A stretch of DNA of 64,000 bases from an uncultured Bacteroidota bacterium (GTDB lineage: Bacteria > Bacteroidota > Bacteroidia > B-17B0 > Aurantibacillaceae), in assembly GCA_903834765.1 (NCBI GenBank), contig CAILKE010000050.1, positions 1-64,000 of the forward strand, given 5' to 3'. Position numbers and translations under genes: made by a program. Position 1 is the first letter of the stretch; each line of letters begins with the position of its first letter. The notes under the pieces were generated by a model, which was given only the letters and a program-made list of their open reading frames with translations, was not told where the DNA came from and searched no databases. Shown in pieces: positions 1-64,000 of this stretch.

Positions 1-141
1 AGCTCGAACGAGTGCATACCACTCGTCGTAAGGATTTATAATGAACTGAACGCCTGCTGCGTTAAATTCTGTATCGCCATTAGTAAAGGCTATCTTAGTG
101 GTTGTATCAGGTACATTACTGATCGGTACTAATATCTTCAT
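1..141 (-). CDS. etfB: Electron transfer flavoprotein beta subunit, 5' part only
   Basis: Only the first 47 codons lie in the window, reading leftwards from an ATG at 139-141; the gene runs off the left edge. The translation begins MKILVPISNVPDTTTKIAF and continues to INPYDEWYALVRA, which is the conserved N-terminus of Bacteroidota EtfB. The subunit pairs with EtfA to carry electrons from acyl-CoA dehydrogenases to the quinone pool and binds AMP. It is divergent from pdhB across 162 bp. A one-mismatch -7 box (TAAATTCG, minus strand, 162-169) lies upstream. The identification rests on this N-terminus alone but the match is distinctive. Confidence 0.88.
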   Translation of the reverse strand, partial: MKILVPISNVPDTTTKIAFTNGDTEFNAAGVQFIINPYDEWYALVRA

Positions 142-279
142 GGTAAAAAAATTTTGGTGTGCGAATTTATAAAAAAAAGGGTGTAAATCAACACTTTAAC
201 AACCAATATTTTATTTTGTTTATATCATGTAGATTTTGGTCAAATCTCATTTTTTTTTTAATTTATAAGTGTTTTTATA

Positions 280-287
280 TACATTTG
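280..287 (+). promoter_or_regulatory. -7 promoter box of pdhB
   Basis: TACATTTG matches the Bacteroidota -7 consensus TAnnTTTG exactly and ends 16 nt before the pdhB ATG. No clear TTG -33 element is visible at the usual spacing. Confidence 0.6.
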
Positions 288-303
288 GACTTTAAGATAA
301 GAC

Positions 304-1287
304 ATGAAGACTATAGAATTTAGAGAAGCCCTACGTGAAGCATTAAGCGAAGAAATGCGCAGAGATGAATCCATATTTTTAATGGGTGAAGAAGTAGCGG
401 AATATAACGGTGCTTATAAAGTAAGTAAAGGTATGTTGGCTGAATTTGGTGCTAAACGCGTAATCGACACGCCTATTGCCGAACTTGGTTTTGCAGGAAT
501 AGGCGTTGGCGCAGCCGTTAATGGCTTACGCCCAGTTATCGAATTCATGACTTTCAATTTTTCTTTAGTTGCTATTGATCAAGTGATTAATGCGGCCGCT
601 AAGTTTTTAAGTATGAGTGGTGGCCAATATAATTGTCCTATTGTTTTTCGTGGTCCAACAGCCAGTGCTGGTATGTTGAGCTCTCAACACTCGCAAGCTT
701 TTGAAAACTGGTTTGCAAATTGTCCGGGTTTAAAAGTAATTGTGCCAAGTAATGGATATGACGCGAAAGGTCTTTTAAAATCAGCTATTAGAGATAACGA
801 TCCTGTTATTTTTATGGAAAGTGAACAAATGTATGGCGATAAATGTGAGATACCTGAAGGAGAATATTTAATTCCGATTGGTGTAGCTGATATTAAACGA
901 CCAGGGACGGATGTTACTATTGTGAGTTTTGGTAAAATAATAAAAGTAGCAATGGCTGCTGCTATAGAATTAGAAAAAGAAGGCATAAACGTTGAGATTA
1001 TTGATTTACGCACCGTTCGTCCTATTGATTATGACTGTGTGATTAACTCTGTAAAGAAAACAAACCGTTTGGTAATAGTTGAAGAAGCTTGGCCATTGGC
1101 AAGTATTTCATCTGAAATAGCCTTTAGAGTGCAAAAAGATGCCTTTGATTATTTAGATGCACCTATCCGAAGAATAACAACGGCTGATGTTCCATTGCCT
1201 TATGCACCAACGTTAATTGAAGCATCATTACCAAATGTTGCCAAAGTAATTGCAACTGTAAAAGAGGTAATGTATGTAACGAAATAA
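304..1287 (+). CDS. pdhB: Pyruvate dehydrogenase E1 component, beta subunit
   Basis: This 327-residue protein is the transketolase pyrimidine-binding/C-terminal half of pyruvate dehydrogenase E1, which with E1 alpha and thiamine diphosphate decarboxylates pyruvate and acetylates the lipoyl group of E2. Family features seen: FREALREALSEEM at the start, the LMGEEVAEYNGAYKVSKG segment with the E1-beta glutamate that activates ThDP, and the C-terminal domain with VEIIDLRTVRPIDYD and LVIVEEAW. The length is normal and the ATG directly precedes the conserved N-terminus. E1 alpha and E2 are not adjacent, so the complex is encoded at dispersed sites. A second E1 (fused) lies at 24448-26541; this one looks like the pyruvate-specific form by its N-terminus. 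Terminator-like hairpin follows. Confidence 0.93.
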   Translation: MKTIEFREALREALSEEMRRDESIFLMGEEVAEYNGAYKVSKGMLAEFGAKRVIDTPIAELGFAGIGVGAAVNGLRPVIEFMTFNFSLVAIDQVINAAAKFLSMSGGQYNCPIVFRGPTASAGMLSSQHSQAFENWFANCPGLKVIVPSNGYDAKGLLKSAIRDNDPVIFMESEQMYGDKCEIPEGEYLIPIGVADIKRPGTDVTIVSFGKIIKVAMAAAIELEKEGINVEIIDLRTVRPIDYDCVINSVKKTNRLVIVEEAWPLASISSEIAFRVQKDAFDYLDAPIRRITTADVPLPYAPTLIEASLPNVAKVIATVKEVMYVTK

Positions 1288-1310
1288 ATTTTGTTAGTTT
1301 ATAAATACAT

Positions 1311-1342
1311 AAAGGCTTTGCTAGTAGCAAAGTCTTTTGTTT
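1311..1342 (+). terminator. Rho-independent terminator after pdhB
   Basis: An inverted repeat (AGGCTTTGCTA / TAGCAAAGTCT with one G-U pair) is followed by TTTGTTTTT, 24 nt after the pdhB stop. Confidence 0.7.
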
Positions 1343-1456
1343 TTCTAGATAGTTGTTATTTTTTTCAATAATAAAATTTAATTAAAGAAACACTTGTACA
1401 TTTTAAAAATAACTTGTAGGTTTAATTTATTATTAACCTCTAAAAAATAAAATCAC

Positions 1457-1735
1457 ATGAAATTAAAAACTGTATTATCGTTAGTATTTTTGTTAGTTGT
1501 AAATATTGCAAGCGCATTTACAATTGACTATTACAATAAAGATTCAAAAAAGTACACGATGGAAGTTAAATCTAATGGATCAACCCAACAAGTTGAATTT
1601 TCTGCATCTACAACTGGCGCAACCTCTATTCAAACAAGTGCTTCAGAAGTTGAAATCAAAACGGCTTGTGGTTGGGTAAAAGTAAAAAATGGTGCAAAAA
1701 TCTCAATAAAAGATGGTTGCATTAAAATCGAATAA
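1457..1735 (+). CDS. Small secreted protein of unknown function
   Basis: A 92-residue protein with a clear Sec signal peptide: two lysines, a hydrophobic core to about residue 18 and an ASA cleavage motif (residues 18-20). The mature part is about 72 residues, rich in Lys, Ser and Thr, with two cysteines near the C-terminus (TACGW and DGCIK) that could form a disulfide in the periplasm. I recognise no family. The gene is real by several signs: ATG with an A-rich leader, good codon usage, its own terminator 16 nt after the stop, and no competing frame. It stands alone between pdhB and the convergent methyltransferase gene. Confidence 0.75.
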   Translation: MKLKTVLSLVFLLVVNIASAFTIDYYNKDSKKYTMEVKSNGSTQQVEFSASTTGATSIQTSASEVEIKTACGWVKVKNGAKISIKDGCIKIE

Positions 1736-1751
1736 ATACTACCTTCCTAAA

Positions 1752-1785
1752 TAAAAAAAGCTCTGTATTACAGGGCTTTTTTTAT
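1752..1785 (+). terminator. Rho-independent terminator
   Basis: AAAAAGCTCTGT, a short loop and ACAGGGCTTTTTTT form a stem with one G-U pair and a run of seven T; it sits just after the small secreted protein gene. Confidence 0.75.
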
Positions 1786-1837
1786 TTTCTAGTTTTATTG
1801 ATGTTATCACCAACAAGCATTCTAGGTTATAAAAATA

Positions 1838-2692
1838 TTATGTTATTCCAAACTCGCTTTGAACACTTTTAATTCCCTTTAATACGTCATCGGCTTCTTT
1901 TTCTTTTTCGAACTCTACAAACAAATGGCTATCAACCATTAGCTTAGGATTGATGGCTAATAAAAATTGTTCTTTGTACATCGCCTTCTGGTAAGCCTTC
2001 GGAAAACCCTTATCCTTATTCACATTTTTAAGATAGTTGATCAAGTTTGAAATAAAAATAAATGGATACGTGAATAATAAAATAAATAAAGACGTTGTTT
2101 TGAGTTTGGTAAACTGTATATGTTTTATTTTAAAACCTGAAAGTTTTGCTAACACTCGCAATTTTTGAATGCCAATTAAAAACACATGTCCGAAATAAAT
2201 TTGATTGGTTAAATGCTGTTTGCTCATCCATATAGAATCAATTTCGTTAGGAGGCATAATAGAATTAAAACGTTCGCTCTCCGATAAAAAATAAGACATC
2301 TTAGCGCGTAAGTTCGAGTAATTTGGTGTAGTTATTATTAACGAACCATGTTGTTTTAACACTCTATTAAACTCTACCATTACTTTAAACTGATCAGTAA
2401 AATGCTCGATACCTTCTTGGCAAATCACCACATCTGCCGATTGCTTATCGATGGGTAATTGTTCCATAATATCAGCACGCTTGCATTCGATATCGGTCTC
2501 TGTAAAATATTCAGGAAACAAATCAAAGGCCAAAGGAATAGCACCTATGTCTTTCAACAGTCTTGACGTTACACCATTTCCTGCAGGCACATCAACTACT
2601 ATTTTATTTTTAAATCGTCCTTGATGCGTTAACAAAAAACGCTTCATGTGGTATTTAATACTATTAGGATTGTCTTCGTATTTCTTCTTCAT
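1838..2692 (-). CDS. Class I SAM-dependent methyltransferase with C-terminal membrane segment
   Basis: A 284-residue methyltransferase of the Methyltransf_11 type. Motif I is VVDVPAGNG (residues 32-40), with proline in place of the more usual acidic or glycine residue. Motif II is the acidic loop AFDLFPEYF (residues 55-63) and the post-motif is VVICQEGIEHF (residues 88-98). After the Rossmann core there is a strongly hydrophobic stretch at about 200-220 (LFILLFTYPFIFISNLI), which suggests membrane association as in O-methyltransferases acting on polysaccharide or lipid intermediates. The substrate cannot be read from the sequence. It starts 17 nt after the lysA remnant and is probably co-transcribed with it. 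ATG start at 2692. Confidence 0.8.
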   Translation of the reverse strand: MKKKYEDNPNSIKYHMKRFLLTHQGRFKNKIVVDVPAGNGVTSRLLKDIGAIPLAFDLFPEYFTETDIECKRADIMEQLPIDKQSADVVICQEGIEHFTDQFKVMVEFNRVLKQHGSLIITTPNYSNLRAKMSYFLSESERFNSIMPPNEIDSIWMSKQHLTNQIYFGHVFLIGIQKLRVLAKLSGFKIKHIQFTKLKTTSLFILLFTYPFIFISNLINYLKNVNKDKGFPKAYQKAMYKEQFLLAINPKLMVDSHLFVEFEKEKEADDVLKGIKSVQSEFGIT

Positions 2693-2709
2693 ATTGTTGT
2701 AATAAAAAA

Positions 2710-2958
2710 TTATGCGTTACTATAAACAGATTTAACATCATCCCGCAAATTATATTTACTCGCCATCACTTCGCCATAGGCACCCGCACTTCTAATAGCA
2801 ATTAAATCGCCTCGCTTGGTTTCTGGCAATTCTACTGACTTACCAAAGCAATCGCTGCTTTCACAAATGGGACCAACCACATCATTCTTCACCACTTGTG
2901 TTGATGCTGAAGTGATGTTTTCAATTTTATGTGTTCCTCCAAGTTTTAAAATTATCAT
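2710..2958 (-). pseudogene. C-terminal remnant of diaminopimelate decarboxylase (lysA)
   Basis: The 82-residue frame matches only the last part of LysA, the C-terminal beta domain. It has [13 protein letters not shown] with the conserved active-site Cys32, [18 protein letters not shown] with the substrate-contacting Tyr61, and [12 protein letters not shown] at the end. The PLP-binding TIM barrel (about 320 residues) is missing and an in-frame TAA lies 12 bases upstream of the ATG, so no longer protein is possible here. The first dozen residues ([12 protein letters not shown]) do not look like LysA. It most likely is a decayed 3' end left after loss of the gene's 5' part. A function as a free-standing beta domain cannot be excluded because the frame and the motif residues are intact. 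Confidence 0.72.
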
Positions 2959-3023
2959 TTTTCTGCTGTTATTATTTTAGTCTTTAAATTAAAATCATCT
3001 AAATATATCGTTTAAAAATCGTT

Positions 3024-3062
3024 CATAAAAAAATCCCATACAAACTTGTATGGGATTTTAAG
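3024..3062 (-). terminator. Rho-independent terminator of the T9SS gene
   Basis: On the minus strand AAAATCCCATACAA and TTGTATGGGATTTT form a perfect 14-bp stem followed by a T run; it lies about 20 nt past the stop of the 3083-5734 gene. The symmetry would also let it work for transcripts from the left. Confidence 0.78.
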
Positions 3063-3082
3063 TTTGCAAAAATGAATCAATG

Positions 3083-5734
3083 TTATTGTTTAAGTACCTT
3101 ATAAGTTCTGATTGCATCTTTAGTTTCTAAACGCAAATAATAAATGCCATTTGCTAAATCACTAATATTAATTTTTTGAGTTATTAAGCCACTACCAGTA
3201 ACCACGTCTTTCAATACTATTCTTCCATCGATACTCATAACACTAATATTTCCTGTGATTTCAGATGATGAATTAATTTCAAATGTAAATTCTCCTGTAT
3301 TTGGATTAGGATATACATTTAATCCTAAATCACCAGATAATTCATCTATACCAACACAAGCATCTACTATAAGTGTATCTTTAGCTGTGTTGCTGCAACC
3401 GTTCGGACCAGTGTAGTTGTAAATAATAATATATGAACCCTGACCCGCTGTATTTGCATTAAATGTACTTCCGCTTACACCTGACCCAATATAAGTTCCT
3501 CCTGTTGGATTTCCCTCAGTTAAAGGCCTTCCGGAAACAGTAGGACAAAAATGTGTTTGACCAGTAAATACTAAACTAACAGATGGTTTAGGTTTAGAAA
3601 CAACATTTACTACATCGGATGATTTACAACCATTAGCATTAGTAACTAAAACAGAGTATGTTCCTGCAGTACCAACAGTTATTGAAGGTGTATTTGCACC
3701 AGTATTCCATAATATAGTACTACCTGCATTACCACAATATAAATGAATTGTTGATCCTACACAAAATCCAGTATCAGCTCCTAAAGTAACAATAGGTAAA
3801 GAACCTACAGTAACCTTAATTGTATCAGTTAATGAACAACCATTACTATTTGTTCCTTTTACCCAATATTTTCCAGTTGCATTTACTGTATATGTGGATG
3901 CGATAGATCCATTATTCCATAAAAAGCTATTAGCTGTTGTGTTAGCATTTAACACTAAAGATGCAGAGCATATCGTTGTATCATTTCCTAAATGAGGATT
4001 GGGTGTTGGTTTAACATGTATGTGCACAGTATCATAAGAAGTACAACCTGCTACATTTGCCGAAATAGTATATGTTCTAGATCCACTTAAATTTGCAATA
4101 GGATTTGCAATATTAGCAGCAGATAATTCTGTTGCAGGTGTCCAACTATAATTAATAACTGTAGGCTGACCAAAGAACATATTAGGGCGTCTTGTAGATG
4201 AACTAGTTATAACAGAACTTGTACAAACAGTTGGATCAGAATCAGCAGAATACCAAACAGATGCAGTAAATGGTAATAAGCTAGAATTGAAAGTTACATT
4301 GCTAGAAAAGCTACTTAAATCATTAAAACATGTTTCAACAATAATATTATCAATCCCATTCCAATTAAATACCGTAGAAAAAGTATGTGTATTTATCCCC
4401 AAAGTAGGAGTATAAGATACTGTTGAATAACAATTAGTTAATGGAGTCGTCTGGAAAGCAGTTATAGAAGTAATAGTAGTCGTTCCCATCGAAATTTGAA
4501 ATCCATCTAAAGGTAAAGTTGAATTTAGATTAACAGCATCAAAAGCCAATGAATTAATATTTCCAGCTGTCAATCCAGCTAATTGCAATTCCGCTGCTGT
4601 AAATAAAAACTGATGTTTTGCACCTCCATACCAATTACCATAAGGTGCAGGATAGGTTGTGGATGAATTTGTTAATGTGCCAGCCCCAACTTGTTTGGAA
4701 GGGTCAAAAGCAGCATTTAATTGCACAGGAACACCTAAACAAACCGTGTCATTTGGAGAAATAATCAAATTGAAGAAAGGGGTTTTAGAACGAGTTACAA
4801 CCACTGTATCATTTAAAGCAGAACCATCTCCAGTTACAGTTGTGAACGCTTTTAGAGAATACGTACCAATACTTGTCATATTATAAGTGGTTGTCATAGT
4901 ATAATCCTGAGTAGCTGCTGGAGCTAATGTGCCTGTATTAACAGCTAGTGTATAGGTATTAACTGTTGGTCCTGAAGAATTAACCGTTAAAACAGTAGGC
5001 GTCAGAGAAAAATCAGCAATAGCAGATCCATAATTAGTAACTCGAGCTACAATTGTATCAACTATAAAACATTTATTTGTGCTAGAAGGCTTTATAATGC
5101 CAGAAACACCTAAATCTAAAGGAGAAGGCGAAATCAATAATACATTATAATCTTCTACTTCACCCCAAGATGGATTAGTACAGGGGCCAGGAGCAATACT
5201 CGATTCAGTTTCAACAACACGCATACGAGTAGTTCCTGGTAATGCAGCTAAGGGAATACTAATACCGCCTGGAGCAGATAAAGCAGTTCCTGCGATAGCA
5301 AAAGCAGTATAAGCTGACATATATATATTTTCTCCTGGATCAGTAAATAAACCATTATGATTATAATCGATCCAAACTCCAACCCTACCGCTATAACCAA
5401 AAGTACCACACATTCCAATTGTCAAAGATAAAGGATAATTACCTCCAATAGTTAAGGCAGGTGCTGGAACAGTAGCAGTATAATTATTATATTCATAAGC
5501 TATAGAGCCAGCTCCACCAACAGAACCACAAGCACTTGTATTATTTAAAGATCCAAAGGTTACATTAAAAATCTCATCATCGGCAGTAGATGTTGCTGCT
5601 GCTGAACAATATGTTTGAGCATCAACCGAATTCAAGCCTAAAAACCCTAAACCAATAATTGTCATTAATGATTTTAACTTAAACAGTCTTGATAAAGGAG
5701 AATAGTTAAAAATATGAGAATAAATTTTTTCCAT
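3083..5734 (-). CDS. Large secreted T9SS type A cargo with GEVEDY and Ig-like domains
   Basis: An 883-residue surface or secreted protein. A long N-region and hydrophobic stretch end at about residue 40 (SVDAQ), a signal peptide typical of this phylum. Residues 41-200 form a GEVEDY-type domain: WIDYNHNGLFTD, then RMRV and NPSWGEVEDYNV (188-198). A CARDB-like region follows (205-315). Residues 350-525 are a module also present in the last T9SS gene of this window. Three Ig/PKD-like units lie at 575-790. The type A sorting domain (about 800-883) has VYPNPNTGEF, SIDGRIV and GIYYLRLE. The function is unknown; adhesin or matrix roles are usual for such proteins. It is monocistronic, with a -7 box at 5780-5787 and a strong terminator. 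Confidence 0.87.
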   Translation of the reverse strand: MEKIYSHIFNYSPLSRLFKLKSLMTIIGLGFLGLNSVDAQTYCSAAATSTADDEIFNVTFGSLNNTSACGSVGGAGSIAYEYNNYTATVPAPALTIGGNYPLSLTIGMCGTFGYSGRVGVWIDYNHNGLFTDPGENIYMSAYTAFAIAGTALSAPGGISIPLAALPGTTRMRVVETESSIAPGPCTNPSWGEVEDYNVLLISPSPLDLGVSGIIKPSSTNKCFIVDTIVARVTNYGSAIADFSLTPTVLTVNSSGPTVNTYTLAVNTGTLAPAATQDYTMTTTYNMTSIGTYSLKAFTTVTGDGSALNDTVVVTRSKTPFFNLIISPNDTVCLGVPVQLNAAFDPSKQVGAGTLTNSSTTYPAPYGNWYGGAKHQFLFTAAELQLAGLTAGNINSLAFDAVNLNSTLPLDGFQISMGTTTITSITAFQTTPLTNCYSTVSYTPTLGINTHTFSTVFNWNGIDNIIVETCFNDLSSFSSNVTFNSSLLPFTASVWYSADSDPTVCTSSVITSSSTRRPNMFFGQPTVINYSWTPATELSAANIANPIANLSGSRTYTISANVAGCTSYDTVHIHVKPTPNPHLGNDTTICSASLVLNANTTANSFLWNNGSIASTYTVNATGKYWVKGTNSNGCSLTDTIKVTVGSLPIVTLGADTGFCVGSTIHLYCGNAGSTILWNTGANTPSITVGTAGTYSVLVTNANGCKSSDVVNVVSKPKPSVSLVFTGQTHFCPTVSGRPLTEGNPTGGTYIGSGVSGSTFNANTAGQGSYIIIYNYTGPNGCSNTAKDTLIVDACVGIDELSGDLGLNVYPNPNTGEFTFEINSSSEITGNISVMSIDGRIVLKDVVTGSGLITQKINISDLANGIYYLRLETKDAIRTYKVLKQ

Positions 5735-5779
5735 CTGTTGTTATTTTTTTAAATATCTGATTAAAATAATACGTTCCTA

Positions 5780-5787
5780 CAAAAATA
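5780..5787 (-). promoter_or_regulatory. -7 promoter box of the T9SS type A gene
   Basis: On the minus strand this reads TATTTTTG, an exact TAnnTTTG match, 45 nt upstream of the ATG at 5734. Confidence 0.55.
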
Positions 5788-5956
5788 TTGTATTTTTCTT
5801 GTAATTCCTATGCAAAAAGTTAACAATTATCGTATTTTCAGAGTAATATGATTATAGGTTATAGCATTATTATTTTCAGTTTATCAACTTTCGTTAAAAA
5901 ACTCAAAACTCATAAAATATATCCCAATTTTAAAACAAGCACTAAATACAAATTAG

Positions 5957-5964
5957 TATCTTTG
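5957..5964 (+). promoter_or_regulatory. -7 promoter box of tatA, probably leaderless
   Basis: TATCTTTG matches TAnnTTTG and ends only 5 nt before the tatA ATG, so transcription should begin at or very near the start codon. Confidence 0.6.
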
Positions 5965-5969
5965 CCTGT

Positions 5970-6233
5970 ATGAACAGTCTTTTTTTATTATTCCTTAATT
6001 TAGGTGGCGGCGAAGTCGTTGTGGTTTTACTTGTAATTTTACTCCTGTTTGGAGGCAAGGGAGTTCCAAACATTGCGCGTGCCTTAGGGAAAGGGATTAG
6101 AGAATTTAAAGATGCCGCTAATGGAATTCAAAAAGACATTCAGCAAAACACAAGCGGTTTATCAAACACCATTCAGGAACATATTCAAGAAGTAAAAAAA
6201 GAAGTAGATTCTTTGACTGATTCTAAAAAATAA
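5970..6233 (+). CDS. tatA: Twin-arginine translocase subunit TatA/TatE family
   Basis: The 87-residue protein has the TatA plan: a short periplasmic N-terminus, one transmembrane helix (about 14-28, EVVVVLLVILLLF), the hinge FGGKG (28-32), the amphipathic helix VPNIARALGKGIREFKDA (33-50) and a charged cytosolic tail. TatA oligomers form the pore through which folded twin-arginine precursors cross the inner membrane. The start is fixed by the short N-terminus in front of the helix. It is followed one base later by a PPIase lipoprotein gene and so heads a five-gene run with the immunophilins; tatC is not in the window. A TatB role cannot be separated from TatA by sequence in this phylum. Confidence 0.92.
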   Translation: MNSLFLLFLNLGGGEVVVVLLVILLLFGGKGVPNIARALGKGIREFKDAANGIQKDIQQNTSGLSNTIQEHIQEVKKEVDSLTDSKK

Positions 6234-6234
6234 T

Positions 6235-6801
6235 ATGTTAATGAAATATTCTATTTCTATATATTCAAATTTATTCTACTTTTTTATACTGGTTCTTATT
6301 ATTGGCTGTAACCCTGAATTAAAAAACGAAAAGCCTGTGTTTAACCAAGAAAAGGTCAAACAACAATTTATTAAGGCCAATCAACAAGTAGTTGTTAAAG
6401 AAACTGATGAGATGGATTATTACCAAAAATCTCATCAAATGCAGTTTATTAAAACCAGCAGCGGCATCCGTTATTATGTATACAAACAGTCTATAAAAGG
6501 GGATTCTATAAAAGACGGTAATATTATTAAAATGAATTATACGGTTTCTTTATTAGATGGCACAGAATGTTACTCATCAAAAATAGATGGTATTAAAGAA
6601 TTTAAAGTTGGAATGGAAAACATAGAAGATGGTTTACAGAAAGCTGTCTTATTTTTAAAATCCGGAGATAAGGCTTTGATATTAATTCCTTCTCATTTGG
6701 CTCATGGCTTAATGGGTGATTCTAAAAAAATTCCACCACAATCCCCTATTTTATATGATGTGGAGATTTTAAGTGTTAAACATATAGATGAAAAAAAATA
6801 A
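6235..6801 (+). CDS. GldI-like FKBP-type peptidyl-prolyl isomerase lipoprotein
   Basis: A 188-residue lipoprotein; the lipobox is LIIGC with the cysteine at residue 25. Residues about 75-182 form one FKBP domain (SGIRYYVYKQS, VSLLDGTECYSS, IEDGLQKAVLFLKSGDKALILIPSHLAHG, PPQSPILYDVEIL). The layout of a linker and a single FKBP domain behind the lipid anchor resembles gliding-motility protein GldI, so folding of exported or T9SS-dependent proteins at the outer membrane or periplasm is the likely job. Several FKBP active-site aromatics are replaced, so isomerase activity is doubtful and a chaperone role possible. Two starts compete: ATG 6235 and ATG 6241 (MKYSIS); the second gives a more standard signal. 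It begins 1 nt after tatA. Confidence 0.83.
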   Translation: MLMKYSISIYSNLFYFFILVLIIGCNPELKNEKPVFNQEKVKQQFIKANQQVVVKETDEMDYYQKSHQMQFIKTSSGIRYYVYKQSIKGDSIKDGNIIKMNYTVSLLDGTECYSSKIDGIKEFKVGMENIEDGLQKAVLFLKSGDKALILIPSHLAHGLMGDSKKIPPQSPILYDVEILSVKHIDEKK

Positions 6802-7681
6802 GTTATTCAACTATTCTTTATGTTTAGCAATACTATTTATTGCTGTAAGTTGTCAACAGCACACTTCATCTATTGATGGTTACACAAGAAACAATGATGG
6901 TTTTTATTTTAAATTACTCGCTTTAGGCGATGGCAATGATCATCCGTTTCCAGACCAAGTATTAGTGGTTGATGCTGTTATGAGAAACCAAGCAGATTCT
7001 GTATTTTGGGACACTAAACATGATGCGCAAAATGGTCTTTACATCATATTATCAAAAAACGAATTAGCACGTTCTTGTAATCCCTACTTTTTAAATATGG
7101 TTGAAGGCGATAGCGCTTCTTTTTTAATTAACCCTAAAGTATTTTTCCGAAATTATTTCGATACTATTGTTCCAACTTTTTGCGCTAATGATTCATTAAT
7201 TAAAATGGATATTAAACTAAACCAAATTATCTCTAAAGGCGAATACAATGCTCTCAAAAAAATGATGGAGTATAGAGATTCAGAGGATTTAGAGCTTGAA
7301 GAACTGAAAGAAATAGATGCTTACGTATCGAAAAAATATCCATCTGCTGATTTTGATTGTGACGGGATTTATATGCTTCAGAAAGAAAAAACAAACGGTC
7401 AACTTATTGCATTGGGTAAACGCATTAAGATAGAATATGAAGGTTTCTTTTTAGATGGAAAACCAATTGACAATATAAAACAAGAACTCGAATTCACTTA
7501 TGGAACTCCCGACCAATTAATTAAAGGGTTAAATATTGTTATTGGCACATTAAAAAAAGGTGAATTTGTAAAAATAATAGTACCTTCACGCCTCGCTTTT
7601 GGAGAAAAAGGGAGCAGTAATGGTTCTATACAACCTTATACTCCATTAGTGTATAACATAAAAATAATTGATATAAAATAA
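6788..7681 (+). CDS. FKBP-type peptidyl-prolyl isomerase lipoprotein
   Basis: A 297-residue lipoprotein (lipobox FIAVSC, Cys22) whose start overlaps the previous gene by 14 bp. It has two parts. Residues 28-150 look like a degenerate FKBP-like domain (DGYTRNNDGFYFKLLALGDG, then VEGDSASFLIN). Residues 190-297 are a recognisable FKBP fold (IKIEYEGFFLDGKPID, LIKGLNIVIGTLKKGEFVKIIVPSRLAFGEKG, PYTPLVYNIKIIDIK). It shares this architecture with the next gene, so the two probably arose by tandem duplication. It presumably assists proline-limited folding in the periplasm or at the outer membrane. Confidence 0.85.
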   Translation: MKKNKLFNYSLCLAILFIAVSCQQHTSSIDGYTRNNDGFYFKLLALGDGNDHPFPDQVLVVDAVMRNQADSVFWDTKHDAQNGLYIILSKNELARSCNPYFLNMVEGDSASFLINPKVFFRNYFDTIVPTFCANDSLIKMDIKLNQIISKGEYNALKKMMEYRDSEDLELEELKEIDAYVSKKYPSADFDCDGIYMLQKEKTNGQLIALGKRIKIEYEGFFLDGKPIDNIKQELEFTYGTPDQLIKGLNIVIGTLKKGEFVKIIVPSRLAFGEKGSSNGSIQPYTPLVYNIKIIDIK

Positions 7682-7689
7682 CAAACAAC

Positions 7690-8613
7690 ATGAACAAAAT
7701 CACTATGCTATTAGGTTCTGCAATACTTGTAGGACTTGTATCTTGTAACTCATCGAAATTTGAAGGTTACACAAAAGCCGAAAACGGTTTACATTATAAA
7801 TTCTATACTCACGATGAAGCTGGCGCTAAACCAGTTGAAGGGGATGGCATCGCGTTTAAATACGTATTCAAATTAAAATCAAACGACTCAACATTAGTAA
7901 ATAGTTCTTTAGTTAGCCAAGATGGATCTGGCGTAACTAAATTTATTTTACCTAAATCTTCTTTCGTTGGAAGTTTAGAAGACGCAATGATGATGATGGC
8001 AAAAAATGATAGTGCTTCATTTGTTGTTAGTGCTGATTCCTTTTATATGAAAACTCAAAAAGCTAAAGAATTACCTCCATTTATCAAACCTGGTGATTTC
8101 TTGGTAGTTGAAATGAAAATGGTTGATATTAAAACCAAAAAAGAATTAGACGAAAACCAGAAAAAGCAACAAGAGGAAATGGCTAAATTATCTGAAGGTG
8201 AAAAACCTATGATGGAAAAATATTTAGCTGATAATAAAATCACAGTTAAACCAACTGCGTCAGGTTTAATATACATTGAAACAGGAAAAGGTAAAGGTGT
8301 ATTGGCAAAAGTAGGTGATGAAGTAACCGTTCAATACAGAGGGACAACATTAGATGGTAAAGAATTTGATTCATCTTATGGTCGTCCTGAGCCATTTAAA
8401 TTTATTATTGGCCAACAACAAGTAATTGCTGGTTGGGACGAAGCCCTTCAATTAATGGCTAAAGGAGGTAAAGCTAAATTAGTATTACCTTCAAGTATTG
8501 CCTATGGAGCCAGAGGCGCTGGACCAATTCCTCCGTTTTCACCATTAGTATTTGAAGTAGAATTAGTAAACATTGGGGCTCCATCTGCACAACAAATGCC
8601 TCCTGCTCAATAG
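7690..8613 (+). CDS. FKBP-type peptidyl-prolyl cis-trans isomerase lipoprotein
   Basis: A 307-residue lipoprotein (lipobox LVSC, Cys19). Residues 25-140 are a diverged FKBP-like domain that resembles the same part of the upstream protein (FEGYTKAENGLHYKF; AKNDSASFVVSADSF). A charged helical linker follows at about 145-190. The C-terminal domain (195-295) is a well-kept FKBP: SGLIYIETGKG, VTVQYRGTTLDGKEFDSSYGR, VIAGWDEALQLMAKGGKAKLVLPSSIAYG and PFSPLVFEVELV. These include the Tyr, Asp, Trp and Tyr positions that line the FKBP proline pocket, so this copy should be an active isomerase, unlike the two before it. It lies 8 nt after its neighbour. Confidence 0.9.
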   Translation: MNKITMLLGSAILVGLVSCNSSKFEGYTKAENGLHYKFYTHDEAGAKPVEGDGIAFKYVFKLKSNDSTLVNSSLVSQDGSGVTKFILPKSSFVGSLEDAMMMMAKNDSASFVVSADSFYMKTQKAKELPPFIKPGDFLVVEMKMVDIKTKKELDENQKKQQEEMAKLSEGEKPMMEKYLADNKITVKPTASGLIYIETGKGKGVLAKVGDEVTVQYRGTTLDGKEFDSSYGRPEPFKFIIGQQQVIAGWDEALQLMAKGGKAKLVLPSSIAYGARGAGPIPPFSPLVFEVELVNIGAPSAQQMPPAQ

Positions 8614-8653
8614 TTCTATATGTTAGTTTAAGTTAAACGTTAATATAACCAAA

Positions 8654-9721
8654 ATGAAAAAAATAATTTTAGCATCTCTGTTTGCCCTAGTATCTATAGG
8701 AATGGTAGCAGCGAACCCAGATAAACCTAAAAAAAACAAAAAAGCAAAACTAAGTAAAATGGATAAAGAATTTTTAAGTAAACATCCCGATGGCATGTAT
8801 GCCAAATTTGAAACAAATAAAGGAAATATTATTTGTGCATTAGAATTTAAAAAAACACCGATGACGGTAGCTAACTTTGTTGGCTTAGCAGAAGGTACAA
8901 TTAAAAACACAGCAAAAACAGAAGGCGTGCCTTACTACGATGGTTTGAAATTTCACCGTGTGATTCCTAACTTCATGATACAAGGTGGTTGTCCATTAGG
9001 AACTGGCACTGGAGATCCTGGTTATAAATTCCCTGATGAATTTGATCCTTCTTTAAAACATGTTGGTCCTGGTATTTTATCAATGGCTAATGCTGGGCCT
9101 GGCACAAATGGTAGTCAGTTTTTTATTACTCATGTTAAAACTGATTGGTTAGATGGCAAACACACTGTGTTTGGAAATGTAGTAGAAGGAATGGATGTAG
9201 TTAACAAAATAGTAGGGAATGATACATTAAAACATTTAACCATTTTACGTAAAGGTAAAGAAGCGGAAGCATTTGATGCACCAAAAGCATTCGAAACTGC
9301 AAAAGCAGGTTTATCAGCTAAGCAAGAAGCTATGGCTGCTGCTGAAAAAGCATTAATGGAAAAAACCTTAAACGAAACTTATGGCAATGCAAAAGCAACA
9401 GCCAGTGGATTACGTTATATTGTTGAAAAAGAAGGAACAGGTAAAACACCTTTAGCTACTGATCAAGTAACAGTTCATTACACAGGATACTTATTAAACG
9501 GAAGTAAATTTGATAGCTCTGTAGATAGAGGTCAACCAGCAACCTTTGGTTTAAATCAAGTAATACCAGGTTGGACAGAAGGTTTACAATTAATGAAAGA
9601 AGGTGGTAAAAATAAATTAATTATTCCTTACCAATTAGGATATGGTGAAAACGGTATGCCTCCTGTAATTCCAGCAAAAGCTTGGTTAGTATTTGATGTT
9701 GAATTAATTAAAGTAAATTAG
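8654..9721 (+). CDS. Dual-family immunophilin: cyclophilin domain fused to FKBP domain
   Basis: A 355-residue secreted protein with signal peptide [20 protein letters not shown]. Residues about 48-200 are a cyclophilin: [18 protein letters not shown] carries the catalytic arginine, then [14 protein letters not shown] and [10 protein letters not shown] helical linker spans about 215-245. Residues 250-355 are an FKBP domain: [55 protein letters not shown] and [13 protein letters not shown]. Cyclophilin-FKBP fusions are known from Flavobacterium and some protists. Both active sites look intact. It closes the tatA-immunophilin run; the 40-nt gap to the previous gene may hold a secondary promoter. 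A strong terminator follows. Confidence 0.93.
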
Positions 9722-9740
9722 TTAGTAATATCTAAATAAC

Positions 9741-9786
9741 AAAAATAAAAGAGACTGCTCATTTGAGACAGTCTCTTTTATTTTTG
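9741..9786 (+). terminator. Rho-independent terminator, bidirectional
   Basis: AAAATAAAAGAGACTG and CAGTCTCTTTTATTTT form a long, nearly perfect stem with T-rich flank on both strands. It ends the tatA-PPIase run and could also stop transcripts arriving from the right. Confidence 0.8.
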
Positions 9787-9850
9787 TCACATCGAGCGAA
9801 GTCGAGATGTTTGATGATAAAGTGTATAAGTTCTTCACGCAATAGCGTGA
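9786..9850. repeat. REP-like palindromic element
   Basis: GTCACATCGAGCGAAGTCGAGATG is an imperfect palindrome of the type dispersed in intergenic DNA of many Bacteroidota. It is followed at 9836-9849 by a second palindrome CACGCaataGCGTG. GC content is visibly higher than in the surroundings. Only one copy is seen in this window, so its repetitive nature is inferred from other genomes. Confidence 0.5.
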
Positions 9851-9892
9851 CTCGAACCGACAAGGGAAATTACTTTCGAGGTAGCCTCTTTT

Positions 9893-10963
9893 TTATTTTA
9901 AAAATTGAAAAGCAACTGATTTAACCGATGTTAAAGTAGTATGGTTATTCGTGAAATAATGCAACATCTGCTGAGCTTCAGGTAATTCAAATACTTCTTT
10001 TAAATTTCGGATCTTACCAATAGGCACATCATTTTTCAAGCATAAGTTAAATAAATCATCGAAGGTAAACAGACTAATTTTTTCATTTAACAGAGTGTAT
10101 AATTTTTCACGATTGGCTACACGTTGTTGATTAGATTTAAATTGTTCCTTTTCATATAAATCAATTCCTAAGATTTCACAGAGGTTTTTAAACTGAGAAT
10201 TACTCCCAATTGCAAATGTTATTTGATGCTGATCTTTTGTCAAAAACAATTCACCATAAGGTGCAATATTAGGATGCAAAGAACCTTGTGCAGTAGGCAA
10301 GTGATGCGCAATAAGCCAATTAGTTGCTTGATTAGCAAGTGAAGCTAAAGCACTATCAAATAACGAAACAGAAATATGTGAGCCAGTTGATGTTTTATAT
10401 TTTTTTAATAACGCAATTAAAATAGCTTCTTTTAATTGATGTCCGGCTAACAAATCAATTAATGCCACTGGCATTTTTAATGACTGACTGTCTTTTTCGC
10501 CATTCATATACATGAACCCGCTTTCAGCTTGAAGGATCAAATCGTAAGCAGTACGAGGGTTTTGAGAACCAAAGCCATTGATACTTGCATAAATTAATTG
10601 AGAATTAATCTGCTCTAAAGTTTCATAATCAACTTTTAGTTTGATATCATCACCCAACTTATAATTAGAAATTAAAATGTCTGCAGTTTTAATTAACTGA
10701 TAAAATGTTTCTAAATCTTTTGATAGTGTTAAATCTAAAAAAAGAATATCTTTTCCTGCATTTACACTCCAATAGTAAGCGCTCGAGATATCTTCTTTAT
10801 TTTCTAAAGGCGATTTCCAACCGCGTGTGACATCTCCATTTGTTTTTGGATTTTCTATTTTAATAACTTTTGCGCCAAGTTCAGCAAAAAATAAACCAAC
10901 GGATGGACCGGCTAAAACGCCCGCCAACTCAACAATCACTAAATCTGAAAAAGGTTTATTCAT
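9893..10963 (-). CDS. Class III CoA transferase (CaiB/BaiF family)
   Basis: A 356-residue protein of CoA-transferase family III, which swaps CoA between an acyl-CoA donor and a carboxylic acid through an enzyme-bound aspartyl anhydride. The N-terminal CoA-binding signature is present (VELAGVLAGPSVGLFFAELGAKVIKIENP), as is the catalytic aspartate in TAYDLILQAESG (Asp141). ALIDLLAGHQLKEAILIALL is the usual helical core. It is slightly shorter than the 380-400 residues of many members, the C-terminus being trimmed. The substrate is not predictable; amino-acid or dicarboxylate catabolism is common. The neighbouring aldo/keto reductase gene ends 74 nt upstream on the same strand; no shared pathway is evident. 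Confidence 0.88.
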   Translation of the reverse strand: MNKPFSDLVIVELAGVLAGPSVGLFFAELGAKVIKIENPKTNGDVTRGWKSPLENKEDISSAYYWSVNAGKDILFLDLTLSKDLETFYQLIKTADILISNYKLGDDIKLKVDYETLEQINSQLIYASINGFGSQNPRTAYDLILQAESGFMYMNGEKDSQSLKMPVALIDLLAGHQLKEAILIALLKKYKTSTGSHISVSLFDSALASLANQATNWLIAHHLPTAQGSLHPNIAPYGELFLTKDQHQITFAIGSNSQFKNLCEILGIDLYEKEQFKSNQQRVANREKLYTLLNEKISLFTFDDLFNLCLKNDVPIGKIRNLKEVFELPEAQQMLHYFTNNHTTLTSVKSVAFQFLK

Positions 10964-11037
10964 ATTATATTTATTTTATCGCACCTAAGAATCAAAGAGT
11001 TGTTGTAGTTGGGAAAGTTTAAAAATATTACTTCAAT

Positions 11038-12024
11038 TTAAAACTGCGATTGAACAGGTTTATTATCTACGATCACATCTATTTTTTCCATCACTTCGTT
11101 TGTTAGTAATGGCAATACTTCCAGGGCTTTTAAGTTTTCTATCAATTGTTCTTTTTTAGAAGCTCCTAAAATTGCCGTGCTCACATGTGGGTTTTTAACC
11201 GTCCATGCAATAGATAGCTTAGCAATAGAAGTCCCTAAATCATTAGCTAATTGCGCTAATCGTTTTGTTTTTTCGATACGCGAATGTTCCCCTAATGTTC
11301 TTTCTTTTAACCAATCCATTCCTTCAATATGCAAACGATTGTCTTCTGGAACACCATCATTATACTTGCCACTCAAAAGACCTGAAGCTAGAGGGCTCCA
11401 GATGGTTGTACCTAAACCAAAATCTCTGAACAACAATAAATAATCTTTTTCTAATTTAGACCGCTCAAATAAATTATATTGTGGTTGCTCCATCGTGGGC
11501 CCAATTAAATGATGTCTTTCGGCGAAAACAAAAGCAGCCATTATCTCATCATTTGCCCATTCGCTTGTTCCCCAGTATAATATTTTCCCTTGCTGAATTA
11601 AGGTATTCATTGCCCACACTGTTTCTTCAATTGGCGTATTCTTATCAGGACGATGACAATAAAATAAATCAATATAATCTACTTGCAAACGTTTTAAAGC
11701 TGCATGACAGCCTTCTATAATATGTTTTCGAGATAATCCAGTTTGATTTGGTTTTCCTTGTTCATAACCAAAATATACTTTACTAGAAACTAAATAAGAA
11801 CTTCGCTCCCAGTTTTTTTTCTTTAATATGGCACCCATTACCTCTTCTGATTTACCACGTGCGTATATCTCTGCATTATCAAAAAAATTAATCCCATTAT
11901 CGTATGCAATGGTTAATAATTCATCAGCAGTGCTATCTCCTATTTGTTTACCGAAGGTTATCCATGATCCAAATGATAATGTGCTTACTTGCAAACCTGA
12001 TTTTCCTAGTCTTCTATATTCCAT
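11038..12024 (-). CDS. Aldo/keto reductase (Kv-beta-like)
   Basis: A 328-residue NADPH-dependent aldo/keto reductase. The catalytic tetrad is visible as Asp49 and Tyr54 (FFDNAEIYARG), Lys82 (VSSKVYFG) and His124 (YCHRPD). The sequence follows the Kv-beta/YghZ subgroup (MEYRRLGKSGLQVS, ASGLLSGKYNDGVP, VSTAILGASKKEQLIENLKAL), which reduces aldehydes and ketones such as methylglyoxal. Length is typical and the ATG directly precedes the conserved N-terminus. Neighbours do not suggest a particular substrate. No terminator is evident between it and the CoA transferase gene, so the two may share a transcript. Confidence 0.92.
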   Translation of the reverse strand: MEYRRLGKSGLQVSTLSFGSWITFGKQIGDSTADELLTIAYDNGINFFDNAEIYARGKSEEVMGAILKKKNWERSSYLVSSKVYFGYEQGKPNQTGLSRKHIIEGCHAALKRLQVDYIDLFYCHRPDKNTPIEETVWAMNTLIQQGKILYWGTSEWANDEIMAAFVFAERHHLIGPTMEQPQYNLFERSKLEKDYLLLFRDFGLGTTIWSPLASGLLSGKYNDGVPEDNRLHIEGMDWLKERTLGEHSRIEKTKRLAQLANDLGTSIAKLSIAWTVKNPHVSTAILGASKKEQLIENLKALEVLPLLTNEVMEKIDVIVDNKPVQSQF

Positions 12025-12112
12025 GGTATCTTGTCTTTTTAATAATTAGTGATGATAAAATTAAGAAATTGTTGCTAGTAATATACCTAACCGTTCTTTT
12101 TGTTTATTGCAT

Positions 12113-12151
12113 AAAAAAACCTTGTTGAATATACAACAAGGTTTTAAAAAT
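12113..12151 (-). terminator. Rho-independent terminator of the rpsF-rpsR-rplI operon
   Basis: On the minus strand AAAACCTTGTTGTAT and the matching arm ATTCAACAAGGTTTTTTT form a stem followed by seven T, starting about 15 nt after the rplI stop. Confidence 0.8.
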
Positions 12152-12165
12152 AAAATCAATAAAAC

Positions 12166-12612
12166 TTATTCAGCAATTACTTCAAAATTGATAGTAGCTG
12201 AAATTTCTTTGAATAAACGAACTTTAGCAGAATATGTTCCTAAAGTTTTGATAGCATCTTCGTTCATTTCAATGTTTTTACGCTCTAAATCATAACCAGC
12301 TTTTTTCAAAGCATCAGCTAATTGAATGTTAGTAACTGAACCGAAAATCTTTCCAGATTCACCAGCTTTAGCTCCAACTTTTACAGTAACATCAGCAAGT
12401 TTAGCTGCAGTAGCTGTTGCTTCGTTACGTAATTTTTGTTCTTTGAATGAGCTTTGTTTAATTTCTTCGGCTTGCATTTTTTTGTTACTATCAGTAGCTA
12501 AAACTGCAACTCCTTGAGGAATTAAAAAGTTACGACCGTAACCGTTTTTTACTTTAACGATGTCGTTTTTATATCCTAACCCTTTAAGGTCTTTTTTTAA
12601 TATAATTTCCAT
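12166..12612 (-). CDS. rplI: 50S ribosomal protein L9
   Basis: A 148-residue L9 of normal length. The N-terminal rRNA-binding domain begins MEIILKKDLKGLGYKNDIVKVKNGYGRNFLIPQGVA, followed by the long connecting helix and the C-terminal domain (AGESGKIFGSVTNIQLADALK; AKVRLFKEISATINFEVIAE). It is the last gene of the canonical rpsF-rpsR-rplI operon, 19 nt after rpsR. Confidence 0.98.
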   Translation of the reverse strand: MEIILKKDLKGLGYKNDIVKVKNGYGRNFLIPQGVAVLATDSNKKMQAEEIKQSSFKEQKLRNEATATAAKLADVTVKVGAKAGESGKIFGSVTNIQLADALKKAGYDLERKNIEMNEDAIKTLGTYSAKVRLFKEISATINFEVIAE

Positions 12613-12631
12613 GTTGTGTTTCCTCTTTTTA

Positions 12632-12895
12632 TTATTTTAAACAATCTGCTAAATAAGGCATTAAAGCAATGTGACGAGCACGTTTAACTGCTTGAGATAC
12701 CTTACGTTGGAATTTTAAAGAAGTTCCTGTTAAACGACGAGGTAATAACTTACCTTGCTCATTCACGAACTTTAATAAAAAATCAGCGTCTTTGTAATCA
12801 ATATATTTAATACCTAACTTTTTAAAGCGACAGTATTTTTTCTTTTTTGCTTCAACCGATGGTGGGTTTAAAAAGCGTACTTCATTTTTTGCCAT
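12632..12895 (-). CDS. rpsR: 30S ribosomal protein S18
   Basis: An 87-residue S18 with the family core [36 protein letters not shown] and [13 protein letters not shown]. It binds S6 in the small-subunit platform. It lies between rpsF (28 nt upstream) and rplI as in most bacteria; no single-strand-binding or priB gene interrupts the operon. Confidence 0.98.
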
Positions 12896-12923
12896 TGTTG
12901 TAATGTGTTTTTTGGGTTAATAA

Positions 12924-13292
12924 TTAAGCTTCTGCTTTTTTAGTTTTAGCAACTTTAGATTCACCACCTTTTGCTCTGCGCTTATCAGCCCAAGTAGCTC
13001 CGTGTTTCTCTAAAGCAATCGTTAAGAAACGTAAAATACGTTCGTCACGTTTGAATTGTAATTCTAATTCAGCGATTTCTGTACCTTTTCCAGAAAAGTC
13101 AACTAAGTGGTAAAAACCAGTAGTTTTCTTTTGAATAGGGTAAGCTAATTTTTTTAAGCCCCAGTTTTCACGGTGGTTAATTTTCGCTCCCAAATCCGTT
13201 AGGATTTTTTCAAACTTTTTTGCGGCCTCCTTTGCCTGATCATCAGACAAAACGGGAGTTAAAATGAAGACCGTCTCATAGCGTTTTTCCAT
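12924..13292 (-). CDS. rpsF: 30S ribosomal protein S6
   Basis: A 122-residue S6 ([61 protein letters not shown]) with a Lys/Ala-rich tail. It is the first gene of the rpsF-rpsR-rplI operon and is preceded by a -7 box at 13320-13327. Confidence 0.98.
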
Positions 13293-13319
13293 TGTTTATA
13301 TTTTTTTAAATTAAGGGTG

Positions 13320-13327
13320 CAAATATA
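13320..13327 (-). promoter_or_regulatory. -7 promoter box of the rpsF operon
   Basis: Reads TATATTTG on the minus strand, an exact TAnnTTTG match, 27 nt upstream of the rpsF ATG. Confidence 0.65.
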
Positions 13328-13547
13328 GAATAATTATTTGTAATAATCTACTCTTTTCTTAGATTTTGCAAAGTAAATTAAATATTAAGTTTCTGAAAAT
13401 CAATAACTTGATGGTATATGCTCATTATTTTGATTAACTTCATTACTTGCCGAAGTATAAAAATATACTAATTTCATTAGTTTCAGCTAAAAAAGTATAA
13501 ACTAAATAATTATTGACAACCATATAAAATATATGTCAAAATATATG

Positions 13548-13561
13548 TAAACATATGTTTA
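13548..13561. promoter_or_regulatory. Perfect palindrome TAAACATATGTTTA
   Basis: A 14-bp perfect palindrome about 63 bp upstream of the VWA gene, next to two further ATATGT-containing words (13531 and 13543). It could be an operator, but AT-rich DNA makes chance palindromes common. Confidence 0.3.
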
Positions 13562-13623
13562 TAATAAATTTCTTTAAGAGAATAGTATTAAACATTTAAG
13601 TACTTTTAATGTTATTTTAATAT

Positions 13624-14715
13624 ATGATTGGTTTTCGATTCTCTAACTTTACTCAACCGCATCAAACGCCCTTTGATAAGTTATTCGATATATTTAAACA
13701 ATTAATAACGTTTACGAGTGGTGATTTTGACGAAGCAATAAATTGGCTAACAGAGCTTGATAAAGAATATAAATTAACAGAACCTGATTATAGTATCAAT
13801 GACTTTATTCAAGATTTAAAAGATAAAGGATACATCAAGTACGATGCGCCAAACTCTGGAAATATTATTATTACATCCAAAACCGAACAAGCTATTAGAG
13901 AGCAAGCCTTAGAGAAAATATTTGGTAAATTAAAAAAAGGCACAGCAGGAAATCACTCTACAAAATTTACAGGAAGGGGCGATGAAATGACGAATGATAC
14001 AAGACCTTTTCAGTTTGGTGATTCGTTAGAACAAATATCGATGCTAGAGTCTTTTAAAAATGCGCAAGTTAATAACGGCATTGCTGATTTTAGATTAACC
14101 GAAAATGACTTAGCTGTTACTGAAAAAGAACATAAAACTCAAACATCTACCGTGTTAATGATCGATATTTCGCACTCTATGATTTTGTATGGTGAAGATA
14201 GAATTACACCAGCCAAAAATGTGGCGATGGCTTTAGCAGAATTAATAAAGCGCAAATACCCAAAAGATACTTTAGATATTATTGTGTTTGGAGACGATGC
14301 TTGGCAAATTGAAGTAAAGGATTTGCCTTATTTACAAGTTGGGCCGTTCCACACCAATACGGTAGCAGGGGTAGAATTAGCTATGGATTTATTGCGTAGA
14401 AGAAAAAATGCAAACAAACAAATATTTATGATAACGGATGGTAAACCTACTTGCCTAAAAGAACATGGTAGATACTACAAAAATAGTAACGGTTTGGACC
14501 CTAAAATTATTAATAAATGCTTAACACTCGCTCAAAGTTGCCGAAGATTAAAAATACCAATTACTACCTTTATGGTTGCAAACGACCCTTATTTACAAGA
14601 GTTTGTGCATAATTTCACAGAGGCCAATAATGGTAAAGCATTTTATACTTCCTTACAAGGATTAGGCGATTTTATTTTTGAAGATTTTGAACGTAACAAA
14701 AAAAGAAATTTTTAA
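13624..14715 (+). CDS. VWA domain protein paired with AAA+ ATPase
   Basis: A 363-residue cytosolic protein. The N-terminal 150 residues are helical and unassigned. A von Willebrand A domain occupies about 170-350: the MIDAS motif DISHS is at 181-185, with the Thr loop in HTNTVAGVEL and the Asp of ITDGKPT completing the metal site. There is no signal peptide. It lies 23 nt upstream of an AAA+ gene of the MoxR/chelatase-I type. Such VWA-AAA+ pairs act as chaperone-like metal-insertion or complex-remodelling machines, of which Mg-chelatase ChlD/ChlI is the known example. The client is unknown and nothing nearby links this pair to tetrapyrroles. Confidence 0.85.
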   Translation: MIGFRFSNFTQPHQTPFDKLFDIFKQLITFTSGDFDEAINWLTELDKEYKLTEPDYSINDFIQDLKDKGYIKYDAPNSGNIIITSKTEQAIREQALEKIFGKLKKGTAGNHSTKFTGRGDEMTNDTRPFQFGDSLEQISMLESFKNAQVNNGIADFRLTENDLAVTEKEHKTQTSTVLMIDISHSMILYGEDRITPAKNVAMALAELIKRKYPKDTLDIIVFGDDAWQIEVKDLPYLQVGPFHTNTVAGVELAMDLLRRRKNANKQIFMITDGKPTCLKEHGRYYKNSNGLDPKIINKCLTLAQSCRRLKIPITTFMVANDPYLQEFVHNFTEANNGKAFYTSLQGLGDFIFEDFERNKKRNF

Positions 14716-14738
14716 ATAAACTATTTAATAAAAAAAAT

Positions 14739-16220
14739 ATGCAACATATAACAACCTTAGGCGACTTAAAAAAATCAGGATACCTCTCTAAATCTATTAA
14801 AGACGAGTTGCGCGACAATTTGATTTTAAAAATCAAAAAAAAAGAAAATGTATTTAAAGGCATCGTTGGTTATGAAGATACCGTGATACCTGAAATAGAA
14901 CGTGCTATCTTATCAAGACATAATATGAATTTATTAGGTTTACGTGGTCAAGCCAAAACCCGCATTGCCCGCCAAATTTTAGAACTATTAGATGAGTATA
15001 CGCCTTATGTAACAGGTAGTGAGTTAAATGATGATCCTATAAACCCTATCTCTAATTTCGCTAAACAATTAATTGCTGAACAAGGAGACAAAACACCTAT
15101 ATCGTGGCTACATCGTTCAGAGCGTTACGTTGAAAAATTAGCCACGCCAGATGTATCCATTGCTGATTTAATTGGTGATGTAGATCCTATAAAAGCAGCT
15201 AATTTAAAATTAAGTTATGCTGATGAACGTGTGATACACTATGGGATTATACCTCGCAGTAACCGTTGCATTTTTGTAATTAACGAATTGCCTGATTTGC
15301 AAGCACGCATACAAGTAGCTCTATTTAACATATTACAAGAAGGAGATATACAAATACGTGGTTTTAAATTACGTATCCCACTTGATATTCAATTTATTTT
15401 TACAGCTAATCCAGAAGATTATACCAATCGTGGAAGCATTGTAACGCCCTTAAAAGACAGGATTGGCAGCCAAATACTTACACACTATCCAAAAAGCATT
15501 GAATTATCTAAACAAATTACTGCACAAGAGGCAAAGTTAAGCACATCACAAAAACAAGATATAGAAGTAACTGATTTATTGGCAACCATTATTGAGCGTA
15601 TTGCTTTTGAAGCTAGAGAAAGCGAATATGTCGATTCTAAAAGTGGTGTATCGGCTCGTTTAACAATTTCGGCTTACGAAAATTTAGTGAGTACTGCCGA
15701 ACGAAGAATGTTACTGAATGGCGACAAAAAAACAGTAGCTCGCATTAGCGATTTAATAGGAGTAATACCTGCAGTGAATGGAAAAATAGAATTAGTCTAT
15801 GAAGGCGAACAAGAAGGCGCTGGTATTGTAGCTCAAAACTTATTAGGCAAAGCCTTACGTAATCAATTTACTGAAATATTTCCTGACCCGAGTAAACTCA
15901 AAAAAAGAAAAGAAGCTAGTCCGTATCAATCTATTATCAACTGGTTCGGAGAAGGTAATATAGTAGATGTACTATTATTAGAAAGTGAAAAAGATTACAA
16001 AAAAGGCTTAGAAAATATTCCAAGTTTAACAGAATTAGTAGACACCTTCGTTCCAAAACTTTCTAAATCTCAAAAATTAGTAATGATGGAATTTGTATTA
16101 TTTGGATTAGCAGAACATTCTTTAATTGGTAAAAACACCTTAGAGCAAGGTGTTCAATTTAAAAATATTTTGAGCTCTATGTTTTCAGAAAAAGATTTTT
16201 TTGGAGAATCTGATAACTAA
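14739..16220 (+). CDS. AAA+ ATPase, magnesium-chelatase I / MoxR-like
   Basis: A 493-residue AAA+ protein. Walker A is GLRGQAKT (67-74). The Walker B region is IFVINELPDL (178-187): asparagine 182 stands where Asp is usual, but the NELPDL form is, as I recall, shared by the whole subfamily. Sensor 1 is IFTANPEDY and the arginine-finger region is TPLKDRIGSQ. These are the features of chelatase subunit I proteins. The C-terminal 120 residues are a helical extension. With the VWA protein just upstream it should form an ATP-driven remodelling complex. Annotation pipelines often label this family magnesium chelatase; there is no evidence here for chlorophyll or cobalamin synthesis. Confidence 0.86.
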   Translation: MQHITTLGDLKKSGYLSKSIKDELRDNLILKIKKKENVFKGIVGYEDTVIPEIERAILSRHNMNLLGLRGQAKTRIARQILELLDEYTPYVTGSELNDDPINPISNFAKQLIAEQGDKTPISWLHRSERYVEKLATPDVSIADLIGDVDPIKAANLKLSYADERVIHYGIIPRSNRCIFVINELPDLQARIQVALFNILQEGDIQIRGFKLRIPLDIQFIFTANPEDYTNRGSIVTPLKDRIGSQILTHYPKSIELSKQITAQEAKLSTSQKQDIEVTDLLATIIERIAFEARESEYVDSKSGVSARLTISAYENLVSTAERRMLLNGDKKTVARISDLIGVIPAVNGKIELVYEGEQEGAGIVAQNLLGKALRNQFTEIFPDPSKLKKRKEASPYQSIINWFGEGNIVDVLLLESEKDYKKGLENIPSLTELVDTFVPKLSKSQKLVMMEFVLFGLAEHSLIGKNTLEQGVQFKNILSSMFSEKDFFGESDN

Positions 16221-16221
16221 T

Positions 16222-17013
16222 CTAGTTACTTATAGCTAAAGAATCGGCATAAATCCTGTAAAATTTATCATTTCGCCAATACACATTTTTAATCAACGTA
16301 TCAGAAAACTGTTTTTGAATCGTATTAAACGTTGAAGCCTGATACTCATTTAATGCTTTATCCTTAAAATAAAATACATTTTCATTAATGACGTTAAACT
16401 CCTTTAAATCCTTTATTGGTATAGTTTTATAAAAAGTTCCATATATATCAAACAACATAATTCCTTCTTTTGGACAATTCAAATATAAATACCCATTATG
16501 TTCAATCATAAAATTTGGGTTCATATCAATATCCAAAATACGTTTCAAATTACCTGTTTTCACTAGGGTTTTGGACTCACTATTAAATCTTACTAAACTA
16601 TTATTTTGTTTATCATACAACCAAAAACTGTTATTAGATGAATTGCAAATTAAACTAGTTTGCTCATAGCCAATGTTCTCAAGTGATATCATATTGCTTG
16701 TTGCAGTCAATTGATCATCAAGAAATAAAATTTGTTGAAAATCCTTATAATACACCAGTAATTTCAATGGATTAGAAACATCCACAAAATCTATTTTACC
16801 ATAACGTTTCACACTGAAAGATTTTTGTAAAATGCCAAGCGAATTATATTTAATTAGTTGCATAGCATTAATAACATATATATTTCCAAAACCATCAATT
16901 TTTACTGAGCAATTCTTCTCTGGAAAAGCAATGCTTATAGGCTTATCAGCTGTTTGAAATACAAACGAACAACATACCACAAATACAAATATGACAATTG
17001 ACTTAAACTTCAT
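16222..17013 (-). CDS. Secreted beta-propeller-like protein of unknown function
   Basis: A 263-residue protein with a signal peptide (SIVIFVFVVCCSFVFQTA). The mature part has repeated short motifs of the NHL/6-bladed propeller type: DGFGNIYVINAMQLIKYN, NNSFWLYDKQNNSLVRFN, NGYLYLNCPKEGIMLFD. This suggests a periplasmic or outer-membrane propeller, though I cannot name a family. It is convergent with the AAA+ gene, with the two stop codons only one base apart and no terminator. A near-consensus -7 box (TATCTTAG) lies upstream. Confidence 0.72.
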   Translation of the reverse strand: MKFKSIVIFVFVVCCSFVFQTADKPISIAFPEKNCSVKIDGFGNIYVINAMQLIKYNSLGILQKSFSVKRYGKIDFVDVSNPLKLLVYYKDFQQILFLDDQLTATSNMISLENIGYEQTSLICNSSNNSFWLYDKQNNSLVRFNSESKTLVKTGNLKRILDIDMNPNFMIEHNGYLYLNCPKEGIMLFDIYGTFYKTIPIKDLKEFNVINENVFYFKDKALNEYQASTFNTIQKQFSDTLIKNVYWRNDKFYRIYADSLAISN

Positions 17014-17085
17014 TTACAATTATGTTATGCTAAGATACAATAATTAAATTATGGTTAAGAATACAAATACTTAATGCAATAAATT

Positions 17086-18186
17086 CTATTTTTTTAAATA
17101 ATAAAATTCTGTAAGATAGATGTAGGGTTCAAATAAATGATGAACAAATACATTTTCTCCATTAAATTTAAACAATGAATCATACTGTGCATTTGGCTGA
17201 AGAATAATGGGAATTCCTGCTGGCGCAAAAGCATTACTGCTATTGACTTCAGGTGATTGATATTGTATTAATACTTTTTTTACATATTGATCAACGCGCT
17301 TGGTTAAGTATTTTCTGTATTTACGATTTGTTTTTCTAGCCGCTTTTTCTATGTCGTGAACAGCATGATTAACATACCACCGTAAAAACCTACTCTTAAC
17401 TCGTTTATTAAGCACCGCCTTACGATTTGTATATGGATTAACAGGATGCAGATCATTTATAGACTGAGTGCTAAAAGGAGTTTGAGGTACCCAATCACTC
17501 GAATTAACAATGCGATAAGCCCAACCATTTCGTGTGATAAAATCATAATCATAGGCATAAAACATATTACCAGGTTTAGGTGCAGCACAACTATATACTT
17601 TATAAGTAATGTCTTTGGGAATAACAGAATCGGGGGCATATTCTAAATAAGAGCGAATTAAATAAGCTAAGGCGGCGCCTTGACTGTGCCCAACAATAAT
17701 AAATTGCTTCACTCCTTTTTTATGATAGTCGTTAATTATTTTGGTGATTAGGGGAGCTAGATAGCAAGCGCCTATAGCCCATCCATGATGCACCAATGAT
17801 TTATCATCATTAGAAAATTTATAGTGAAAATTAGTGTTATCATTTAAATGCAAACTACCTGATGCTTTAATCATACCACTATATAAATTTTCTAGCCAGC
17901 TAGACCCATCAACTGTGTAGCGAATGCAAATAACACCAATGGAATCATCGCTAAGCCAAAAATCAAACTTATTATTTAATCCAACATTAGGTGAACGATA
18001 CACTCTTTTGTAATTAGTTGGTAGACTTTTAGGTGCATATTTACTTGTGTCTTGATGAGCCCATTCTAAATGCAATACATCTATAAACTCCTGAGCATCA
18101 AAGCCTGGTTTTAAAATTGCTTGTGAAAATGAAGAGAATGAGAAAAAGACAAAAAACAGAACAAAAAAATGTATAATGAATCGCAT
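17086..18186 (-). CDS. Secreted lipase, class 3 family (alpha/beta hydrolase)
   Basis: A 366-residue protein with a signal peptide ending near SFSQA (residue 23). The nucleophile elbow is IIVGHSQGAALAY (Ser168), the class 3 lipase GxSxG pentapeptide. The acid is probably Asp231 in VNSSDWVPQ, placed like the Asp-x-VP of fungal-type lipases, and SCAAPKPGN is the usual strand before it. The histidine is likely in the NHAVHDIEKAA or later region. It should hydrolyse acylglycerols or related esters outside the cytoplasm. It lies 16 nt downstream of ispE on the same strand, probably co-transcribed, with no functional link evident. Confidence 0.83.
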   Translation of the reverse strand: MRFIIHFFVLFFVFFSFSSFSQAILKPGFDAQEFIDVLHLEWAHQDTSKYAPKSLPTNYKRVYRSPNVGLNNKFDFWLSDDSIGVICIRYTVDGSSWLENLYSGMIKASGSLHLNDNTNFHYKFSNDDKSLVHHGWAIGACYLAPLITKIINDYHKKGVKQFIIVGHSQGAALAYLIRSYLEYAPDSVIPKDITYKVYSCAAPKPGNMFYAYDYDFITRNGWAYRIVNSSDWVPQTPFSTQSINDLHPVNPYTNRKAVLNKRVKSRFLRWYVNHAVHDIEKAARKTNRKYRKYLTKRVDQYVKKVLIQYQSPEVNSSNAFAPAGIPIILQPNAQYDSLFKFNGENVFVHHLFEPYIYLTEFYYLKK

Positions 18187-18202
18187 AGATTAATTTATAA
18201 AA

Positions 18203-19021
18203 TTATATCATTTTACCAATCCAATGAGGAAAGTTGGATAATCCATTAATAATAGGTTCACTATCAAATATACCAAATACCGCACTTCCACTGCCACTCA
18301 TGCAAGCATATAAAGCTCCGCAATTATATAAATCTTGTTTTGTTGTGGAAACGATTGGGTATTTATCAAAAATAGAAATCTCAAAATCATTTACTAAATT
18401 AGTCTTCCATGTTTCGATTGGTTGCTGAATCACCTCTAAAACAGAGTGTTTTGGATGTTTTGGCTTTACTAAACTGTAAGCGTCTTTTGTATTACTATGA
18501 ACGTTTGGGAAAATTAAAGCAATATAATATTTACTCAAATCTAATTCAATAGATTTAAAAATATCTCCTCTTTCATAGGCAAAAACAGGCTTATTATTTA
18601 TGAAAAAAGCACAATCACTGCCTAGCTTTTTAGCAACTTGTAATTTTTGATTTTCCGATAATTGTAGCTGAAACTGTTCATTTAATAAATTAATAAAAAA
18701 AGCAGCGTCAGAACTTCCGCCTCCGAGGCCTGCCCCCATCGGTAATACTTTATGCAAATACACATTAATTTGAGGAACTTTTTTAATTTCTTTAATAAAT
18801 GAGTATGCTTTGTATAATAAATTATCTTGTAACTCACCGTGAATTGGCAAACCACTTAACTGTAAATTAAATTCACTTGAAGAGCTCGTTGTTTCTATAA
18901 TTTCTAAGGCATCATTCCATCCCACAGGGTAAAAAATAGTTTCGATATTGTGAAAACCATCAGTGCGTTTTTCAGTAACATGTAATCCTAAATTTATTTT
19001 AGCGTTGGGGAAACAAATCAT
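18203..19021 (-). CDS. ispE: 4-diphosphocytidyl-2-C-methyl-D-erythritol kinase
   Basis: IspE phosphorylates 4-diphosphocytidyl-2-C-methylerythritol in the non-mevalonate isoprenoid pathway. The 272-residue protein starts MICFPNAKINLGLHV, where the conserved lysine of PNAKINLGL is the catalytic one. It has the GHMP ATP loop PMGAGLGGGSSDAAF and the C-terminal MSGSGSAVFG. The longest frame begins at a TTG at 19024; the ATG at 19021 is the better start because the conserved N-terminus follows at once. Neighbouring genes are unrelated to isoprenoids. Confidence 0.95.
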   Translation of the reverse strand: MICFPNAKINLGLHVTEKRTDGFHNIETIFYPVGWNDALEIIETTSSSSEFNLQLSGLPIHGELQDNLLYKAYSFIKEIKKVPQINVYLHKVLPMGAGLGGGSSDAAFFINLLNEQFQLQLSENQKLQVAKKLGSDCAFFINNKPVFAYERGDIFKSIELDLSKYYIALIFPNVHSNTKDAYSLVKPKHPKHSVLEVIQQPIETWKTNLVNDFEISIFDKYPIVSTTKQDLYNCGALYACMSGSGSAVFGIFDSEPIINGLSNFPHWIGKMI

Positions 19022-19082
19022 CAAACAAAACTATGCATTTTATTGAATACTTAAATTTCATTTTAAATTATTTTAACTCAAA

Positions 19083-19682
19083 TTAAAATCTATAACCCAA
19101 ACCAACTGTGTTTCCAGTAAAAGAGATGGTTGCGTTTTTCAAAAAAGGATCTAGGTGTTTTTTTCTGTTACGATTACTGATAAAGGTCATTGTTAAATCA
19201 AAAATAAATAATCCAGCTCCTTGAATAATAATCGCATTACCAAAACCTCTTGAGCGCTGCGCTTCATTGATATCCGTTTGATGCTTAGCTTGCTCTAAGT
19301 AGTAGGTTCCTCGCATAATATAAGCAAGGTCTAATGCCGCATTTGCTAAAAATAATTTCTCAACGTTGGTTTGTCTTTTTTGAACATCCCAAACAGTGCC
19401 AGTTGGCTTTGGTTTACCAAATAGACTGGGTAATGCTAAACTTAAATTTATAACGCCCCAAGCTCCATTCATAATATAAAATTGTTTATCCTCGTAGTTA
19501 TTAGTCAATGCATATCCTGCGATACTACCTGCAATGTTAGCACCAGCCCAAGATGAAAGTACAATCATACTTTGGTGTGTTTTTCGATTTCTACTATCGT
19601 CGAATTGCTTAAGAAGAGAGTCCTTTTGAGCAAAAGTAGATGTAAGTATAATGGCAAATAAAAATGATAATTTGAATTTCAT
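19083..19682 (-). CDS. Exported membrane-type protein of unknown function
   Basis: A 199-residue protein with a short signal peptide ending at TSTFAQ (residue 19). The remainder alternates hydrophobic segments (SSWAGANIAGSIAGYAL, MNGAWGVINLSLALPSLF, AIIIQGAGLFIFDLTMTFI) with charged loops (RNRKTHQ; NRNRKKH) and ends in GLGYRF, an aromatic end like outer-membrane proteins. It resembles an uncharacterised Bacteroidota family often annotated only with a DUF number. It has its own -7 box (19701-19708) and precedes ispE by 61 nt. Confidence 0.72.
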   Translation of the reverse strand: MKFKLSFLFAIILTSTFAQKDSLLKQFDDSRNRKTHQSMIVLSSWAGANIAGSIAGYALTNNYEDKQFYIMNGAWGVINLSLALPSLFGKPKPTGTVWDVQKRQTNVEKLFLANAALDLAYIMRGTYYLEQAKHQTDINEAQRSRGFGNAIIIQGAGLFIFDLTMTFISNRNRKKHLDPFLKNATISFTGNTVGLGYRF

Positions 19683-19700
19683 GAGTTAAAGTTTAAATAC

Positions 19701-19708
19701 CAAACATA
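19701..19708 (-). promoter_or_regulatory. -7 promoter box of the 19083-19682 gene
   Basis: Reads TATGTTTG on the minus strand, an exact TAnnTTTG match, 18 nt upstream of the ATG. Confidence 0.6.
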
Positions 19709-19712
19709 CATA

Positions 19713-19751
19713 AATAAAAAAGGTTCTCAAATTGAGAACCTTTTTTATTAT
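19713..19751 (-). terminator. Rho-independent terminator of the coiled-coil lipoprotein gene
   Basis: AAAAAAGGTTCTCAA and TTGAGAACCTTTTTT form a perfect stem with a T run on both strands; on the minus strand it lies 15 nt past the stop at 19766. Confidence 0.82.
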
Positions 19752-19765
19752 AAAAAGAAATCTAA

Positions 19766-20626
19766 TTATTCAATAATAATTACTAAGTATTTAGAGCTTG
19801 ACCAAAAGTCATCAGCGTTAGTAATTTCAATTTTTTCAACTGTTTTTTCGCCAACTAATTTATAAGAACTTGTTGGGTGATTAGTTACTAACTTAGCTTT
19901 TTTAGCGCCAATGTTAATTGAAGACGTATTAGATACATCAACTTTAGTGAAATAATCTTTATTGAAATTATCTTTCAATTTTGTTGTTTTACCAATACCA
20001 ATAAAACCACCTTCTTTTGTAAGAACGCCTTTTTCAATTAATTCTTTTTTAGTACCAAAGGCATAGAAAGCTGTATTTAATTTTTCTGTTTTTATGGAGC
20101 TTTCTTTTTCTACATTTTCTAAATTCATAACGATGTTACTTAACTCGATATTTTTAGCTTCTAACGACGCTTTTAAATCTCCAATTTCACCGTCTTTACT
20201 ATCAATTTGAGCTTGTAAACTTGCGATCATTTGTTCTAAACCAGAAATCTTAGATTTAGAATCTTTTAATTTAGCGCTTAACGAACCGATGCGGTTTTTA
20301 TTCTTTGCAAGTAAGTCATAAATTGCTTGAATATCTTCTTTTATAGATTCTTCTTTACTTTTTACATCTCCACTTTGATTATGACCTGAAACAATTTTTT
20401 CTTTTTCTTTTATAGCATTTAAATTATCTTGAATTTCATTAAATGCAGTTACAAATTCTTGCACAGCAGCCTCTTTTTCGGATAACTTACCTGATAATTC
20501 TCCATTTACACCAGATAAACTGTCTGCTAGTGGGTTTGCTTCTTTTTCTGCACTTCCGCAAGAAGTTGTAAATAAACTTGATACAGACAGAACGATTGCG
20601 GCTACTATAATTTTTATTGATTTCAT
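19766..20626 (-). CDS. Coiled-coil lipoprotein of unknown function
   Basis: A 286-residue lipoprotein: lipobox LFTTSC with Cys23. Residues about 45-185 are a long heptad-rich coiled coil (LSEKEAAVQEFVTAFNEIQ; SLSAKLKDSKSKISGLEQM; IASLQAQIDSKDGEIGDLK). The C-terminal 100 residues form a compact domain with GTKKELIEKGVLTKEGGFIGIGKTTKL. The pattern of coil followed by this small domain recurs in Bacteroidota lipoproteins with no assigned function. Anchored in the outer or inner membrane, it could act as a spacer or scaffold. It is monocistronic with a strong terminator; the 323-bp upstream gap is shared with the divergent pyrophosphatase gene. Confidence 0.8.
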   Translation of the reverse strand: MKSIKIIVAAIVLSVSSLFTTSCGSAEKEANPLADSLSGVNGELSGKLSEKEAAVQEFVTAFNEIQDNLNAIKEKEKIVSGHNQSGDVKSKEESIKEDIQAIYDLLAKNKNRIGSLSAKLKDSKSKISGLEQMIASLQAQIDSKDGEIGDLKASLEAKNIELSNIVMNLENVEKESSIKTEKLNTAFYAFGTKKELIEKGVLTKEGGFIGIGKTTKLKDNFNKDYFTKVDVSNTSSINIGAKKAKLVTNHPTSSYKLVGEKTVEKIEITNADDFWSSSKYLVIIIE

Positions 20627-20949
20627 GTTGTTTGTTATTTTACTTTATTTTTTTCAGATGGTAAATGTATGTAATAATCCAAATAGTAAGTTAAAGTAAC
20701 CTATAAATTCACATTTTTTAATAATTTCATTTTTTCAAAAAACACTTAAATTTTCAATTGCATAGTGATAAAGCTCATTATTTATAAAATCCTAAAAGCA
20801 AAATCTTGATTTAATAAATACTTATTTTAAGTATAATTTTTAAGATGTTATTTACCCTAAATATTTTAACTACTTACTAACCAGTAAACTAAATATTTTT
20901 ATATTAAAGATAATTCCTTATTTTTGCAACCCTTATTTAAAAACATAAT
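20627..20949. other. Divergent intergenic region, lipoprotein / pyrophosphatase
   Basis: A 323-bp AT-rich gap without a supported ORF. It contains the pyrophosphatase -7 box at 20919-20926 and a one-mismatch box (TACATTTA, minus, 20662-20669) for the lipoprotein gene. Confidence 0.55.
20919..20926 (+). promoter_or_regulatory. -7 promoter box of the pyrophosphatase gene
   Basis: TATTTTTG, exact TAnnTTTG match, 23 nt before the ATG. Confidence 0.6.
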
Positions 20950-23745
20950 ATGAACGAATCAGTAATTTATTTAGTACCTGCATTAGGAATTGTAGGATTA
21001 ATAGTAATGGCCATAAAATCTGCTTGGGTTAGTAAGCAAGATGCAGGCGATAAAAACATGCAAGAATTAGCTGGCTACATAGCAGATGGAGCAATGGCAT
21101 TCTTAAAAGCAGAGTGGAAAGTGTTAAGCATTTTTGTAGTATTTGCAGCAGCTTTATTAGCTTATTCAGGTACAATTCATGAAGTAAATGGCAAAGAAAT
21201 CCACTCTAGCTGGATTATTTGCATTGCTTTTATTATAGGTGCCGTTTTTTCAGCTACTGCTGGTTATATAGGTATGCGCGTAGCCACTAAAGCTAATGTT
21301 CGTACGACACAAGCGGCTCGTACAAGCTTAAAACAAGCCCTAAAAGTATCTTTTACAGGCGGTACTGTAATGGGACTAGGCGTTGCTGGTTTAGCAGTGC
21401 TTGGTTTAGGTGGTTTATTTATAGCATTCTTATCTTATTTTAATGACTTAGGAGAAAACACTGTAAAAACAGCAATCGAAGTATTAACCGGTTTCTCTTT
21501 AGGAGCTGAGTCTATCGCCTTATTTGCACGTGTTGGTGGTGGTATATATACCAAAGCTGCCGACGTTGGTGCTGATTTAGTTGGTAAAGTTGAAGCAGGT
21601 ATTCCTGAAGATGATGTTCGTAATCCAGCAACTATAGCTGATAACGTAGGAGATAATGTAGGAGACGTTGCTGGTATGGGTGCCGATTTATTTGGTTCTT
21701 ACGTGGCTACTATTCTTGCTACTATGGTATTAGGTCAAGAAATTAAAGTTGCTGATAATTTTGGTGGCATGTCTCCAATCTTATTGCCAATGGTAATTTG
21801 TGGCTTAGGCATTCTTTTCTCTATAGTTGGTACTTGGTTTGTTCGTATTAAAGATGAAAAATCGAATGTACAAACTGCTTTAAACATGGGTAATTGGTCA
21901 TCAATGATTCTTACCGTTATAGCCTCTTATTTTGTTGTAAATTGGATGTTACCTGCTGGCGACATTGAATTAAGAGGATTAGTATTTACAAAAACAGGTG
22001 TATTTGGTGCTATCTTAGTAGGTACAGCTGTAGGTGCTATCATGAGTATTGTAACCGAGTATTATACAGCAATGGGTAAAGGCCCTGTTAATTCAATTAT
22101 TCAACAATCATCTACAGGGCACGCTACTAATATTATTGGTGGTTTATCGGTTGGTATGAAATCTACTGTTATTCCTATTTTAACGTTAGCAGCCGGTATA
22201 GTAGGTTCTTATGTTTGCGCAGGATTATATGGTGTGGCTATAGCTGCTGCAGGTATGATGGCAACAACAGCAATGCAATTAGCTATTGATGCATTCGGAC
22301 CAATAGCTGATAATGCAGGTGGTATTGCAGAAATGAGTCAATTACCTCCTGAAGTTCGTGAGCGTACTGATAATTTAGATGCAGTTGGTAATACTACAGC
22401 AGCTACAGGAAAAGGATTCGCTATTGCTTCTGCTGCATTAACTTCATTAGCTTTATTTGCAGCCTTTGTTGGTGTTGCAGGCATTGATGCCATAAACATA
22501 TATAAAGCTCCGGTTCTTGCTGCATTATTTGTTGGCGGCATGATTCCTTTTATATTCTCAGCATTATGTATTCAAGCGGTTGGTAAAGCAGCAATGGACA
22601 TGGTACAAGAAGTTCGTCGTCAGTTTCGCGAAATTCCAGGCATTATGGAATATAAAGCAAAACCTGAATACGAAAAATGTGTAGCAATTTCAACCAAAGC
22701 TTCTATTCGCGAAATGATGTTGCCAGGTGCAATTGCATTACTTACTCCTCTTATTGTTGGGTTTGGTTTTAAAGGCATGTTTGCCGATGCGAGTTCTGCC
22801 GAAATGTTAGGAGGCTTATTAGCTGGTGTTACTGTATCAGGGGTATTAATGGGTATTTTCCAATCTAATGCTGGTGGTGCTTGGGATAACGCTAAAAAAT
22901 CTTTTGAAAAAGGTGTTATGATTAACGGTGAAATGTTCTATAAAAAATCTGAGCCACACAAAGCTTCTGTAACAGGAGATACAGTTGGAGATCCTTTTAA
23001 AGATACTTCAGGTCCGTCAATGAATATCTTAATTAAATTAATGTCAATTGTTTCTTTAGTAATTGCTCCATACATTGCTGTAGTTGGTGGTGGAGAAGAA
23101 ACTTGCTGCATAAAACAAGAAATCTTAAAATGCAACATTAACGGTAAAGAATATACTTGCACGAGCAAAGCACAATGCGATAGCATTATGACTGCTAACC
23201 AAAAAGATATTGCTGAGTTAAAAGGTTTATATAATGTTGATGGAGCGCATAGTTCATTAGGATTTAGCATTGAGCATACAATAGTTGATACTAAAGGTTC
23301 AATAACAATTGATAGTGGCTTTGTAAATATAGATGCAGCAACTGGATCAAAAGTATTTATTCAGTTAGATATGACTTCGTTGAATACTCAAAACAGTATG
23401 CGTGATGGACATTTAAAAGATAAAGAAAATTATTTTAATGTTGCTAAATTTAAAACAGCAACTTTTGAAGCAACTGAAATAGTTAAAAATACAGAGGCTG
23501 GTGAGTATGCTTACACAGCTAAAGGTAAATTAACGATTAAAGGAGTAGCTAAAGATGTAGATTTAATGTTCAACTATGCTGGTAAAAAAGAAGCAACTGA
23601 ATATGATGCTGCTGGTGGTGAAGTTAAAATTAGCGTTTCTGGATTTGAAGGAGAGTTTAATGTAGTTTGTAAAGACTATGGTATTGATATGGACGGAACT
23701 GCTGAAGTTGAATTTACAATTGAAGCTTCTCAAATTAAAAAATAA
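20950..23745 (+). CDS. hppA: Membrane-bound ion-pumping pyrophosphatase fused to a C-terminal YceI domain
   Basis: The 931-residue protein has two parts. Residues 1-710 are a complete membrane pyrophosphatase, which couples PPi hydrolysis to pumping of H+ or Na+. It has the substrate loop KAADVGADLVGKVEAGIPEDD (202-222), then DNVGDNVGDVAGMGADLF (231-248) and the C-terminal catalytic loop GGAWDNAKKSFEKG. GNTTAATGKG (480-489, Ala484) is the form of K+-dependent enzymes. At the position of the membrane glutamate in DLFESY of many relatives there is Gly249. Residues 711-757 are a linker with five cysteines (719, 720, 728, 737, 743). Residues 758-930 are a YceI-like lipocalin domain (YNVDGAHSSLGFSIEHTIV; GHLKDKENYFNVAKFKTATF). 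Both termini of these pumps face the periplasm, so the domain would be periplasmic. ATG start follows a -7 box. Confidence 0.95.
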   Translation: MNESVIYLVPALGIVGLIVMAIKSAWVSKQDAGDKNMQELAGYIADGAMAFLKAEWKVLSIFVVFAAALLAYSGTIHEVNGKEIHSSWIICIAFIIGAVFSATAGYIGMRVATKANVRTTQAARTSLKQALKVSFTGGTVMGLGVAGLAVLGLGGLFIAFLSYFNDLGENTVKTAIEVLTGFSLGAESIALFARVGGGIYTKAADVGADLVGKVEAGIPEDDVRNPATIADNVGDNVGDVAGMGADLFGSYVATILATMVLGQEIKVADNFGGMSPILLPMVICGLGILFSIVGTWFVRIKDEKSNVQTALNMGNWSSMILTVIASYFVVNWMLPAGDIELRGLVFTKTGVFGAILVGTAVGAIMSIVTEYYTAMGKGPVNSIIQQSSTGHATNIIGGLSVGMKSTVIPILTLAAGIVGSYVCAGLYGVAIAAAGMMATTAMQLAIDAFGPIADNAGGIAEMSQLPPEVRERTDNLDAVGNTTAATGKGFAIASAALTSLALFAAFVGVAGIDAINIYKAPVLAALFVGGMIPFIFSALCIQAVGKAAMDMVQEVRRQFREIPGIMEYKAKPEYEKCVAISTKASIREMMLPGAIALLTPLIVGFGFKGMFADASSAEMLGGLLAGVTVSGVLMGIFQSNAGGAWDNAKKSFEKGVMINGEMFYKKSEPHKASVTGDTVGDPFKDTSGPSMNILIKLMSIVSLVIAPYIAVVGGGEETCCIKQEILKCNINGKEYTCTSKAQCDSIMTANQKDIAELKGLYNVDGAHSSLGFSIEHTIVDTKGSITIDSGFVNIDAATGSKVFIQLDMTSLNTQNSMRDGHLKDKENYFNVAKFKTATFEATEIVKNTEAGEYAYTAKGKLTIKGVAKDVDLMFNYAGKKEATEYDAAGGEVKISVSGFEGEFNVVCKDYGIDMDGTAEVEFTIEASQIKK

Positions 23746-24066
23746 TTATCAAACTAAGTTAAGTTTAAGTCAACAAATATAGAAAGCCTGTTTGCGAAAG
23801 TAGACAGGCTTTTTTAATGATTTTAAATTTAAGAAATTCAACTTTCTATTTTTAATTTGTTTTGCCAAGTAAAATCGGCAAATTTACAGCATCTTATACT
23901 TATAATAATTTACTATTTTATGATTAAAATAGCGTAAGCAAATTATTTAACCGATCCTACACTTTAACAAGTAATGCGTTTATTTTTTGTATGTTTCAAT
24001 AATTATTTTAATTCTGATATAAAAAAGATTAACATAAATTAAAGTGGCGACTACGTAAAACACTAA
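23746..24066. other. Intergenic region after the pyrophosphatase gene
   Basis: A 321-bp gap. Apart from the terminator at 23783-23817 I see no gene or clear promoter; the rest is AT-rich with no perfect TAnnTTTG box close to the following frame. Confidence 0.5.
23783..23817 (+). terminator. Rho-independent terminator of hppA
   Basis: AAAGCCTGT and ACAGGCTTTTTT flank a 12-nt loop, 37 nt after the stop. Confidence 0.75.
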
Positions 24067-24462
24067 ATGAAAAAAATTTACATTATAATAACTATTACCA
24101 TTTTAAGGTTAAATATTACAGCCCAAGTAGATATGGGTATTGAAAATTGGGTTAATTCTTACAATTCATTTGGTGGTGCATTTCAAGACCCTCAGGGCTG
24201 GACAAGTTTTAATTATCTAATAAATGCTGGACCTTTCTCAATGGCAAAAACTGTTTTTGAAGAAACAACCGCGCCTTATTCAGGTTTTGCATCCGCAAAA
24301 ATTGTTACAGAAGTAGTACCTTCACTATCTCCTTTTCCTAACCCCTACCAAGGAAATCAGAATTATGATACAATTGGGATGTTGGCAATGGGTTCAATTG
24401 AACTAAGAATTTTAAAGATAAATTATATGTTAAAACTAAAATCGAATTTAATAATTCAATAA
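24067..24462 (+). pseudogene. Truncated secreted protein, N-terminal part only
   Basis: A 131-residue frame starting with a signal peptide (MKKIYIIITITILRLNITAQ). Residues 24-110 (MGIENWVNSY, DPQGWTSFNYL, TAPYSGFASAKIVTEVV, DTIGMLAMGSI) look like the N-terminal carbohydrate-binding-like part of Bacteroidota T9SS proteins that normally run to 280 residues or more. The last 20 residues (LRILKINYMLKLKSNLIIQ) no longer resemble it, and the frame overlaps the convergent E1 gene by 15 bp. No sorting domain is present. I read it as a decayed gene that has lost its 3' half; expression as a short secreted protein is possible. Confidence 0.6.
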
Positions 24463-26541
24463 ATCATCGATCGCTTTTTCTACCTTCTCCGCATTAGGCA
24501 ACATTGTTTTTTCTAAAATAGAATTTAAAGGAATAGCAGGTAAATTTTCAGAACCTATAACTCTTACTGGCGCATCTAATTTCCGAAAACAGTTTTCAGA
24601 AATACGAGCCGCTATACTTTGAGCGAAACCATTAAATACAGGCTCTTCTGTTAACACCATGCATTTTCCATGCTTACTGGCACTTGCAAAAATTAACGAT
24701 TCATCAACAGGCGCAATCGTTCTTAAATCAATAATCTCTATTTGCCCTTCAAATTTTTTAGCAGCACTCTTCGCCCAATATACACCCATACCATATGTAA
24801 TCACCGTTAAGGATTTACCTTTTGCTATATTTTCATCAGTTGCTTCTTGCACTATTCTACCCTTACCAAACGGAATTACATAATCCTCATCGGGCTCTAT
24901 TGTTTTTGCATCTTCAGTGCCTTTTATTTTACTCCAATATAAACCTTTATGTTCTAACATCACAACTGGATTTGGATCATAAAATGCCGATTTCATCAAG
25001 CCTTTTAAATCAGCACCAGTACTTGGATACGCAATTTTAATTCCTTTGATATTTGCTAATACACTTTCTACAGAACTTGAATGATAAGGTCCGCCGCTTC
25101 CGTATGCACCAATTGGCACTCGAATTATACAACTCACAGGCCACTTGCCATTACTTAAATAACACGAACGACTTACCTCTGTGAATAATTGATTTAAACC
25201 CGGCCATATATAATCGGCAAACTGAACCTCAACAATTGGTTTTAAACCAACAGCACTCATGCCAACCGTACTGCCTATAATAAATGCTTCTTGTATGGGT
25301 GTATTAAATACTCTGTTATCTCCAAAGGTTTGTGCCAATGTAGCAGCTTCTCTAAACACACCGCCTAAGCGCTTTCCAACGTCTTGTCCGTATAATAAAG
25401 CATGCGGATGTTTTTCCATAATTTCACGGATAGCAAATAACGCGCTATCCACCATAACAGTTTTGTCCTTACCACTTGGTGTTCTATTCCCTTTTTCTTC
25501 AGTAATAGGTGTTGGAGCAAAATCATGTAATAATAAATCTTCAGGATGCGGATCTTCTTCTAATATAGCTTTTTGATATTCTGACTCAACAAATATGACA
25601 GCTTCTTCTTCCATTTTTTTAATTTCAGAAGCATCAATACCAGCAATAATTAATTGATTACGCAAACGTGGCAATGGATCTCTTTTTGCAGACTCTTCTA
25701 AATCATCTCTATACCACTCTTTACGAACACCTGATGTGTGATGGTTTAACAAAGGCACCTTTGCATGCACTAACATTGGTCGGCGTTCTTTACGAATGAT
25801 TTCTAAACACTCATTGATGGTGTTATAAGACGTAATAAAATCAGTTCCATCAATCGTACGCGTCTCTAACCCTTTAAAGCCTTTTGCATAATCTGTAGCA
25901 TCTTGAGAACGAATTTCGCGAGCATGCGCCGAAATATCCCACTCATTATCTTGGACTAAATATAAAATTGGTAACTTCTTCAAAGTCGCCATTTGAAAAG
26001 CTTCAGATACTTCGCCTTCAGTAATACATGCATCACCTAAAGAACAAACCGCTACAGGATTTTTCCCATTAAAATCTTTTTGTAAATTATTTAATTCTAA
26101 ATACTGTAATCCCATAGCAATCCCAGTTGTAGGAATAGCTTGCATTCCTGTAGCACTTGATTGGTGAGGAATTTTTGGCATATCATCTCTGCGTAAACTA
26201 GGGTGCGCATAATACGTTCTGCCTCCAGAAAATGGATCTTTCCGTTTTGCTAATAATTGCAACATCAATTCAAATGGAGTGATACCAATACCTAACAACA
26301 TGCAATCGTCGCGGTAATAAGGACTAACAAAATCTTGTGGCAATAATTGTAAACTTAATGCTAACTGAATTGCTTCATGTCCGCGGGAAGTAGCATGCAC
26401 ATATTTTGCTGTTACCTCTTTATTAGCCTCATATAGCTCTGCCATAGATTTTGCATTACACATTAATGTGTATGCTTTTTTTAGCGTTTCAATAGGTATT
26501 TTTTCTTTCACTGAAGTCGATTCTAGAATTGTAGTGGCCAT
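24448..26541 (-). CDS. Fused 2-oxoacid dehydrogenase E1 (alpha-beta), branched-chain type
   Basis: A 697-residue protein with E1 alpha and E1 beta in one chain. The alpha half (1-345) carries the ThDP motif from GDACITEG (169-176) to QDN (197-199), then HTSGVRKEWYRDDLEESAKRDPL with the phosphorylation-loop-like segment. The beta half (about 360-697) has LYGQDVGKRLGGVFREA, VEVQFADYIWPGLNQL and EIIDLRTIAPVDE. Such fusions are typical of Bacteroidota and usually annotated as 2-oxoisovalerate or branched-chain oxoacid dehydrogenase E1, acting with lipoyl E2 and E3 encoded elsewhere. A PLP enzyme of the gamma-lyase/synthase family lies directly upstream, which may supply 2-oxobutyrate. Substrate range is inferred. 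Confidence 0.9.
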   Translation of the reverse strand: MATTILESTSVKEKIPIETLKKAYTLMCNAKSMAELYEANKEVTAKYVHATSRGHEAIQLALSLQLLPQDFVSPYYRDDCMLLGIGITPFELMLQLLAKRKDPFSGGRTYYAHPSLRRDDMPKIPHQSSATGMQAIPTTGIAMGLQYLELNNLQKDFNGKNPVAVCSLGDACITEGEVSEAFQMATLKKLPILYLVQDNEWDISAHAREIRSQDATDYAKGFKGLETRTIDGTDFITSYNTINECLEIIRKERRPMLVHAKVPLLNHHTSGVRKEWYRDDLEESAKRDPLPRLRNQLIIAGIDASEIKKMEEEAVIFVESEYQKAILEEDPHPEDLLLHDFAPTPITEEKGNRTPSGKDKTVMVDSALFAIREIMEKHPHALLYGQDVGKRLGGVFREAATLAQTFGDNRVFNTPIQEAFIIGSTVGMSAVGLKPIVEVQFADYIWPGLNQLFTEVSRSCYLSNGKWPVSCIIRVPIGAYGSGGPYHSSSVESVLANIKGIKIAYPSTGADLKGLMKSAFYDPNPVVMLEHKGLYWSKIKGTEDAKTIEPDEDYVIPFGKGRIVQEATDENIAKGKSLTVITYGMGVYWAKSAAKKFEGQIEIIDLRTIAPVDESLIFASASKHGKCMVLTEEPVFNGFAQSIAARISENCFRKLDAPVRVIGSENLPAIPLNSILEKTMLPNAEKVEKAIDDLLNY

Positions 26542-26593
26542 TTAGAAATGTATAAACTTAAAGTACTAAATATATAAAAATTACTCTATTCTA

Positions 26594-26628
26594 CATAATA
26601 AACATCCCTGAAAATGGGATGTTTATCT
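26594..26628 (-). terminator. Terminator-like hairpin after the PLP enzyme gene
   Basis: ATAAACATCCC and GGGATGTTTAT form an 11-bp stem with a short loop; the T tract is weak on the minus strand. Confidence 0.55.
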
Positions 26629-26654
26629 AATTTTTTAAATTTCTTTTTACCTAA

Positions 26655-27953
26655 TTACAACTCCAATCCAACATTTAAGGCTTCACTTAATATGGAAAAG
26701 CCCTCAACTCCAATTGATAAACGCACTAAAGAATTTGTTATACCACGAACACATCGGTCAGCTTCAGGTATTACAGAATGAGTCATACTTGCTGGATGCT
26801 CGATATAACTGATTACGGAACCTAAACTTACCGCTAATTCCATTGGTGTATCTGGGCGAGCAAAATAATTCATCAATTTGATACCAGCTTCAAAACCGCC
26901 TTTCACTTCGAAGGAAATCATTCCACCACCGTTACGCATTTGTTTTTTACAAAGTGCATAATGTGGATGACTCGGTAATCCTGGATACCATACCTTTTCA
27001 ATTTTAGGATGCTTTTCTAAAAACTCAGCCACTTGCAGCGCTGTTTTACATTGGTGCTCCATACGAACACCCATTTCTTGAATGGTTAAACTATTTAACC
27101 AACTATCAAATGGAGAAGGTGTTGGTCCGAAATCTTTATATACAGGATACACTTCCTTACTAAAAAATTCATAAGGCCCCATCGCAGCGCCAGCTATTGA
27201 AGTAGAATGACCACTCACATATTTTGTTAGTGAATGAATTACTACATCTGCTCCTAAACGAAAAGGCTGCTGCAAATAGGGTGAACAGAATGTGTTATCA
27301 ACTATTAACATTGCTTCATGCGCTTCAGTGTATTTTGATATAGCTTCAATATCACATAATTGTAATGTAGGGTTATCAGGCGTTTCAATTAATACTGCGC
27401 AAATATGAGGATGTGCATTTAAAGTATCTCTTATATTATCAGGATTAGTAGCATCAACAAAGTAGATATCTATACCAAATCGTTTTTGTAAAAAACGCAT
27501 CAATGAATCTGTGCAACCATATACATTGCCAACTATAATGCCATCGCCCGGTTGAACAAAGCCCATTATTACAGTGGATATAGCTGCCATACCAGATGCA
27601 AATACTAATGAAGCAATGGTTGGCGTTTTTTCATCTGATTGTAAAGCATTATCAATTATATGTTGACATTCTAATTGAAATAATACTTTTTCTAAATACT
27701 CCGTATTTGGATTACCTAATCGTGTATAGATACGAGCAAATGGTTTTTCGCCTGAGGGAGAATTTCCAATAAAACGCGAAGCACCATCAGCTACATCTTT
27801 AAATTTAAATGTTGATTTTTGATGAATATTAGGTAAACCTGTACCTGCGCAAATAGCATTAAACTTATCTGCATTTAATTGTTTTTCGGAAGCAATTGCG
27901 TATTTATGTTTACGATCCATCCACTCATTCCACCAGTAAAATCTACCTTTCAT
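26655..27953 (-). CDS. Cys/Met-metabolism PLP-dependent enzyme (gamma-lyase / gamma-synthase family)
   Basis: A 432-residue enzyme of the fold-type I Cys/Met family. Lys244 in HSLTKYVSGHS is the Schiff-base lysine, with Asp219 (IVDNTF) and Tyr145 (GNVYG) at the cofactor and YTRLGNPN (76-83) supplying the neighbouring subunit's phosphate contacts. SLGSVISYIEHPASMTHSVIP and VRLSIGVE end the C-terminal domain. An N-terminal extension of about 30 residues (MKGRFYWWNEWMDRKHKYAIA) is unusual for MetB or MegL. The family includes cystathionine gamma-synthase, cystathionine gamma-lyase and methionine gamma-lyase; sequence alone does not decide. It is upstream of the fused E1 gene on the same strand, with a hairpin between them. 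A -7 box lies at 27983-27990. Confidence 0.88.
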   Translation of the reverse strand: MKGRFYWWNEWMDRKHKYAIASEKQLNADKFNAICAGTGLPNIHQKSTFKFKDVADGASRFIGNSPSGEKPFARIYTRLGNPNTEYLEKVLFQLECQHIIDNALQSDEKTPTIASLVFASGMAAISTVIMGFVQPGDGIIVGNVYGCTDSLMRFLQKRFGIDIYFVDATNPDNIRDTLNAHPHICAVLIETPDNPTLQLCDIEAISKYTEAHEAMLIVDNTFCSPYLQQPFRLGADVVIHSLTKYVSGHSTSIAGAAMGPYEFFSKEVYPVYKDFGPTPSPFDSWLNSLTIQEMGVRMEHQCKTALQVAEFLEKHPKIEKVWYPGLPSHPHYALCKKQMRNGGGMISFEVKGGFEAGIKLMNYFARPDTPMELAVSLGSVISYIEHPASMTHSVIPEADRCVRGITNSLVRLSIGVEGFSILSEALNVGLEL

Positions 27954-27982
27954 ATTATGTTGTATTTATTAAACCTAAATTA

Positions 27983-27990
27983 CAAATGTA
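27983..27990 (-). promoter_or_regulatory. -7 promoter box of the PLP enzyme gene
   Basis: Reads TACATTTG on the minus strand, an exact TAnnTTTG match, 29 nt upstream of the ATG. Confidence 0.6.
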
Positions 27991-28062
27991 CGTTATATCC
28001 TTAAATCGAAAGCGATTTTTATTACCAATTGATAAATAGCTTATGCGCTTTATCTAATAATT

Positions 28063-28101
28063 ACAAAAAAGCTACTTAATTAAAATTAAGTAGCTTTTCA
28101 A
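28063..28101 (-). terminator. Rho-independent terminator of the giant T9SS gene
   Basis: AAAAGCTACTTAATT and AATTAAGTAGCTTTT make a perfect 15-bp stem with a T run on the minus strand, 15 nt past the stop. Confidence 0.82.
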
Positions 28102-28116
28102 TCAAATAATAATCGC

Positions 28117-31100
28117 TTATCTAAATAAATTCACCGTACCATTTTGCTCAATGACCTTATCATCATAACCAGTTGCTTTTAAAAAAAAGAAATAGATTCC
28201 GTCTGAAGCATTAGCGCCATTACTAATAATTCCATCCCATGCAGCTTTTGGTCCAGTAAAGTCATATAATTTTAATCCCCATCGATTAAAAATACTTAAG
28301 GTAATTTCTTTTACACCTTTGGCATTTATTGAAAACACATCGTTAATTCCATCTCCATTAGGAGTAAATACATTTGGAATAACTAAACTTAAACCATCCT
28401 CTACTACGATTGTAGTTGAATAGCTGGCAGAACAACTTCCTGAACTTGCCGATAATTCAATTGTATAAGTGCCTTCTGAAACATAAACAGTATTAGGATT
28501 TGTAACCGAAGACGTGCTTCCATTTCCTAAATTCCAAGAATATGACGTAGCTCCAACAGATTGATTAGTAAAATTAACTGATAACGGTGAAATTCCAGAA
28601 ATTGGATCTGCAGTAAATAAAGCAGTAATACTAGTTTGTATTATTGAAATTGTATTACTGTTTGTGCAACCAGTTGCTGGATCTGTAACAGTAACTATAT
28701 AATTACCTGCCATATCAATAGTTGGTGTACTCGTAGCACTTCCTGTTATCACTGCTCCGTTAGGGCCGGACCATGAATACGTCACATTTGTATTTGTAGA
28801 CGAGGCTGTAACTGTTGTACTAATCGATCCGCAAGGGAAATTACCTGTTGCGTTGCTTATTAAACTTGGTGTAATTGTGTTACCGGTTACGGTAAATTGC
28901 GTAATAGTAGAGCAATTACTTACAGCATCAGTAACCACAACATTATATACTCCTGCCGTAGTTGCAGTAAATGATGATGAAACGCCACCACCTGGGCTCC
29001 AACTATAAGTTACCAGTGTTCCTGAAGCTGTTGCATTTGCTGAATAAGTAACAGTTGAATTTGAACCGCAACCAATAGTTGAATTAGTTGATATGGGAAC
29101 TAATGTAACTGTTGGTGTATTAGTATTTGATATCACTGTGAATGAAGTTGGAGTTGCTATTGAAGATGCACATCCTGTTAATGTATTTGTTACAGACAAT
29201 GTGTAAATTCCAGCAGCTGTAAATGTTGCAGATGCTTGATTTATGGATGTTGCTAATCCTGTTCCTGGAGACCAAGTATAGGTTAAATCACTACTAGGCG
29301 TTACTGTTGGATTTACAATCACAGAAGTAGATGAACAGTTTATTACACCTGAATTTACTGAACTTGACAATGATATTACTGGCTCAGTAGTATTTGAAAC
29401 AACCGTCACAACATTACCACTATTGCTAGTAGCACAATTATTTACAGTATTGGTTACGACCAAACTATAACTGCCTGCTAAACTAAATGTTGGGTTTGCA
29501 GTTGTTTGTGTGCCTGAAACTATACCTGTAGTTGGGCTCCAATTATAAGATACAACTGAAGTGCTCGTGCTAACTGAAATGCTTGGTGTAGGATTAGAAC
29601 AAGTTATTGATGCTGTATTGGATGTTAATGTCACAGTAGGAATTGAAGCGTCAGGTATTACCTGAACAGTAGCTTGAGATAAAGCTGTACTGCAACCATT
29701 TACTGTATTTGTAACATTAACAGTGAAAATACCACTACCACTGGCAACTGGGTTAGCTATTGTTAAATTATCTAAGGCGCCTGATGAAGGTGCTGTCCAA
29801 CTATATGTTAATGATGATGATGATGCATTAGTAGTTAATACAACCGTAGGATTTGCACAAGTAGTTGTATAAGAACTAGGATTAATTGTAATTGTTGGGG
29901 CTGTATTATTTTGAGGAACGTTTACAGTATTTGTTCCTGAACAACCTGTTATTGTATTAGTAATAATTACTATATAATTTCCACCTAAATTTACTTCTGG
30001 GTTTGCAGTTAAAGATCCAGATATAATAGAGCCACCTGTCCAATTATATGCATATTGGCTTCCTGTTGGAGAAGCACTCAGCGTTTGAGTTGTTGATATG
30101 CAAGTTATAGAAGCAGCTGGAGCTATCGAAGCGGATACAGCCGTTGTATTTGTAGGAACAAAGGATGTAATAATAGATGCGCAACCATTAGATGTATTCG
30201 TAACAACACACGTATATGTTCCACCTGAATTTATATTTGTAGTTGCAGAGGATGCACTTGTTATTATTCCTGGACCTGACCAACTATAAGTGACTGGGCT
30301 TGCTGTTGTAGTTGCAGCAACTTGAACAGAAGTGTTTGAGCAGGTAATGGATCCTGAATTAGATGCCACAACTGAAGGTAATCCATTACTCGATACTACA
30401 ACTACGGAACCCGTATTTGAACATCCATTAACAGGATTAGTAACTGTTAATACAAAAGTTCCTGTAGCACAAGCCGTAGTTGTGAAAGTTGTGTTAGACC
30501 CACAAACACCAGCCCAACTTGGCGTGCATGTGCTAGGGTTTGAAGCTCCTGAAATTGAGACCGAAGGACTTGCACACGTAATTGTTTGTGTTGGAGATAC
30601 CGTTAGTGTAGGCGTCACTGTATTTTGAGTGACCGATGCTGTTACTGTTCCTACGCAACCATTAGCTGTATTAGTAGCTGTCAACACATAACTTCCAGGT
30701 AAATTAACACTCACATTTGCTAAATTAACAGGAGCAATTATTCCAGGGCCTGACCAGCCATATAACACGCCACTTGTAGGAGAGCCATTTAAGGTAACTG
30801 TTGTTGAAGCGCAAGTCAATTCAGGAGTTGAAGCTATAGCAGGCGTAATAGTTGTTGTATTTATAACTGGCGAAACCGTAGCTGTTTTCAAACAATTATT
30901 TGAATTATCAGTAACAGTAACCGTATAAACTCCTGCTCCTTGTGCACTAACCGTAGCGGCGTTAATACTTGACAAAATAGAGCTTCCTCCTGGAGCATTC
31001 CACGTATAAGTAACACCAGATATTGGTGATGAATTTAATAAAATGGTATTATTAGTGCACGTGATAACACTTGCCGTTGTAGCATTTGCATTTGGCAAAA

Positions 31101-34100
31101 CTGTATTTTGAGTAACAGCTACACTACCCGATGTTATACATCCATTGGAGTTACTAGTAACTGTGTAGTTGTATGTTCCAGGTTGATTAACAGTTGCAGA
31201 AGCAGTTGATGCGCCAGCTGTTACACTCGGCCCTGTCCATGTATAAGATACCGGCGTCGTAGTTGTTGTTGCTATCGCTTGAACAGTAGTTGTTGTGCAG
31301 TTTAAACTTCCACTAGGAGTAGATGAAACTAATGGAGTAGCAATATTCTGTGTTACATTTTGAGACCCTGTTGCAATGCAACCATTAGATGTATTAGTAA
31401 CCGTGTAATTAAATGTACCTGGCTGATTAACTGCTGCTGATGACGATGAGGATCCAGCGGTAATGCCTGTCCCTGACCAAGCATACGAAACAGGTGTGGT
31501 TGTAGTTGTTGCGCTTACATTTACCGATGTTAATATACAATTCAATACTGCTGAAACTGTTGGTGTAACCGTTGGAGCCACTGTATTTTGAGTAACAGAA
31601 ACGTTACCTAATGTAACACAACCATTAGAAGTATTAGTAACTGTGTAATTGTATGTGCCTGGTTGATTTACTGAAATTGTACTAATACTGGTTGAAGATG
31701 TAATTCCAAGTCCACTCCAATTATAAGTTACTGGTGTTGTAGTTGAAGAAGCGCTTGCATTCACAGAAGTTAATGTGCAATTCAACGCTGCTGAAACATT
31801 TGAAGAAACCGTTGGTGAAATTGTATTTTGAGTTACAGTAACATTCCCAGTAGTTTTACATCCATTGGATGTGTTAGTTAAGGTATAACTATATGTTCCA
31901 GGCTGATTAACTGTAGCTGAGGCAGAAGATATACCTGCTGTAATACCTGGTCCTGACCAACTATAGGAAACTGGCGACGTTGTTGTTGAAGCAATTGTTT
32001 GAACGGAAGTGGTAGAACAAGTTAATGAAGATGTTACAGAGCCAACAACAGAAGGTAAACCACTGCTTTGGGTTACAGCTTGTGAACCTGTTGCAATACA
32101 ACCATTAGATGTATTAGTAACCGTGTAATTAAATGTACCAGGTTGATTAACAGTTGCTACCGAGGATGACGACCCAGCCGTAATACCTGTACCCGCCCAA
32201 TTATAAGAAACTGGCGTAGTTGTGGTTGTTGCACTTACATTTACAGACGCTAATGTACAATTCAACACTGCTGAAACAGTTGAAGTTACTATTGGGGCTA
32301 AAGTATTTTGAGTTACTGAAACACTACCCGATGAATTACAGCCATTTCCTGAATTTGTAACCGTATAATTATATGTCCCGGGTTGATTAATTGTTATTGT
32401 ACTTATATTAGTAGCTGACGTTATTCCTGCCCCGCTCCAATTATAAGCCACTGGCGTTGAAGTTGTCGTTGCACTCGCATTCACAGAAGTTAATGTGCAA
32501 TTCAACACTGCCGAAACATTAGAGGCAACTATTGGCGCAACAGTGTTTTGGGTAACCGCTACACTACCAGATGTTTTACAACCATTAGCGGTATTTGTTA
32601 CAGTATAATTATAGGTTCCAGGCTGATTGACAGTTGCTGTCCCAGATGTTGCACCTGACGTTATACTTGGTCCGGTCCATGCGTATGTAACAGGCGTGGC
32701 CGATGTTGTAGCACTTGCATTAACTGAAGAAAGGGTACAATTTAAAACGGCAGAAACTGCCGAAGAAACCGCTGGTGTAGTCGTATTTTGAGAAATTACT
32801 ACCGTAGAAATTGTTGAAGTACATCCGGAAGTAGATGTTACAATTAAACTATACGTTCCAGGTAAAGTTACTGAAGGTGTTGCTGATGTTGCTCCTGAAG
32901 AAATACCAGAGCTTGGTCCAGTCCAAGAATAAGTTCCTCCACCAGATCCTGCTAACGTAGTAGTTGTGTTAGCACATGTAATTGTGCCTGAAGCTCCTGC
33001 ATTCGCAATGGGTTTTGGATTAATGGTAATAGTAAAGTTTTTAGGCGTTCCTATACAACCAGATTGAGTTGGAGTAACCGTAAAATTACCTATAGTTGGA
33101 ACTGCAACATTTGGAGCAGTATAAGATGCAATATTGACAGTTCCATTAGCAGCAACTCCAATAGATGTATTACTATTAATCCATGTGTATGCACAACCAG
33201 CAGGTGTTGTTGTAAAATTACTTGCATTAACAGTAGCTCCAGAACACACCGTTTGACTTGCAATGGCACTTACAACAGGTACAGCCGGAACAGAAAAAGT
33301 ATAAGTACCATGAACAGGAGTACAACCTGATGGACCTACAAAAGTATAAGTGACCGTGTATGTTTGTCCACCTGGCAAAAACGAAGGATCAACATATAAT
33401 AAGCCCCAATTTAAATCAACAATTCCAACAGACCCTGTTGCTGGTGAAATGGCAAACGAACCAGTACCAACACTAGTATTTGCTGGAGATGTTAAAGTAA
33501 AACAATTAGCTGCAGACCCAGTCCAAACTGTAGGACCTGCAATTACTGCATTACTCCAACAATTTTTTAAGGTAACAGTTGATGTTCCTATAGCTCCTGA
33601 ACCATTACAAAATGAAAAATCATGCTGTTGTGCTGGGTCAACTTGGCAATAATAAGTAGAAAAATTATTTCCTGGGGTAGCAAAAGTGCCACCAACAGAT
33701 GCAGCACATGTTGGACAATTAGTTGCCCATGCCTGAACTCCTCCTTCATATGCCTTAACAGTACCGTTCGTATTTAGATTCGATGTAAATGGTTCATAAG
33801 TAACTTTAATGCAAGGAGTTAAAATGTCGTGATTAGGATCGTTTAAAGGCAAATTAGGTGGCTGAATAACAAATGGATTAGTACATGAAACAGTTGATCC
33901 ATTTGGAATGTTTACACCTGTTGCATCGACCGTCCCAACTAACGTAAAATTATCAAGTGGGCAAGTAATTGAACAATCTGTAGATGGTCCACTAGTTTGG
34001 GTAATAGCAATATACCCAGCAGTTCCTGGGGGAAAGGTAACACCCGTATAATTTGTAATCATAATGATATAATACAACCCAGCACCAGGCGAATTTATAG

Positions 34101-34506
34101 ATAGTGTTTCAGTAGATGCCGCACTAAAACTACAACCTACAGTGTTTGTGCCCAAGCTGCCACAATTTCCAGTTTGTGAGACAAAAGGCCCCCATGCAAT
34201 ATAATCCACATCTAAACCACCACCAGTGCCATTGGCATTAACCGTTTGACTTAAACTAAATGTCATCACGCCTGGTGCGGAAGTTTTTAAATAAAACCAC
34301 GAAGGATCTGGCTCTGAGCCTAAACAACCGTAATTTGGACCTGTTTGGGCAACACTTCCATTATGAACATTTGGGTAAACAAATGGAGTTCCAACTCCAG
34401 TACAAAATGGAGTAGCCTGAAGACAAGTATTGCCTTGAGCACATAATTGATAATTATTTATTAGAACAGAAACAAATAAAATAATTTTAAATAGTTGTTT
34501 AATCAT
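28117..34506 (-). CDS. Giant T9SS type B surface protein with tandem Ig/PKD-like repeats
   Basis: A 2129-residue secreted protein. It has a signal peptide ending near QLCAQG (residue 26) and an N-terminal region to about 430 without repeats, including a putative ligand domain with NTCLQATPFCTG and many cysteines. Then come about 18 Ig/PKD-like units of 75-85 residues (each with NGC near its end and VTQNT at the junction). Near the C-terminus is a PKD domain (FTNQSVGATSYSWNLGNG). The type B sorting domain (about 2040-2129) has VIPNVFTPNGDGINDVF, IFNRWGLKLYDF and DGIYFFFLKATG. This CHU_C-type domain directs T9SS secretion and surface retention. Seven units (577-1136) are in exact 80-residue register. 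Filamentous adhesin or gliding adhesin are plausible roles. A small secreted protein gene lies 29 nt upstream. Confidence 0.92.
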   Translation of the reverse strand: MIKQLFKIILFVSVLINNYQLCAQGNTCLQATPFCTGVGTPFVYPNVHNGSVAQTGPNYGCLGSEPDPSWFYLKTSAPGVMTFSLSQTVNANGTGGGLDVDYIAWGPFVSQTGNCGSLGTNTVGCSFSAASTETLSINSPGAGLYYIIMITNYTGVTFPPGTAGYIAITQTSGPSTDCSITCPLDNFTLVGTVDATGVNIPNGSTVSCTNPFVIQPPNLPLNDPNHDILTPCIKVTYEPFTSNLNTNGTVKAYEGGVQAWATNCPTCAASVGGTFATPGNNFSTYYCQVDPAQQHDFSFCNGSGAIGTSTVTLKNCWSNAVIAGPTVWTGSAANCFTLTSPANTSVGTGSFAISPATGSVGIVDLNWGLLYVDPSFLPGGQTYTVTYTFVGPSGCTPVHGTYTFSVPAVPVVSAIASQTVCSGATVNASNFTTTPAGCAYTWINSNTSIGVAANGTVNIASYTAPNVAVPTIGNFTVTPTQSGCIGTPKNFTITINPKPIANAGASGTITCANTTTTLAGSGGGTYSWTGPSSGISSGATSATPSVTLPGTYSLIVTSTSGCTSTISTVVISQNTTTPAVSSAVSAVLNCTLSSVNASATTSATPVTYAWTGPSITSGATSGTATVNQPGTYNYTVTNTANGCKTSGSVAVTQNTVAPIVASNVSAVLNCTLTSVNASATTTSTPVAYNWSGAGITSATNISTITINQPGTYNYTVTNSGNGCNSSGSVSVTQNTLAPIVTSTVSAVLNCTLASVNVSATTTTTPVSYNWAGTGITAGSSSSVATVNQPGTFNYTVTNTSNGCIATGSQAVTQSSGLPSVVGSVTSSLTCSTTSVQTIASTTTSPVSYSWSGPGITAGISSASATVNQPGTYSYTLTNTSNGCKTTGNVTVTQNTISPTVSSNVSAALNCTLTSVNASASSTTTPVTYNWSGLGITSSTSISTISVNQPGTYNYTVTNTSNGCVTLGNVSVTQNTVAPTVTPTVSAVLNCILTSVNVSATTTTTPVSYAWSGTGITAGSSSSSAAVNQPGTFNYTVTNTSNGCIATGSQNVTQNIATPLVSSTPSGSLNCTTTTVQAIATTTTTPVSYTWTGPSVTAGASTASATVNQPGTYNYTVTSNSNGCITSGSVAVTQNTVLPNANATTASVITCTNNTILLNSSPISGVTYTWNAPGGSSILSSINAATVSAQGAGVYTVTVTDNSNNCLKTATVSPVINTTTITPAIASTPELTCASTTVTLNGSPTSGVLYGWSGPGIIAPVNLANVSVNLPGSYVLTATNTANGCVGTVTASVTQNTVTPTLTVSPTQTITCASPSVSISGASNPSTCTPSWAGVCGSNTTFTTTACATGTFVLTVTNPVNGCSNTGSVVVVSSNGLPSVVASNSGSITCSNTSVQVAATTTASPVTYSWSGPGIITSASSATTNINSGGTYTCVVTNTSNGCASIITSFVPTNTTAVSASIAPAASITCISTTQTLSASPTGSQYAYNWTGGSIISGSLTANPEVNLGGNYIVIITNTITGCSGTNTVNVPQNNTAPTITINPSSYTTTCANPTVVLTTNASSSSLTYSWTAPSSGALDNLTIANPVASGSGIFTVNVTNTVNGCSTALSQATVQVIPDASIPTVTLTSNTASITCSNPTPSISVSTSTSVVSYNWSPTTGIVSGTQTTANPTFSLAGSYSLVVTNTVNNCATSNSGNVVTVVSNTTEPVISLSSSVNSGVINCSSTSVIVNPTVTPSSDLTYTWSPGTGLATSINQASATFTAAGIYTLSVTNTLTGCASSIATPTSFTVISNTNTPTVTLVPISTNSTIGCGSNSTVTYSANATASGTLVTYSWSPGGGVSSSFTATTAGVYNVVVTDAVSNCSTITQFTVTGNTITPSLISNATGNFPCGSISTTVTASSTNTNVTYSWSGPNGAVITGSATSTPTIDMAGNYIVTVTDPATGCTNSNTISIIQTSITALFTADPISGISPLSVNFTNQSVGATSYSWNLGNGSTSSVTNPNTVYVSEGTYTIELSASSGSCSASYSTTIVVEDGLSLVIPNVFTPNGDGINDVFSINAKGVKEITLSIFNRWGLKLYDFTGPKAAWDGIISNGANASDGIYFFFLKATGYDDKVIEQNGTVNLFR
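31099..32778 (-). repeat. Seven tandem 240-bp coding repeats
   Basis: Seven units of exactly 240 bp (80 residues) without indels: 32539-32778, 32299-32538, 32059-32298, 31819-32058, 31579-31818, 31339-31578 and 31099-31338 in coding order. Units 2, 3 and 4 resemble units 5, 6 and 7 respectively more than their neighbours, which shows a 720-bp higher-order duplication. Confidence 0.88.
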
Positions 34507-34535
34507 TTTTTAATTTTTTAGAAAGTTATAGTTTT

Positions 34536-34922
34536 TTAAAATTTAGATTTATAAACATCTTTTAAAATATGTTTATGTTCTTTAAAATATTTTTCTACTC
34601 GTCCATCATATTCAACAAAATCGAAACCTTTTTGATAGTGAGGAAAATCAGATGGTAGAGAATCTAATATTATCATATTCAAAAACTCTTGACCTTTACC
34701 CATATACTTATCATTCTCATTTAACTGACCAACATAAGTAGGAGAAATAGAGACAATAGATTCAGAAAATTTACTTTTATCTTGCTGCCTTTTTTGATTT
34801 GCTTTTAGCGCAGCCTCCTTTAATAATGGGTTATTGCCTGCAGGAGCAGAGTTTGTTTGTGAAAAACTATTGAAATTAATCAATAACATTACAATAGCAA
34901 TGCAAAAAATACGTGCTTTCAT
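34536..34922 (-). CDS. Small secreted protein upstream of the giant T9SS gene
   Basis: A 128-residue protein with a signal peptide ending at NSFSQ (about residue 22). The mature part is hydrophilic and Lys-rich (KEAALKANQKRQQDKSKF), then FLNMIILDSLPSDFPHYQKGFDFVEYDGRVEKYFKEHKHILKDVYKSKF. There are no cysteines in the mature chain and no family I recognise. It lies 29 nt upstream of the 2129-residue T9SS protein gene and no terminator separates them, so it is likely co-transcribed and may be a partner or chaperone of that protein. Confidence 0.72.
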   Translation of the reverse strand: MKARIFCIAIVMLLINFNSFSQTNSAPAGNNPLLKEAALKANQKRQQDKSKFSESIVSISPTYVGQLNENDKYMGKGQEFLNMIILDSLPSDFPHYQKGFDFVEYDGRVEKYFKEHKHILKDVYKSKF

Positions 34923-35085
34923 ATATAATAGATTAGGTTTATTAGACGATAAAAGTAGAAATTTTACGATATAATTTACTTATTTAACAGAAAAATAGTT
35001 TAATAAAAGCTTATAAATACGATAATTAAACTATTACTTATTACTAAATTAAGTAAGTTTGCTTTTGTACAAAAAAACTACAATA

Positions 35086-35700
35086 TCACTCAACGTTCCA
35101 GTTGTCGATTTTAAGTTTATCAAAAAAAGTTTCTTCTTCAATTTCTTTTACTTTGCCAGGTTGTAAATCTTCAATTTCTAAATCTTCGATAGAAATTCTA
35201 ATTAATCGTTTGCAATGATGATGAACTGCGGAAACCATTTTTCGAATTTGATGATATTTTCCTTCTGTTAAAGTAATGGCAAGCCACGTGTGGGGTAAGT
35301 CCTCTCTGAACTCATGATTGCGTTTGTATAGATCTTTTGGTTTTTCAACTATTTCTACTTCACAAGGAGTAGTAATATAATCGCCTCCTCCTTTTACTCT
35401 AATTTTTATGCCAGTTCTAAGTTGATTAAGTCGTTCTTCATTTACCACTTTTTCAACTTGAACTAAATATTTTCTTTTATGTGGCTTTTCGCTTTGAAAT
35501 AATAAAACTGTTACTTTTTTATTAGTAGTTAAGATCAATAACCCTTCCGAATTATTGTCTAATCTGCCAACGGCGTGTGTTCCTTCAGGAAAATCGAATT
35601 CTAAATCTCCCAATAATCTTACATTATCTGGGCTAACAAATTGCGAAACCATCTTATATGGCTTATTAATAATGAAGTAACGATTAGGATTGTTTGTCAT
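35086..35700 (-). CDS. RluE/RsuA-type rRNA pseudouridine synthase
   Basis: A 204-residue pseudouridine synthase without an S4 domain, as in RluE. The catalytic motif is GRLDNNSEGLL with Asp48. YFIINKPYKMVSQF is the N-terminal strand, RKYLVQVEK follows, and LTEGKYHQIRKMVSAVHHHCKRLIRISI is the C-terminal motif. RluE modifies 23S rRNA U2457 in E. coli; the site here is inferred. The longest frame starts at a TTG (35721); the ATG at 35700 removes most of the overlap with the upstream gene, leaving 17 bp, and matches the family N-terminus. Confidence 0.88.
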   Translation of the reverse strand: MTNNPNRYFIINKPYKMVSQFVSPDNVRLLGDLEFDFPEGTHAVGRLDNNSEGLLILTTNKKVTVLLFQSEKPHKRKYLVQVEKVVNEERLNQLRTGIKIRVKGGGDYITTPCEVEIVEKPKDLYKRNHEFREDLPHTWLAITLTEGKYHQIRKMVSAVHHHCKRLIRISIEDLEIEDLQPGKVKEIEEETFFDKLKIDNWNVE

Positions 35701-36895
35701 AAGTACTGTTTTTATAGCCAACTAATTTGAGTACAATTAATGTAATTAAAAACCCAACAACTCCAGCTATTAAAGACAATACAGTGGCTCCAACATAATA
35801 TACCATTACATTTTTTGTTATTTCTTGCAATGATATTGACTTACTGAAAATTAAATCTACTTTTTCTCCGATTACAACTTCTCCCATTTTAATACTAGCA
35901 AATAATATAAATGGGATTAAAGGCGGAAAGCTTATTTGAGCCGACAATCCTACAATAACTTTATTTAATTTAAAATATACGGCTGTTAAAATGGCTAGTG
36001 CAAATTGAAATCCCCAAATAGGAACAATACCAAAAAATAAACCAACTCCGACGGAAATGGCTTTATTTACGGCACTCTCATGGGAAGCAATAACTTCTTC
36101 TTTCCAAACCTTTTTATAATCAGTTACACTTAACTTTCGAATAAGCATGACTGGCCACCAAAAGAAAATAGCTAAGGTTACTAAATACGTATTTAAAAAA
36201 CTAATACGGGTGCTATCACTACGCGGTTTAAAATGAGAGACGCGCTCGTCTGGCGGCGCATAATAAACGCTTACAGGCACAGATATTATAGGAACTCCAC
36301 GCCATGCTGCTTTTACAATAACCTCTATTTCAAATTCAAACTTAGTTGTGAAAAACCAAATATGTTGTAATTGCTTTACCGGATATAATCTAAACCCACT
36401 TTGGGTATCATCAAGAGAAATGCCTGTTTCTATCTTATACCAAAAATTACTGATTCTGTTTCCTACATTACTTTTATTTGGGACATTTTCAACAGCCATA
36501 TTTCTGGCACCAATGATCAAACTACCTGGATGATCTTCTATTTTATTTAAAAATGCACTAAAATCTTTAGGGAAATGCTGTCCATCACTATCGATGCTAA
36601 TTACATATTCAAATCCTTTTTCTACCGCAACTGTAAAGCCGCTTCTTAATGCCTTTCCTTTACCAATATTTACAGCATGTTTAACAGTAATTAATTGGGG
36701 GTATTTAGCAATTATTTCTTGCGTAGAATCAGTGCAACCATCATCAATTACAATCACTTCATCACAATACTCTAATGTAGATTGAATAACAGAATCAAGT
36801 GTTTTAAAATTATTAAATGTGGGTATAATAACACAACAATTTAATTTCTTAAACTGTTTTTTTATTAATTCACTCTCTGTTTGAAGTTCCTGCAT
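35684..36895 (-). CDS. GT2 glycosyltransferase fused to a DUF2062 membrane domain
   Basis: A 403-residue protein. Residues 18-240 are a family 2 glycosyltransferase: CVIIPTFNN, VIDDGCTDST, the metal-binding ISIDSDGQHFP and DDTQSGFRLYP. These resemble dolichyl/undecaprenyl-phosphate sugar synthases. A hydrophobic segment at about 235-255 is followed by a DUF2062 domain (about 275-395) with membrane helices (GVGLFFGIVPIWGFQFALAIL; FPPLIPFILFASIKMGEVVIG; VGFLITLIVLKLVGY). It probably makes a polyprenyl-linked sugar or glycosylates a lipid at the inner membrane. It overlaps the pseudouridine synthase gene by 17 bp and is probably co-transcribed with it. Confidence 0.86.
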   Translation of the reverse strand: MQELQTESELIKKQFKKLNCCVIIPTFNNFKTLDSVIQSTLEYCDEVIVIDDGCTDSTQEIIAKYPQLITVKHAVNIGKGKALRSGFTVAVEKGFEYVISIDSDGQHFPKDFSAFLNKIEDHPGSLIIGARNMAVENVPNKSNVGNRISNFWYKIETGISLDDTQSGFRLYPVKQLQHIWFFTTKFEFEIEVIVKAAWRGVPIISVPVSVYYAPPDERVSHFKPRSDSTRISFLNTYLVTLAIFFWWPVMLIRKLSVTDYKKVWKEEVIASHESAVNKAISVGVGLFFGIVPIWGFQFALAILTAVYFKLNKVIVGLSAQISFPPLIPFILFASIKMGEVVIGEKVDLIFSKSISLQEITKNVMVYYVGATVLSLIAGVVGFLITLIVLKLVGYKNSTYDKQS

Positions 36896-36954
36896 TTTCA
36901 GAGGTTAAATTTAAGTAATAATTGTCGGTATTAAATACTTTAAAAAAAATAGAT

Positions 36955-36996
36955 TCAAAAAAAAGCCCGTTCAATTATGTTGAACGGGATTTGAAA
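36955..36996 (-). terminator. Rho-independent terminator
   Basis: On the minus strand AATCCCGTTCAA, a short loop, TTGAACGGGCTT and a T run; it lies 20 nt after the stop at 37013. Confidence 0.8.
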
Positions 36997-37012
36997 TACA
37001 TTATAAAAATTA

Positions 37013-37798
37013 TTATTTCTTATCAAACTCAGAAACTTGATTATCAAAGCATAAATAATATTTTCCTTTAGGTAAATTTTCGATATTTGTTTCATTACCA
37101 AATCCTTTCTTCACAATAGTTCCAAAAGCATCGTATACTTCAAATGAAGTTTCAAAAGAATATTGAATAGCCTTTTTATTTTTACTAAACATAAAAGTTG
37201 GCTTATCTGTCATTGAATTTAATGCTACTGAGTTTGAATATTTGGCGGCTACTCCCAATCCAGTTTGTTTTACTCTAAATTTATTTTCGCCACTATGAGT
37301 TAACACTTGAAATGAATAATCATGATTTTCTGAAGTACCAATCCCTTGAACTTCACCTACAATAACCCACTTATTCCATTTGAATTGTTCAATAATATAT
37401 GGTAAGGGGCCGCTCTCATTTTTTGAAGTCCACTTTAAAATACCTGAAGAATTTATATTCATACTTACTACTTCATATGTAGGGCGAGGCTTTAAAACTT
37501 CAGGATTTAATACCACTGGCACGCAATCATTTTTATGAATGATTTCGATAGTTACTTTTTGGCCTGTTTTAATATTCATTGACGCTAAATCAATTTCAAA
37601 AGCACTTGAATTAATTTCATCAGTAGTGATTTTTCCATTTACCTTAATTTCAGTAGTGCAAAACCCAACACCATTTGATCCAAAAGCGTTTTGAATATAG
37701 ATGTTTTTGTTTTGAAATTTACCTTCAACCACTAATACATTTGATTTTGAAATCATTGTAATTAGCGAAAAGATAAAAAGTAGAATTAAGTTTTTCAT
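37013..37798 (-). CDS. Secreted protein with a diverged T9SS type A-like C-terminus
   Basis: A 261-residue protein with a signal peptide (MKNLILLFIFSLITMISKS). Residues 20-110 and 115-200 look like two beta-rich domains (VLVVEGKFQNKNIYIQNAF; GILKWTSKNESGPLPYIIEQF, the latter fibronectin III-like). The end (FEVYDAFGTIVKKGFGNETNIENLPKGKYYLCFDN) follows the type A sorting-domain pattern but is shorter and ends in EFDKK. I do not recognise the family. Its upstream 85 bp closely resembles the upstream DNA of the HMA gene at 49343-49684, which suggests common regulation. Confidence 0.75.
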   Translation of the reverse strand: MKNLILLFIFSLITMISKSNVLVVEGKFQNKNIYIQNAFGSNGVGFCTTEIKVNGKITTDEINSSAFEIDLASMNIKTGQKVTIEIIHKNDCVPVVLNPEVLKPRPTYEVVSMNINSSGILKWTSKNESGPLPYIIEQFKWNKWVIVGEVQGIGTSENHDYSFQVLTHSGENKFRVKQTGLGVAAKYSNSVALNSMTDKPTFMFSKNKKAIQYSFETSFEVYDAFGTIVKKGFGNETNIENLPKGKYYLCFDNQVSEFDKK

Positions 37799-37885
37799 AT
37801 GTTTAAATTATTGTTTTTTTTGTCATATGGTATAGCCTGTTTATTAATTGGTGTTTGTGTTTCTATAAACATGGCTATTTCATAT
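37799..37885 (-). promoter_or_regulatory. Upstream regulatory region shared with the HMA gene
   Basis: On the minus strand this region contains TGAAATAGCCAT (37871-37882) and, 32-34 nt downstream, GGCTATACCAT (37827-37837) followed by GACAA and an AAAAACAATA word. The same words in the same order and spacing occur at 49685-49772. Confidence 0.5.
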
Positions 37886-37940
37886 TATACTTATGACAAA
37901 ATTGATATTAGGTGCTAAGCTATGAAAAAAGCATGAAAAA

Positions 37941-38132
37941 TCAATGCAAATGGCGCATTTTAACAAATAAAAACAATAGAATTAATAAAATTATTATACC
38001 CAAAAGGGTTTTAGAAGCTCCTTTAAAGTGTAATCTGTTCAAAAATGCATCTTTTCTATATGACCAAATCATTCCTACTATAAAAACAACTAAAAAAAAT
38101 AATGTAAATATAAGCTGGCCTTTTGTGAACAT
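37941..38132 (-). CDS. Small two-helix membrane protein
   Basis: A 63-residue protein with two transmembrane helices (about 6-23 and 43-58) separated by a basic loop (SYRKDAFLNRLHFKGASKTL). Proteins of this size and pattern, with YRKD after the first helix, occur widely in Bacteroidota with no known function. An exact -7 box lies at 38181-38188. A frame on the opposite strand (37912-38139) has no such support. Confidence 0.75.
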   Translation of the reverse strand: MFTKGQLIFTLFFLVVFIVGMIWSYRKDAFLNRLHFKGASKTLLGIIILLILLFLFVKMRHLH

Positions 38133-38180
38133 CTTTTAGAAGGTTAAGTAAGAATTTTGTGATCTATGTATATTTTTACG

Positions 38181-38188
38181 CAAAATTA
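38181..38188 (-). promoter_or_regulatory. -7 promoter box of the small membrane protein gene
   Basis: Reads TAATTTTG on the minus strand, an exact TAnnTTTG match, 48 nt upstream of the ATG; it overlaps the leader of the divergent WG-repeat gene. Confidence 0.5.
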
Positions 38189-38197
38189 TCATTTTTA

Positions 38198-40288
38198 ATG
38201 AAGATACTAAGTTTCATAATTTTATTTTGTATAAGCACCTCTATTTTTTCAAATAAAATCAGTGATGGCTATAAAGCGCTTACTATTTTTGATTATTTTA
38301 AAGCTAAACACTTATTTCAAAAAAGTATTTCAAATTTTCCTGCAGAAGCTAGTTTTGGATTAGCGACAATTTATTCACGAACAGATAATCCATTTTCGAA
38401 TATAGACAGTGCTGCAAAATATATTAATATTAGCCTACTATTTTTTAAGGACACAATCACGCTTTCATCTTATCACATTAACGCGAACGCTATTTCATTG
38501 TTAGCAAACATAATTAGTATTAAAGGATTTGAAAAATATTACACATTCAATTCAGTTATTGCATATCACACATTTTTAACTCAATATCAATTTGCTTCAG
38601 ACAGTTTGAAAAACAGATGTTACAATTTACGTGATTCAATTAGCTATAGTAATTATTACTTTTATGAATCAAGTGATAGCATTAAAATATTTTTATTACG
38701 CTACCCACAAACACACTTTTATTACAAAGCTACAATAGACTTTTACGATATGCAATATCGAGAACAAGTGCCTGTTGCTGATGCTATTTATTTAAAAATA
38801 TTTTTAAATAAATATCCTCATAATCCTCATAAAAATGATGCAGAAATAGATTTATTTAATATTACCAAGCAACTTCATCAACCAGATAGTTTATATAACT
38901 TTATTAATAGATACAGTACAATCCTATCTAAAGAGGAAGCTTGGAAAACATTATATAGTATCTCTGTAAAAAACTATACAAGAGATGAACTTGCTCGTTT
39001 TATAAATAAATACCCTGATTATCCTTATAATGAGAGCATTGTGAAAGAAATTTTTTTAGCCAAAAAATTATTAATCCCCATAAAAAACAATGATGATAAA
39101 TTTGGATATATAGATACAACTGGATCTTGGGTAATTAAGCCAGAATTAGATGATGCTGATTTTTTTTCTGAAGGATTTGCATCTGTTTGCAAAAATGATA
39201 GCTGTTATTACATCAATAAAGAAGGACAAAGAACATCCGAATATTATTTTGAAGAAACCAATAATTACCACAATGGAGTTGCTATAGTAAAAAAAGGAAA
39301 TGAATATTTTATCATTAATCGTTCAGGGCAATTAATTTCGAGAGGATATGAAGATATTAATGAAGCATCAGATAATTTATTTGTATGTAAATTAAAAAAT
39401 AATTACGGAGCTATTAATGCTAAAGGCGAACAAATTATACCATTTATGTATGCTAAATTAGGTGATTTTAAAAATGGCTTTGCATATTATTTATCTTCAA
39501 AATATGGATTGGTAAATACAATCAATCATACTTTAAAAGCAGAATGGGAATGGATTTCAGACGTTGATACTAACCAAGTCGTAATTGTAAAAAAAGAAAA
39601 TAAGTTCGGATTAATGCACAGTAATGAAACAATCATTCTATCTCCAAACTTCGATTATGTAGCGCCTTGTCAAAACGGTATTTATTTAATAGTAAAAAAC
39701 GGCAAGTACGGTTTTTACAATCTTAATGAATTATGTTTTGCTACTGCTTTAGATTATGATTACAATCCTGCTTATGAAACAAATTATTATACAAATGGCA
39801 AATTTTTTAAATTACTTAGAGACAATGAAGTTGCATTAATCGACGCTAATGGCCGATATAGCATTAACTTTGGCATCTACAGTAATTTATTTTTTGCGAA
39901 ATGTGATGTAATACGTATTCAGAAAAACAATAAATATGGTTATGTAGATCGAAAATTAAAAGCTATTACTACTGTAGATTTTGATCAAGCCACAGATTTC
40001 GAAAATGATGCTGCTATTGTCATGAAATCTGGAAAAACAAACTTAATAAATACAGTCGGCAAGTCAATCTTTAGTGCTAAAGACACAGAAATTGAAAAGT
40101 TAGATAATGCAATCTATCAAACTAAAATGAATGATTTACTTGGATTAATTAATGAAAAGGGAGTAGAATTATTACCTACTAATTATATATCCATCGAAAA
40201 AGTATATACTCATTTATTTAGATGCAAAAAAGAGGATGGCAGTTTATACTCATTTAATGCAGATACTAAATTATTAAAGAAATTATAA
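38198..40288 (+). CDS. WG-repeat protein with N-terminal helical (TPR-like) region
   Basis: A 696-residue exported protein. The signal peptide is MKILSFIILFCISTSIFSN. Residues 20-290 are helical and TPR-like (SDGYKALTIFDYFKAKHLFQKSI; INKYPDYPYNESIVKEIFLA). From about 300 onward there are WG (KWG) repeats: DKFGYIDTTGSWVIKPELDDADFFSEGFA, NYGAINAKGEQIIPFMYAKLGDF, NKYGYVDRKLKAITTVDFDQATDF and others. WG repeats form beta structures of uncertain role. The longest frame begins at a GTG (38159) that adds 13 residues before the signal peptide; the ATG at 38198 is the likely start. It is convergent with the histidine kinase gene, the stops 2 bp apart. Confidence 0.84.
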   Translation: MKILSFIILFCISTSIFSNKISDGYKALTIFDYFKAKHLFQKSISNFPAEASFGLATIYSRTDNPFSNIDSAAKYINISLLFFKDTITLSSYHINANAISLLANIISIKGFEKYYTFNSVIAYHTFLTQYQFASDSLKNRCYNLRDSISYSNYYFYESSDSIKIFLLRYPQTHFYYKATIDFYDMQYREQVPVADAIYLKIFLNKYPHNPHKNDAEIDLFNITKQLHQPDSLYNFINRYSTILSKEEAWKTLYSISVKNYTRDELARFINKYPDYPYNESIVKEIFLAKKLLIPIKNNDDKFGYIDTTGSWVIKPELDDADFFSEGFASVCKNDSCYYINKEGQRTSEYYFEETNNYHNGVAIVKKGNEYFIINRSGQLISRGYEDINEASDNLFVCKLKNNYGAINAKGEQIIPFMYAKLGDFKNGFAYYLSSKYGLVNTINHTLKAEWEWISDVDTNQVVIVKKENKFGLMHSNETIILSPNFDYVAPCQNGIYLIVKNGKYGFYNLNELCFATALDYDYNPAYETNYYTNGKFFKLLRDNEVALIDANGRYSINFGIYSNLFFAKCDVIRIQKNNKYGYVDRKLKAITTVDFDQATDFENDAAIVMKSGKTNLINTVGKSIFSAKDTEIEKLDNAIYQTKMNDLLGLINEKGVELLPTNYISIEKVYTHLFRCKKEDGSLYSFNADTKLLKKL

Positions 40289-40290
40289 TA

Positions 40291-43200
40291 TTAAATTTCT
40301 TCCGGAAACACTAATGTAAATGTAGTGCCTTGATTTAAATTGGTTTCAAAATTTATACTTCCATTAAACATCTCCACAGAATTTTTAACCATAGCCAAAC
40401 CTAAACCAGTTCCTGTGGTTTTCGTAGTAAAATTTGGAATAAATAATTTATCTTTCACTGATTCTTCTATTCCGCTACCATTATCTTCAACACTAACAAC
40501 AATATTTTTTTCTAAAATAAATGCATTTATTTTAATAAGTCCTTTTCTATCAGTCGGGATTGCTTGCTCCGCATTCTTTAACAAATTAGTAAATATTCGA
40601 ATACATTGATCTCTGTCGGCTAAAACAAATAGTTTGGCAGAAGCTGTTAATGTGATTTGACAATCTGTATTTTGCTGAAATAAATTAGTGACATTTTCCA
40701 ATACTTCGAATAAATTAATTTTTTCGGAGTGAGCAATGGGTAGTTTAGCAAAACTTGAAAACTCAGTAGCTATATGAGATAAGGTATCAATTTGTTCGAT
40801 GAGCATCTGTGCAACCTTATTAACTCTTTCATTTATGTCTTCAGGATGAGTAGCAACAACTCGCTGTAAATGCTGGATGTTAAGCTTCATAGGAGTGAGT
40901 GGATTTTTGATTTCATGAGCAACTTGCTTAGCCATTTCTCGCCACGCACTTTCTCTTTCTGATTGCGCTAACAATCTAGAACTTTTTTCTAGTTTAATAA
41001 GCATTGTGTTATATTCCTTTACTAAATCACCAATTTCATCTTTTGATTTCCATTCCAAAGACTCGTTATGAGTTCCAAATTTTATATTAGAGATTTGTTG
41101 TTTAATAATACGCAAAGGTTTCGTTAATAAATTAGACATTAGTAATGCAACTAATGTGGTGATTGCAAATAATATGGTATAAATGTTTATAAGGGTTGTT
41201 AAATAAGCTGTTATTTCTTCTTCTAAATCTTTTTGACGAGAGAAATAAGGAAGATTAATAAAACCTATTAATTTATCATTCTTGTTATAAAATGGAATAT
41301 AAGCCGAAAGATAATTTAGTGAGCCAATTGTTTCTCTTTGCGAATAGCTGGCCTTTGAGTCTTTCATAAAGCTTGCATAAGCAACTGGATTCATGAATTT
41401 AGAAATCAGTCCTTGATCGTAAATTGCTGGTTGTGACGATGAAAATAAAATACCTTTTTCATTAAAAAGAGAAATATCACTTCCGAATAAATGTGCTAAT
41501 TTTTTTAAGGTAATTGTTGTATTGTTTTTATAAGCCGGATCAAGCCGAGATGGTTTTCCTATAGTTTGTTCTAGTTCTTTTAAAACCAATTGAGATTTGT
41601 TTATTAATTCCTTTTTATTCTTGATTTCAAATTGGGATTCAACCACCCAAATAGTTCCAAAAACAACACCTGTTAAAGACAAAAACACTATTGAAACTAA
41701 AATAAATTGAATACGATAATTAAGGGAATTAAAATCATTTCGACGTTTAATAACAATTGAATTAAACACGAAACTGCAAAAAACGATGATTGCAAAAAAT
41801 ATAAATAAATAAGACATTGATGTTAAACGTTGCCATAAGCCTGATTTCAATTCACTTATAATAACTTTTGTATTTTTTTTATTTTCATAAAAATAATGTT
41901 TATATCCATCATCATTACCCGTAAAAAAAATTTGATTTAAATATAAAGGATACTGATAGTCACCAAAAAATCTTTCGAGTTTGTAATTTTCATATATAGC
42001 GTAGGATATTTTTTTTGTTTCAAGTTTGCTTTCTAATGATTTGTCTAATAATAAATCGGGGAATGCACCCAAATTACTCGTGTTTTTAGGTTCCATCTGA
42101 ACATATAGATTATACTTATCTTCAGAGTTATTGGTAGCACTTTCGATTTCGATTTTAGCTACGTATCTAATCGGTTTTTTTTCCTGATCAATAAAATACA
42201 AGTCATCACTTATAGTTTGTGATCCGATTTTTATTTGTTTTTCAAAATACTCCTCATTTAAATACTGGGGAAACGCCTGATTAAATAAAGTCGCTCCATC
42301 ATTTTTAAATAACGCCAATGTAATATCATAACGCTCAAAATAACCACTAAATTCAACTTGCCTAATATTTTGTTCTATTTGCTCACTGCTTAATGGTAAT
42401 AACGATAATAAGTTTTTTAATTTACTATCCGTTTTTATAGTAGAAATTACTTTTGTGAATTCGTTTTCAGCAATAATATCCTGTCTGTCTGTTAAACTAA
42501 ACCACAAGGCATCGTAGGTGTGTTGTTTGTTTTTTTGCTCATATGAATTAAACAAATTAGATGTAATGATAGTAGCAACTAAAACTATTAAACCAATATT
42601 TATAAAATTATACGATGCTTTATACTTTCTCAAAACAAAAGAAACGATAGCTAATGGCAATGGCCACAAATAATCATAAATGCTAACATCCACAAAAAAA
42701 TATATAACAAACCAAAGACTCAATGAATAGGTTATTAAACCTAATTTATAACTTAATTGAGAAAGAATAATAATGACTAATTGTTCACATAAAATATAAA
42801 ATGAATACAACATAAAACCTACAGATACTAATCCAATCAAGCTATAACCTGTGAAATGAAAGAGTTCATTGATGTTATAATTAATTGTCGAATTATTAAC
42901 CAAACTATAAATTAAATTTCTAATACTGATTGAATAATAAGTAAGTGCCGTAGTAGCAATAGTTACAATTAATAGTAATATGAATTTAGATTTGATGTGC
43001 TTAATAAAATTTGTTTTATAACAAACAACAGCAACTACTAATATTAAAAAACTATTAATTAAAACATCACCCAAAAAGGAAAAATAAAAAGAATCACCAT
43101 CGGCAAAAACACTGGCATCAAATAAACGGGTTTCATAAAAAACAGATGGCCATTTAAAATAAATCATACATGTTCTTAATAATAAACAAACTAATGCAAA

Positions 43201-43941
43201 TAGCATTAAGCGTATAACCCTATCTCTAATCAGTCTTTTAGTTTCATAAAAAATAATCAATAACATTAATAATAGTGCTAGTAAAGCAAAAAAACCTGAA
43301 TAGCCTGACGCTATTTTACTTTTATACACCCCATTACTTCTAGAGATTTCGAATAACGTATTACCCCATTTTGATTTAATAGCTGGATTTAAATAATTAA
43401 AATCAGTTTTAAGTTGAGTATTATAAGGTAAATCAAGCCAATCACTAAAATCATTTTGAATATACTTGTTCTCCAAATCATATTCGTTTTTTATTGCTAT
43501 TAATGCTATTCCTTTATACGTTGGATCAATGCTGTCCTTCTGCGAAATGCACTCAAACCATCCGTTTCTAATTTTTATAAGTTCAGATTTTGAAGACACA
43601 GCATAAGAGTATAAATCGATAGCAGGTTCATTATCACTCCAAAAACAAAGACTATCATTTTCGTAAACATAAATAGCAATACCTTCTTTTTTAAAGAGTT
43701 CAGCTATATCTGCTTGATACTTTGCAAATAATTTTTTAGGCTTTGTTGTTTTTAAAAATTTAGTTAATTGAGCTAATTTTTCTTGAGCTAAAGTTTCCTT
43801 TTGCTGTAATTTATTTTGAGCTGCTATAGCTAATTCTTTGGTAGTTGTTTTGTTAAGATACGAAATCAAAAACGACAAAAGAGTACAGATTGTAACTAAT
43901 ACAATCAATATCTTACGTCTTATATTCCATTTAGTCTGCAT
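40291..43941 (-). CDS. Very large hybrid-sensor histidine kinase, NtrY-like, no adjacent regulator
   Basis: A 1216-residue membrane kinase. The order is: helix at about 9-26; extracytoplasmic region (27-210); a block of six to eight helices (about 215-465); a second extracytoplasmic region (about 470-715); a helix (716-740); a further helix at about 755-775 with a Cache-like sensor (780-905); a helix (about 906-925); and a HAMP domain (about 926-975). The kinase core has the H-box VAHEIKNPLTPMKLNIQH (His1009), N-box NLLKNAEQAI, G1 VEDNGSGI and G2 TGTGLGLAMV. The H-box and HAMP placement are NtrY-like. No response regulator is adjacent. The signal is unknown; multiple sensor modules suggest envelope status. 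Confidence 0.9.
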   Translation of the reverse strand: MQTKWNIRRKILIVLVTICTLLSFLISYLNKTTTKELAIAAQNKLQQKETLAQEKLAQLTKFLKTTKPKKLFAKYQADIAELFKKEGIAIYVYENDSLCFWSDNEPAIDLYSYAVSSKSELIKIRNGWFECISQKDSIDPTYKGIALIAIKNEYDLENKYIQNDFSDWLDLPYNTQLKTDFNYLNPAIKSKWGNTLFEISRSNGVYKSKIASGYSGFFALLALLLMLLIIFYETKRLIRDRVIRLMLFALVCLLLRTCMIYFKWPSVFYETRLFDASVFADGDSFYFSFLGDVLINSFLILVVAVVCYKTNFIKHIKSKFILLLIVTIATTALTYYSISIRNLIYSLVNNSTINYNINELFHFTGYSLIGLVSVGFMLYSFYILCEQLVIIILSQLSYKLGLITYSLSLWFVIYFFVDVSIYDYLWPLPLAIVSFVLRKYKASYNFINIGLIVLVATIITSNLFNSYEQKNKQHTYDALWFSLTDRQDIIAENEFTKVISTIKTDSKLKNLLSLLPLSSEQIEQNIRQVEFSGYFERYDITLALFKNDGATLFNQAFPQYLNEEYFEKQIKIGSQTISDDLYFIDQEKKPIRYVAKIEIESATNNSEDKYNLYVQMEPKNTSNLGAFPDLLLDKSLESKLETKKISYAIYENYKLERFFGDYQYPLYLNQIFFTGNDDGYKHYFYENKKNTKVIISELKSGLWQRLTSMSYLFIFFAIIVFCSFVFNSIVIKRRNDFNSLNYRIQFILVSIVFLSLTGVVFGTIWVVESQFEIKNKKELINKSQLVLKELEQTIGKPSRLDPAYKNNTTITLKKLAHLFGSDISLFNEKGILFSSSQPAIYDQGLISKFMNPVAYASFMKDSKASYSQRETIGSLNYLSAYIPFYNKNDKLIGFINLPYFSRQKDLEEEITAYLTTLINIYTILFAITTLVALLMSNLLTKPLRIIKQQISNIKFGTHNESLEWKSKDEIGDLVKEYNTMLIKLEKSSRLLAQSERESAWREMAKQVAHEIKNPLTPMKLNIQHLQRVVATHPEDINERVNKVAQMLIEQIDTLSHIATEFSSFAKLPIAHSEKINLFEVLENVTNLFQQNTDCQITLTASAKLFVLADRDQCIRIFTNLLKNAEQAIPTDRKGLIKINAFILEKNIVVSVEDNGSGIEESVKDKLFIPNFTTKTTGTGLGLAMVKNSVEMFNGSINFETNLNQGTTFTLVFPEEI

Positions 43942-44009
43942 TTATAGGGCAATTTACAGATTTTTAACTAATTTTTTAATCATAAAAATCATTTTTTTGA
44001 AGTTTTAAG

Positions 44010-44017
44010 TATATTTG
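44010..44017 (+). promoter_or_regulatory. -7 promoter box of the TMTC-like gene
   Basis: TATATTTG, exact TAnnTTTG match, 21 nt before the ATG. Confidence 0.6.
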
Positions 44018-44038
44018 TGTTATTACACCTAATTTTAT

Positions 44039-46681
44039 ATGGCAAAAGAAACAACAAACGTTAAGCAACCTAAATTTGAAGAGTTAAAAAATACATTTCG
44101 ATTTTTTCCTTTCAAAAGTCAAAAAGCACCTTTTATTGTAATTATTTTATTGGGGCTAATCTTTAACCTCACTTCTTTAAATAATGAGTATGCTCTTGAT
44201 GACGGGATTATTATTCATCAAAATGACCATGTAATTAAAGGAATTGCTGGTATTAAAGGTATACTAACTAAAGATGCCTACGAAAGCTTTTATCGTAAAA
44301 TGAATGCGACCGATCAATTAGCAGGTGGCCGTTACAGACCATTATCTGTTGTGAGTTTTGCTATCGAACAGCAATTTATTGGCGCTTATCCTAAAGACGG
44401 AAATTATCCTGCTGCCTGTTGGCGAAGCGATACAGCTAATTTCAAAATCACTCACGTAGATGATCCTAAAGATGATATTAATAATGACGGTGTATTTAAT
44501 GAAGTAGATTGTCAGGTAAAAGGTGCGTCTATTAGACATTTCGTTAATATTATTTCTTTCATCCTAGGTATCATGTTATTATTCCTGTTTTTTAGAAATT
44601 ATATTTTTAAAGATAATCATGACTTAGCATTCTTAGCAGCTATTTTATTCTTAATGCACCCACTCCACTCAGAGGCCATAGCCAATGTAAAAAGTAGAGA
44701 TGAGATTTTCTCCTTGATATTTATTTCATTAACATTCTTTTATTCGTTTAGATTTGTAGATTACGCTAATTACATTAAAGAAGAAGGTTTATTGAGTAAA
44801 GCATCTGTATCTATTAAGCAACTAAGCTTTGCTATCATATCAATTATCGTAATAGGCTTTGCCTATTTATTTCTGGCAAATACAAAAGATATTGGAATAT
44901 TAATTAACCTGCCAACTATCGGCATTGGTGGACTAATTGTTTACTCTTGTTACATGACACTCATCAAAGGAGAAAAACTACCAAAAAACATCATGTTAGC
45001 ATGGGCTGTTATTTGTTTCTTATTAGCTTTATTAGCAAAAGAATATGCTGTTGTTTTAATCGCACTAATGCCCGTAGCATTTTATGTTTTTGGTAAAATA
45101 GAGTTTGATTATAAAACGTTTACTAAGTCAACTGACTTTATGCAAACGGTCTTTGTGTTTGGTTCTTTTGTTATTGCAGCCTTATTTATGTTATTTGTAA
45201 AACGTAACTCTGACATGCATATTCAACCTGGACAAAAAGCTACCTTGGCATTTTGGTTATTTCCATTTTTATATTTAGTAATAGGCGTGTTTTTATTAGG
45301 CTCTAAAACAAAAACTAATTTTGGAAAATTAATGACATGGCAATTCTTCATCATGCTATTTTATTTAGGAATGCGTTTAGTAGCGGTAAAATTAAAGCCA
45401 GGCGTGCCAGATACTGAAATCTTAAATAACCCTTATTTATTAGCTAATGGAGAAGAACGCTTTATGACAAAAGCTTTTGTATTATTAAAATACATTGGGC
45501 TTTGTTGGTTCCCACATCCATTAACATCCGATTATTCATTTAATACGATTCAATATCGCCATTTCACTAGTTGGGATTCCATTTTATCAATTGTATTACA
45601 TATTAGTTTAGCTTACTATGGCGTAAAACTAGTCATCCGTAAACACATCATGGGCTTTGCCATTGCAGTGTATTTCGCCTTCTTATTAATGATAGGTAAC
45701 ATCTTGATGGATATTGGTGCGACAATGGGTGAACGTTTACTATTCCACTCAACCATTGGTTTCTGTATTGCATTAGCATGGCTTATTTTAAAAGGATTTG
45801 ATTCAATCCCAAATATTGCTTTTAAAGCTAAGCAAGTCGTTTTCTTTTTAGTATTAGGAACTATGACTTTTTTATATGGTTGTAAAACATGGGAACGTAA
45901 TTGGGATTGGAAAAACGATATCACGTTATTTTTAAAAGATGTAGAGATTATTCCAAACTCAGTGCTTGTATTAGGTAATGCCGGCGCACGTTACATTGAT
46001 TTGGCAGATACTAAAACATTTGTTGAAAATCCTGCCGATACGAGTTTAGTTCAATTACAAGAATTAAATCCACATCCTGTAGAACCAAATTATGGAACGA
46101 TTGAGAAATTAGGACAAAAAGTAAAACCAAAGATTGGATCAATCGAAGTATACCATGTGGATTCAGTTGATAAAGTGGCTTTCAACAGAAAACGTACTGC
46201 TTTCTTAGAAAAAGGATTAAAATATTTAAAACATGCCGTTGAGTTACATCCCCGATACGTGAATGGATATTTAAATTTAGGATTAGGTAGTTACAAATTA
46301 GGTCGCGATCGTGATGCCCTATATTATTGGAAACATGCAGAACACCTGTATCCTAACAATCCGTATTTGAAAAATTATTACATCGTATTCTATAATGATT
46401 TATTGCAACGTGGCTATAAAAAAGCGCAACGAGGTCAATTGGATAGTGCTATATATGAATTAAATAAAACCATCATATTAGACAAATTAAACCCTGAAGG
46501 TTTTTATAATATAGGTGGTGCATATTATCAAAAAGGAAATTATGCAAAAGCAAAATACTATTGGGAACAATGTGTAAAAATAAACCCAAATTATACGCAA
46601 GCAGTAAATGGTTTAAAAACCATTGTAACCGTTACGGTTCCAGCTCAACCTATTGCATCCCAACCTGTTTCAATTAAGTAA
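44039..46681 (+). CDS. TMTC-like O-mannosyltransferase family protein with TPR repeats
   Basis: An 880-residue protein with about ten or more transmembrane helices (32-620) and C-terminal TPRs (about 735-860, LKHAVELHPRYVNGYLNLGLGSYKLG; AIYELNKTIILDKLNPEGFYNIGGAYYQKG). Its motifs match eukaryotic TMTC proteins: NEYALDDGIIIHQN near helix 1 with the GT-C acidic pair, RYRPLSVVSF, HPLHSEAIANVKSRDEIFSLIF, DYSFNTIQ and MGERLLFHSTIGFCIALAWL. TMTC enzymes transfer mannose from a polyprenyl phosphate to Ser/Thr of secreted proteins. Here the first periplasmic loop carries an insert with the calcium-loop pattern DINNDGVFNEVD (146-157). It probably glycosylates exported proteins. A terminator follows. 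Confidence 0.85.
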   Translation: MAKETTNVKQPKFEELKNTFRFFPFKSQKAPFIVIILLGLIFNLTSLNNEYALDDGIIIHQNDHVIKGIAGIKGILTKDAYESFYRKMNATDQLAGGRYRPLSVVSFAIEQQFIGAYPKDGNYPAACWRSDTANFKITHVDDPKDDINNDGVFNEVDCQVKGASIRHFVNIISFILGIMLLFLFFRNYIFKDNHDLAFLAAILFLMHPLHSEAIANVKSRDEIFSLIFISLTFFYSFRFVDYANYIKEEGLLSKASVSIKQLSFAIISIIVIGFAYLFLANTKDIGILINLPTIGIGGLIVYSCYMTLIKGEKLPKNIMLAWAVICFLLALLAKEYAVVLIALMPVAFYVFGKIEFDYKTFTKSTDFMQTVFVFGSFVIAALFMLFVKRNSDMHIQPGQKATLAFWLFPFLYLVIGVFLLGSKTKTNFGKLMTWQFFIMLFYLGMRLVAVKLKPGVPDTEILNNPYLLANGEERFMTKAFVLLKYIGLCWFPHPLTSDYSFNTIQYRHFTSWDSILSIVLHISLAYYGVKLVIRKHIMGFAIAVYFAFLLMIGNILMDIGATMGERLLFHSTIGFCIALAWLILKGFDSIPNIAFKAKQVVFFLVLGTMTFLYGCKTWERNWDWKNDITLFLKDVEIIPNSVLVLGNAGARYIDLADTKTFVENPADTSLVQLQELNPHPVEPNYGTIEKLGQKVKPKIGSIEVYHVDSVDKVAFNRKRTAFLEKGLKYLKHAVELHPRYVNGYLNLGLGSYKLGRDRDALYYWKHAEHLYPNNPYLKNYYIVFYNDLLQRGYKKAQRGQLDSAIYELNKTIILDKLNPEGFYNIGGAYYQKGNYAKAKYYWEQCVKINPNYTQAVNGLKTIVTVTVPAQPIASQPVSIK

Positions 46682-46700
46682 TAAACGGCTGAATTATTAT

Positions 46701-46746
46701 CTCAAAAAGGCTTCTTACTATTATAAGAAGCCTTTTGTTTTTTGGG
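46701..46746 (+). terminator. Rho-independent terminator of the TMTC-like gene
   Basis: CAAAAAGGCTTCTTA and TAAGAAGCCTTTTG form a 14-bp stem followed by TTTTTTG, 21 nt after the stop. Confidence 0.82.
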
Positions 46747-46813
46747 TAAATTTTTAATCCTCTAATTTACAATCACATAACATACAGTTAATGGTTTAAT
46801 CATTCTATGGCAC

Positions 46814-46821
46814 TATGTTTG
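46814..46821 (+). promoter_or_regulatory. -7 promoter box of the 65-residue ORF
   Basis: TATGTTTG, exact TAnnTTTG match, 25 nt before the ATG. Confidence 0.5.
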
Positions 46822-46846
46822 AACTTTACTAAAAAAAAGAGGAACT

Positions 46847-47044
46847 ATGAATACAATACAAGCAATGATAATTTTAAATAATGGTATCAGAAAATACGGA
46901 ACTATTATTAATGGCGTATCTGAAGGCCGCATCAAATTTATACCAACTGCAGATATATTAGCATTAGAGGAAAGTCAAGTCAATAATTTAATAGAACATA
47001 TTTCGATTGATAATATATTTTCGATTGATACGTTTCTAAAATAA
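46847..47044 (+). CDS. Small protein of unknown function
   Basis: A 65-residue acidic protein, MNTIQAMIILNNGIRKYGTII then NGVSEGRIKFIPTADILALEES and a C-terminal helix. The pattern of a strand, YGxI and IKFIP suggests a small beta-barrel of the Sm/PRC type but that is only an impression. Support for a real gene: it has its own -7 box (46814-46821), an AAGAGG word just before the ATG, and a strong hairpin after the stop. No signal peptide or membrane helix. It stands alone between two convergent units. Confidence 0.68.
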   Translation: MNTIQAMIILNNGIRKYGTIINGVSEGRIKFIPTADILALEESQVNNLIEHISIDNIFSIDTFLK

Positions 47045-47059
47045 AATTTAATTTAGGCC

Positions 47060-47099
47060 ACATAAAACCTAATTTTCATATGAAAATTAGGTTTTATTA
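47060..47099. terminator. Bidirectional terminator
   Basis: ATAAAACCTAATTTTCAT is the perfect complement of the following ATGAAAATTAGGTTTTAT, giving an 18-bp arm with T tracts on both strands. It serves the small ORF and the convergent TonB receptor gene, whose last codons it touches. Confidence 0.8.
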
Positions 47100-49337
47100 T
47101 TTAATTTTAAATCTAAGGCCAATGTATAACATTCGCCCGTATATTGGCCCCCAAACCATACTGGCATCAAAGTATTTACTAAAGGGTACATCACTAGCCA
47201 CTATAGGATTTTGTTGTTTATAGTCTAACGCATTCTCTAAACCGACGTATATATTAAAATCAGCTTTTTTAATTTTTGTAACGTATGTTATTTGAGCAAG
47301 TACATTATAAAAATCTGGTGAGTAGTTTGCTCGCTGGTAATCCGATGGATTAGAAGTTGTTTGCGGCAATCTTTTTTTTCCGTTGTATTGAAGAGTAGCG
47401 TCAAATAACCAATGCTTATTTTTTGTTTCGTAACTTATATTAACAAATGCCCTATGCATTGATACAAGCGCCTTTTGAAGCAAGCCTATTTTATAGGTCA
47501 TTTTAGTATCTACATACCGATAGGCTGTTTTTATATTTAAGCGTTTACGAATTTCCCAACCAAATTCTAATTGAGCTGTATTGGAAAACGACACTCCTTT
47601 TAAATTATAAATAGAAACCTGTTGAGTTTGATTATCTAAATCAACGACTACTTGCTGGGTAAAATCAGTGCGATAAGCGTCAACAGTAATATAAGCTTCT
47701 CGGTAATTTAAAGTAAGTTTTTGCGTGAAGTTTAAACCATAGTTCCAGCCTGTTTCAGGCTTTAAACCATAAGGCATCACTAAATCACTTGGTTCAATAA
47801 TCCAGGCGCGTGACGTTGCCATGAGAGCTGTATTTTCAGCAAAAATATTAGCGGTCTTTAAAGCCCTACCTCCACTAACTCTAAAAACTGTTTTATTTTT
47901 ATGAAGTGCATAACGAGCATGTACACGTGGTGTAAAAAATAAACCATAATAGTTATGATAATCTGCTCTTAAGCCTGCCACTATATTAAATTTTTCGCCT
48001 GAGTTATGAGCGACCTCAACAAAAGCACCGCCTACTTTTTCATCACGATTGTATTTAAATAATTTAAAAGCTTCATCAACTTTATCATTCATAAAACTGG
48101 CGCCAACTTTATAGGTATTATCTGTTGTTTTAAGATAGCTTTGAAATATATAATTAGCATAAAACGTTTGTTGTAATCCATTGTAATTAGTTAATCCGTA
48201 AAAATTATGCTGATCGTGATTTAAATAAGACAACTGTAAACCCATGCTAGTAGCTTGTTTTCGTTTAAATACAAAACCAGTTTTACTATACAGCTCCCAT
48301 TTTTTATTATTAATTCCGATTTGATACAAGGATAATGAATCATTTTTTACAGTAGCTGTAAATTGACCTCCGGTTCGTTCATCTGTTAAATAACCTCCAC
48401 CAAATTGTGCTTCAAATCCTTTTTTCGTATGAATGCTATATTTATTAATCACGTTATATTGTTTACCAATAGGGATGTCAGCAAAACCATCATGATTCAT
48501 GTCTTGCACTAACGGATTGAAGCTTGCGTGTGATAATAATCCAACAGAAAACGTTTCATTAAAACGATGCTTCATGTTCAAATTATATTCATTACGCCCA
48601 TTTTGATTTGCATAGGTATTAAAATTTAATTTATCAGACGTTTCTGGACTTTGCAACTCTGTATTTATCTGTCCCGTAAAGCTCTCATAGCCATTAATTA
48701 CAGAGCCTGCTCCTTTACTTAATTGTATGGATTGAATCCATGTTCCTGGGATAAAACTTAAGCCGTAACCATTTGCTAAACCTCTTAAATAAGGCATATT
48801 TTCTTTGGTGATTTGCGCATACTGCCCTGATAAACCTAGCATTTGTATTTGTTTAGTTCCTGTAACTGCATCGGCAAAATTTACATCTACACTTGGATTT
48901 GTTTCAAAGCTCTCTGATAAATTACAACAAGCGGCTTTCATTAAAGAGCGCTCATTCAACGTTTCCGTTTTCATAGGATTTAAATACGAAAGTTCTGTGC
49001 CTGTAGATTCATATACAACATCTACTTGATTTAATTCTACACCATTTTTTAAAATCAAGGTGATAAACTTAGTTGTATCATTAACTATTATCGAATCGGA
49101 TTGATAGCCCGTTGCCTTTATTAATAAGGTTTTTGTAGAATTTAAATTTTTAATATTAAAAAAACCATTTTCATTGGTGGTTGTATTAATAGAAGAATGG
49201 CTCCACAATAAAATTACTCCGGGCACAGAAATAGTATCGTTGTTAGAAGATATTTCTAACACGCGTCCTTTTAATTGCGAAAAACCTTTAAAGGCACAAC
49301 TCAACCCAATAAGAACAAATGCTACTTTTTTTCGCAT
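47097..49337 (-). CDS. TonB-dependent receptor, heavy-metal cluster type
   Basis: A 746-residue outer-membrane receptor. It has a signal peptide (MRKKVAFVLIGLSCAFKGFS), a carboxypeptidase-like regulatory domain (about 20-105, LKGRVLEISSNNDTISVPGVIL), a plug (about 110-225, with AACCNLSESFETNPSVDVNFADAVTGTK, GGxG-like turns and ELQSPE) and a beta-barrel ending IYGRMLYIGLRFKIK. The ACCNLSESFETNPSVDV signature belongs to receptors that Bacteroidota place beside HMA-domain proteins, so uptake of a metal or metal chelate such as copper is likely; the substrate is inferred. The longest frame starts at TTG (49358); ATG at 49337 gives a proper signal peptide and lies 5 nt after the HMA gene stop, consistent with one transcript. 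Confidence 0.88.
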   Translation of the reverse strand: MRKKVAFVLIGLSCAFKGFSQLKGRVLEISSNNDTISVPGVILLWSHSSINTTTNENGFFNIKNLNSTKTLLIKATGYQSDSIIVNDTTKFITLILKNGVELNQVDVVYESTGTELSYLNPMKTETLNERSLMKAACCNLSESFETNPSVDVNFADAVTGTKQIQMLGLSGQYAQITKENMPYLRGLANGYGLSFIPGTWIQSIQLSKGAGSVINGYESFTGQINTELQSPETSDKLNFNTYANQNGRNEYNLNMKHRFNETFSVGLLSHASFNPLVQDMNHDGFADIPIGKQYNVINKYSIHTKKGFEAQFGGGYLTDERTGGQFTATVKNDSLSLYQIGINNKKWELYSKTGFVFKRKQATSMGLQLSYLNHDQHNFYGLTNYNGLQQTFYANYIFQSYLKTTDNTYKVGASFMNDKVDEAFKLFKYNRDEKVGGAFVEVAHNSGEKFNIVAGLRADYHNYYGLFFTPRVHARYALHKNKTVFRVSGGRALKTANIFAENTALMATSRAWIIEPSDLVMPYGLKPETGWNYGLNFTQKLTLNYREAYITVDAYRTDFTQQVVVDLDNQTQQVSIYNLKGVSFSNTAQLEFGWEIRKRLNIKTAYRYVDTKMTYKIGLLQKALVSMHRAFVNISYETKNKHWLFDATLQYNGKKRLPQTTSNPSDYQRANYSPDFYNVLAQITYVTKIKKADFNIYVGLENALDYKQQNPIVASDVPFSKYFDASMVWGPIYGRMLYIGLRFKIK

Positions 49338-49342
49338 AGAAA

Positions 49343-49684
49343 TTATTTCTTCTTGCAATCGGTTGATTTATATTTACAACAATCGGGCAATGTATTATAT
49401 GCCTTGTCATCTACTTTTTGTGTAGATGTTTCGTGTCCAGCTTTAGCAATTGCTTTTTCGATGAGTTCAAGCGTTGTTTTTTTTGTATCAAAAACTAGTG
49501 TTGCCACTTTTGTTTTCTCATTCCAAACACAGGTTTTCACACCTTTGATGTCTGCCGCATTTTCAATACGTTCCTTGCATTGATCACAATTTCCTTTTAC
49601 TGAAAAAGTAGCTGTTTTAATAGTTGTTTGCGCTTGGCCATTTATTGAAAATACAAAAGCGATAATGATTAATAATATTTTCAT
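49343..49684 (-). CDS. Periplasmic heavy-metal-associated (HMA) domain protein
   Basis: A 113-residue protein with a signal peptide (MKILLIIIAFVFSINGQAQ) and an HMA domain: the metal loop is KGNCDQCKERIE with Cys33 and Cys36, followed by VWNEKTKVATLVFD and LELIEKAIAKAGHE. After the domain comes VDDKAYNTLPDCCKYK with Cys102-Cys103, shared with the next HMA protein. It should bind Cu(I) or another thiophilic metal in the periplasm. The longest frame adds 18 unlikely residues; the ATG at 49684 is right because the signal peptide starts there. It is immediately upstream of the TonB receptor gene. Confidence 0.87.
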   Translation of the reverse strand: MKILLIIIAFVFSINGQAQTTIKTATFSVKGNCDQCKERIENAADIKGVKTCVWNEKTKVATLVFDTKKTTLELIEKAIAKAGHETSTQKVDDKAYNTLPDCCKYKSTDCKKK

Positions 49685-49773
49685 TTGTCGATAGTATTGT
49701 TTTTTAGTTGTCTCATGGAATATGCCATATATATTCATTTGCTGTTGTGCGATGCGACATATGGCTATTTCAG
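49685..49773 (-). promoter_or_regulatory. Upstream regulatory region shared with the 37013-37798 gene
   Basis: On the minus strand: TGAAATAGCCAT (49761-49772), a 34-nt gap, GGCATATTCCAT (49715-49726), then GACAA and AAAAACAATA. The arrangement and distance to the start codon match those at 37799-37885. Confidence 0.5.
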
Positions 49774-49796
49774 AGTATTATTATAAGTAATTAAAA

Positions 49797-50171
49797 TTAT
49801 TTTCTATCATATTGGCAACAATCAGCAAGCTCGCTATAAGCTTTGTCGTCCCCTTTATATTTCTCATTATCATAACCAACAGAGGCTACATTTTTTTGAA
49901 TTTGATCAAGTGAAATTTTTGCCGCATCAAATTCAACGGCTAATGTTTTAGTATCAACATTCCAATCTGCTTTAGCAATGCCATCCTTTTTCAAGGAACC
50001 CTCTATCGTCTCTTTGCACATCTCGCAATTACCCCATACTTTAAAAGTAGAAGTTGTCATGCCAGCAGCTGTAAAAGTAGATGCTTCTTTATTTTCTGTT
50101 GTTGATTTGTTTCCGCAAGATGTTATTGCTAATGCAGCACAAGCAATGACTATATATTTCTTTAATTTCAT
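49797..50171 (-). CDS. HMA-domain lipoprotein
   Basis: A 124-residue lipoprotein: lipobox AITSC, Cys19. The HMA domain has VWGNCEMCKETIEG (Cys49, Cys52), ADWNVDTKTLAVEFD and LDQIQKNVASVGYD, and the tail GDDKAYSELADCCQYDRK carries Cys118-Cys119. This paralogue of the neighbouring HMA protein is membrane-anchored rather than soluble. It is likely to capture copper or another soft metal, perhaps handing it to or from the TonB receptor system. It lies between the thioredoxin-like T9SS gene and the other HMA gene. Confidence 0.88.
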   Translation of the reverse strand: MKLKKYIVIACAALAITSCGNKSTTENKEASTFTAAGMTTSTFKVWGNCEMCKETIEGSLKKDGIAKADWNVDTKTLAVEFDAAKISLDQIQKNVASVGYDNEKYKGDDKAYSELADCCQYDRK

Positions 50172-50214
50172 TTTAGTTTACGATTAGTTTTTTATTTATT
50201 AATTGATATTTTTA

Positions 50215-51018
50215 TTAACGAATGATACTGAGTTTTTGTTGCAACATGCGTCCGTCCGTGTTTATACGAAAGATATAATTACCATTATCTAAATTTGATA
50301 CGTTAACAGTTCTAGTAAAACTACCAATTGATATTTTTTCGTTTAATACTGTTTTTACAATTCTGCCTGCGATGTCCATAATTTCAATAACCGTGTGGGC
50401 ATTTTCGGTTAGGTTAAAACTAATTTTAACTTCATTGGCAGAAGGATTTGGATAAATATTTAATTCGCTCAAATTAGATTTCAGTTCGTTTATTCCTGTT
50501 GTAGAGGCAAAGAAATTGCGAATATCTGTAGCCATTAACGTTGTGTCACTTGTTGTAAAACCAATATATGGCGAACCTAATAATTTATGATTAGCGCCTC
50601 CGATGATAACAATAGTTGGCATTCCCATTCCTCCATAATAAGCAACTTGAGCGGCACCACTATCAGAGGGTACCGAAGAGAACCCATTTGTAGTAACCCA
50701 ATTATTTACTGTTGCACAAGAATAAGTGTTATTAAATCCAAAGGCGTATGATTTTACTTTACCTGGATACTGCATCAATAATTTTGTTTTCATGTTTTCT
50801 AATTTAGATCCTGCCGCAGGACATGACGAACAGCTTGTCATAAAAAATTCAATAATGACTACCTTTCCAGAATTAAGATCCGAAAATAAATTATGAGTTG
50901 AAGGTGTTGAGCTACAATCCACCATTGTAAAATCCATAGCTGTCATTTGTGCGTTTACTTTTTGTAATGTGAACATGGATGTTACAGATATAGCAAGAGT
51001 AATGATTGTTGATTTCAT
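50215..51018 (-). CDS. Thioredoxin-like protein with T9SS type A sorting domain
   Basis: A 267-residue secreted protein. Signal peptide to about residue 23 (KVNAQ). Residues 30-165 have a thioredoxin-like fold: VVIIEFFMTSCSSCPAAGSKLENM holds a CSSC redox pair (Cys63, Cys66), and GGMGMPTIVIIGG supplies the cis-proline. The type A sorting domain (about 183-267) has ELNIYPNPSANEVKISF and NLDNGNYIFRI. Redoxin domains of this kind reduce or oxidise thiols outside the cell; in this cluster it may keep HMA cysteines reduced. A palindrome sits in its promoter region at 51068-51084. A modest gap (43 nt) to the next gene suggests an operon. Confidence 0.85.
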   Translation of the reverse strand: MKSTIITLAISVTSMFTLQKVNAQMTAMDFTMVDCSSTPSTHNLFSDLNSGKVVIIEFFMTSCSSCPAAGSKLENMKTKLLMQYPGKVKSYAFGFNNTYSCATVNNWVTTNGFSSVPSDSGAAQVAYYGGMGMPTIVIIGGANHKLLGSPYIGFTTSDTTLMATDIRNFFASTTGINELKSNLSELNIYPNPSANEVKISFNLTENAHTVIEIMDIAGRIVKTVLNEKISIGSFTRTVNVSNLDNGNYIFRINTDGRMLQQKLSIIR

Positions 51019-51067
51019 ATTGTTTGTTTTTATAATTTAAAAGTTTGAGAAACTAATTTATACTTGG

Positions 51068-51084
51068 TATATCATAATGATATA
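51068..51084 (-). promoter_or_regulatory. Palindrome in the promoter of the thioredoxin-like gene
   Basis: TATATCAT-A-ATGATATA has perfect 8-bp arms. It lies about 9 bp upstream of a one-mismatch -7 box (TAAATTAG, minus strand, 51052-51059) and 50 bp before the ATG, the position expected of an operator. Confidence 0.4.
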
Positions 51085-51129
51085 AAGCACTAAAACCCAA
51101 TAACTATATCAATAGTTGAGTAAATAAAA

Positions 51130-51513
51130 TCAAATTAATAATACCTGATATTTCAGGTATAAGGGATTGTCGTATAAGACGGGAGGAGCGTGGTAATTGA
51201 AAACAGTAACATTTGTACAAACAATGTAATCATCAAACTTAAAAACAGGTAAAACTACCGGAGTGATTTTAGACGTAGGATTAATAATCTTAGAAGATTG
51301 ATTGGATTGCTGATCATCTTTAATTTTGAAATAAGATACTTTGTCCTTACAACATTTCTTACTCATTTTTTTCTTTCCGCAACAACATTTCTCACTGCTA
51401 TTAAACAAAGTAATATGCTTTATTTTACCACCACAATAGTGGATGTTCAAAGAAATTCCACTTGTAGAAGTTAAATAAAAAATAGAAAAAAATATGACCA
51501 AGAATTTTTTCAC
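51130..51513 (-). CDS. HYC_CC_PP family protein
   Basis: A 127-residue protein of the HYC_CC_PP family, named for its conserved motifs, all present: HYCGG (25-29), CCCGKKK and KKCCKD (43-45, 54-55) and APP (109-111). It has a hydrophobic N-terminal signal or anchor (FLVIFFSIFYLTSTSG). Family members sit beside TonB receptors and HMA proteins in Bacteroidota and probably bind metal through the cysteine clusters; no function is proven. The start is taken at GTG 51513, not further upstream, because an exact -7 box lies only 5 nt before it. It is divergent from ligA. Confidence 0.83.
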   Translation of the reverse strand: MKKFLVIFFSIFYLTSTSGISLNIHYCGGKIKHITLFNSSEKCCCGKKKMSKKCCKDKVSYFKIKDDQQSNQSSKIINPTSKITPVVLPVFKFDDYIVCTNVTVFNYHAPPVLYDNPLYLKYQVLLI

Positions 51514-51518
51514 TAAAA

Positions 51519-51526
51519 CAAATTTA
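51519..51526 (-). promoter_or_regulatory. -7 promoter box of the HYC_CC_PP gene, probably leaderless
   Basis: Reads TAAATTTG on the minus strand. It ends 5 nt before the GTG start, and a TTG lies 22 bp further upstream as a -33 candidate. Confidence 0.6.
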
Positions 51527-51638
51527 TGAAATAAACCAATTAGAAATACAACTATTATAAAACCTGTTAATTTATACTTATAAATTAACAATGAAATGTG
51601 ACTCAAAAACAACAAATTTGTGATTGATATTCAATTAA

Positions 51639-53669
<2,031 letters not shown>

Positions 53670-53671
53670 AT

Positions 53672-54055
53672 TTACTGTTCTGCAATTGGAACTATTATAA
53701 AAGGTAAATCAACTATGCCTTTAAAGTTTTTTCCAGCGGCTAAAATATCTTCGTCATTCTCTTCATGCAACCAATTTACAGTCACATTGCCTCTTTCTTT
53801 ATTTAGTTTTTCAAATTTTTTGAATACACTTAATAAACAGGCAGAGGAACTACTATTATAATATTCTAACTGAATATTGATATTCGTTTTATCATTTGGC
53901 TCACGCAAATAACTATCTAGGGCAGAAAATAAAGGATTATAAAATTCAATCGAATTTTCAGGAATTGATCTTCCTGATATTTCTAACAAGCCTTTTTTTA
54001 AATCGAATTCTATGACTGGAGTATTTTGCGTAGCTTGAATATAAAATTTTTCCAT
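53672..54055 (-). CDS. SiaC family regulatory phosphoprotein (DUF1987)
   Basis: A 127-residue protein of the DUF1987/SiaC family: TPVIEFDLKKGLLEISGRSIPENSIEFYNPL is the family's N-terminal signature and YYNSSSSACLLSVF carries the serine or threonine cluster that is phosphorylated. In Pseudomonas, SiaC is controlled by a phosphatase/kinase pair (SiaA/SiaB) and stimulates a diguanylate cyclase. No such partners are encoded in this window. Here it is alone and convergent with ligA. No signal peptide; cytosolic. Confidence 0.88.
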   Translation of the reverse strand: MEKFYIQATQNTPVIEFDLKKGLLEISGRSIPENSIEFYNPLFSALDSYLREPNDKTNINIQLEYYNSSSSACLLSVFKKFEKLNKERGNVTVNWLHEENDEDILAAGKNFKGIVDLPFIIVPIAEQ

Positions 54056-54365
54056 AGTTTATAATTTTATAAATTGAATTATGATGAAACAAAATTCAAT
54101 AATTACTTATCAAATTTAAAAAAATTCGGACAGTTAAAAAACAAAATCGACTAAGATTAAGTAAATAAATTAGTTCAATTTATTAAAACATTAAAATGAA
54201 GAGTAAAGGTATAATATATAATAGCAGATTATTAATTTAAATGAGTAAACAGCTTTTAATGAAATATTCAGATGTAAATTATATGATTATTTATTTTCGA
54301 TTAAACCAAAAATCGTAATCATTACACATTATTATGTTACTACTTTCTATTCTATTTCAAGCTTA
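54056..54365. other. Intergenic region between SiaC and VOC genes
   Basis: 310 bp, very AT-rich. A one-mismatch -7 box (GAATTTTG on the minus strand) near 54090 may serve the SiaC gene. I see no hairpin and no convincing gene; a 25-codon frame at 54241 has no supporting feature. Confidence 0.5.
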
Positions 54366-55427
54366 TTAGTCTTTCACTCTACTAAAACGCAATGCTTTTA
54401 AAATAAAATTTGGTAAAGCTTTTTTAGGATCACGCTTTCGCAAATCTAAATACCAACCAATTTTTTTGACTACTGGTAATTTTTTAGTCTCCACAAATTC
54501 AATGAGTGTACCGTCAGCATCCTCAATATACGTAAAATGTCCTGCCGCTTCTCCCATTTCAAAACCTGATCCTCCATCTACCGTAAATGGCTGTCCAGCT
54601 TTATTACAAGCCTCTTGTAAGGCATTCATATTTTTTATATCAAAACATAAATGTATAAATCCGCAATCTCCCCATAAACGATTTTCGAAAATCTTTCGAG
54701 GAGTATAATCGAAAGCTTGAATTAATTCTATCTCATTATCTCCTAACAATGGTCCAAAGCTTCCTTCTCGTGGTTTTGAATTACGTAATACTACACGCCT
54801 GAATTTTTTCGCAGCTCCTTCTACCCCACTCCAATCAGCAAACACATCTGTTGTATCACTGATAACTTTATCAAAACCCAATACCATTTTATAAAGCGTG
54901 ATAGATTTATCAATGTCTTTAACGCCAATAACTGCTCCTAATACACCACCAGTACTAAAATCTTTTTGCTGATACCAAGAGGTTTTTTCTTCGATTACTT
55001 CATATACATTTTCCCACAAATCATGAATATAAAAATGTTTTCTACCACAAGGAGTTTGAGTAATTTCTGTTAAAAACTTGGCACCGAATTTCTTTAAATG
55101 ATTATAAGATTCTAGAATATTATACGATTTTATTTTTCCTGCAAAAATACCTATATCGCCTAATTGTATAGTAAAATCAGCCTTTTTAGCAACACGACTG
55201 GTATATTGCCAAATTTCAAATCCACCACCGCCATTCATGCTAATAGCTAAAATAGCGTGTCGAGCATGAGGTTTATTAGCCGTATAAGGTAACATTAATT
55301 CAGCCATCGCTGCTTCTTCAAATATTTTAATATCTGTACCAAAAGCTTTACGATACCATGTAAATGTTTCTTGAACGCTAGTATTGCCAACGCCTAACTG
55401 CTGTATGCCGGATATAATATAACTCAT
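54366..55427 (-). CDS. VOC family protein with two glyoxalase-type domains
   Basis: A 353-residue protein with two vicinal-oxygen-chelate domains (about 5-145 and 160-312): GIQQLGVGNTSVQETFTWYRKAFGTD opens the first and GAVIGVKDIDKSITLYKMVLGFDKV the second. FIHLCFDIKNMNALQEAC, FTYIEDADGTLIEFVETKK and HFYIHDLWENVYEV supply possible metal ligands. The last 35 residues are basic. The VOC fold serves glyoxalases, extradiol dioxygenases and fosfomycin resistance proteins; the substrate is unknown. Next upstream is the degenerate amidohydrolase gene, 47 nt away on the same strand. Confidence 0.82.
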   Translation of the reverse strand: MSYIISGIQQLGVGNTSVQETFTWYRKAFGTDIKIFEEAAMAELMLPYTANKPHARHAILAISMNGGGGFEIWQYTSRVAKKADFTIQLGDIGIFAGKIKSYNILESYNHLKKFGAKFLTEITQTPCGRKHFYIHDLWENVYEVIEEKTSWYQQKDFSTGGVLGAVIGVKDIDKSITLYKMVLGFDKVISDTTDVFADWSGVEGAAKKFRRVVLRNSKPREGSFGPLLGDNEIELIQAFDYTPRKIFENRLWGDCGFIHLCFDIKNMNALQEACNKAGQPFTVDGGSGFEMGEAAGHFTYIEDADGTLIEFVETKKLPVVKKIGWYLDLRKRDPKKALPNFILKALRFSRVKD

Positions 55428-55474
55428 AATTGAAATTAAGGAAAACGAAATTAAGGAATTATTTAAATGAAAGA

Positions 55475-56758
55475 TTATTCCTTTATCCCTAACTTATTAG
55501 AATACTTTTTATGCAACTCATTTTGAAAATTATTCAAGTTGATTTGTCTTCCATTGATGTAGGCTAAAATAACTGAATTTGTTTTCATATCTAACAAATC
55601 ACCTTCAGAAACTACAAGCGAGGCTAACTTACCTACTTCAATGCTTCCAATCAAATGGCCTACACCTAATATTTTTGCACTATTTAATGTAATGCTTTGT
55701 AATGCTTGTTCTTTCGTTAAACCATAAGCAACAGCCGTTCCGGCTAAAAACGCCAAATTACGAGCATTCATCGCTTCCATATCTCCCTGATTTTGCAAAC
55801 AAAACAACACCGAATCTTTTTGTAATAGGTAAGGTAATTTAAACATCAAATCGGTTTCAGCTTCTGCTAATTCTGGCAAATCATGTAATCGATTGAGCAT
55901 AACTGAAATGTTATTTTCTTTTAATAAAGATGTTACTTTATAACAATCTTTAGCTCCTACTAATACTACTTTTTTCAAATTAAATTGTTTGATAAAATTA
56001 ATAGCACCAATAATATCCTTTACATAATCTGCATGAATATATAAATTTTTAGTTCCATCAAAAATACCTTTCATAGCCTCATATCGAAGGTTTTTATCAG
56101 TAACGGTTAATTGCTTATTATACGCCGAAGCATTTTGAAAAAATGTAATTAACTCATTTACTTGCTCTGTGTATTTATTATTTTTATCACTGGGTTGTGG
56201 TTCTGCCCACCAACCATGTCGTTGTATCGAATGCGGATAATTCAAATGCACACCATCGTCTGCTTTCACAACAGCATCCTCCCAATTCCATCCATCAGAT
56301 GCTAATACAGACGACATGCCGCTAATCACCCCATCACGAGGCGTAGATTGAACATATAATACACCATTTGTTTTTACTGTTTCTAAAATCTTACTTTCAA
56401 CATTAAAGGCTATTAAACTTCTAATATGTGGATTATAATCTCCTACTTCAGCATAATCGCTGGTTTGCCTTACAGCTTCAGCTTCTTGCAATCCTAATAT
56501 ACAATTTGGTGCTATTAATCCAGGATATATATGTTTACCATATAAATTAATAGTAGTGTCAAATTTAGAAATATCAATTCTAGTAAGACGTGCATCTGCC
56601 ACTAAATCTATTTTTCCATCAGAAAATGCAATGAGACTATTTTCTAACACTAAACCATTACCCAAATGAGCGACCCCATTCATTAATAATACACGTTTCT
56701 TGTTTTGTGCAATTAGAGTGGAAGAAATAATTATTAGAATTATAAAAAATTTATACAT
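55475..56758 (-). CDS. Secreted amidohydrolase-like protein lacking the HxH metal motif
   Basis: A 427-residue protein with a signal peptide (MYKFFIILIIISSTLIAQ). The order of parts follows amidohydrolases: an N-terminal beta sandwich (LLMNGVAHLGNGLVLENSLIAFSDGKI), the TIM-barrel entry GKHIYPGLIAPN, and the C-terminal LTKEQALQSITLNSAKILGVGHLIGSIEVGKLASLVVSEGDLL. At residues 79-88 the sequence is PGLIAPNCIL where active enzymes have PGFIDxHxH, so the first two metal-binding histidines are absent. Catalysis of the usual type is unlikely; a binding or partner role is possible. Similar degenerate copies occur in Bacteroidota beside an intact paralogue, which is not in this window. Confidence 0.82.
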   Translation of the reverse strand: MYKFFIILIIISSTLIAQNKKRVLLMNGVAHLGNGLVLENSLIAFSDGKIDLVADARLTRIDISKFDTTINLYGKHIYPGLIAPNCILGLQEAEAVRQTSDYAEVGDYNPHIRSLIAFNVESKILETVKTNGVLYVQSTPRDGVISGMSSVLASDGWNWEDAVVKADDGVHLNYPHSIQRHGWWAEPQPSDKNNKYTEQVNELITFFQNASAYNKQLTVTDKNLRYEAMKGIFDGTKNLYIHADYVKDIIGAINFIKQFNLKKVVLVGAKDCYKVTSLLKENNISVMLNRLHDLPELAEAETDLMFKLPYLLQKDSVLFCLQNQGDMEAMNARNLAFLAGTAVAYGLTKEQALQSITLNSAKILGVGHLIGSIEVGKLASLVVSEGDLLDMKTNSVILAYINGRQINLNNFQNELHKKYSNKLGIKE

Positions 56759-56861
56759 ACTCTTGTTTTTTGTTTAAGGGTAAATATAAGAATTAAACTA
56801 AATTATAGTAACAATATGATAGGTAGTATTTTAAAAAATATCAATGTATCTCATTAATACA

Positions 56862-56869
56862 TATCTTTG
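56862..56869 (+). promoter_or_regulatory. -7 promoter box of the radical SAM gene, probably leaderless
   Basis: TATCTTTG, exact TAnnTTTG match, ends 4 nt before the GTG start codon; an in-frame stop between them excludes a start further upstream. Confidence 0.62.
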
Positions 56870-56873
56870 ACTA

Positions 56874-57890
56874 GTGTCATTAAGTAATAGCATACAACTA
56901 GGCAAAAAATTAAGCTTTAAAAAGCTTACAAACGCTTTTAAAGTATGGTCAAGTTATCATCTTTCTAAGCGAACCGAACATGCTGTCAATTATGGTTTTC
57001 CTATTAGTATTGCTATTGAACCCACCACCAGTTGTAATTTACGTTGCCCCGAATGTCCCAGTGGATTAAGGGAATTTACAAGGCCAATTGGGATGTTAGA
57101 ACCGACTTTTTTCAAATCCACTATTGATTCTGTTTATAAAGACTTAATTTACCTCACGTTTTATTTTCAAGGCGAACCCTATCTAAATCCAAATTTTTTA
57201 GAGATGGTAAAATATGCTTCTGATAAAAAAATTTATACATCAACCTCAACCAATGCGCATTACTTAACAACTGAACAGGCTACTAAAACTGTAGAAAGCA
57301 ACCTAGATCGTTTGATTATTTCTATTGACGGCACAACTCAGGAAACCTATGAGCAATATCGTATTGGAGGAAACTTGCAAAAAGTAATTGACGGCACTAA
57401 AAACATCATTGCTGCTAAAAAAAAATTAAAAAGTAAAACGCCACAAATCGTTTTCCAATTCTTAGTGGTAAAACCAAACGAACATCAATTAAATGATTTA
57501 AAACAATTAGCTAATGAATTAGGTGTAGATAAAGTGGTTTTTAAAACGGCACAAATATATGACTTCGAAAACGGTAATTCACTAATTCCATCAAATCACA
57601 CCTATAGTCGATATAAACAACAGGCTGATGGAACCTATATAATAAAAAATGAATTATTAAATCAGTGTTGGCGAATGTGGAGTAGCTGCGTGGTTACATG
57701 GGACGGAATAGTTGTGCCATGTTGCTTTGATAAAGATGCAAAGCACCAGCTAGGCGATTTAAAATCACAGTCCTTCAAAGAATTATGGCATTCATCAAAA
57801 TATCAAAGTTTCAGACAATCTATTTTAAAATCAAGACAAGAAATAGACATTTGCAAAAATTGTAGCGAAGGCACTAAAGTATGGACTTAA
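56874..57890 (+). CDS. Radical SAM/SPASM domain protein
   Basis: A 338-residue radical SAM enzyme. The 4Fe-4S motif is CNLRCPEC (Cys54, Cys58, Cys61), with YFQGEPYLNPNFLEM and LIISIDGTTQETYEQYR as later barrel strands. The C-terminal SPASM-type region has SSCVVTWDGIVVPCCFDKD and DICKNCSEGT for an auxiliary cluster. SPASM enzymes modify peptides or act as anaerobic sulfatase-type maturases; no precursor peptide gene is visible nearby, and the family without a RiPP partner is common. GTG is the start because an in-frame TGA precedes it by two codons. It is divergent from the amidohydrolase gene. Confidence 0.88.
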   Translation: MSLSNSIQLGKKLSFKKLTNAFKVWSSYHLSKRTEHAVNYGFPISIAIEPTTSCNLRCPECPSGLREFTRPIGMLEPTFFKSTIDSVYKDLIYLTFYFQGEPYLNPNFLEMVKYASDKKIYTSTSTNAHYLTTEQATKTVESNLDRLIISIDGTTQETYEQYRIGGNLQKVIDGTKNIIAAKKKLKSKTPQIVFQFLVVKPNEHQLNDLKQLANELGVDKVVFKTAQIYDFENGNSLIPSNHTYSRYKQQADGTYIIKNELLNQCWRMWSSCVVTWDGIVVPCCFDKDAKHQLGDLKSQSFKELWHSSKYQSFRQSILKSRQEIDICKNCSEGTKVWT

Positions 57891-57924
57891 TTAATACTTA
57901 ATGTAATAATGCGTTAATAACTTT

Positions 57925-57956
57925 TTGCAGTATTTACGCTTATCAGATTATATTTG
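57925..57956 (+). promoter_or_regulatory. Full promoter (-33 TTG and -7 box) of the enoyl-CoA hydratase gene
   Basis: TTG at 57925-57927 and TATATTTG at 57949-57956 are 21 bp apart, matching both Bacteroidota promoter elements; the ATG follows 20 nt later. Confidence 0.68.
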
Positions 57957-57976
57957 CTCTAATAAATTCCAAAAAA

Positions 57977-58771
57977 ATGACAACAGCAATGGCTTTAGAA
58001 AACATTCTTACTGAAATAAAAAACGATGTATTGGTAATAACCATTAATCGCCCCGATAAATTAAATGCCCTAAACAAACAAACTATTGAAGAACTTCATG
58101 ATACATTAGTAGATGCCGAAAACAATAAATCTATTCGTGCACTAATTATTACTGGATCAGGTCAAAAAGCATTTGTGGCTGGTGCGGATATTGCCGAGTT
58201 TGCAAATTTTTCATTAGAAGAAGGTCGTCAATTAAGCGCCATCGGACATTTTAAAATATTTAATTTTATTGAAAATTATTCAAAGCCGGTAATTGCTGCT
58301 GTTAATGGATTTGCGCTTGGTGGCGGTTTAGAATTAGCAATGGCTTGTCATGTTCGTATAGCAAGTTCGAATGCTAAAATGGGTTTACCTGAAGTAAGTT
58401 TAGGAGTTATACCTGGCTACGGCGGCACTCAGCGTTTAGCTCAACTAGTAGGTAAAGGTAAAGCAATGGAAATGATTGTAACGGCTGATATGATTAATGC
58501 TGAAGACGCTTACAAATGGGGCTTAGTCAATTACGTTACAACTCAAGAAGAATTATTAGCGAAATGTTTTGAAATGACATCTAAAATCATTTCCAAATCA
58601 CCAACTGCTATCAGAACAGCTATTAAAGTAATTAATGCGGGATATAATAATAAATTAAATGGCTATGAAGTAGAAATTGAAGAATTCGGAAAAAGCTTTA
58701 ACAGTGGAGATTTTAAAGAAGGAGTATCTGCTTTTTTAGAAAAAAGGAAAGCTCTTTTTCCTGGCAATTAA
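57977..58771 (+). CDS. Enoyl-CoA hydratase/isomerase family (crotonase)
   Basis: A 264-residue crotonase. The oxyanion-hole segments are FVAGADIAEF and GFALGGGLELAMACH. Both catalytic glutamates of true hydratases are present: Glu119 (GGGLEL) and Glu139 (GLPEVSLGVIPGYGGTQRL). It hydrates trans-2-enoyl-CoA to 3-hydroxyacyl-CoA in fatty-acid or amino-acid breakdown. It has its own promoter and is followed 24 nt later by the 3-hydroxyanthranilate dioxygenase gene, so the two are probably co-transcribed. Confidence 0.92.
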   Translation: MTTAMALENILTEIKNDVLVITINRPDKLNALNKQTIEELHDTLVDAENNKSIRALIITGSGQKAFVAGADIAEFANFSLEEGRQLSAIGHFKIFNFIENYSKPVIAAVNGFALGGGLELAMACHVRIASSNAKMGLPEVSLGVIPGYGGTQRLAQLVGKGKAMEMIVTADMINAEDAYKWGLVNYVTTQEELLAKCFEMTSKIISKSPTAIRTAIKVINAGYNNKLNGYEVEIEEFGKSFNSGDFKEGVSAFLEKRKALFPGN

Positions 58772-58795
58772 TAATTAGTTTTTAAACATACCTCT

Positions 58796-59320
58796 ATGAG
58801 TATCACAGTACCTTTCAATTTTAAAAAATGGATTGACGAAAACAGAGATCTATTAAAACCACCTGTTAACAATAAGGTCGTATACAAAGACGCTGAATTT
58901 ATCGTTATGGTTGTAGGAGGGCCAAACTCTCGAAAAGACTATCATTTTAATGAAAGTGAAGAATTTTTTTATCAATTAGAGGGAGATATAAAAGTTAAAC
59001 TTCAAATTGATGGAAAAGCACAAGAATTTGATATTAAAGAAGGAGATATTTTTTTATTACCTCCTCGTATTCCTCACAATCCTATTCGATTTAAAAACAC
59101 CATAGGGCTAGTTATGGAGCGTCGACGCCGAGAAGGTGAAAAAGATGGATTGATGTGGTTTTGCGAAAACTGTAATCATCTTTTATATGAAGAAAAATTT
59201 GAGCTAAAAGACATCGCTTCTCAATTTCAGGGTGTTTTTAAAAAGTTTTATAATTCTAATGAATTAACAACCTGTAAATCCTGTGGACATAAAATGGAGC
59301 CACCTCCTGTGATTTCGTAG
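58796..59320 (+). CDS. nbaC: 3-Hydroxyanthranilate 3,4-dioxygenase
   Basis: A 174-residue cupin dioxygenase of normal bacterial length that cleaves 3-hydroxyanthranilate in the kynurenine pathway to quinolinate. The ferrous iron ligands are all present: His50, Glu56 (DYHFNESEEFF) and His94 (RIPHNPIRF), with substrate-binding Arg46 and Arg98. The C-terminal rubredoxin-like iron site has CENC (Cys123, Cys126) and CKSC (Cys160, Cys163). Kynureninase and other pathway genes are not in the window. It lies downstream of enoyl-CoA hydratase in one probable transcript. Confidence 0.95.
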   Translation: MSITVPFNFKKWIDENRDLLKPPVNNKVVYKDAEFIVMVVGGPNSRKDYHFNESEEFFYQLEGDIKVKLQIDGKAQEFDIKEGDIFLLPPRIPHNPIRFKNTIGLVMERRRREGEKDGLMWFCENCNHLLYEEKFELKDIASQFQGVFKKFYNSNELTTCKSCGHKMEPPPVIS

Positions 59321-59369
59321 AAGTCCATTAATAATGAGTAAATAGTTACGTTTTAATTTCAATTTATAG

Positions 59370-59377
59370 TATTTTTG
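59370..59377 (+). promoter_or_regulatory. -7 promoter box of the split T9SS gene
   Basis: TATTTTTG, exact TAnnTTTG match, 23 nt before ATG 59401. Confidence 0.58.
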
Positions 59378-59400
59378 ATACTGTATTGAAATTTAACAAC

Positions 59401-62025
59401 ATGAAAAAATATCTATCGGTTTTATTTTTACTAATATCTCTTTGTTCCTTTGCATCTCATATTGCTGGCGGACAAATTACCTATAAGTGTCTCGGAAATA
59501 ACTTATTTGAAGTAAAGCTTACCTATTTTTGGGATTGCGCAGGTGGATTTAATCCTGGAACTTCACAAATTATAAACGTTGATGGTTGTGGGCAGGCCTT
59601 AAGTTTAACAGTTAACCAAAGCTCATTAACTCCTGGAGATGGTATCATGGCCGCTGGTTTATGCCCAACAGCTTCTACCTTAGTTACTTGCAAGAAAAGA
59701 ATTGAATATTTAGGTACGATTACACTTCCATCTGCCTGCAATAGCTGGTCATTTTCAATAGGTAGCTGTTGTCGAAGTTCAAATATTATCAATCAAACTC
59801 CTATTTCTCAAAATTATTACCATCAAGCAACTCTAAATAATGTATCAGCTCCATGCAATAATTCAGCAGATATTTCTATAGAGGACTTACCAAATTTTTG
59901 TGTTAACCAGCCTGCTTGTTTTAATTTAGGTGCTACTGAAATTGATGGCCACACATTAACTTATTCATTAGTAAGTTCATTCGATAGTAATGGTATTCCA
60001 AATACCTACGCAGCGCCTTATACTGGGGCTGTGCCTATAGTCGGGATCACTATTAATTCCACAACAGGTCAAGTGAATTTTACACCAGTAACTCAGGGTG
60101 ATTTTGTAATTAATGTTTTAATTATAGAAACTGATGCATTAGGCAACATAGTTGGAACAATAATGAGGGATTTTCAAGCCATTGTAACAAATTGCAGTAA
60201 TCAAACTGTAAGTTGTGGACAAGGAAATATTACAAATGTAACTTCAGGAACCGTTCCTGGGGGCTCAGCTAATACACTTCAAATTTGTGAAAATGTACCG
60301 TTTTGTTTTGATGTTACATTTACAGATCCTGATTTAACAGATTCGATTAAAATTACTTCTCCGAATATGTCAACAACTTTGCCTGGGTCTTCCATGGTAT
60401 TGACTTATACACCAGGAATTACAAATAAAGTGAAGGCCCATATTTGCTGGACTCCTCCAGCTGGAAGCTCTGGTTTAAATACTAGCTTTGTGTTAATTGT
60501 TAAAGATAATGCTTGTCCTGTGCCAGGTACTCAAGTATTAAATTATTTTATAGATGTATTACCTGCGACCTCTGCTGGACCCGATAGAACTATATGTGGA
60601 ACTCAAGCAGCGTCTATAACTGCAACTGGTTCTTCTACTGTTTTTGCTTGGACAAATTTAACGGGGGCTACAATTCCTACTGGCCCTGCCTTCAGTTGTA
60701 ACCCTTGCAATAATCCTGTTATAAAGCCAGCAGTAACATCAACATACGTCGTTACTAATATTGGAGGTGGAGCTAATTGTAAAAACAAAGACACTTTAGT
60801 AATTTATGTTGCACCTGATTTTACTTTATCCGCCAGCGTATTAGCCTCTAGTGGATGTTTAAATTCTGCTGTGCAATTTACCAGCAATGTAATTCCCTCA
60901 GGAGGATATACATATACTTGGAGTCCTTCAGTACCATTGACTACTACAAATACTGCAAATACAAGTGCTACTTATTCCACGGCAGGAACTTATAATTATA
61001 CGTTAACAGCTATGAGTTCGATGGGCTGCACGAAGCAAAATACCAATATTACCTTTGTAGCCAATCCTGTTGTAACACCAATTTTTACGGTTGTTCCTAC
61101 AAATACAACTATTTGTAGTAATTCAAATATACCTCTAACTGTAAATTTTGGTGCTGGGAATCCAACTTCCTGCGGATTAGCAACAAGTGGGTGCACATCT
61201 GCCAATGTTATCACAATTGGGAATGGGGTTTCAATTAATAGCAATACTAGTTATCCTGCCATTTATGGCAATTGGTATAGAAATACTCGACATCAAATTC
61301 TATATACTGCTGCTGAATTGCAAGCTGCAGGTGTTGTTCCTGGTAAAATTTCCAGCATTGCATTTAATATTTCCGCTATTAGTGGGACTACTACTTACCC
61401 TGATTTCTCAATAAAAATGAAATGCACAACTGCTACAGATTTGAGTTCTTTACCCTTCGATCAAATTGGTCTAAATCAAGTTTTTTATGCAGCTTCAATT
61501 AACGTTAATGTTGGTTGGAACACCTATCTATTTCCTACTGCATATGAATGGGATGGCTCTTCAAATATATTAATCGATGTGTGTAATTCTCAAACGACTG
61601 CATACAGTAATAATTCTCAATCTCCATATACAATAACTCCTTTTGTTTCTGTTCGATATTATAATAGCGACCCAACTGTTGCTTGCCCAATAGCCTCAGC
61701 TATTAGTTCTTCGTCAAATCGACCAAATATACAGTTCGGTAACTGTACATCTACAGCTAATCCAAATTCATTTTCTTATAGTTGGTTACCAACTACAGGC
61801 TTAAATAATCCTTCCATACAAAGCCCAACAGCAAACTTAAATTCATCTATAATGTATACAGTTGTAGTTACACCAACAGCTGCTGCAACCTGTTCTAATG
61901 TAGGAACAACGAGCTTAACTGTTACTCCTCCAACAATTCCAACAATTACTGCAGTATCTGCCCTTTGTTCTAATGCATCAGCTGTTTCTTTAACAGCCTT
62001 ACCTTCGGAGGAACTTGGAGTTTAA
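59401..62025 (+). CDS. T9SS type B surface protein, 5' part (interrupted by a frameshift)
   Basis: This is the N-terminal 874 residues of a protein that continues in another frame from 62010. The ATG at 59401 is preferred over a TTG at 59386: MKKYLSVLFLLISLCSFA is a proper signal peptide. SHIAGGQITYKCLGNN and YFWDCAGGFNPG open the Bacteroidota N-terminal domain of SprB-like proteins. Ig-like units follow. Residues about 600-790 are the module shared with the 3083-5734 protein (SNTSYPAIYGNWYRNTRHQ; TAAELQAAGVVPGKISSIAF; SSSSNRPNIQFG). After LTALPS the frame runs only to EELGV and a TAA; reading a GG as GGG near 62007-62008 restores SGGTWSLTTATSS. Confidence 0.85.
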   Translation: MKKYLSVLFLLISLCSFASHIAGGQITYKCLGNNLFEVKLTYFWDCAGGFNPGTSQIINVDGCGQALSLTVNQSSLTPGDGIMAAGLCPTASTLVTCKKRIEYLGTITLPSACNSWSFSIGSCCRSSNIINQTPISQNYYHQATLNNVSAPCNNSADISIEDLPNFCVNQPACFNLGATEIDGHTLTYSLVSSFDSNGIPNTYAAPYTGAVPIVGITINSTTGQVNFTPVTQGDFVINVLIIETDALGNIVGTIMRDFQAIVTNCSNQTVSCGQGNITNVTSGTVPGGSANTLQICENVPFCFDVTFTDPDLTDSIKITSPNMSTTLPGSSMVLTYTPGITNKVKAHICWTPPAGSSGLNTSFVLIVKDNACPVPGTQVLNYFIDVLPATSAGPDRTICGTQAASITATGSSTVFAWTNLTGATIPTGPAFSCNPCNNPVIKPAVTSTYVVTNIGGGANCKNKDTLVIYVAPDFTLSASVLASSGCLNSAVQFTSNVIPSGGYTYTWSPSVPLTTTNTANTSATYSTAGTYNYTLTAMSSMGCTKQNTNITFVANPVVTPIFTVVPTNTTICSNSNIPLTVNFGAGNPTSCGLATSGCTSANVITIGNGVSINSNTSYPAIYGNWYRNTRHQILYTAAELQAAGVVPGKISSIAFNISAISGTTTYPDFSIKMKCTTATDLSSLPFDQIGLNQVFYAASINVNVGWNTYLFPTAYEWDGSSNILIDVCNSQTTAYSNNSQSPYTITPFVSVRYYNSDPTVACPIASAISSSSNRPNIQFGNCTSTANPNSFSYSWLPTTGLNNPSIQSPTANLNSSIMYTVVVTPTAAATCSNVGTTSLTVTPPTIPTITAVSALCSNASAVSLTALPSEELGV

Positions 62026-63680
62026 CGACAGCTACATCTTCCTTTGGTGTATTTACACCATCATTAGCAAGTATAGGAAATAACACCGTTACTTATACTT
62101 ACGGTGGAATTGGATGTTCGCAAACAACTACTGCAATTATTCCAGTCGAACAATATGTGCCATCAACTATTACAGGTGTTATTAATCCTTTGTGTATAAC
62201 GAATTCAACTGTAAATTTAGCAACCGCTCTCACGACTTCTACCTTAGGTATTGGAGTATGGGCTGGAAATGGGGTTACAGGAACAACCTTTAATCCAGCA
62301 ATTGCGGGCGTTGGAACACATACTTTAACTTATAGTACTAACTCCTTACCAACTATTGGGCTTTGCCCTTCTACAAGTAGCTTGGCTGTTTCTATAAGCT
62401 CAGTAACGCCGCCTATTATTTCTGCAGCAGGTCCTTATTGCGATAATTTCGCCATACAATCCATGACTGTTACACCAATAGTATCGTCAGGCGCCACATG
62501 GTCATCAACAAGTTCTCCAACGGCTATTTCTTCTTCAGGTCAATTTAACCCTGCATTAGCAACTTTAGGTAATTCAACAATTACATATTCAGTTGTAAAT
62601 GGACCTTGCACCGCATCTACATCTATTAACATCAGTGTTGTGCATTTTATACCGGCAACAATTACTGGTACTCTAGGACCTTATTGTATTTACAACCCAT
62701 TAGTGAATTTACAAGCAACAGCTCAATACACAGGTGGAGTTTGGTCTGGTAGTGGTGTTAGTGGCTCTGATTTTACCCCTGCTTTAGCCGGTGCAGGTAC
62801 TCATGACGTAACCTATAAAACTGATCCAACTCCAAGTGGATTATGTCCTGACTCTATGAAATTATCAATTTTGGTAAATGCTAAACCACAAGCTAATGCG
62901 TTATCAAATATTTTACAAGGTTGTAATCCCTTGATAGTAAATTTATATTCAAGTACCGTTAATACAGGTAACGCTAATTGGGATTTTGGTGATGGAAGTC
63001 CATTAGTTAGCGGTTTAGCAGTATCACATACTTACTCTGTGCCAGGCGTATACTCGGCATCGATTTCATATACAGATGCAATTGGTTGCGTAAATGATTC
63101 AGCAGTAGCTAATTCATTTACTGTATTTGCTAATCCTATAGCATCTTTTGAACCATCACTTTTTCAGACTACAGTAGTAGACGGTCAAATAGATTTTACA
63201 AATCAATCCACAATATTAACTAATAATACCTATTCATGGGATATTGGTGGCTTAGCAACGAGCACAGAAATAAATACATCATATTTATTCTCTAATTCTG
63301 GGCATTATGTAATTACATTAACTGCAACAAATTCTAACAACTGTGTGGATGATACTTCGATAGTGATTATTGTTAATCCAGATGTTGTATTGTATGTTCC
63401 TAATGCATTTACACCTGGCGATGGTAATGGATTGAATGATTTGTTTCAAATATTTTTACCGCCTACTGGGGTTGATTACTCAACTTTTAACTTACAAATT
63501 TTTGATAGATGGGGAGAGATGATTTATTCAACCAATGATGTTACTAAATATTGGAATGGAGCAAAAAATAATGTTGGACCTTTGGTAAAACAAGACACTT
63601 ATGTATGGAAAATATCATTTTTAGATGAAAAGAAAAAAGAATATAATAAATTAGGCCATGTTACTATACTAAGTAAATAG
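62010..63680 (+). CDS. T9SS type B surface protein, 3' part after the frameshift
   Basis: This is the C-terminal 556 residues of the gene begun at 59401. In this frame the sequence runs GGTWSLTTATSSFGVFTP and then repeats of Ig-like units (VWAGNGVTGTTFNPAIAGVGTHTLTY; VWSGSGVSGSDFTPALAGAGTHDVTY), a PKD domain (NANWDFGDGSPLVSGLAVSHTYS) and the type B sorting domain (about the last 95 residues: VPNAFTPGDGNGLNDLF, IFDRWGEMIYST, DTYVWKISFLD). As annotated by longest frame it would start at GTG 62157 without a signal peptide, which is not credible. Corrected, the protein is about 1426 residues. Confidence 0.85.
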   Translation, partial: GTWSLTTATSSFGVFTPSLASIGNNTVTYTYGGIGCSQTTTAIIPVEQYVPSTITGVINPLCITNSTVNLATALTTSTLGIGVWAGNGVTGTTFNPAIAGVGTHTLTYSTNSLPTIGLCPSTSSLAVSISSVTPPIISAAGPYCDNFAIQSMTVTPIVSSGATWSSTSSPTAISSSGQFNPALATLGNSTITYSVVNGPCTASTSINISVVHFIPATITGTLGPYCIYNPLVNLQATAQYTGGVWSGSGVSGSDFTPALAGAGTHDVTYKTDPTPSGLCPDSMKLSILVNAKPQANALSNILQGCNPLIVNLYSSTVNTGNANWDFGDGSPLVSGLAVSHTYSVPGVYSASISYTDAIGCVNDSAVANSFTVFANPIASFEPSLFQTTVVDGQIDFTNQSTILTNNTYSWDIGGLATSTEINTSYLFSNSGHYVITLTATNSNNCVDDTSIVIIVNPDVVLYVPNAFTPGDGNGLNDLFQIFLPPTGVDYSTFNLQIFDRWGEMIYSTNDVTKYWNGAKNNVGPLVKQDTYVWKISFLDEKKKEYNKLGHVTILSK

Positions 63681-63713
63681 TAGAAACCTAAATTTACATA
63701 TTGATTAAAAGCT

Positions 63714-63751
63714 ACAAACTCTGCAAGTAATTTTGCAGAGTTTTTTATTTA
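63714..63751 (+). terminator. Rho-independent terminator of the split T9SS gene
   Basis: AAACTCTGCAA and TTGCAGAGTTTTTT form an 11-bp stem around a 6-nt loop, with a T run, 37 nt after the stop. Confidence 0.82.
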
Positions 63752-63857
63752 TAATATTTGAATAAAAGTTAAATTGCAGAAAGTTCGCATTAATTTTAAT
63801 CCAACTCTTAGATATTCATTATCTTTACCTAGAGCGTAGATCGCTTAATTATTTTAT

Positions 63858-64000
63858 ATGGCGAAATCAAAAAAACAACCCAAACGTTATTTATTCGAAG
63901 AAGTATTAACGTTTTTAAAACATAATTCGGAAAAATCTTTTAATTACAAGCAACTTGGCTCTGCCATGGAAATTGACAATGAAGGTGATCGATTTGCATT
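63858..64000 (+). CDS. rnr: Ribonuclease R, 5' end only
   Basis: The last 143 bp encode 47 residues of a protein cut off by the window edge, beginning MAKSKKQPKRYLFEEVLTFL and continuing KHNSEKSFNYKQLGSAMEI. The basic start and the FNYKQL winged-helix segment are typical of the N-terminus of Bacteroidota RNase R (VacB), a processive 3'-5' exoribonuclease. A one-mismatch -7 box (TATCTTTA, 63820-63827) lies upstream. The identification is good but based on the N-terminus only. Confidence 0.78.
   Translation, partial: MAKSKKQPKRYLFEEVLTFLKHNSEKSFNYKQLGSAMEIDNEGDRFA

Follow-up and report, generated by a model that had tools for sequence, protein, structure and literature searches.

A gene for a membrane protein of TMTC-like design was identified in a window of 64,000 nucleotides (the whole stretch of DNA that was analysed) from an uncultured Bacteroidota bacterium. 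The family alignment and the predicted structure support the description of its product as an active-looking GT-C glycosyltransferase. Taken as a whole, the protein is probably best explained as a lineage-specific periplasmic transferase, which would pass a polyprenyl-linked hexose to exported proteins. Sequence or prediction supports the GT-C fold, the intact motifs, the topology, the calcium-loop signature and the distribution of the protein. Full-length bacterial homologues of TMTC have already been reported, e.g., AMJ42_05695 from Deltaproteobacteria, in the available text of PMC7801869, so that the occurrence of TMTC in bacteria is not new. These homologues are described there as a sugar transferase followed by TPRs, as in the present protein (descriptions only were compared), and the same text contains no calcium-loop clade, gene neighbourhood or distribution survey. 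The new elements are a clade-specific predicted calcium loop inside the catalytic loop and the conserved gene neighbourhood of the clade that carries it. Also new is the case, made below, against the TMTC-like family as the general O-glycosylation enzyme of Bacteroidota. The protein is named TMTC-like and is not filed as a member of TMTC, because on its own it misses the curated cut-off of the family and we only infer its activity.

The open reading frame begins with ATG, and the 880 residues and all motifs named in the first-pass annotation are present in the order given there. The N-terminal half contains LDDG (residues 53-56), RYRPLS (98-103), HPLHSEAIANVKSRDE (207-222) and LAKEY (332-336), and the C-terminal half contains TSDYS (496-500), GERLLF (564-569) and WERNWDW (618-624). 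The last of these, which we take to be similar to human TMTC3, serves as a lead only. The C-terminal TPRs claimed at first pass are significant in Pfam (TPR_2, E = 2e-11, residues 793-852). Motifs were scored against the TMTC motif table in the available text of PMC7801869. M1 (DD), M3 (RxD/E), M4 (KE) and M7 (ER) are all retained, whereas M2 keeps YRP but has AGGR for SHKS, and M5 keeps its D but has DY for DW. None of the GT-C catalytic acids, the loss of which would have spoken against the first assignment, is missing.

Relatives were gathered from whole genomes and arranged in an alignment of close relatives (A1, 42 rows) and one of the wider family (A2, 33 rows). D54, D55, R98-P101, H210, E212, R220, K334, E335, D498, Y499 and E565 are identical in 42/42 close relatives, and position 222 is E or D in every row. 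Most of these motif residues are also kept in A2, and such invariance shows that the motif set is not due to chance. R566 is kept in 36 of the 42 A1 rows and is replaced by G or S in the other six. The corresponding arginine of M7 binds phosphate in TMTC and OST. The coordinates of the features are listed in Table 1.

Table 1. Positions in the window of the TMTC-like gene, its divergent neighbour and the features of its product.
Feature	Position	Strand	Basis
Large membrane sensor histidine kinase, 1216 aa, conserved divergent neighbour	40291..43941	-	sCache/HAMP/HisKA/HATPase
TMTC-like GT-C glycosyltransferase with C-terminal TPRs, 880 aa	44039..46681	+	ORF, alignments A1/A2, AF2 models, GT-C structural matches
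Membrane catalytic domain, residues 30-623, 15 predicted helices	44126..45907	+	AF2 model pTM 0.88, topology
M1 acidic pair D54-D55, external loop 1, putative GT-C catalytic/metal site	44198..44203	+	invariant in 42/42 and 33/33 relatives
M2 RYRP, residues 98-101	44330..44341	+	invariant in 42/42; R100, P101 in 33/33
Clade-specific insert, external loop 1, about residues 118-164	44390..44530	+	absent from wider family
Predicted EF-hand/TSP3-like calcium loop (residues 146-157, DINNDGVFNEVD) between C127 and C158	44474..44509	+	ligand residues 42/42
M3 R220-x-E222	44696..44704	+	R 42/42, E/D 42/42
M4 K334-E335, external loop	45038..45043	+	42/42; K334 33/33
PF08409 (TMTC/DUF1736)-like segment, residues 463-506, with M5 D498-Y499	45425..45556	+	13.1 bits alone; 41/42 relatives match
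M7 E565-R566	45731..45736	+	E 42/42, R 36/42
C-terminal TPR helices, residues 712-861, predicted periplasmic	46172..46621	+	Pfam TPRs, AF2 helices, odd helix count

The search with the PF08409 profile, which had been proposed as a check, stood for the relatives and fell short for the protein alone. Matches were found in 41/42 relatives, with a best E of 1.2e-6, but the protein itself gave E = 0.099 and 13.1 bits, below the cut-off of 27. The evidence for TMTC from the protein alone is thus weaker than the first-pass annotation had assumed. The matched segment lies at the expected site, in the loop joining core helices 7 and 8, and members of the same clade in other genomes (G029, G022, G032 and G026) scored above the cut-off in genome scans. 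PMT_2 matches were found in 35 of the 42 relatives. The MIR domain, a hallmark of PMT/POMT (GT39), had no Pfam match in the protein at E<=0.1, and the ArnT family is not among its Pfam matches. The A2 profile of the membrane domain gave no match to PDB sequences up to E = 10. The ordered motifs, GT-C fold and TPR tail, together with the PF08409 matches among relatives, bear out the TMTC-like identity, and O-mannosyltransferase activity would be plausible.

The AlphaFold2 model of the full protein has a pTM of 0.77, and that of residues 1-660 one of 0.88. The model contains an 11-helix TMTC-like core and two extra hairpins (residues 257-309 and 365-423), and the odd total of 15 membrane helices would place the active-site loops and the TPRs on one side, predicted to be periplasmic. 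The membrane-domain model was compared with known structures by VIA-align, and, as had been suggested for comparison at first pass, its best matches are all GT-C proteins. The top matches were Stt3 (Z 19.8, rmsd 4.9, 349 aligned), Pmt1-Pmt2 (Z 17.8, 4.7, 371) and Pmt4 (Z 17.3, 5.0, 378), followed by ALG12 (Z 15.8), PglB (Z 15.2), ArnT (Z 14.8, 4.9, 347) and AftB (Z 14.0). Down to Z 9.5 every row is a GT-C protein, and the highest non-GT-C row is at Z 7.2. Foldseek matches of the full model were dominated by TPR proteins, and those of the membrane domain had weak E-values (best 0.011). The model and the intact motifs make an active GT-C enzyme with a lipid-linked donor very probable.

The fold by itself does not single out an acceptor, because good matches were also obtained with enzymes that act on lipid A (ArnT) and arabinan (AftB). 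Glycolipids and polysaccharides are common acceptors of bacterial GT-C enzymes, and an ArnT- or Aft-like role with lipid A/LPS core, capsule or another envelope glycan as acceptor would agree with both of these structural matches. Protein-modifying enzymes nevertheless lead the ranking, with ArnT below Stt3 and Pmt, and the predicted periplasmic TPR tail is more in keeping with a protein, as is the gene for a T9SS-sorted protein that relatives apparently co-transcribe (see below). A non-protein acceptor is therefore a minority possibility, and a protein acceptor is moderately favoured.

The eukaryotic TMTC1-4 are O-mannosyltransferases of family PF08409 with cadherin targets. They share with the present protein the motif order DD, YRP, RxD/E, KE, D(W/Y) and ER, the GT-C fold, the 11 core helices and the cytoplasmic N-terminus (both predicted here) and the TPR tail, which is lumenal in the human enzymes and predicted to be periplasmic here. 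What sets the bacterial protein apart from TMTC1-4 is an insert resembling an EF-hand in external loop 1, two additional helix hairpins and a smaller number of TPR helices, besides the M2 and M5 changes and the sub-threshold PF08409 score; it is not known to have cadherin substrates. Yeast Pmt1-Pmt2 and Pmt4 (GT39) and Stt3/PglB (OST) have the same fold (Z 15-20) and a similar external-loop acidic site, but identity to them is about 9-13%, and the present protein differs in its TPRs and in having no detected MIR domain. ArnT, the aminoarabinose transferase of lipid A, is alike in fold and in its type of donor (Und-P-sugar), but the identity is 8-9% and the TPR tail belongs to the present protein.

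A predicted calcium-binding loop, specific to bacteria and located in the catalytic first external loop, had been missed in the first-pass annotation. It is part of an insert between RYRPLS and the second helix, which comprises one to several EF-hand/thrombospondin-3/dockerin-type loops among members of the clade and does not occur in the wider TMTC-like family. DINNDGVFNEVD satisfies the DxDxDG-type pattern with ligands at positions 1, 3, 5 and 12, and D146, N148, D150, G151 and D157 are invariant in 42/42 rows. C127 and C158 are each kept in 41/42 rows and are both lost in the one exception; this paired keeping and joint loss suggests a disulfide, which probably closes the loop. When the protein was shuffled 5000 times, 21 of the resulting sequences contained an equally strict loop. 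Calcium binding is deduced from the ligand pattern, since the Pfam EF-hand and dockerin matches are below cut-off, and confidence in the AF2 models is among the lowest in the insert. When the insert columns were removed before tree building, the loop-bearing rows formed one supported clade (96/96) and the trait changed once. The apparent calcium site may help to explain how enzymes of the TMTC type hold on to their substrates.

A paralogous calcium-loop lineage was also found (L081, L082, L086, L089-L091, L094 and L095), in which several members have lost the M7 arginine (the G or S at position 566 in six of the 42 A1 rows) but retain the rest of the motif residues. At some loci of this lineage, e.g., L082, a gene for a sigma-70 factor lies immediately upstream. 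The window's own genome (G000) encodes three further, distant TMTC-like/GT-C paralogues, L101 (C56), L104 (C4) and L108 (C71), all without the calcium loop.

The TMTC-like gene is divergent from a gene for a large histidine kinase in 52 loci, typically about 100 bp apart. This very stable adjacency and the loss of the M7 arginine (R566) in some paralogues, six of 42 rows, would suit a catalytically inactive GT-C scaffold or sensor partner of the kinase. The motif residues, however, are all intact here and invariant in near relatives, and the kinase (found in 54/60 relatives) is present without the TMTC-like gene in several genomes, which makes such a scaffold highly improbable. The kinase as an obligate functional partner was rejected, as it is near-universal in the class and the adjacency reflects conserved gene order. 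The kinase product has multiple helices and no detected response-regulator domain. No response regulator was recognised beside its gene, the neighbour of which encodes a WG-repeat protein (38159-40288).

In relatives of other genera, the TMTC-like gene apparently heads an operon in which genes for a secreted cupin and then for a T9SS cargo follow. The small cupin gene typically follows 2 bp after the TMTC-like gene and is on the same strand in 26/26 cases. Examples at L034:10549-10950 and L042:10703-11119 are related to the C-terminal cupin of mannose-6-phosphate isomerase, and a homologue at L074:5738-6178 begins with a signal-peptide-like stretch. The cupin was found in 20/60 relatives, several times away from the TMTC-like gene, which shows that the linkage is not fixed, and no orthologue was found in the window's own genome. 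The gene for a Por_Secre_tail (T9SS) protein is located about 412 bp downstream of the TMTC-like gene, on the same strand in 20/20 loci of relatives.

The case for T9SS cargo as the substrate is only circumstantial: the cargo is encoded downstream in 20 loci of relatives, and none lies at the window locus. A narrower form of the preferred explanation is an enzyme dedicated to a single T9SS-exported protein or a small number of them, for example this Por_Secre_tail protein. The same-strand arrangement, the presence of a cargo homologue in 18/20 genomes of the window's genus and the occurrence of SprA in all 38 TMTC-like-positive genomes speak for it. In the window's genome, however, the homologue is unlinked (G000:C43:98470-100569, 41% identity), the co-occurrence may reflect shared ancestry, and the number of D(S/T)X sites in the six cargo sequences examined is no more than 4-6, with an ordinary S/T content. 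Such a dedicated enzyme is a rather unlikely outcome, and T9SS cargo as the main substrate of the transferase is similarly doubtful.

The distribution of the family was determined in 296 Bacteroidota genomes that were at least 90% complete. SprA was found in 38/38 genomes with the TMTC-like protein and in 227/296 overall (hypergeometric 1.9e-5), which is consistent with a T9SS role. This co-occurrence is not counted as strong, because phylogeny may explain it; among those listed, the SprA-negative genomes are mostly of one family.

The first-pass annotation had linked the protein with the first step of Bacteroidota O-glycosylation, and this part of its proposal was not borne out. According to a 2025 review (PMC12871550), the oligosaccharyltransferase (OTase), core flippase and ligase of this system are undiscovered, mannose is the presumed first sugar of the O-glycan, and enrichment of the O-glycosylation motif extends to almost every family of the phylum. 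The fold and topology of the TMTC-like protein would be right for the missing general D(S/T)X enzyme. The TMTC-like profile, however, matched only 38/296 genomes, and PF08409 had no match in the Bacteroides control genome. This patchy spread, set against a motif found across nearly all families, argues that the TMTC-like protein is not the general enzyme; as the first-step enzyme of the phylum it is very unlikely, with hardly any weight left to that reading.

A much better candidate for the phylum-wide enzyme, judged from distribution and family name, is the TMEM260-like protein (PF11028, DUF2723). Proteins of this separate Pfam family are likewise predicted membrane glycosyltransferases in Bacteroidota, and unlike the TMTC-like protein they occur in essentially every genome (295/296, usually in one or two copies, and also in the Bacteroides control). 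This near-universal distribution and the role of human TMEM260 as an O-mannosylation enzyme (PMC11292533) make it the better candidate. The question of the general enzyme is thereby narrowed, against the TMTC-like family and toward the TMEM260-like protein. Among the papers searched, none dealt with DUF2723 of bacteria or with TMTC of Bacteroidetes. The window's genome encodes a TMEM260-like protein of 1093 aa at L150:1287-4568 (-), around G000:C32:25929-26468.

For the preferred lineage-specific transferase, we infer the donor, sugar, acceptor and role of calcium as follows. The inner-membrane GT-C enzyme would draw on a polyprenyl (undecaprenyl)-linked sugar donor on the periplasmic side, using a putative site formed by D54/D55, K334/E335, D498 and R566. 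The sugar, possibly a hexose such as mannose (a tentative assignment), would be passed to hydroxyl groups of exported proteins. The periplasmic TPR tail may hold or present acceptor proteins, and the groove for donor and acceptor may owe its fixed shape to the calcium loop of the first external loop. The activity would be lineage-specific, possibly for surface or T9SS-exported proteins, and would operate beside the phylum-wide O-glycosylation system. A more elaborate form, in which a calcium-dependent TMTC-like branch for T9SS proteins in this uncultivated Bacteroidia lineage is controlled together with the divergent sensor kinase and works beside the TMEM260-like enzyme, is quite improbable. 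If this were true, two of the three O-mannosylation families of animals would have bacterial counterparts in Bacteroidota.

Elsewhere in the window, an open reading frame at 20950-23745 (+) encodes an H+-pyrophosphatase of 931 aa with a C-terminal YceI-like domain, which is an unusual fusion.
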